From a virus, in IMG/VR virus record IMGVR_UViG_3300009537_000202, positions 1-21,966 of that record: a stretch of DNA of 21,966 nucleotides, one strand, 5' to 3'. Made by a program: the position numbers and the translations under genes. The notes under the pieces are model-generated. The model was not told the origin of the DNA, did no database searches, and was given only the letters and a program-made list of their open reading frames with translations. Below are positions 1 through 21,966 of this stretch, piece by piece (the first letter of the stretch is position 1; the number at the start of each line of letters is the position of its first letter).

Positions 1-75
1 GGGGATGCCGGCTCCGGCCCAGACTGCCTCCTGTGCAACACCCGCGCAGCCCTCCACCCACAAGGGGAGCCGTGA
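1..75 (+). CDS. 3' end of an upstream gene, product unknown (partial)
   Basis: An open frame enters from the left edge and ends with TGA at 73-75. It encodes 24 residues ending in ALHPQGEP, with a CxxC pair (CLLC). The stop overlaps the GTG start of the next gene in the GTGA arrangement seen at many gene joints in this window, which is the main reason to choose this frame. Nothing can be said about function from so short a tail. Confidence 0.4.
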   Translation, partial: GDAGSGPDCLLCNTRAALHPQGEP

Positions 76-347
76 CCTACCTCGCCATCCTCCTCGGTCT
101 TCTGGGGTACGGTCTGTGCCTCCTCCTGGAGCGACTCGCGCATGTACACTCTCGGCCTTCTACTGTACGCGTCCAGCCTGGTCTGCCCGAGACACGAGGA
201 GTGGGTCGCCGACCCTTCCGTCCGCTCCGGCCCGAAGGCGAACCGGCAAACTCGGCGGTCTATGGCCCGCTCTTTGAAGGCGCTTGGATTCGACCTGGAA
301 GCCGCCAAGGTGGCCGACGCCATCGTGGTCCGGGAGTCCGGCGGTGA
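72..347 (+). CDS. Small single-pass membrane protein, possible holin or spanin component
   Basis: The GTG at 72 overlaps the upstream stop (GTGA) and follows a good ribosome site (AGGGGAG). The first 25 codons encode a clear hydrophobic helix (YLAILLGLLGYGLCLLL) followed by ER and mostly end in G or C like real genes here. From about 142 onward the frame looks like an out-of-frame reading of the next gene: it becomes Arg/Gly/Pro-rich and codon use shifts. The formal ORF has 91 codons and overlaps the next gene by about 200 bases. A small membrane protein just before two cell-wall hydrolases would fit a holin or spanin, but no family is recognisable. A frameshift joining the two frames near 142 is an alternative. 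Confidence 0.35.
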   Translation: MTYLAILLGLLGYGLCLLLERLAHVHSRPSTVRVQPGLPETRGVGRRPFRPLRPEGEPANSAVYGPLFEGAWIRPGSRQGGRRHRGPGVRR

Positions 348-663
348 CCGGTGTTCGGTACACGTCCTGGGACAGAACGAGTTCGGGCTCGGCCCGGCAG
401 GTCTGTTTGTTAGATTTCATCTCAGAAAATGGGACGCTGACGCTGATCCGCGAGTCCTTCATCAAGTGGGAGTATCTGCCTACGTACTTGCAGTTATCTT
501 CCGGAACGCCAAGTACCGCTTCCGAGCCAAGTCCTGGAAGCGACTCGGCGCCATCTTCGCCGGCCGGATCCTGTGGACCGACTGGGCAAGAGACGTGCAG
601 TTCTGCAAGCGACTCGCCCGGAAGGGTGTCGACTGCGAAAACCCGATCAGCAAAGTGAGGTAG
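142..663 (+). CDS. Transglycosylase/lysozyme-like cell-wall hydrolase
   Basis: This 173-residue protein starts with a hydrophobic N-terminus (residues 1-15, ending SSLVC), which could be an export signal, signal anchor or lipobox. It is followed by a lysozyme-like domain. The segment VVRESGGDRC (62-71) carries the likely catalytic Glu65. GLGPAGLF (82-89) occupies the place of the conserved Gly-rich SLT motif. WDADADPRVL and the following helix, then SWKRLGAIFAGR (131-142), match the usual order of SLT-type domains. The C-terminus has a Cys pair (FCKRL and GVDC) that could form a disulfide. The ATG is preceded by GGAG about ten bases upstream. It lies 2 bases before the amidase gene, so the phage appears to carry two peptidoglycan-cutting activities. 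Fold assignment is by motif only. Confidence 0.6.
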   Translation: MYTLGLLLYASSLVCPRHEEWVADPSVRSGPKANRQTRRSMARSLKALGFDLEAAKVADAIVVRESGGDRCSVHVLGQNEFGLGPAGLFVRFHLRKWDADADPRVLHQVGVSAYVLAVIFRNAKYRFRAKSWKRLGAIFAGRILWTDWARDVQFCKRLARKGVDCENPISKVR

Positions 664-665
664 AC

Positions 666-1295
666 GTGAGATTTGAGCAGTTCCTATGGATCCCCACCAG
701 CGCCAGTTCAAGCCGCAAGGGGAAGGAGGTCATCGGGGTGGTCTGGCACTGGACGGGCGGTTGGCGCGATGCCGAGGAGGTGGCGCGGAAGGACTACCAG
801 CGGAAGAAGAACCGGGTCTCGGCTCACTTCTCCATCGGCCGTGACGGGACCATCGTCCAGAGCGTGGAGACCTCCAGAGCAGCGTGGCACGTGGCCCCCG
901 GGCTCAACTTCATGGACGGTCTCGGGCAGGCCAACCAGCGGTTCATCGGGGTGGAGATGTGCAACAAGGGCTGGCTGACGGAGGAGACGGCGGCCAAGAC
1001 CGAGGTGCATGAGGGCCGCCACCCCAACCCGCGGTCGCGGACTACGAAGTGGGAGGACTACACCGGCAAGCAGTGGCTGGCGATTCAGCGGCTGGTCGAC
1101 GCCCTCCAGGCTGCCCACCCGACGATCAAGTACCACTGCGGGCACAGCGACTGGTACGAGGACAGGGCTGGCGCCAAGCTAGACCCCGGGCCAGCGTTCC
1201 CGTGGGACCACGTGAAGTGGCCGGCTGAGACGTGGCCGGTGACGTACGAGTACGGCAGCAAGACGTGGGTCCACCGGCTGCCGGAGTCGGCGTGA
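666..1295 (+). CDS. N-acetylmuramoyl-L-alanine amidase (Amidase_2 type endolysin)
   Basis: This enzyme should cut the amide bond between MurNAc and L-Ala of peptidoglycan at lysis. From the GTG at 666, placed after AAGTGAGG, the protein has 209 residues and no signal peptide. VVWHWTGG carries the first zinc-ligand His (His28). SAHFSIGRDG is the usual core strand. IGVEMCNKG follows. HCGHSDW (157-163) supplies the second His, and GAKLDPGPAF supplies Lys171 and Asp173 of the K-x-DPG motif. All Amidase_2 hallmarks are present in order. A longer frame opens upstream at 573 but overlaps the preceding gene by 90 bases, so the 666 start is preferred. Lack of a signal implies release through a holin. 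No clear separate cell-wall-binding domain is seen in the last 30 residues. Confidence 0.9.
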   Translation: MRFEQFLWIPTSASSSRKGKEVIGVVWHWTGGWRDAEEVARKDYQRKKNRVSAHFSIGRDGTIVQSVETSRAAWHVAPGLNFMDGLGQANQRFIGVEMCNKGWLTEETAAKTEVHEGRHPNPRSRTTKWEDYTGKQWLAIQRLVDALQAAHPTIKYHCGHSDWYEDRAGAKLDPGPAFPWDHVKWPAETWPVTYEYGSKTWVHRLPESA

Positions 1296-1681
1296 AGGAT
1301 GACGCCGCGTGGCTAGCCTTCGCCTGCCGAGCTCTCGAGGGGTACTTGCAGGCCCCGGCCGGCCGGCTCCCGGTGCGGGCAGACGAGTTCCTGAGCGCAG
1401 AGATGGCCGCAGCCGAATCCGCCGACTACATGCTCGTTGAGTTCAGAGCGAGATTCGACGCCGACGGAGCTCGTGTCGCCCCACGAACCAGTAGTGGATC
1501 CGCACAACCTCCCGGACCAACTCGGGAGACATTATCTCCCCGCGCTTCACCTCCACGCCAAGGTACTCCAGAGCCCTCCGGACGTGGGAATGGTGTCCGA
1601 GGAAGTTCCTCACATCCACCCGCAGAAACCCGTCGCCCCGGTCCGGCGGGACGGTCGGCAGCGAACGGGCGTAGGGAGTAG
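1292..1681 (+). CDS. Hypothetical protein with a doubtful C-terminal half
   Basis: The GTG at 1292 overlaps the amidase stop (GTGA), so translation is probably coupled. The first 50 codons (DDAAWLAFACRALEGYL and on to YMLVE) look like a genuine helical protein with mostly G/C third positions. After about 1440 the frame becomes Ser/Pro/Arg/Gly-rich and third-position G/C falls to under half by hand count. That is exactly where a minus-strand gene with normal codon use begins on the opposite strand. Either the protein has a non-conserved tail, or its true stop was lost by a frameshift. No known family is recognised. Confidence 0.4.
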   Translation: MKDDAAWLAFACRALEGYLQAPAGRLPVRADEFLSAEMAAAESADYMLVEFRARFDADGARVAPRTSSGSAQPPGPTRETLSPRASPPRQGTPEPSGRGNGVRGSSSHPPAETRRPGPAGRSAANGRRE

Positions 1682-1691
1682 GCAGTTTCAT
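1443..1691 (-). CDS. Small minus-strand gene, 82-residue hypothetical protein
   Basis: Read on the reverse strand from the ATG at 1691, this gives 82 residues beginning MKLPTPYARSL and ending in a basic tail (RHELRRRRISL). Third codon positions are about four-fifths G or C by hand count, like the surrounding genes, whereas the opposing + frame drops below half. The centre (FLGHHSHVRRALEYLGVEVKR) reads like a compact helical, possibly nucleic-acid-binding protein, but no family is recognised. A weak CAGGT ribosome site lies just upstream. Its start codon overlaps the ATG of the divergent + gene at 1690 within the tetramer CATG. It is one of three minus-strand genes proposed in this window. Confidence 0.5.
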   Translation of the reverse strand: MKLPTPYARSLPTVPPDRGDGFLRVDVRNFLGHHSHVRRALEYLGVEVKRGEIMSPELVREVVRIHYWFVGRHELRRRRISL

Positions 1692-2247
1692 GCACCTGTA
1701 TATTTCCACAAGATCGACGCGAACGCACAGGGACGTGTGCGACCTCCACAAGGCCTACGGCCTCATCCCGCCCCCTGAGCCCCAGGACGCCGTTATCGTC
1801 TGCGATGGAGAAGGGACGTTGGTAGCCGCGACCTACCTGTACCAGGCGGGGCCGTTCCTGTTCGCCGACTTCGCGATCGGGAATCCGAACGCCCCGCTGC
1901 GTGCGATGCACCAGGCCGCAGAGATCATCGTGGAACAGTGGTTCCTGATCTCGGCATCCCGCGGGCTGATCCCGCAGGCAGCAGTTCGGAACAGTCCCGG
2001 GCTGGTGATGATGCTCGGCCGGTTGGGGTTCCGGGTGCTGGGGACGACCATGACAGCCCCGCCGTTCGTCCGGTTGACCCGGAACCGGCCGCAGGAGACC
2101 GCTACCCATCAAATAGTGGGACCCCCGACTCCGGCGCCTGAAGGTCCGGCTGTCGAGGGTCCCGAGAGTGGCCAACCCATGGCCTCCCCAACTATACGCA
2201 AGAAGGCGAAGCGCCGCAAGGTCGGGAAGAAGAAGGTGGCCAAGTGA
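1690..2247 (+). CDS. Hypothetical protein, possible GNAT-like acyltransferase
   Basis: The protein has 185 residues, with an ATG preceded by AGGGAGTAGG at good spacing. The core (residues ~35-130) alternates strands and helices: DAVIVCDGEGTLVAATYLYQ, then FADFAIGNPNA, then a long amphipathic helix and MLGRLGFRVLGTTM. The GLGF-like ending after a helix is reminiscent of GNAT N-acyltransferases (phage versions often act on capsid or host proteins), but the acetyl-CoA pyrophosphate loop (Q/RxxGxG/A) is not clear, so this is a weak guess. The last 20 residues are very Lys/Arg-rich (KKAKRRKVGKKKVAK), suggesting contact with nucleic acid. The stop overlaps the next GTG (GTGA). Confidence 0.7.
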   Translation: MHLYISTRSTRTHRDVCDLHKAYGLIPPPEPQDAVIVCDGEGTLVAATYLYQAGPFLFADFAIGNPNAPLRAMHQAAEIIVEQWFLISASRGLIPQAAVRNSPGLVMMLGRLGFRVLGTTMTAPPFVRLTRNRPQETATHQIVGPPTPAPEGPAVEGPESGQPMASPTIRKKAKRRKVGKKKVAK

Positions 2248-2687
2248 TTGCGTCCCTGTGGGTCCCCGGCCCGTTGTGGGGGATGAACCAGATCCTCCTG
2301 GCCACGAAGCAGCGCCGCGGGAAGGGTACGGCGTACTCCCTGCACAAGAAGGAGATGACCAGGGAGATCCAGTTGCTGGCGCTGGCGCAGCGGTTCCCGG
2401 AGGTGGAGACGCCGGCATGGTTCACGTACCTGCACTTTGAGCGGAAGCGAACCCGGGATCCGAGCAACTTCGCGATGGGGGCCCAGAAGGTCATCGAGGA
2501 CGGCCTCCAGGGAGGCCCCTGCGACACCCCGTACCTGCGCGGGGACGGCTGGAAGCACGTGCTGGGGTTTATCCACTACTGGAACCTCTCCTCCGAGCCC
2601 GGCGTATTCTTGGCGGTTTGCGAGGACAAGCCATTCACCCACGAAGAGGTCCTGGCGGTGTACAGGTCCAGGAGGAACAAAGCATGA
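2244..2687 (+). CDS. rusA: RusA-family Holliday junction resolvase
   Basis: RusA proteins are small homodimeric, Mg-dependent nucleases that cut four-way DNA junctions during phage recombination and before packaging. The 147-residue product has the family order: a strand ending FTYLHFERKRTRDPSNF with Asp72 and Asn75 of the R-D-x-x-N motif, a helix with an acidic residue (KVIEDGL, Asp86), then LRGDGWKHVLGF with Asp101, which matches the late Asp of the GDD-type motif. These acidic residues are the expected metal ligands. Length fits the family. The GTG start overlaps the previous stop. The stop overlaps the next ATG (ATGA). Confidence 0.65.
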   Translation: MIASLWVPGPLWGMNQILLATKQRRGKGTAYSLHKKEMTREIQLLALAQRFPEVETPAWFTYLHFERKRTRDPSNFAMGAQKVIEDGLQGGPCDTPYLRGDGWKHVLGFIHYWNLSSEPGVFLAVCEDKPFTHEEVLAVYRSRRNKA

Positions 2688-2971
2688 AGGTCTATCTGGT
2701 GTATCGCAGGGTTATCATGGAGGACGGAGGCGTTTCCCAGACCATCGTGGGGGTGTTCAGCGACAAGAAGGACGCCCTCGACGACAGCGTGGAGCGCCAG
2801 CAGGACATCGACGTGATGCTGGAGTGCGAGCTCCACTTCAAGAACGGCGGGACCTCGCTACCATCCGGGGTGGTCGGTGGCGCCTACCTTGGGGCCTGCG
2901 GGATCGCTCAGATCGTCCACGCGGTGGTGGAGACGGACGTTCTGACCAACCGGAAGCTGGTCGTAGTGTGA
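2684..2971 (+). CDS. Hypothetical small protein (95 residues)
   Basis: The ATG at 2684 overlaps the stop of the resolvase gene (ATGA), and the stop overlaps the next GTG, so it sits firmly in the operon. The start MKVYLVYRRVIMEDGG and the segment VGVFSDKKDALDDSVERQQD look like a small alpha/beta protein reporting on an input with a helix after the third strand. Later residues contain VVGGAYLGACGIAQIVHAVV, which is mildly hydrophobic but too polar for a confident membrane helix. No family is recognised. A longer frame opens upstream at 2618 inside the resolvase gene and is not preferred. Confidence 0.75.
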   Translation: MKVYLVYRRVIMEDGGVSQTIVGVFSDKKDALDDSVERQQDIDVMLECELHFKNGGTSLPSGVVGGAYLGACGIAQIVHAVVETDVLTNRKLVVV

Positions 2972-3465
2972 GTCACCACAACGCACAGGTCTCCCAGTGC
3001 GTGTGGAGAACCCCGGCGAGGATCCTGGATCCTGCGCGCGAGGTGCTCGGCCAGTTCTTGGACGTGGCGACGGACTCGGACAACCCTACCAAGGCCGCCA
3101 CGTTCTACACGGAGGCCGACGATGGGCTCTCCCAGGACTGGGGGCACGCGAGTGTGTTCTGTAACCCGCCGTGGTCCAAGACCCGCCCGATCCGAATGTG
3201 GGCGGCCTTGGCGTGGCAGTACGCCGAGGACATACCCGAGGGACAACTGATCTTCGTGAGCCCCGCGTCGGTCAACTCCTTGTGGTTCCACGACTTTCTT
3301 GCCGCCGCTCAGGCTCACTGCTTCCCGCGCGGGCGGGTGAAGTACGAGATGCCAGAGGGGTTCGACCAGGGCGACGGTGCGACCTTCGACACGTGTGTTA
3401 CGTACTTCGGCCCACATCGTGATACGTTCAGGCGAGCGTTCCGCGAAGTGGGCTGGTGCCCTTGA
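2968..3465 (+). CDS. Phage DNA N6-adenine methyltransferase (Dam-like)
   Basis: This enzyme should transfer a methyl group from S-adenosylmethionine to adenine N6 in DNA, probably protecting phage DNA from host nucleases. From the GTG at 2968, which overlaps the previous stop, the protein has 165 residues, the usual size for the compact phage family. It shows the family signature in order: WRTPARILDPAREVLGQFLDVATD (start domain, with the FxLDVA-type strand at 30-35), FYTEADDGLSQDW, then FCNPPWSK with the catalytic NPPW motif at 66-69. LIFVSPASVNSLWFHDF and FPRGRVKYEMP follow, matching the late strand and the 'GRxxF' region. No target recognition domain is separable. Confidence 0.85.
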   Translation: MSHHNAQVSQCVWRTPARILDPAREVLGQFLDVATDSDNPTKAATFYTEADDGLSQDWGHASVFCNPPWSKTRPIRMWAALAWQYAEDIPEGQLIFVSPASVNSLWFHDFLAAAQAHCFPRGRVKYEMPEGFDQGDGATFDTCVTYFGPHRDTFRRAFREVGWCP

Positions 3466-3902
3466 ACTGGCTGGAAGAACTACTTGAACCCGAGGAGGAG
3501 GCCTTGGCCCCCATCAACACCCAGGAACCGACCCCCTGGGAGGCGAAGGACCAGAAGCAGGTCGCCCTCAAGGCCATCGAGGACTCCGTCTTTGAGGAGG
3601 CTGCACGGGTCTGCCAACTCGCCATGCGGTTCGGCGAGATCCCCTACGGGACCACGGAGCCGCCCGCGCAGTGGGTCATGGACCACGGGCAGGAACAGGC
3701 CGAGATCATGCTCCGGTACGTGACGGCTGCGCAGATGTCCCAGAAGGACGCCCCGGCTGGGATCAAGGTGGCGACCACGGTGCTGACCGGGCTGATCCGC
3801 TCCCGCGCGGAAAAGCCGCAGCCCAACAAGATGGAGATCAAGATGGTGGTGCTGACCAGTGGGGAGCAGAAGGTCTACCCGTCCCAGGTCGTGGAGGACT
3901 GA
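3456..3902 (+). CDS. Hypothetical helical protein, possible small terminase-like subunit
   Basis: The protein has 148 residues from a GTG at 3456, overlapping the methyltransferase end by 10 bases. A TTG at 3462 in a TTGA overlap is an alternative start. The N-terminus is acidic (NWLEELLEPEEEA). The middle is strongly helical (ALKAIEDSVFEEAARVCQLAMRFGEIPYG and IMLRYVTAAQMSQ), and the end is beta-like and basic (NKMEIKMVVLTSGEQKVY). A helical core followed by a short beta tail, encoded upstream of the large terminase, would fit a small terminase, but no DNA-binding helix-turn-helix is obvious and three genes intervene. Function is therefore left open. Confidence 0.8.
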   Translation: MPLNWLEELLEPEEEALAPINTQEPTPWEAKDQKQVALKAIEDSVFEEAARVCQLAMRFGEIPYGTTEPPAQWVMDHGQEQAEIMLRYVTAAQMSQKDAPAGIKVATTVLTGLIRSRAEKPQPNKMEIKMVVLTSGEQKVYPSQVVED

Positions 3903-4300
3903 TGGACCAGCCCGACGACTGGGCGCCAGAGCCCGGGAAGGAGGAGTGGTGGCGGAATATCAGGGACGGCCAGCGTGGGTACCGGATCCGCAAGGGCGGG
4001 ATGGACTTCATCCGCCTCGACCGCCCGGAGGAGGAGATCCTTCTCCCGCTGAAGGGGAACCAGTGGACCATCGACCGGGACCTGCGGCCCCTCCACAAGC
4101 ACCGCTGCGCCATGATCGCGCACGCAGCAGACAGGATGCTGCTCATCGACCTGGGGTACCACGGCGATGCCAGCAAGGCGTGGCACGAACTTCTGGAGCC
4201 TGAGAGGATCCGCTTCATGGAGAAGGGCCCCGAGGACATGGTGGTCAGGAACAACCTCTTTGCGGCGATCATGCGAGAACTGGAGCCTCTGACCAAGTGA
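3902..4300 (+). CDS. Hypothetical protein (132 residues)
   Basis: The ATG at 3902 overlaps the previous stop (TGATG), and the stop overlaps the next GTG (GTGA). The sequence starts MDQPDDWAPEPGKEEWW and continues with a beta-like stretch (YRIRKGGMDFIRLDRPEEEILLPLKG), then helices (HRCAMIAHAADRMLLIDLGYHG and NNLFAAIMRELEPLTK). It has no signal peptide, membrane segment or metal motif. It resembles no family I can name. Its place between the candidate small terminase and the structural-looking genes suggests a packaging or head-assembly role, which is inference from position only. Confidence 0.8.
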   Translation: MDQPDDWAPEPGKEEWWRNIRDGQRGYRIRKGGMDFIRLDRPEEEILLPLKGNQWTIDRDLRPLHKHRCAMIAHAADRMLLIDLGYHGDASKAWHELLEPERIRFMEKGPEDMVVRNNLFAAIMRELEPLTK

Positions 4301-4791
4301 AACTCAAGTCCATCGAGCACCAGGTTGGCGCGAGGCCGCCGGACGACGCCGACGAGTACGTCAAGCGCGAGTCCCACCCTGTTCTGCGGGCGACCCGTGA
4401 CAAGGCGAACGAACTGGCCTCCTACTCGTGGAGCGCCAACAGGGTTACCACAACCGACGCCACTCAGACCCTTGTCACGTCCCACACGGTCGGAGCCGAC
4501 GAGACCGTCCGGATCCACGTGCGGGCGGTCGGGTTCGTCGCCGGCCATGACTCGGTCATCGAGGAGTGGGACATCACCTACTCCATGAACAATGGGGTTC
4601 TGGCCAAGGAGCACGTCAACCTGCTCTCCGGCCCGATCTACTCCCCGTACTCGACGCTTTCTTCAGCCTGTGCCGACCTCGTGGAGACCGACGACCGGAT
4701 CGAGTTGAAAGTCACCGGAGAGGCCAACACTGAGATCACCTGGATCCCGTACTGCCAGGTCCAGGAGGTCACATGGGCGCTAAATCCGTAA
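4297..4791 (+). CDS. Putative beta-sandwich virion protein
   Basis: The GTG at 4297 overlaps the previous stop. After a charged 40-residue N-terminus the protein (164 residues) becomes almost entirely beta: TTTDATQTLVTSHTV, TVRIHVRAVGFVAGHDSV, WDITYSMNNGVLAKEHV, DRIELKVTGEANTEITWIPY and QVQEVTW. This strand order, with a T-x-D-A-T start and a V-T-G-x-A-x-x-x-I-x-W ending, recalls a small beta-sandwich domain common in phage fibre and decoration proteins. That is my pattern match, not a database result. It is likely a virion surface or decoration protein encoded upstream of terminase. It overlaps the next gene by 19 bases. Confidence 0.75.
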   Translation: MKLKSIEHQVGARPPDDADEYVKRESHPVLRATRDKANELASYSWSANRVTTTDATQTLVTSHTVGADETVRIHVRAVGFVAGHDSVIEEWDITYSMNNGVLAKEHVNLLSGPIYSPYSTLSSACADLVETDDRIELKVTGEANTEITWIPYCQVQEVTWALNP

Positions 4792-5300
4792 GGAAGTTCG
4801 ACGCACTCCGCACGTGGGAGTCGGACACGATAGCCGACATCGAGGCTCGTGGCCTCGACTGGGGGATCCGTGTCAACGACCGGTGCTTCAACCTCGGAAC
4901 GAACCGCCTGTACTACTGCACGGCCGTTGTCGCCACTACGAGCACATGGGCCCTGTGGCCTGGAGGGATGCCCACTCCGCCCACCCTGGATGCTGTGATC
5001 CGTGGGGATGGAACGAACTGGGTGACTGAGGATGACTGGCTAATCGACTCAAGCGGACAGGCATCCGGCGCCAGCTTGACCGTCACTGGGGTGGCCAGAG
5101 GCGGGACCCTCAGAGTTGACGACGACCTCGGTGGAGTGGCCGACACTATCTCGATCACCAATGCGTACCAACTTGTCGACACCGGGACCGTCACCGTGGT
5201 CGACACGTCGAACGGCATGACCTGCGAGGGATACGTCAAGATCTACGTGGATGGGGACGAAAAGTGGATTGCGTACTTCGACGAGGGGATTGGCGTGTGA
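4773..5300 (+). CDS. Putative structural protein, beta-rich (175 residues)
   Basis: The ATG lies inside the end of the previous gene, after CAGGAGGTC, an excellent ribosome site that decides this start. The N-terminus is helical and charged (KFDALRTWESDTIADIEARG). The rest is beta-rich with Gly/Thr/Asp turns (GASLTVTGVARGGTLRVDDD and GTVTVVDTSNG), typical of phage virion accessory proteins. No enzyme motif is visible. The stop overlaps the GTG of the large terminase (GTGA). Together with the previous gene it may encode a decoration or fibre component, but no homologue is recognised. Confidence 0.75.
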   Translation: MGAKSVRKFDALRTWESDTIADIEARGLDWGIRVNDRCFNLGTNRLYYCTAVVATTSTWALWPGGMPTPPTLDAVIRGDGTNWVTEDDWLIDSSGQASGASLTVTGVARGGTLRVDDDLGGVADTISITNAYQLVDTGTVTVVDTSNGMTCEGYVKIYVDGDEKWIAYFDEGIGV

Positions 5301-7798
5301 TCGAGCCAGGGTCCCTGTACACGCCCTCCCCGTGGGGGCACGAGTTCCACAACCTCCACCACCGGGAGGCGCTTGGGGCAGGGTCGGCGGGTCCCGGAAA
5401 GTCACTGGTCCTGCTGTGGGACCCGATCTACCAAGCCCTGGAGGAGTCTCGCCGCTGTGACCCGGCCGAGAATCACCCCTTCCCGCTGGAGCCCGGGACC
5501 TCCGTGGGCTGGGCGCTCCACCTCCGCCGGATCATGCCGTCCTTGCAGCACACCCTCCAGCGAGCTCACCGGGTGTTCCCGAAGATCGACAGGGGCTGCA
5601 AGTGGGAGGCCTCCACGAACACCTACGTCTTCTCCAGCGGCTACCGGTACCAGTTCGGCCACTGCAAGGACAAGGACTCCTGGATGCAGTATCACTCGGC
5701 GGAATACTGCATGGCCAAGGGCGAACGAGTGGTGATGGGGGACAACAGCCTCAAGGCCATCGAGGAGATACAGGTAGGCGATGCTGTGATGACGCTGGAT
5801 GGTCCTCGGCGAGTCACCCACACCTACGCTACTGGGAGGAAACCCTGCGTTTCTTCGACCATTCAATACCGCGGCGAGATCGTTGGAACGCACGTATTTC
5901 CGACCACTCACCCGGTTCTTCTGTGGCCCATCGACGGATCGCATCTTTCACCGTCTCATGGTGAACACCGTACATCTCAGCGATCTCGGCTGAGCGGGTA
6001 TGTGTGGCAAGACTACGAATCTCTGCTTTTCGAGCGTCCAGAAAGCCCGGTCGTGCGCGCTTCTTCAGTAGTCCAGGGAATCGGTTTCGTAAGGTCTGAT
6101 GGTTCACACCAAGATGTCTTGCGGCTTCCAGCGTTGTCCGTCCCTGTAGTGCTTCACGAACCGACTCTTCTGAGAGCGCTTTCCTCCCGGCGCTTGTCCA
6201 CGGAATCTGGTGGACATCAAGGATCGCCCGAACTGTCAGCTCGGAGACCCCTATCCGGAGTGCCGCTGTTCGGATTGACGTCTGAGGGCATCCCGCCATC
6301 GGCCGAAGAGACGCAGCCAGGTCTTCGCGGTACCGAAGCGACGTGCGCTTGTGGTGCCGCATGTGGTCCGCGTGGGTCCGAAATACCCATAGGTTCACCG
6401 GCTCGTTGTTCTGCTTGTTATCGTCCTCGTGGTGAACGACCTCACCCTCGCGGAGGAGCCGACCCATCCAATGCTCGGCCACAAGGCGATGCTGGGCGTG
6501 GTAGCCCCACTTGTTTGCCCGAGGGTGATTCGGGCACTCCTCCACCACGTAGCCGCCGTGAACGGTGGTCCTACCCTCACTTCTACTCTGGGGAGGCTCG
6601 AGATCGGTCAGAGGCCGTCCGTAGGGGGATTGCGACGCTTTCGTGGTCTGGGTGGGATGAGACATTCGACCTCACTGTGGATGATGCGAACCATTATATA
6701 ACAGAGTTCTCCATCGTGAGCAGCCAGACGCATCTCGGGTTCGATGAGGCCGTAGAGTTTGAGGAGGAGCAGGTGGACCAGATCTCGACCCGGCTCCGGT
6801 CGTCCGACCCCGTCCTGCGCGAGTCTCTGAAGATCCGGATGATGTCCAACCCGGTCATGTCGATCAAGGAGGGGGTGAACATCGCCGTCTCCAATCCTCA
6901 CTGGGTTCGGGAACGATTCGTCGACCCCGCTCCGAAGGGCCGCGTGAACCTGCGCCGCAAAATCATCATGGGGGACGGGTCGACGTACTACCACGAGCGG
7001 ATCTACATCCCCGCCAAGTTGTCCGACAACCCGGATCCGGCCTTTCGGCGGTCCTACGAGGAGACGCTCCGGACCAAGCCGAAGCACATCCAGCAGGCCA
7101 TGCTGGAGGGCAACTGGTATCTCGCCCCCGGGTCGTACTACGGCGACTCCTGGATCGTGGAGATCCACATCGCCAAGACATTCAAGATCCCGCCGGAATG
7201 GCCCCAGTGGAGGAGCATGGACTGGGGGTTCAAGGCGCCCGGGTGTGTCCACTGGTACGCACAGGACCCGGACGGCAACATCTACGTCACCCGCGAACTG
7301 ACGTTCCAGGGCAAGGACGCTGGCCAAGTTGCAGCGGAGATCAAGGACGTGGAGGTGGAGTTGGGCCTGTGGAAGAGTGGCCGGTCTGTGATCGTGGGCC
7401 CCGCTGACACCCAACTCTGGGAGGAACGCGGCGACATCGGGCTGACCAAGGCGCAGGAGTTCATCAAGCGAGGGATCCGGTGGGTGAAGGCCGACAAGCG
7501 CTCCCGGGCCCGCAACGCCCAACTCGTGCTCTCACGGCTCCAGGACCACGATGGCGGCACGACTCGTCCCGGCCTGATGTTCTTCCACACTTGCCGCAAC
7601 GCCCTCCGAACGCTCCCCGTAATCCCGGCTCACCCCAAGCATCCAGAGATGCCGCTTGACGGTGGTGAGGACCACTGGCATGACAGCATCTGCTATGGGG
7701 TTGCGTATGCTTCGGCTGGGAACCTGTCCGCTCCGGACCTGGATGACGACCGAGACGAGTACGACGACCGACCACAACGCCCCAGGTGGGGCTACTGA
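5297..7798 (+). CDS. terL: Terminase large subunit (ATPase-nuclease) interrupted by an intein
   Basis: TerL is the motor that pumps DNA into the prohead and cuts the concatemer. The GTG at 5297 overlaps the previous stop. The 833-residue precursor contains a 340-residue intein (138-477), so the spliced protein should be 493 residues, a normal TerL size. Walker A is GSAGPGKS (29-36). Right after the intein comes THLGFDEA, where Asp483-Glu484 (spliced 143-144) form Walker B. Motifs of the RNase H-like nuclease follow: RSMDWGF (Asp642, spliced 302), VGPADTQLW, and GGEDHWHDSICYGV with the late Asp. Rejoining the exteins gives SAEY-THLGFDEA, a continuous terminase sequence. Correct splicing is probably required for DNA packaging, because the insert splits the ATPase core. 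Confidence 0.92.
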   Translation: MIEPGSLYTPSPWGHEFHNLHHREALGAGSAGPGKSLVLLWDPIYQALEESRRCDPAENHPFPLEPGTSVGWALHLRRIMPSLQHTLQRAHRVFPKIDRGCKWEASTNTYVFSSGYRYQFGHCKDKDSWMQYHSAEYCMAKGERVVMGDNSLKAIEEIQVGDAVMTLDGPRRVTHTYATGRKPCVSSTIQYRGEIVGTHVFPTTHPVLLWPIDGSHLSPSHGEHRTSQRSRLSGYVWQDYESLLFERPESPVVRASSVVQGIGFVRSDGSHQDVLRLPALSVPVVLHEPTLLRALSSRRLSTESGGHQGSPELSARRPLSGVPLFGLTSEGIPPSAEETQPGLRGTEATCACGAACGPRGSEIPIGSPARCSACYRPRGERPHPRGGADPSNARPQGDAGRGSPTCLPEGDSGTPPPRSRRERWSYPHFYSGEARDRSEAVRRGIATLSWSGWDETFDLTVDDANHYITEFSIVSSQTHLGFDEAVEFEEEQVDQISTRLRSSDPVLRESLKIRMMSNPVMSIKEGVNIAVSNPHWVRERFVDPAPKGRVNLRRKIIMGDGSTYYHERIYIPAKLSDNPDPAFRRSYEETLRTKPKHIQQAMLEGNWYLAPGSYYGDSWIVEIHIAKTFKIPPEWPQWRSMDWGFKAPGCVHWYAQDPDGNIYVTRELTFQGKDAGQVAAEIKDVEVELGLWKSGRSVIVGPADTQLWEERGDIGLTKAQEFIKRGIRWVKADKRSRARNAQLVLSRLQDHDGGTTRPGLMFFHTCRNALRTLPVIPAHPKHPEMPLDGGEDHWHDSICYGVAYASAGNLSAPDLDDDRDEYDDRPQRPRWGY
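5829..6665 (-). CDS. HNH homing endonuclease encoded antisense inside the terL intein
   Basis: Such enzymes cut intein-free alleles so that repair copies the intein in. The 278-residue protein is read on the reverse strand from the ATG at 6665. Residues 36-105 form a typical phage HNH_3 domain: HGGYVVEECPNHPRANKWG, then AQHRLVAEHWMGRLL, then VVHHEDDNKQNNEPVNL with the catalytic His78-His79 and Asn87/Asn91, and HADHMRHH at 98-105. Three helix-turn-helix-like segments follow: AALRIGVSELTVRAIL (~134-149), TLEAARHLGVNHQTLRNRF (~178-196) and RSAEIAEMYGVHHETVKDAI (~224-243). These are likely DNA-binding modules. The tail is basic. GAGGT sits 4 bases before the ATG and TATAAT 27 bases before it. The gene lies wholly inside the intein and cannot be translated from the terminase mRNA. 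Confidence 0.87.
   Translation of the reverse strand: MSHPTQTTKASQSPYGRPLTDLEPPQSRSEGRTTVHGGYVVEECPNHPRANKWGYHAQHRLVAEHWMGRLLREGEVVHHEDDNKQNNEPVNLWVFRTHADHMRHHKRTSLRYREDLAASLRPMAGCPQTSIRTAALRIGVSELTVRAILDVHQIPWTSAGRKALSEESVREALQGRTTLEAARHLGVNHQTLRNRFPGLLKKRARPGFLDARKAEIRSLATHTRSAEIAEMYGVHHETVKDAIRRWATEEPGEWSEIRAFQRSRRGIEWSKKRRVSSQ
6669..6673 (-). promoter_or_regulatory. Ribosome binding site GAGGT of the antisense endonuclease
   Basis: The minus strand reads GAGGTCGA-ATG, with GAGG four bases before the endonuclease start. On the sense strand the same bases encode the Asp-Leu-Thr part of intein block F. This site supports the choice of the ATG at 6665 and shows that the gene has its own translation signal. 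Confidence 0.6.
6693..6698 (-). promoter_or_regulatory. Candidate -10 box (TATAAT) for the antisense endonuclease
   Basis: A perfect TATAAT on the minus strand ends 27 bases before the endonuclease ATG, in otherwise GC-rich DNA. It is the reverse complement of part of the sense codons for the block F residues H-Y-I. The best -35 candidate at an 18-base spacer is TGCTCA (three of six consensus bases), so the promoter is only partly consensus. If used, the transcript would have a leader of about 20 bases. Confidence 0.5.
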
Positions 7799-7810
7799 TA
7801 GGATCTGACC

Positions 7811-9904
7811 ATGGCAGACACGCTTACCGAAGAGACTTACGGCGACTTTGAGGAGGTGTCCACCGAGGAGGAGGTCATCGAGGTTGAGGTGGAAGAGCGC
7901 CTGATCTACAGCGACGACGACCTCAACCTCGTGTTCGCTTTCGAGCAGAGCGATGTCGGCCGTGAGGCCCTGAAGAAGATCGCCAACATCGTCTACGACA
8001 ACTTCACGGACGACTACGACAACACCACGGAGTACCGGGAGCGGGCCGCAGAGGACTGGAGGGTGTTCGTCGGGGACATGCCCGAGAAGACCTACCCCTA
8101 CGAGAACAGCGCGAATCCGAACGTCCCGATCATGTTGGAGAACCTCACCCGGGTCCACGCCCGCCTGGTGGGCGAGATCTTCGGGGACTGGAAGAACATC
8201 GCCGGCTACGTCCCCACAGGCCCGGAAGACAAGGAGATGGCCGAGAACCTCTCCCTGCACCTCAACTGGCAGTTGCGCACGCAGATCCGCGACTTCTCAC
8301 GGCAGATGGACCGCGCCGTCCTGGCCCAACTGATCCACGGGGACATGACCTGTCACTCCTACTGGGACGAGGACAACCGGGTCAACCGGCACGAGGTGCT
8401 CACCGTCGACCAGTTCATCCCGGCGTACACCTACGTCTCCGTCGCCCCAGACTACAGCGACATCTCTCACCACACGAAGATCCTGTACCTGTCCGAGCAC
8501 GACCTGGAGCGCCGTGACGGGGACTGGGCCAATGTCCAGGAGGCCATGACTGGCGGCCCACCATCCTGGGAGGATGAGCCGGAAGCCGTGTTCGCCACCC
8601 AGGTGAACGACTCCATGGGGGTCGAAACCCCGGACACGGACGGCCCACACCGGATCCTGGAGTACGAAGGGTGGATCAAACTGCCCGAGCAGACCCGTCA
8701 CCGCTGGTGCAAGGTGATCCTCCACCACGCCACGAAGCACATCCTCTCGATGATGATCCACGAGGAGCCGGACTGGCGCGAAGAGGTCCGGCATGAGGGG
8801 CAGAGACTGGAGGCCGAAGCCTACAAGCAGCAAAAGGGGTTCTACGACGAGCAACTGGCCCAGCGGAACGCGGATGCCGGGATGTTTGAGGAGATGGCCT
8901 CCACCGACGAGATCGTGGGGCCCGAGTTCCGGCAGGCGTCCATGGACCAGGCCAACTCGATACCCTACCCGTCGATCCCCCAGCGCCCGCAGTGGATGGA
9001 GGCTGACGACTCCGAACCCGAGAAGCCCCGGATGGTGCCGATCCGGCTCTACTCCCATGGGGTGGGCCTGGAGAACATGGCTGGAGCCCACGGCGTCCCG
9101 GTCGGCAGGATCCAAGCGGACTTCAACCGCTCGGCCAACACCATGCTCTCTCAGTTCATCGACGCGGCTACCCAGGCCAACGCCACCGGCCTGCTGGTCA
9201 CCGACAACGTGGAGTTCAAGGAGCCATTCAGTTGGCAGCCCGGAATCGTCCACAAGGTGAAGGGGGTGACCGGCGAGGAGCTCACATCGAACATCCGGCA
9301 ACTGAAGCCGGGGCCGGCGAGCCCGCAGTTGATGGACGGGGTCAAGCTGACCATCGACCAGGCCCAGTCGTCGATCCAGAGCCCAGACGTACTCAGCGGA
9401 GAGGCCGGGAAGTCAGGGGAGACCGCCCGCGGGATCCAGATGCGGATCGAGCAGGCGACCAAGCAGTTGAGTGTGATCGGCCGGAAGTTCGCCGACATCT
9501 TCCTGCGCCAGGTTCTGCTCAACAACGCCAAGTTGAACGCGATCCACCTCGACGACCTCGAGGTGATCCACATCACCGACTGGAAGCAGAACATCCAGCG
9601 TCCGGTGACGATCGGGCGGGAGATGTACCGCCGCAACTACGGAGTGGAGATCCGCTCCGACCTGCGGTTCACGGGCGAGGAAGCGAAGATCGCCGAGGCC
9701 GAAAACATGTTCCAGATGGTCACGACCGTCCCGGTCCTGGCCTACAACATCCCGCTCGCCTGGGCAGCCTTCAAGGCTGTACTTGAGGCCCACAAGCGCT
9801 ACGACCTGATCCCACTGATCGGACCCGAACCACCACCTGTACAGACCCCCTTGGGTCTCCCACCACCACAACCGCCGGGGACCCCACCCCCTGAGGCACA
9901 ATGA
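7811..9904 (+). CDS. Portal protein
   Basis: The portal is the dodecameric ring at the packaging vertex through which DNA enters and leaves the head. The 697-residue product lies directly after terL (12-base gap, ribosome site TAGGAT), the usual place. The N-terminal ~45 residues are very acidic. The region YPYENSANPNVPIMLENLTRVHARLVGEIFG (about residues 96-126) matches the 'W/YP-x-x-x-S/N-x-x-x-P' segment of podovirus-type portals. A long helical part follows with FGxxxG-like and QLIHGD segments. Near 515-545, PDVLSGEAGKSGETARGIQ fits the conserved 'G..A.T..G' wing-to-crown region. The C-terminus is Pro-rich (PPPVQTPLGLPPPQPPG), suggesting a flexible tail. Size fits large podoviral portals. 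The stop overlaps the next ATG (ATGA). Confidence 0.8.
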   Translation: MADTLTEETYGDFEEVSTEEEVIEVEVEERLIYSDDDLNLVFAFEQSDVGREALKKIANIVYDNFTDDYDNTTEYRERAAEDWRVFVGDMPEKTYPYENSANPNVPIMLENLTRVHARLVGEIFGDWKNIAGYVPTGPEDKEMAENLSLHLNWQLRTQIRDFSRQMDRAVLAQLIHGDMTCHSYWDEDNRVNRHEVLTVDQFIPAYTYVSVAPDYSDISHHTKILYLSEHDLERRDGDWANVQEAMTGGPPSWEDEPEAVFATQVNDSMGVETPDTDGPHRILEYEGWIKLPEQTRHRWCKVILHHATKHILSMMIHEEPDWREEVRHEGQRLEAEAYKQQKGFYDEQLAQRNADAGMFEEMASTDEIVGPEFRQASMDQANSIPYPSIPQRPQWMEADDSEPEKPRMVPIRLYSHGVGLENMAGAHGVPVGRIQADFNRSANTMLSQFIDAATQANATGLLVTDNVEFKEPFSWQPGIVHKVKGVTGEELTSNIRQLKPGPASPQLMDGVKLTIDQAQSSIQSPDVLSGEAGKSGETARGIQMRIEQATKQLSVIGRKFADIFLRQVLLNNAKLNAIHLDDLEVIHITDWKQNIQRPVTIGREMYRRNYGVEIRSDLRFTGEEAKIAEAENMFQMVTTVPVLAYNIPLAWAAFKAVLEAHKRYDLIPLIGPEPPPVQTPLGLPPPQPPGTPPPEAQ

Positions 9905-10110
9905 CAGACGAAGCACGAGAAGGCTGGCTACAACATCCCTACACCCGGAAGAGCGCGAAAGGCTTTGACAAGCAGTCCGAAGCCGCCCTCGACGCCCTCC
10001 TGAGAGTCTGCGCCGCATCGACCGACGTGAAGGTCACCCGGTCCCACGCGGCCTACGTTGCGCTGAAGGCCAACGCGATGCTCTTCGGAGAGGGGGCCCC
10101 CAGTGAGTAA
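9901..10110 (+). CDS. Hypothetical small helical protein (69 residues)
   Basis: The ATG overlaps the portal stop (ATGA), and the end overlaps the GTG start of the next gene by 8 bases. The sequence is helical and charged (FDKQSEAALDALLRVCAAS and HAAYVALKANAMLFGEG). It has no signal or membrane segment. Located between portal and co-chaperonin-like genes, it may assist head assembly, but no family is recognised. Confidence 0.75.
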   Translation: MTDEAREGWLQHPYTRKSAKGFDKQSEAALDALLRVCAASTDVKVTRSHAAYVALKANAMLFGEGAPSE

Positions 10111-10753
10111 CTGCTCCTCCTGCGGCTCAGAATACGAGTCTCTCGGCGAAGTCTCCGAGGACCAACTCCGGGAGCAGGGGATGGACCCCATGCTCCTCGC
10201 CACCGTCCTGGCCACGTCCAAGGCGCGAAAAGATGCAATGTCCCCACCCGGGGCCATCGGGCTCGAGCCGCTCCTGGACAAACGGCGGCTCGAGTTCGGG
10301 ATCCCCGACAACGCCTTCTCCGTCCAGCCCTACCTGGACCGGATCCTCGTGTGGCAGATGGCCCGGGACGAGGGGAAGCAGACCTTCGGCAACACCGGGA
10401 TCCACATGGCCGACACCACCGCCGAGGCTCGGAAGGACGAGGCCCCCCGCGGGATCCTGCTCGCCGCAGGGCTGGAGGCGCGAGACCGGCTCACCTCCCA
10501 CGGGATCCACCTTGGCCACATGGTGATCTTCCTCCGGGCGGCGCCGTTTCGGCTTCGGACGGGCTGGACCGGCGCGAGGGAGAACAAGGTGATCATCCTC
10601 CAGTCGGGGGACGTCGTCGGCTCCGAGGACCTCCGGGCCTCGATCCTCGCCGGGGATACAGCGATCTCTGCCACCGCGGATGAAGGCGGCACTTTTCACC
10701 ACTACACCAACCACCCCCACCCCCTGCCGGATGAGCATCCGGAGGACTACTAG
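10103..10753 (+). CDS. GroES-like co-chaperonin fold protein
   Basis: From the GTG at 10103 the protein has 216 residues. Residues ~74-178 line up with GroES/Cpn10: VQPYLDRILVWQ (the 'PLxDRVLV' start), TGIHMADTT (the 'GGIxxPD' stretch after the mobile loop position), PRGILLAAG ('RGxVxAVG'), HGIHLGHMVIFLRAAPF ('VKVGDxVIF') and ENKVIILQSGDVVGSEDL ('xEYLIMxExDILA'). This order is striking. The N-terminal 70 residues, including CSSCGSEY, are extra. Phage GroES analogues such as T4 gp31 let the host GroEL fold the phage capsid protein, and this gene lies just before scaffold and capsid. It could instead be a virion protein using the same fold. No homology search was done. Confidence 0.6.
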   Translation: MSNCSSCGSEYESLGEVSEDQLREQGMDPMLLATVLATSKARKDAMSPPGAIGLEPLLDKRRLEFGIPDNAFSVQPYLDRILVWQMARDEGKQTFGNTGIHMADTTAEARKDEAPRGILLAAGLEARDRLTSHGIHLGHMVIFLRAAPFRLRTGWTGARENKVIILQSGDVVGSEDLRASILAGDTAISATADEGGTFHHYTNHPHPLPDEHPEDY

Positions 10754-10762
10754 GACCCCACC

Positions 10763-11680
10763 ATGGACGACGACGACGTAGACATCAGCGACGAGCTCTC
10801 CAACATGGAGCGCCTTCTCAGCAAGGAGCCCCGGGAGATCGGCGACTCCGCCCCGGAGATCTCCACTGAGCCGGATGAGGACGACGACGAGAAGAAGACC
10901 CACGCCGAGAAGAAGCGGGAGCGCGGCGAGATCTTCAAGGCCCTCCAAGCACAGCGGGACGAGACGGTCCGGACCCAAGAGCAACTACGGGCGATCCAGC
11001 AGCAGAACCAGAGCCTCCAGCAACAGTTGCAACAGAGACCGCAGCAGCAAGGGGTCAGCCCACGGGCCCGGTTGGACAACCTGTACGACCAAATGGAGCA
11101 GTTGGAGCGGGCCTATGCCGGTGAGGTGGCCAGCAACGGTGGGAAGGAAGACCCCGACACCCAGCGCGAGTACAAGCGCCGGTACCACCTGATGCAGGAG
11201 GAGAAGTTCCTGATCATGCGGCAGGCGACCGAGTCCCAGCCCCCGGACTCGACACAGACCGCCTACGAGGTGATCCAGAGGCAGAACGCCGCCAGGAACC
11301 CGGACATCTACGGTAACCAGCGCCACCTCAAGTGGGCCTCCGCCCGCTACCAACTGCTCGCCGAAGAGTACCAAGACGACCAGGGCCGCCCGACCGTCGA
11401 CGCCGAGCAACTCCACGACCACGTGATGAAGGAGGCCCGCAAGAAGTTCGGGCTCACGCGCTCGAGCGTCAGCGAGGAGCCCTCCCGAGCCTCCCGGCGC
11501 CGGCACTCCAGCACAGCCGGCGGCACGGGCGCATCCCAGCCGAAGCGATCGATCAGGATGATCCCCGAGTTCCAGGCCATGGCCGACGCCGCCTACTCCC
11601 ACATCGAGGATCGCGCAGAACGCCACAAGGCATGGGCCAGGGGCCCCGGAGCCGAACTGGTGAAGTCAAAAGAGCGGTGA
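10763..11680 (+). CDS. Scaffolding-like head assembly protein
   Basis: The 305-residue protein lies between the portal and capsid genes, the usual place of a scaffold. It has an extremely acidic start (MDDDDVDISDE and EPDEDDDEKK), a long charged coiled-coil region rich in Gln (QEQLRAIQQQNQSLQQQLQQRPQQQ, about residues 71-95), more helices (RLDNLYDQMEQLERAYAGE) and a basic C-terminal part (SRASRRRHSS and PKRSIRMI). Acidic, helical, elongated proteins with a basic C-terminus fit the P22-type scaffold layout, in which the basic end binds the coat. The ribosome site is TAGGA. The gene is followed by a strong dyad and a promoter. Confidence 0.65.
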   Translation: MDDDDVDISDELSNMERLLSKEPREIGDSAPEISTEPDEDDDEKKTHAEKKRERGEIFKALQAQRDETVRTQEQLRAIQQQNQSLQQQLQQRPQQQGVSPRARLDNLYDQMEQLERAYAGEVASNGGKEDPDTQREYKRRYHLMQEEKFLIMRQATESQPPDSTQTAYEVIQRQNAARNPDIYGNQRHLKWASARYQLLAEEYQDDQGRPTVDAEQLHDHVMKEARKKFGLTRSSVSEEPSRASRRRHSSTAGGTGASQPKRSIRMIPEFQAMADAAYSHIEDRAERHKAWARGPGAELVKSKER

Positions 11681-11683
11681 TCG

Positions 11684-11715
11684 CGGATATGAGTAACAAC
11701 GGTTACATATATCCG
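11684..11715 (+). terminator. Strong stem-loop or operator dyad after the scaffold gene
   Basis: CGGATAT (11684-11690) pairs with ATATCCG (11709-11715), and inside it GTAAC (11693-11697) pairs with GTTAC (11702-11706) around the tetraloop AACG, leaving one G-T pair and one A-A mismatch between the two stems. It starts 3 bases after the scaffold stop. There is no U-tract, so it could be a U-less terminator, an RNA-processing site or a DNA operator for the promoter that follows. Confidence 0.5.
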
Positions 11716-11727
11716 GCAAACGCGCAG

Positions 11728-11756
11728 TTGACAGGGGCGTAACAGCCCCATATCGT
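11728..11756 (+). promoter_or_regulatory. Sigma70-type promoter candidate upstream of the capsid genes
   Basis: A perfect -35 TTGACA (11728-11733) is followed after 17 bases by TATCGT (11751-11756), which matches four of six -10 positions. Start of transcription would fall near 11763. It lies in the longest gap of the head gene block (11681-11869), just after the dyad at 11684-11715. It would allow separate, high expression of the capsid genes, which are needed in large numbers. Confidence 0.5.
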
Positions 11757-11815
11757 CCTTGCATCGGCGTCCACTGCCAAGTGGGTCGCCAGTCGGCGCC
11801 CGAGGCCTCACTCGG
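11734..11815 (+). other. Run of three short hairpins across the promoter spacer and leader
   Basis: Three perfect 5-base-pair stems follow each other: GGGGC/GCCCC (11734-11738 and 11745-11749, inside the promoter spacer), CCACT/AGTGG (11771-11775 and 11780-11784) and CCGAG/CTCGG (11800-11804 and 11811-11815, followed by TTT). The last two would be in the 5' leader of the capsid mRNA. They may stabilise the message or tune translation. Short stems are easy to find in GC-rich DNA, so this is tentative. A strong GGAGGAG follows at 11830-11836 without a start codon at normal distance. Confidence 0.3.
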
Positions 11816-11869
11816 TTTGCCTGTCAACTGGAGGAGTCCGCGCAAACTGCACCGCGCCGAGAACCCACA

Positions 11870-12361
11870 GTGGCAGCAAGACCCCGAGGAAGCAAAAAGA
11901 CCGCCCCCGCCCGCACCTCCCGCCCGGTGGACGCCGCATCGGCTCCTTGGCAGAGAGTGCGAGACCGCAAGCCCGGATTCCACTACTGCCTGGTCTACAC
12001 AGGCGGTGACGAGGTGGCGAGGTACCTGGACATGGGGTACCGCCCCTGCACCTGGGAGTACGACGAGTCCGGCAACCCTGTCGGTCCCCACGTCCTGAGC
12101 GGACGGAGTGCGGACCGGGAGCCCGGGCGAGAGATCGTGGCCCGAGACCACCTTCTCATGGAGATCGATGCCGAAGGGCATCAGCAGATCCAGAACGAGG
12201 GCGAGGGTGGCGGCACCGGCTGGAACTTCAGCAAGGTGCTCGAGGAAAATCTGGTGGACCACGATGGGCAGGAAGACCCCATGAGGGGGATCTCCCGTCG
12301 ATACGCGCACCTGACCGCCGACCGCGACCACGGCTTCACAGAGACCTTCGTAACGGAGTAA
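11870..12361 (+). CDS. Hypothetical head-region protein (163 residues)
   Basis: The most likely start is the GTG at 11870, opening a Lys/Arg/Ala/Pro-rich N-terminus (AARPRGSKKTAPARTSRP). The frame is also open from a TTG at 11759, but that part lies in the probable promoter leader and reads like non-coding sequence. The folded part (GFHYCLVYTGGDEVARYLDMGYRP, then TWEYDESGNPVGPHVLSGR and ARDHLLMEIDAEGHQQIQ) has conserved-looking aromatic and Gly residues. The end is charged and polar. Position between scaffold and capsid genes suggests a minor capsid or head-completion role. The start is uncertain because its ribosome site is weak. No family is recognised. Confidence 0.65.
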   Translation: MAARPRGSKKTAPARTSRPVDAASAPWQRVRDRKPGFHYCLVYTGGDEVARYLDMGYRPCTWEYDESGNPVGPHVLSGRSADREPGREIVARDHLLMEIDAEGHQQIQNEGEGGGTGWNFSKVLEENLVDHDGQEDPMRGISRRYAHLTADRDHGFTETFVTE

Positions 12362-12365
12362 GACC

Positions 12366-13010
12366 ATGGCAGACAATCCCGCACTATACGGTTTCCGGTA
12401 CCACCACACGATCAACGGTGGTCCTCGTCCGACCCCGATCTGGCATCACGTCGTGACGGGACAGTCATTCGACGTGAACGGCGGCCAGGCCAACGCCGAG
12501 CTCACCAAGGGCGACGTTGTTCGCCTGAACGCCTCCGGCGGCGTCGAACAGTGCGACGGCGACGAGGACACGGCCGAGTCCCCCTACGGGGTGGTGGTCG
12601 GAGTCGGTCCGTACTGGGACGGCGAGGTGATGCGGCCGACCAAGGCGCTCCCGAGCGACGTCAACTGGGGGACCATTCTGGCCCGCCGGTCCATGGTCGC
12701 GGTTGTTCCCGTGGAGGGTGTCGTGTGGGAGGTGGACGTCGATGACGCCACGACCGCCACAACCCGAGCGGCCTACGACCTGCTCATCATGCTGAACGTG
12801 GAGATGGTGAACAGCGGTGCGGCTTCACAGACGCCGGCCCGACTAGCCCCCAAGATCAACATCTCGACCGCCGCGACTACCAACACCTTCTTCTGGAAGA
12901 TCATCGGTGTGTCCGAGACCGCGAAGAACCAGGACTTCTCTGGCGCGAACGTCAAGATCCTGGTCCAGTCGAACAACCTCGGCCAAATCACGGAAGTCCT
13001 CGGCATCTAG
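12366..13010 (+). CDS. Probable capsid decoration or stabilising protein
   Basis: The 214-residue protein is encoded immediately before the major capsid gene, where many phages encode their decoration protein, and after a good GGAG ribosome site. It is beta-rich: GQSFDVNGGQANAELTKGDVVRLNASGGVEQ, then PYGVVVGVGPYWDGEVM, SMVAVVPVEGVVWEVDVDD and the end FFWKIIGVSETAKNQDF and VKILVQSNN. A 'KGDVVRLN...G' barrel start followed by 'GVVVGV' is reminiscent of gpD-like capsid-stabilising folds, which trimerise on the head surface. That assignment is inferred from position and strand pattern, not from a recognised family motif. Confidence 0.7.
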   Translation: MADNPALYGFRYHHTINGGPRPTPIWHHVVTGQSFDVNGGQANAELTKGDVVRLNASGGVEQCDGDEDTAESPYGVVVGVGPYWDGEVMRPTKALPSDVNWGTILARRSMVAVVPVEGVVWEVDVDDATTATTRAAYDLLIMLNVEMVNSGAASQTPARLAPKINISTAATTNTFFWKIIGVSETAKNQDFSGANVKILVQSNNLGQITEVLGI

Positions 13011-13019
13011 GAGACAGTC

Positions 13020-13922
13020 ATGGCAGGAACAGTTTTTTCTGGCGACATCGCGAACGCGCTCAAGTTGACCCTCAACACGGTCGTCACGGACAAGGACTCC
13101 AAGAACCTTCTCCTGACGCAGTATTGCGAGGTCAGCGACATGAAGGACGCCTGGGAGGACGACCTGGAGGTCGGCGGTCCCGGGTTGGCTTCGGAGAAGG
13201 CCGAGGGCTCCGAGATCTCTCTCGGGACGATCCGCGAAGGGTACCGTACGCGGTACCAGGCTCGCACCTACGGGATGAAGCTGATCATCACGGAAGAGGC
13301 GATCGAGGACAACAAGTACAAGGAAGTGATCAAGGCCGCCAAGCGGCTGAACCGCTCCATGCACAAGACGGCTGACGTGGATGCGGCCCTCATGCTGCAC
13401 CGGATGTTCTCCGCCTCGTACGTCGGCGGAGACGGTGTGGCACTCGGAAGCGCAAGTCACACCCTGCCTTCCAGCGGAACCTTCTCCAACGTCATGGCGA
13501 CCCCCATGTCACCGAGTCGCGCTGCTCTGAGCGTGGTCCGCACGATCGCGGCGAAGATGCCCGGCCACGACGGGGTGACCGAGGGCTACTCGCTGAAGCG
13601 GGTGCTCTGCCCAGTCGACCAGTGGGAGACCTGGAAGATCATCCTGGGCTCGAGCCATGCACCGGAAGCCGGCCAGTTCAACGCGATCAACGTGTTCAAG
13701 GACATGGACCTGAAGCTGGTGGCCAACAAATACTGGAACAACACCACGACCAACTGGGCTGTCCAGACGGACGCGGGTGACGGTCTCCAGTGGCGCTGGC
13801 GCCGGAAGCCTCGTGGCCGTTCCTGGACCGAGAACGACTACGAGCACATGAAGTACAGCAACAGCTACCGCTCGGCGCGCGGCTGGAGCAACCCCCGAAG
13901 CATCATCTGCGTGGAGGCATAA
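13020..13922 (+). CDS. Major capsid protein (HK97-fold, Mu gpT-like)
   Basis: The 300-residue protein has the strongest ribosome site of the head block (AGGAGA, 6 bases before the ATG). The order is that of short HK97-fold coats: an N-terminal arm and spine helix (NTVVTDKDSKNLLLTQY), an E-loop/P-domain stretch (EISLGTIREGYRTRYQARTYGMKLIITEEAI), a long helix (YKEVIKAAKRLNRSMHKTADVDAALML), an A-domain (LKRVLCPVDQWETWKIILGS) and a C-terminal strand (WRRKPRGRSWTENDYEHMKYSNSYRSARGW). The segment RTYGMKLIITEEAIEDN is similar to Mu gpT-type coat proteins. It should form the icosahedral shell. It follows scaffold and decoration genes, which supports the call. Confidence 0.8.
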   Translation: MAGTVFSGDIANALKLTLNTVVTDKDSKNLLLTQYCEVSDMKDAWEDDLEVGGPGLASEKAEGSEISLGTIREGYRTRYQARTYGMKLIITEEAIEDNKYKEVIKAAKRLNRSMHKTADVDAALMLHRMFSASYVGGDGVALGSASHTLPSSGTFSNVMATPMSPSRAALSVVRTIAAKMPGHDGVTEGYSLKRVLCPVDQWETWKIILGSSHAPEAGQFNAINVFKDMDLKLVANKYWNNTTTNWAVQTDAGDGLQWRWRRKPRGRSWTENDYEHMKYSNSYRSARGWSNPRSIICVEA

Positions 13923-13925
13923 GCC

Positions 13926-14894
13926 ATGAGCACTGTTCCCAACGCCAGAGGCACACGCCTCTTCGACGGCCTGCCCCGCGTTGGGGTGGGAGCCGGGATC
14001 AAGACCACCTTCGGCACCCTGCTTCCACCTGACGGCGAGGTGGTGGCGTACGTGGACAGCAACGGTGTCCAGGACGGCGACGACCATGCGATCAAGGACA
14101 TGGTTGTCCTGACCCTCGCGGCTGCCCTGAATCGCTGCCGCGCCGGCAAGAACGACATCATCGTGGTCCGGCCCGGACATGCGGAGAATGTCGCCTTGAC
14201 CACGGACTTGGACAATCTGGTCGCCGGGACCCGGATCGTCGGGTACGGCCACGGGGCGAACATGCCCACATTCACCTGGACGGCGACGACCAGCCAGTGG
14301 GCCATCGACAACGCTGACGTCCAGATCTCCGGGCTGCGCCTGGCGATCTCTGGGGCCGTCGTGGTCAAGGGGATCGTGATTACCGCAGCGGACTGCGTGA
14401 TCTCGGACTGCGAGATCGTCCATGCGACCGGGGCCTCCAACAAGGCGACGATCGCCATCGAGGTCGGCTCTGCGGGCCTGGACTGCACGATTGCTGGATG
14501 CAGGATCCGCGGGACCAAGACCCATAACTCCACCGACGTGATCAAGCTCGTGGGCGGCACGGTGCCGTCTGGCTTCCGGTTCATCGGGAACGAGTGGATC
14601 GGCTCGGCGACGGCGGCCAATGGTGTCGTACACATCACGGTGGCAGCCCTGGACTGCGTCATTGCGAACAACATGCTGTACAACACGCACACGAGCTCGA
14701 CCTCGTGCGTGACCGTGGACAACGTGGCTGCTGACGGCATCCTCGCCTACAACACGTACTGCACCATGAACGACGGGACCGCGACGGCTCAGGGCGCAGT
14801 CCTGGGCGCGGCTGCGCTGTTCAAGACGGTGGAGTGCTACTCGGTCGACGAGCCGATCAAGTCCGGGATCCTGACTCCGGCGGCGGGAACATAG
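13926..14894 (+). CDS. Beta-helix virion protein, paralogue 1
   Basis: The 322-residue protein starts 3 bases after the capsid gene, with GGAGG in front. After a short N-terminus it has a series of short strands with regular spacing, typical of a right-handed parallel beta-helix: DIIVVRPGHAE (77-87), GTRIVGYG, QISGLRLAISGAVVVKG, CVISDCEIVHATG, CTIAGCRIRG, RFIGNEWIG and CVIANNMLYNT. It shares the DII-V-x-P-GH-x-E motif and the ending K-S-G-I-L-x-P-A with the next gene, and a similar motif with the gene at 17668. No catalytic residues are apparent. It is probably a head fibre or decoration protein, inferred from position next to the capsid gene. Confidence 0.75.
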   Translation: MSTVPNARGTRLFDGLPRVGVGAGIKTTFGTLLPPDGEVVAYVDSNGVQDGDDHAIKDMVVLTLAAALNRCRAGKNDIIVVRPGHAENVALTTDLDNLVAGTRIVGYGHGANMPTFTWTATTSQWAIDNADVQISGLRLAISGAVVVKGIVITAADCVISDCEIVHATGASNKATIAIEVGSAGLDCTIAGCRIRGTKTHNSTDVIKLVGGTVPSGFRFIGNEWIGSATAANGVVHITVAALDCVIANNMLYNTHTSSTSCVTVDNVAADGILAYNTYCTMNDGTATAQGAVLGAAALFKTVECYSVDEPIKSGILTPAAGT

Positions 14895-14903
14895 GAGAAC
14901 ACC

Positions 14904-15833
14904 ATGACCTGGCAGCAAGACGTCGCTTTCGCAAACGCAGTCGCCAACGGGCAGACGCCCCACGGCTATGTCGTCTCCGCCTACGTGCGCTCCACCGGGC
15001 AGCAGACGAACGACCCGGCCGCTGTCACGAGCAGCTTCTACTCCAGCATCTCCACGGCGATTGCCGCGTCCACCTCTGGGCGGGACATCATCGTGGTTCT
15101 GCCGGGGCACAGCGAGGCTGTGGGCACTACCCTGTTCACCAGCATCACTGCCGGGACGAAGATCATCGGAGCCGGCTCGCCGGACCAGGATGACGCTCCG
15201 ACGCTCAACTGGAGCACCGCGAGCGACAACCTGGACATGGATGTGAAGAACATCATGATCGCCAACCTCCGCTTGAACGCGGACGCGAACGACGTCACGG
15301 AGGCGATCTCCGTCTCCAAGGCGGGTTGCAAGATCATCGGATGCTACGTGGATGCTGGCATCGCTACCGGCACGGATATCCTGTCGCTCATCGACATCGA
15401 GACCGGCGGGGAAGACTGCGTCATCGCCGGGAACACGATCCGGTGTACCGCTGGTGGAGCCACCTTCATGGTCTCCCTGGCGGCCACGGTCGACAATCCA
15501 CAGATCTGCGACAACCGGATCTTCGGAACCTCGAACAGCACCACGGTCGGGCTCATCCGGCTCACGGCTGCGGCCACGAACATCCAGATCTCCGGCAACG
15601 TCATCGACCAGCAGTACGCTGCAAGCACGGCGGCGATCTCCATGGCGGACGTCGCTGCCACGGGTGTCTGCTACGACAACTACGTTGGGACCATCGCGAA
15701 CGCCGCGAGTCCAGCCACCGCCGGCATCGTCATTGCGGGTTCCACGAACCTGCTGGTCCACTTCTTCAACAACTACTCCTCGGACGGCCTCAAGAGTACC
15801 TCCGGGATCCTTGCCCCGGCGGTCACCTCCTAG
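14904..15833 (+). CDS. Beta-helix virion protein, paralogue 2
   Basis: This 309-residue protein has the same plan as the previous gene: DIIVVLPGHSE (61-71), GTKIIGAG, IANLRLNADANDVTEAISV, CKIIGCYVDAG, CVIAGNTIRCTAG, QICDNRIFGT, IQISGNVIDQQ and the same ending (STSGILAPA). The gene pair therefore looks like a tandem duplication that has since diverged. At DNA level GACATCATCGTGGT is shared around the motif. The ribosome site is TAGGAGA. Likely a surface protein or fibre with a beta-helix shaft. No lyase active site is visible. Confidence 0.75.
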   Translation: MTWQQDVAFANAVANGQTPHGYVVSAYVRSTGQQTNDPAAVTSSFYSSISTAIAASTSGRDIIVVLPGHSEAVGTTLFTSITAGTKIIGAGSPDQDDAPTLNWSTASDNLDMDVKNIMIANLRLNADANDVTEAISVSKAGCKIIGCYVDAGIATGTDILSLIDIETGGEDCVIAGNTIRCTAGGATFMVSLAATVDNPQICDNRIFGTSNSTTVGLIRLTAAATNIQISGNVIDQQYAASTAAISMADVAATGVCYDNYVGTIANAASPATAGIVIAGSTNLLVHFFNNYSSDGLKSTSGILAPAVTS

Positions 15834-15860
15834 CGGCTCTCGGCTGCCCGGTGGGGCGTA

Positions 15861-15875
15861 CCTGCCGGGTGCAGG
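15861..15875 (+). other. Short intergenic hairpin
   Basis: CCTGC-CGGGT-GCAGG forms a 5-base-pair stem between two genes (the gap is 15834-15884). No U-tract follows. It lies just upstream of a start with only a weak ribosome site, so it may affect translation of the proline-rich protein downstream. Weak evidence. Confidence 0.25.
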
Positions 15876-15884
15876 CACCTCACC

Positions 15885-16433
15885 ATGGCAGACCCATACC
15901 AGCCCCAAAGCCCCTTCGGCGCCAACTCGACGCCGTCATCCCCCTACCAGTTCCATGGTGGCGGGATGTATGCGGTTCCGGACGCGCTGCCGCCCCCACA
16001 GCCACCGCCACCCACGGGTGATGGTGGGGGGTCGGACGGCCGCGGTGGGAGCAAGGATGACCAGGAGTTACAGGCCGCCCTGGAGGCCTTGGCTCGCATG
16101 TCCGCCCGGGAGAAGGTGGAGGAGAAGTACGCCAAGTTGAGCCAGGAGCAGCGGGCTCACAAGAACACGCGCACGCCCTTCTCCGGCGAGCACGGGGCGA
16201 ACCTGACGAAAAACTCCACGCTGAATGACTACCTCGCGGCGGACGCCAAAAATGCCGCCGAGAACCTCTTTCGAGCCGAAGGGACCGCCGAGCCGATTCC
16301 ACGGACACCGGACGGTAGAGTCGACCTCGAGAGCCTCCCCAACCAGGAGGAGGTCCAGCGAGAGTTGGAGGACGCCTTCCAGGAGGAGTTCTTCAAGGCC
16401 ACCGGACAGTTCTTCATCCGGGGGGCTCAGTGA
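15885..16433 (+). CDS. Proline-rich hypothetical protein (182 residues)
   Basis: The N-terminal 60 residues are disordered-looking and Pro/Gly/Ser-rich (PYQPQSPFGANSTPSSPYQF and LPPPQPPPPTGDGGG). The rest is helical and charged: ELQAALEALARMSAREKVEEKYAKLSQEQRAHK as a probable coiled coil, and EEVQRELEDAFQEEFFKATGQF at the end. A similar proline-rich start is seen in the gene at 21687 (both contain D-P-Y-Q-P and P-P-Q-P-P runs). The function may be a virion linker or ejected protein, which is inference. The stop overlaps the next + start (GTGA). Confidence 0.7.
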   Translation: MADPYQPQSPFGANSTPSSPYQFHGGGMYAVPDALPPPQPPPPTGDGGGSDGRGGSKDDQELQAALEALARMSAREKVEEKYAKLSQEQRAHKNTRTPFSGEHGANLTKNSTLNDYLAADAKNAAENLFRAEGTAEPIPRTPDGRVDLESLPNQEEVQRELEDAFQEEFFKATGQFFIRGAQ

Positions 16434-16633
16434 AGGACTGTCCCAGATTCCACCTCGTAGACATTCCCAGGCTTGAGTCCTGGGGGGAGCACGAAGGGTG
16501 CGAGGACCTCCCCGGGGCACGTGAGGTTCATAGCCCGCCGGGCTTCACACAGTTCGGCCGCACGTTCTTCCTCGGAGGGAAGCAGGTGGATGTTCGGGAA
16601 GGCGATGGTGAGGACGAGGATCAGGATCGGCAT
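16427..16633 (-). CDS. Small minus-strand protein with a signal or membrane segment
   Basis: Read on the reverse strand from the ATG at 16633, this gives 68 residues: an N-terminal hydrophobic segment (MPILILVLTIAFPNI), then a soluble part with two Cys (ELCEARRAMNLTCPGE) and a Pro/Gly-rich stretch (FVLPPGLKPGNVYEVESG). It looks like a small exported or membrane-anchored protein. Third positions are about three-quarters G/C by hand count. The ribosome site is weak, and in-frame TTG (16669) and GTG (16639) starts are alternatives. It lies against the main transcription direction, so it would need its own promoter. Function unknown. Confidence 0.45.
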   Translation of the reverse strand: MPILILVLTIAFPNIHLLPSEEERAAELCEARRAMNLTCPGEVLAPFVLPPGLKPGNVYEVESGTVLH

Positions 16634-16672
16634 ACCCACGAGGGTATCATGCGCATAGGGGGTGTGCAATGA
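16430..16672 (+). CDS. Doubtful small ORF fitted between two coupled genes
   Basis: This frame of 80 codons starts at a GTG overlapping the previous stop (GTGA) and ends in an ATGA overlap with the next gene, exactly the junction style used elsewhere here. Against it, an acidic run (GDGEDEDQDRH) is the codon-for-codon antisense of a hydrophobic signal segment in the minus-strand gene 16427-16633, and third-position G/C is slightly lower than first-position G/C. One of the two opposite ORFs is probably a shadow. No family is recognised. Confidence 0.35.
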   Translation: MKDCPRFHLVDIPRLESWGEHEGCEDLPGAREVHSPPGFTQFGRTFFLGGKQVDVREGDGEDEDQDRHTHEGIMRIGGVQ

Positions 16673-16953
16673 GGACGGTCGGCAAGCGGCAGCCTCCGGG
16701 CCCCCTGGGGACGTTCCTCTGCGACATCTGCGGGGCCCTGTGGCACCGGGGGAAGATGCGCCGAAAGCGTGATGGCCTCTGGTACTGCCCGGACGACTTC
16801 CCGGGCAGGGACTCCCTGACGCTGTCCGAGGGCAACGCCAACCAGGCCGCCAGGCCCCGTGGGGGCAAGCACTACCCGGGGGGCGCCAAGCAGGACAGCG
16901 AGCGTGGCCAGGGGGCCGTCACCCAACTCACTGATGGGAGCCATCTGCCGTGA
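16669..16953 (+). CDS. Small zinc-ribbon-like protein (94 residues)
   Basis: The ATG follows GGGGGT at good spacing. TFLCDICGALWHRGKMRRKR carries a CxxC pair and WYCPDDF a further Cys, a layout like a small treble-clef or zinc-ribbon knuckle with perhaps three Cys ligands plus His or Asp. The basic loop (GKMRRKRDG) could touch DNA. The C-terminal half is polar and looks unstructured. It sits directly before the gp4-like adaptor and overlaps its GTG (GTGA), which suggests a neck or head-completion role. That role is inferred. Confidence 0.7.
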   Translation: MRTVGKRQPPGPLGTFLCDICGALWHRGKMRRKRDGLWYCPDDFPGRDSLTLSEGNANQAARPRGGKHYPGGAKQDSERGQGAVTQLTDGSHLP

Positions 16954-17675
16954 CCGTCTCGACCTCCATCGGGCGGGAGTGGACCGTCAACAAGATCGTC
17001 GACCGGGCCTACAAGTTCGCCGGGCTCGTCGAGGTGTCGTCCAACGCCAACAGCGCTCAGTTGCGCGGCGGACGAGCTCTGCTCGAGGACATACTGGACT
17101 CCCTGCCGACCGTGTCGAATCAGGCTCGGGCCACCACGTTCGACGAGGTGACGATCACCGCGGCACAGGTGACGGCGGAGACCTACAAGTTCGACCTGGG
17201 TGCCAACACCTTGGATATTCTCGACCCCTGCATGTACATCCCGGCGTCCGAGACCGACACGGATCGGGCCAGCGGCGAGACGATCATGCGCCAGATCTCC
17301 CAGGTGGAGTGGCACCAGTACGGCGCCAAGGATGCCACTGGGAACCCGACGCGGTTCTACGCCCACCGGGAGGGGAACACGGTCCAGGCATGGGTCTGGC
17401 CGATCCCAGATGAGGCGGGGACGATGCGGTTCCGGGTGACCCGGAAGTTGGCCGACGTGGACGACGGCAACGCCACCGTGGATCTCCAGACCTACTGGAT
17501 GGACTTCCTGAAGAAGCGGCTCGCGGCCGACTTGGCCCAGGCCTCCTCGCTGAGCATCCAGAAGGTCTCGTACCTGGAGATGCAGGCCCACCGGGCGTTG
17601 AACGCTGCCCGTGGTATGGCCAACGAGCGGCCGGGCTTCCAGATGTACACCTCTCACAAGGGACCCTATGGCTGA
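16950..17675 (+). CDS. Head-to-tail adaptor, P22 gp4-like
   Basis: The 241-residue protein resembles the podoviral gp4/gp11-type adaptor that sits under the portal and joins the tail hub. Visible features are an N-terminal helical part with a long helix (RGGRALLEDILDSLP), a central beta part (VTITAAQVTAETYKFDLG), and the family-like segment NPTRFYAHREGNTVQAWVWP (132-151), then PDEAGTMRFRVTRKLADVDD and an ending helix bundle (YWMDFLKKRLAADLAQ). This 'PTRF...LxLWPxPDxxxTLRxxxxRxLxxV' string is common to such adaptors. The GTG start overlaps the previous stop. The stop lies 5 bases inside the next gene. DNA stabilisation after packaging is the inferred role. Confidence 0.65.
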   Translation: MTVSTSIGREWTVNKIVDRAYKFAGLVEVSSNANSAQLRGGRALLEDILDSLPTVSNQARATTFDEVTITAAQVTAETYKFDLGANTLDILDPCMYIPASETDTDRASGETIMRQISQVEWHQYGAKDATGNPTRFYAHREGNTVQAWVWPIPDEAGTMRFRVTRKLADVDDGNATVDLQTYWMDFLKKRLAADLAQASSLSIQKVSYLEMQAHRALNAARGMANERPGFQMYTSHKGPYG

Positions 17676-18501
17676 CACACTCACCAACGGCTACGGCGGT
17701 ACAACCGGGGATTCCCTGGTCACCCGCAAGCCCATCGTCCAGTCTGGGTCCACCTACTACGTGGACGTGACCACGGGGAACGCGGCCTACACCGGGCTGG
17801 ACCGGAAGATGCCGCTTGCGGCCCTGTCCGCTGCGGTAGCTGCTGCCTCCGCGGGGGACACGATCATCATGCTGGATGGCCACACCGAGACGATCTCGGC
17901 GGCCCTGGCGATCTCCGCCCAGTTGACGATCATCGGAGAGGGCTCCTCCTCTGGGGTTCCCACGGTCATCCTGACGCTGAATCACGCCACGGCAGACATC
18001 TTCACGGTGTCGGCCCACAACTGCCAGTTCCGGAACATCAAGATCGCCGTCCCGGCACAGGCGACCACGGGGTCCATGTTCACGCTCTCGGGCGACGGCG
18101 GGCTGCTGGACAACGTCCACATCGACGTGAATGACGAGAACAACGCCAACGCGGTGGCCTTCGCAGCCGGCGCGAATCACTGGTTTTTCCGCAACTGCAC
18201 CTTCACCTCGGCCGAGACCGATACCACCTCCACCGCCAAGCCCTACCCGCCGATCCTGATCGGTGGGGACATCAGCGGCCTCCGGATGGAGGGGTGTGTG
18301 CTCGACGGTGGAGCGGAGGGGTTTGAGGACGGGTCCAGCAACAACTGGGCGCTGGATGGCTCCGCGTTCGACATCACCTCCGGGATGGCCATCGAGAACC
18401 TCTCCTTGCTCCGCGGGGCGATCGTGAAGCTCAAGGGGACCAGCACGGTGGGCTACATCAACGTCCAGACCTCTTCTGGTAGCGCAGGAGTGTACTGGTA
18501 A
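17668..18501 (+). CDS. Beta-helix virion protein, paralogue 3
   Basis: The ATG at 17668 overlaps the end of the adaptor gene. The 277-residue protein shares the plan of the two beta-helix genes after the capsid: a strand with YYVDVTTGN, the motif DTIIMLDGHTE (64-74), a QLTIIGEG turn, then stacked short strands (CQFRNIKIAV, GLLDNVHIDVND, WFFRNCTFTSAE, GLRMEGCVLDGG). It has no visible lyase active site. Because it sits between the adaptor and tailspike genes, it may be a tail-associated relative of the head proteins. The stop overlaps the next ATG (TAATG). Confidence 0.7.
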   Translation: MADTLTNGYGGTTGDSLVTRKPIVQSGSTYYVDVTTGNAAYTGLDRKMPLAALSAAVAAASAGDTIIMLDGHTETISAALAISAQLTIIGEGSSSGVPTVILTLNHATADIFTVSAHNCQFRNIKIAVPAQATTGSMFTLSGDGGLLDNVHIDVNDENNANAVAFAAGANHWFFRNCTFTSAETDTTSTAKPYPPILIGGDISGLRMEGCVLDGGAEGFEDGSSNNWALDGSAFDITSGMAIENLSLLRGAIVKLKGTSTVGYINVQTSSGSAGVYW

Positions 18502-20159
18502 TGCATCTCATCGACGCACTTGTAGCTGGAGTACGCGGGGCCGAGAACGGCTCGGCTCTCCTGACGCGGCGTGGCACCTCCACCGAGGCCACACACTACA
18601 CGGATTTCGAGGGCACCGTGGTCGGAGCGACGGGGGCGATCACCCTGGACGCCAACGGTGGGGCGGAGATCTACGTGGATGGGATGGTCTCGGTCCAGGT
18701 GCTGGACTCGGACGGCGACGAGGTACGCAACTTCGTCGCCGGCTCCAAGGGGAGCGCGGTGGAGGTCAACGGGCAGTCGTTCACGGGGACGTCCTACGAC
18801 GACGGCTCCGGAGACACGACCACGGCCGCCTCCCAGCCGGTCTCGCTGAAGACCGTTCTGGACCTCTGGAAAACCCAGCAGGGGGCCATCGACTGGAAGG
18901 TGCTGTTCGGCGGGAACGCTGTGACGATCCAAGCCGCCTTGGCGTCGATCTCCGGCATGTTCTACAACGTCAAGGACCCCACCTATGGGGCGGTCGGAGA
19001 CGGGGGGACGGACGACGCCACGGCGATCCAGGCGGCGATCAACGCAGCCAACTCGGCTGGCGGTGGCGTGGTGTACTTCCCGCAGGGCACCTACCTGATC
19101 CAGACCGCCCTGACCTGTCACGACGGGGTTTCGATGTGGGGGGTGAGCACGACCGGGTCGGTGATCACCATCGACCACGCCACGGCCAATGCGCTGTCCT
19201 TCTCGGGGCCTGATACCGCTGCGACGGGGCTACACGACTACACCACGATCCGGGACCTGACGATCAAAGCAGAGCAGTCCAACACCGGGAAGATGATCAC
19301 CGCCTCGGCCGGTGGCCTCCGGCTGGAGAACCTGATCCTCGGAGACGGCACCAACGCCAAGGGGACTCTGATCAACGATTCAGGCGGGTGCCAGTGGAAC
19401 ATCACCAACTGCCAGTTCTTCCTGGCGCTGATCACCCAGTCGGCTGCCCTGCTGCGTGACGCAGACACGGAGGCCTACATCGAGGGGTGCTGGTTCACTC
19501 CGCTGGCCACTGGAGCCTCCACCTCCGGGATCATCGGGATCTCCGAAGGGCGGATCGTGGGGTGCCACTTCGCCAACGACCTGTGTACTTCGGGGACCAT
19601 CGAGGACATTGTGGTCACCGGGAACGTCACGATCACCGGGTGTCGGTTCCCCAACGGCGGCGGTGGCACGATCACCGCGATCAAGACGGACACGTTGGCC
19701 TCCGACGAGACGCTCTCTGAGTCTGGTAACTCCTTCGGGGACACGGTCATCCGGTACAACTTTGTGGCCTCGACCGACGAGACCAAGGTCTGGCTCGGGT
19801 CCCGCGACACCAACTGGGCGACCACTCTGGACAACTCGGCGTCCGTCTCGCTGGACCCCGACCAGTTCGGAATGATCACGATCCAGCGGCAGTCCGGGGC
19901 GGCGATCACTGTCAACCTGGTCAGCACGCTGGCCCAGGCCCCTGAAGGGGCGACGTTCTTCTTGGGGATCTGGAATGACGGCACGGGCGGAAACGTGACC
20001 CTCACCGCCGGGACTCGGATGAACCTTGCCGCGGGTGGTGTGGCAGTCATCTCGGACAACGACCTCACGATCTTCCAGTTCAAGGCCCTTACCGCCGGGG
20101 GTAACTCTGATGTGGAGTGGTACCAGGTCGGCACCGCACAGGATGTAAACGAGACCTGA
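18501..20159 (+). CDS. Tailspike, pectate-lyase-fold beta-helix
   Basis: Tailspikes bind and often cut surface polysaccharide. The 552-residue protein has a beta-sheet N-terminal domain (1-110, with ITLDANGGAEIYVDGMVSVQ), a short linker (LKTVLDLWKTQQGAIDWKVLF), then the classic start of the Pectate_lyase_3 fold: YGAVGDGGTDDATAIQAAI (162-180) and GGGVVYFPQGTYLIQ. Stacked coils follow (IRDLTIKAEQS, LRLENLILGDG, WNITNCQFF, AYIEGCWF, ITGCRFPNG). A distinct C-terminal beta domain (about 430-552) may be a trimerisation or binding domain. Catalytic acids cannot be placed with certainty. The N-terminal domain probably attaches it to the virion. Confidence 0.75.
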   Translation: MHLIDALVAGVRGAENGSALLTRRGTSTEATHYTDFEGTVVGATGAITLDANGGAEIYVDGMVSVQVLDSDGDEVRNFVAGSKGSAVEVNGQSFTGTSYDDGSGDTTTAASQPVSLKTVLDLWKTQQGAIDWKVLFGGNAVTIQAALASISGMFYNVKDPTYGAVGDGGTDDATAIQAAINAANSAGGGVVYFPQGTYLIQTALTCHDGVSMWGVSTTGSVITIDHATANALSFSGPDTAATGLHDYTTIRDLTIKAEQSNTGKMITASAGGLRLENLILGDGTNAKGTLINDSGGCQWNITNCQFFLALITQSAALLRDADTEAYIEGCWFTPLATGASTSGIIGISEGRIVGCHFANDLCTSGTIEDIVVTGNVTITGCRFPNGGGGTITAIKTDTLASDETLSESGNSFGDTVIRYNFVASTDETKVWLGSRDTNWATTLDNSASVSLDPDQFGMITIQRQSGAAITVNLVSTLAQAPEGATFFLGIWNDGTGGNVTLTAGTRMNLAAGGVAVISDNDLTIFQFKALTAGGNSDVEWYQVGTAQDVNET

Positions 20160-21685
20160 TGCCCCAGGAGCCCATACCGTTCGCGAACAACCAGGAGTCC
20201 GGCTCTGACCAGCTTGGCGGGGCCTCTCCTCTCGCGATCAACGTGGCGGTGGACATGCGTGGAGCGGTCGGTCGCAGGCCTGGGATCGAGGTGTTCGACC
20301 TCTCGCCGGACACTGCGGTGGCCGAGCAGGTCGTGGGCCTCGGACCTTCAGGCCCCACCGAGATGTTCACGAGCCCCGTCATTGGCCTGTTCGCGACGAC
20401 CGCCGGCACGGTCTACGCCGTCACCGGGAGTCCTCCGGGGACCATGAAGGCCTACAAGCTCAACACCACCGGGGAGCCGCAGGACCTCACTGCCTCCCCA
20501 ACGTCGGCGTTCACGGGCTCCACTCGCCCCACCTTCGCCGAGACCGAGATGCTCGTCCTGGTCGCTACCGGCAGGGAGATCCGCCGGATCGAGAAGAAGG
20601 ACCAGCGGTTCCGCAAGTTGGCCAACTCGCCCTCCGCGAGCCACGTGGTCAGCCACAACCTCCGACTACTGGCCAACGACCTGATCTCAAGCAGGGCGCA
20701 GATCAACTTCACAGCCCCAGCGTCAGGGGACCAATCCTTCTCAGGCCATGAGCAGTGGGGGTTCCAGGTAACCGCGCTGGGTACGTCGGGGTTCTTCACC
20801 GCTGAGTCTCGTCCAGACGCCGTGGTGGCTGTCCACGGGAACAGCAACGAGATCCGGGTGTTCGGGGAGACGAGTACGCAGACCTACCTCTCGGACCAGA
20901 AGTTCATCTACTCGCCGGTCTCGAGCGTGGAGTACGGCCTCGGTGCGGCCAACTCTGTGATCGCCTTCGACAACCAGTTTGCGTGGCTCGACCATGCCCG
21001 CCGGTTTGTGGTCTCGGATGGCCGCCAGGTCACCGTGATCTCCGACCCGATCCAGCAGCAGTTGGACGAGATCCTGACCCACGAGGACTGCTTCTCGTAC
21101 CGGGTCCAGAACGGGCCGTACGACTTCATGGTGTGGACCTTCCCCACAGACGGCCGGACCTTCGCCTACCAGAACGGCGCTGGGTGGTCCGAGTGGATGG
21201 GCTGGGATGACACGGCCAACAACTACCGACGCTTCATTGTGGAGTCTCACACGCTGGTCCCGGGGAGCCATGACAACGTGGTGGGGACCCGTAGGCTCTC
21301 CGGGGCCAGTTACGTGGGCGACGTGGGCCGGATGCGCAAAGGGGTCACCACGGACCTGGGGTCGCGGATCCCCGCAGTCGTCCGGACCGGGTTCCTCGGC
21401 CGTGGGACCGACAACCGGAAGCACTGCCGGTCAGTCAACCTGGCGTTCCGGCGAGGGGAATCGACCGATACTACCGAGCCCACGGTGCGCCTGCGGTACC
21501 GGGACGACGAGGGGGAGTGGACCGACCTGACCGTCTCCCTGGGTGCATCCGGCGATCGGACCGTTGTGGTACCTTTGAGGAGCCTCGGCGTCTACCGCAG
21601 GCGGCAGTGGGAAATCGCGTTTCACGGCACGGAGGACTTCCTCCTGGCCTCGGCAGTTGAAGAGTACGAGATCCTGGAGAACTGA
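20159..21685 (+). CDS. Tail hub protein, P22 gp10-like (packaged DNA stabilisation)
   Basis: The ATG at 20159 overlaps the tailspike stop (TGATG). The 508-residue protein reads as a beta-propeller, typical of podoviral hub proteins. The N-terminus sets out a gene-order-typical phrase (GGASPLAINVAVDMRGAVGRRPG). Propeller-like blades follow: IGLFATTAGTVYAVTG, EMLVLVATGREIRRIEK, EIRVFGETSTQTYLSDQ, YGLGAANSVIAFDNQFAWLD, RFVVSDGRQVTVISDPIQQQL, then FMVWTFPTDGRTFAYQNGAG and WSEW. The C-terminal part is a beta-sandwich (VRLRYRDDEGEWTDLTV). The 'D-Q-x-A/W-L-D/G...V-I-S-x-P-I-Q' region is characteristic of gp10-like proteins. It should cap the adaptor and hold packaged DNA. Confidence 0.65.
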   Translation: MPQEPIPFANNQESGSDQLGGASPLAINVAVDMRGAVGRRPGIEVFDLSPDTAVAEQVVGLGPSGPTEMFTSPVIGLFATTAGTVYAVTGSPPGTMKAYKLNTTGEPQDLTASPTSAFTGSTRPTFAETEMLVLVATGREIRRIEKKDQRFRKLANSPSASHVVSHNLRLLANDLISSRAQINFTAPASGDQSFSGHEQWGFQVTALGTSGFFTAESRPDAVVAVHGNSNEIRVFGETSTQTYLSDQKFIYSPVSSVEYGLGAANSVIAFDNQFAWLDHARRFVVSDGRQVTVISDPIQQQLDEILTHEDCFSYRVQNGPYDFMVWTFPTDGRTFAYQNGAGWSEWMGWDDTANNYRRFIVESHTLVPGSHDNVVGTRRLSGASYVGDVGRMRKGVTTDLGSRIPAVVRTGFLGRGTDNRKHCRSVNLAFRRGESTDTTEPTVRLRYRDDEGEWTDLTVSLGASGDRTVVVPLRSLGVYRRRQWEIAFHGTEDFLLASAVEEYEILEN

Positions 21686-21686
21686 C

Positions 21687-21966
21687 ATGTACGACCGACT
21701 CAACTACGGAGGCCAGCAGGCCGGACCGCCTCAACTGCCCCCTCCGCAGCCGCCCCAGCCGCCGCCGCCCAATCCCTACCCGATCCCACCGATCGGGACC
21801 CCCCAACCCATCCCGGGCGTGCCCGGCCCCATGGGGATCCGTGGCAATGGGTACATGGACCCGTACCAGCCCGGCTTGAGCATGGCACCACAGTCAGCCG
21901 CGCCGCCGATCCTGGACCCGTGGGGCGGCCCTCCGGTCCCCCAGCCGCCCCCGCCCCCGCCCGGGT
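21687..21966 (+). CDS. Proline-rich protein, 5' part (runs off the window)
   Basis: The ATG at 21687 comes one base after the hub stop, with GGAGA in front. All 93 codons in view encode an extremely Pro/Gly/Gln-rich sequence (PPQLPPPQPPQPPPPNPYP and VPQPPPPPPG) with a GMDPYQP-like stretch (GNGYMDPYQPGL). Such sequences are unfolded and flexible. It resembles the start of the gene at 15885. The missing 3' part may hold a folded domain, as that gene does. Function cannot be assigned. Confidence 0.7.
   Translation, partial: MYDRLNYGGQQAGPPQLPPPQPPQPPPPNPYPIPPIGTPQPIPGVPGPMGIRGNGYMDPYQPGLSMAPQSAAPPILDPWGGPPVPQPPPPPPG

Follow-up and report, generated by a model that had tools for sequence, protein, structure and literature searches.

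Can one stretch of DNA be an intein on one strand and the gene of that intein's homing endonuclease on the other? The question is raised by the terminase large subunit gene (terL) of the virus studied here, in which an insert can be read as protein in both directions. In ordinary inteins the endonuclease, of the LAGLIDADG or HNH type, is fused in frame and made together with the host protein. We consider it highly probable that the present insert is a mobile terL intein, and that its homing endonuclease has a gene of its own, encoded by the complementary strand of the same DNA. In what follows, the window is the whole stretch of 21,966 nucleotides that was analysed; the features are listed in Table 1.

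Table 1. Position, strand and supporting evidence of the features of the terL locus (coordinates of the window).
Feature	Coordinates	Strand	Evidence
terL precursor	5297..7798	+	matches to PHROG_2 and PHROG_979, terminase large subunit
Intein, 340 aa, C1 to Q340, +1 residue Thr	5708..6727	+	profile, model, 27 gapless empty sites
Block A region, C1-MAKGERVVMGDNSLKAIEEIQVGDAVMT	5708..5794	+	Pfam Hom_end_hint, residues 149-186 of the TerL ORF; C1 invariant
Block B, GTHVFPTTHPVLL, His68 at 5909-5911	5885..5926	+	His68 invariant; translation
Sense linker, blocks B to F	5927..6651	+	open frame, no known domain
Block F, ETFDLTVDDANHYITEF, Asp321 and His329	6656..6703	+	both residues invariant
Block G, SIVSSQ, then extein Thr+1	6710..6727	+	weak TIGR01443 score; homologue comparison
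HNH_3 endonuclease gene, 278 aa, ATG at 6665, stop at 5829	5829..6665	-	HNH_3, PHROG_59, AlphaFold
HNH_3 core, HNH residues 58-103	6357..6494	-	HNH_3 match and invariant residues
HTH segment, HNH residues 101-150	6216..6365	-	Pfam HTH_Tnp_ISL3
HTH segment, HNH residues 168-193	6087..6164	-	Pfam HTH_28
HTH segment, HNH residues 226-248	5922..5990	-	Pfam HTH_23
Shine-Dalgarno-like GTGAGGTC, 2 bases ahead of the HNH ATG	6668..6675	-	antisense of 'DLT', block F
-10-like TATAAT	6693..6698	-	antisense of 'HYI', block F

The terL gene and its insert

The product of the uninterrupted + strand frame from 5264 to 7798 is a terminase large subunit, by its matches to PHROG_2 (E = 1e-16) and PHROG_979 (E = 2e-14). 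The likely start is the GTG at 5297 rather than the GTG at 5264; the former overlaps the stop codon of the upstream gene, and TerL homologues begin to align near residue 12 when residues are counted from the latter. The product has a length of about 833 aa with the intein and of about 493 aa after predicted splicing. The intein corresponds to residues 149-488 of the long frame, exactly 340 codons beginning with Cys and ending in SSQ before a Thr, and the boundaries proposed in the preliminary description were exact to the base. It is inserted in the Walker B motif (AEY^THLGFDEA, the caret marking the insertion point). The insertion is precise and in frame, and intact empty-site alleles exist elsewhere: 27 intein-free TerL relatives align gaplessly over the junction, and in those relatives that are about 40-56% identical the residue following the empty site is without exception Thr, Ser or Cys. 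The TerL matches from Arthrobacter and from the human gut which seemed to reach into intein residues were found to be intein-free on inspection.

Taken as a single sequence, the insert scores weakly against intein families. The forward translation matches Pfam Hom_end_hint at block A with an E value of 6e-6, which is under the gathering cut-off of the family, and TIGR01443 (intein_Cterm) gives an E value of only 0.11 at the end of the intein. Blocks F and G read FDLTVDDANHYIT..IVSSQ before the Thr, block G being atypical in its penultimate Ser and terminal Gln. The insert is identified as an intein despite these scores because the profile and fold searches settle the matter. A profile of 24 members matches PI-SceI (E = 4e-6), and C1, His68, Asp321 and His329 are invariant in all 24 aligned intein homologues. 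In the AlphaFold model of the intein the pLDDT is above 95 in blocks A and B, about 93-96 at the F/G end and below 50 for residues 169-283. A Foldseek comparison of this model with the PDB returned inteins for all of the top 20 matches (best E = 3e-5), the highest TM-score by target, 0.74, being to the NpuDnaB mini-intein. Profile and model support a Hint fold formed by blocks A-B and F-G. The placement of all four blocks in the sense terminase frame, already proposed from the sequence, is borne out by profile, model and invariant residues.

The features of class 1 inteins were compared with the window and with 36 distinct Walker B inserts, described below. The Cys1 nucleophile is present in 36/36 inserts, the TxxH of block B is PTTH in the window intein with its His68 invariant, and a terminal Asn or Gln followed by Cys, Ser or Thr is found in 35 (the exception being L135), with Gln and Thr in the window; the Hint fold is predicted by AlphaFold and Foldseek. 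The penultimate His is missing from the window intein (SSQ) and is found in most relatives inserted at Walker A (HHN).

The HNH gene and its putative expression signals

In contrast to large inteins with an in-frame endonuclease domain, this one has its endonuclease encoded on the reverse strand and not in the frame of the intein itself. The domain-family search of the forward translation gave no match to a nuclease family in the sense linker, in agreement with the lack of a nuclease motif noted there before. The reverse ORF of the same interval matches HNH_3 (E = 3e-7), the HNH family PHROG_59 (E = 6e-20) and several HTH families in three stretches, so that its initial reading as an HNH_3 endonuclease with three helix-turn-helix segments stands. 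The AlphaFold model of this protein has a mean pLDDT of 83.8. The HNH_3 domain was found in 20/20 homologues, with the His/Asn/His residues of HNH_3 homing endonucleases kept (His78, His79, Asn91 and His101 are invariant in all 20). The best match among solved structures is I-HmuI, at a non-significant score. Block B (PTTHPVLL, including His68) sits opposite the C-terminal tail of the antisense gene.

Upstream of the HNH start codon, on the strand opposite blocks F and G, sequences resembling expression signals are present. The arrangement GTGAGGTC-N2-ATG is shared by seven loci of the window's group (the window, L004, L005, L006, L008, L038 and L114), and L115 has GTCAGATC instead of GTGAGGTC. 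At the -10 position the long-form relatives carry TATAAT or TATAGT, with the exception of L115 (TGTAGT). A near-consensus -35 box lies in block G of some relatives, as in L139 (TTGACA-N16-TATAAT) and L008 (TTGACG-N16-TATAAT); a strict-rule promoter scan of the window found no site, the window's own -35 being weak. The tyrosine codon of block F is TAT in 24/33 cases versus 235/639 in the exteins. The summed promoter score was 333, against a mean of 302 and a maximum of 317 in 500 synonymous recodings with extein codon usage; since the protein motif itself favours such boxes, the inteins have a higher AT content than their hosts and the -35 of the window is poor, a promoter of the HNH gene opposite blocks F and G is considered likely. 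The conserved ribosome-binding site and the promoter-like boxes point towards an expression of the HNH gene separate from that of terL, which would also allow a timing of its own.

Relatives and selection on both strands

In order to find relatives, IMG/VR was scanned with the HNH protein and with the intein, and the GTDB genomes with the HNH protein; the loci found were then passed through a six-frame profile search and de-duplicated. The outcome was a set of 36 distinct inserts in TerL. In each, a single sense ORF contains blocks A/B and F/G, and an HNH gene lies antisense between them; the inserts range in length from 252 to 387 aa and in GC content from 0.40 to 0.63. One of them, L140, is a Verrucomicrobiota contig, and the others come from IMG/VR. 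With 24 loci added by inspection, which include the near-duplicate L057, the extra Walker B case L044 and two loci truncated at a contig end (L044 and L098), the count of distinct TerL inteins carrying an antisense HNH gene comes to about 60, about 37 at Walker B and about 23 at Walker A. Every case is a metagenome or MAG assembly. The arrangement recurs and is not unique to the window virus. Most other high-scoring HNH loci were also antisense within further TerL ORFs.

Two insertion positions are found at Walker B: that of the window, ...Y^TxxGFDE, and one lying two residues further on, ...F^CGFDE, of which L007 is an example. The codon phase is identical in 36/36 inserts, position 1 of the HNH codon being opposite position 1 of the sense codon, and likewise in the Walker A loci. 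TerL relatives with exteins about 40-55% identical retain both frames. Homologues with a broken reverse ORF and a conserved sense linker, named beforehand as the evidence to look for against the arrangement, numbered zero among the about 60 relatives; the sole relative without the HNH gene, the mini-intein L136 at a neighbouring TerL site, has lost the linker too. To cover isolated phages, 50,697 phage records were searched by tblastn with the window HNH, a Walker A HNH and three intein-bearing TerL proteins. The matches were free-standing HNH proteins, TerL without an intein and two TerL inteins of the ordinary LAGLIDADG kind; an intein with an antisense HNH gene was not among them.

Synonymous codons were permuted within each HNH gene of the 36 loci and the stop codons arising in the sense linker were counted. 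No sense stop was observed against 185 expected; the loci share ancestry, and therefore the product of the stop-test probabilities is not to be taken literally. For the window alone the mean was 5.2 sense-linker stops per shuffle, and none of 1000 shuffles was stop-free. In the converse test, with the sense codons permuted, 135 antisense stops were expected and none was observed. Loci detected via the HNH protein alone, the sense frame being disregarded, likewise had zero sense stops. Of the related HNH genes, 33 have no open frame on the antisense strand, and in these the number of stops was close to the shuffled expectation; this control group was selected by having stops, and its informative part is the agreement with the null and not the excess over zero. 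A chance overlap is excluded, because divergent relatives retain both frames and no shuffle of the window was stop-free.

The distribution of differences over codon positions, among eight relatives of the window's group, tells the two coding duties apart. In the linker the differences at antisense codon positions 1, 2 and 3 are 0.35, 0.34 and 0.55, the pattern of a gene read in reverse. In the first 40 codons of the intein (0.36, 0.30 and 0.60 at the sense positions) and in its last 18 codons (0.24, 0.25 and 0.59) the pattern is that of a gene read forward. Binned along the intein, variability shows constraint from both frames at residues 40-75 and 284-320 and, in part, at 96-119 and 141-168, and from the reverse frame alone at 169-283, which matches the model, where residues of about 96-119 and 141-168 are partly folded and 169-283 disordered. 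The sense linker is not inert throughout; residues 169-283 are passive, and those of about 96-119 and 141-168 look constrained in both frames and are folded in the model. As judged from these comparisons, both strands are under selection, the sense frame being kept stop-free with its blocks and the HNH protein being kept as well.

Proposed mobility, alternatives and known systems

A working sequence for the element may be proposed as follows. The whole insert would be translated in sense as part of a single TerL precursor, as the selection on the sense frame supports, and the Hint domain formed from blocks A-B and F-G would excise the intein to give a working TerL. The reverse strand would be transcribed and translated independently, probably via the signals that lie opposite blocks F and G. 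The HNH_3-HTH protein, by its family and the precise occupancy of the site, would cut intein-free terL at Walker B, and repair of the cut allele would copy the intein in. The support for mobility is circumstantial and comes from sequence comparison: occupied and empty sites coexist, HNH similarity exceeds extein similarity in some pairs, and one HNH family is present at several TerL sites.

It is in our judgement unlikely that both frames are real and the element is no longer mobile, the HNH protein having another role or being retained since the sense frame constrains its loss. Distances between exteins correlate with distances between HNH proteins (Spearman 0.58), which suggests that vertical descent has been substantial. 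All distance correlations were significant, and they do not by themselves demonstrate mobility of the unit because the HNH protein follows the exteins at least as closely as it follows the splicing blocks. An HNH core tree, built to count origins, was poorly resolved. Against immobility speak the HNH catalytic residues, invariant over 20 homologues, the empty site in many close relatives and the pairs in which HNH identity is far above extein identity, as for L140 and L054 (62% in the HNH protein, about 25% in the exteins).

A role of the HNH protein as packaging partner of TerL instead of homing enzyme, as in some cos phages, is very improbable. In HK97-like phages packaging needs HNH proteins encoded beside the terminase genes, and here the HNH gene is located inside terL itself. 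Close intein-free TerL relatives (L009-L033) have no related HNH gene in the flanks that were fetched, so that TerL of the window's type does not require one. Moreover, the same HNH family is present at unrelated TerL sites, and the HNH_3 core with its HTH array, the PHROG_59 match and the weak similarity to I-HmuI are the architecture of a phage homing endonuclease.

We give equally little credit to the insert being an inverted mobile HNH gene or intron, with a sense frame open by accident or tolerated as a loop of TerL. The sub-threshold intein scores of the window sequence would fit, and there is a precedent in the ShiLan domain, an out-of-frame HNH without splicing blocks which has been proposed to be a tolerated loop (PMC11855218). 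Such an insert does not account for splicing blocks conserved with sense-type codon variability, for a profile and a model that both identify an intein with its four invariant residues, for Asn or Gln and then Cys, Ser or Thr at the end of nearly all inserts, or for the strong avoidance of sense stops. In addition, the Walker A relatives have canonical ends (...HHN followed by S or T) and match Pfam Intein_splicing, above the cut-off in 4 of 10 tested. A spurious reverse ORF, lying by chance of base composition opposite an ordinary intein with a decayed endonuclease, has a negligible probability: long antisense ORFs are common in the window (64% GC), but this one strongly matches HNH and HTH families, is conserved at about 60 loci, among them some richer in AT (GC 0.40-0.51), and has invariant catalytic residues and a linker varying as a reverse-frame gene.

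The mobile two-strand intein resembles several known systems in part. With large inteins of the PI-SceI type it shares Hint blocks A/B and F/G, a precise insertion into a conserved motif of the active site and an endonuclease between blocks B and F; it differs in that theirs is in frame, whereas the window's has a separate start codon and is encoded on the other strand. In-frame LAGLIDADG endonucleases were also seen on inspection in the Walker A TerL inteins of phage CL131 and Thiohalocapsa phage LS06-2018-MD04. By sequence and predicted fold the element has the intein and HNH_3 features examined here and deviates only in the in-frame endonuclease. The mini-intein L136 has the same splicing blocks and neither linker nor HNH gene. 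I-HmuI and the HNH_3/NUMOD phage homing endonucleases likewise have helix-turn-helix DNA-binding segments after an HNH_3 core, I-HmuI being, unlike the window HNH, a sense-strand ORF of a group I intron.

The ShiLan domain and the Pacc40 insertion of actinobacteriophage DNA methylases have an HNH encoded on the same strand in another frame, with no splicing domain detected (PMC11855218). They are alike in being in-frame, stop-free insertions in a phage gene with a hidden HNH in an alternative frame; the window element is not of this type, since its HNH gene is antisense and is preceded by a ribosome-binding site, and since it has clear splicing blocks. Among nuclear group I introns, antisense homing endonuclease genes, thought to be expressed from their own promoter, are known in I-DsqI (Didymium squamulosum L2066) and D. 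iridis S956-2 (PMC9548176). There too the endonuclease gene lies opposite a self-splicing element, but this element is an RNA intron in rDNA and the other strand need carry no protein code, whereas in the window it must stay a readable protein frame. An intein with an antisense endonuclease was not found in the papers that could be searched, and within them the initial impression that no such design had been described was upheld.

Whether two-strand inteins form a distinct and widespread class in phage terminases, in which the F/G DNA also serves the antisense endonuclease gene as its promoter and ribosome-binding site, in one fixed codon phase and at no fewer than three insertion sites, is in our opinion evenly balanced. 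The separation of strands would let a selfish nuclease follow its own schedule, e.g. ahead of the late packaging genes. It shows a route by which an endonuclease gene may colonise a mini-intein without sharing its frame, the price being hundreds of codons kept stop-free on both strands. The locus is a clean natural example of antisense overlap under selection and lends itself to measuring what each frame contributes. The usual searches for in-frame endonucleases would miss such inteins and file them as large inteins with an unknown linker.

Inteins of TerL with and without antisense HNH

A mini-intein at L136 was the only relative found to lack the HNH. At L135 the HNH is intact and the insert terminates in ..QFDSRQER without a recognisable block G; this intein is possibly decaying or mis-assembled. 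The single TerL ORF of L058 appears to contain two inteins, the first located near Walker A and carrying an antisense HNH, the second with an in-frame LAGLIDADG_3 domain. In-frame inteins are also found in TerL of two isolated phages, in one of which the record (OP947166.1) labels the intein-bearing gene 'DarB-like antirestriction', probably a misannotation.

TerL and window features

Coordinates and strand of the features discussed
Feature	Locus	Position	Strand	Remark
TerL, Thiohalocapsa phage	L168 (OP947166.1)	941-3799		LAGLIDADG-type intein, in-frame
TerL, Aphanizomenon phage CL131	L166 (MG209611.1)	812-3619		ordinary in-frame intein, Walker A
TerL ORF, 1194 aa	L058	3170-6751	-	apparent double intein
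Mini-intein in TerL, 147 aa	L136	6001-6441	+	Walker B position
Insert with HNH	L135	120-3431	+	block G end not recognisable
TerL ORF, 1459 aa	L039	3947-8323	-	unusually long
TerL ORF, 1194 aa	L052	4847-8428	-	unusually long
Three neighbouring ORFs	window	13926-14894, 14904-15833, 17611-18501	+	common motif

The N-terminal region of the TerL of L039 and L052 matches helicase-loader, primase and other TerL families. The three window ORFs, which share the motif D.II.(V/L)(R/L/D)(P/D)GH.E, probably encode paralogous beta-helix-type virion proteins.

Codon phase of the antisense HNH

At all of the about 60 loci, which are distinct TerL inteins with an antisense HNH, codon position 1 of the HNH lies opposite position 1 of the sense frame. 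Other phases would seem possible, and the fixed phase may reflect either common descent or constraint.
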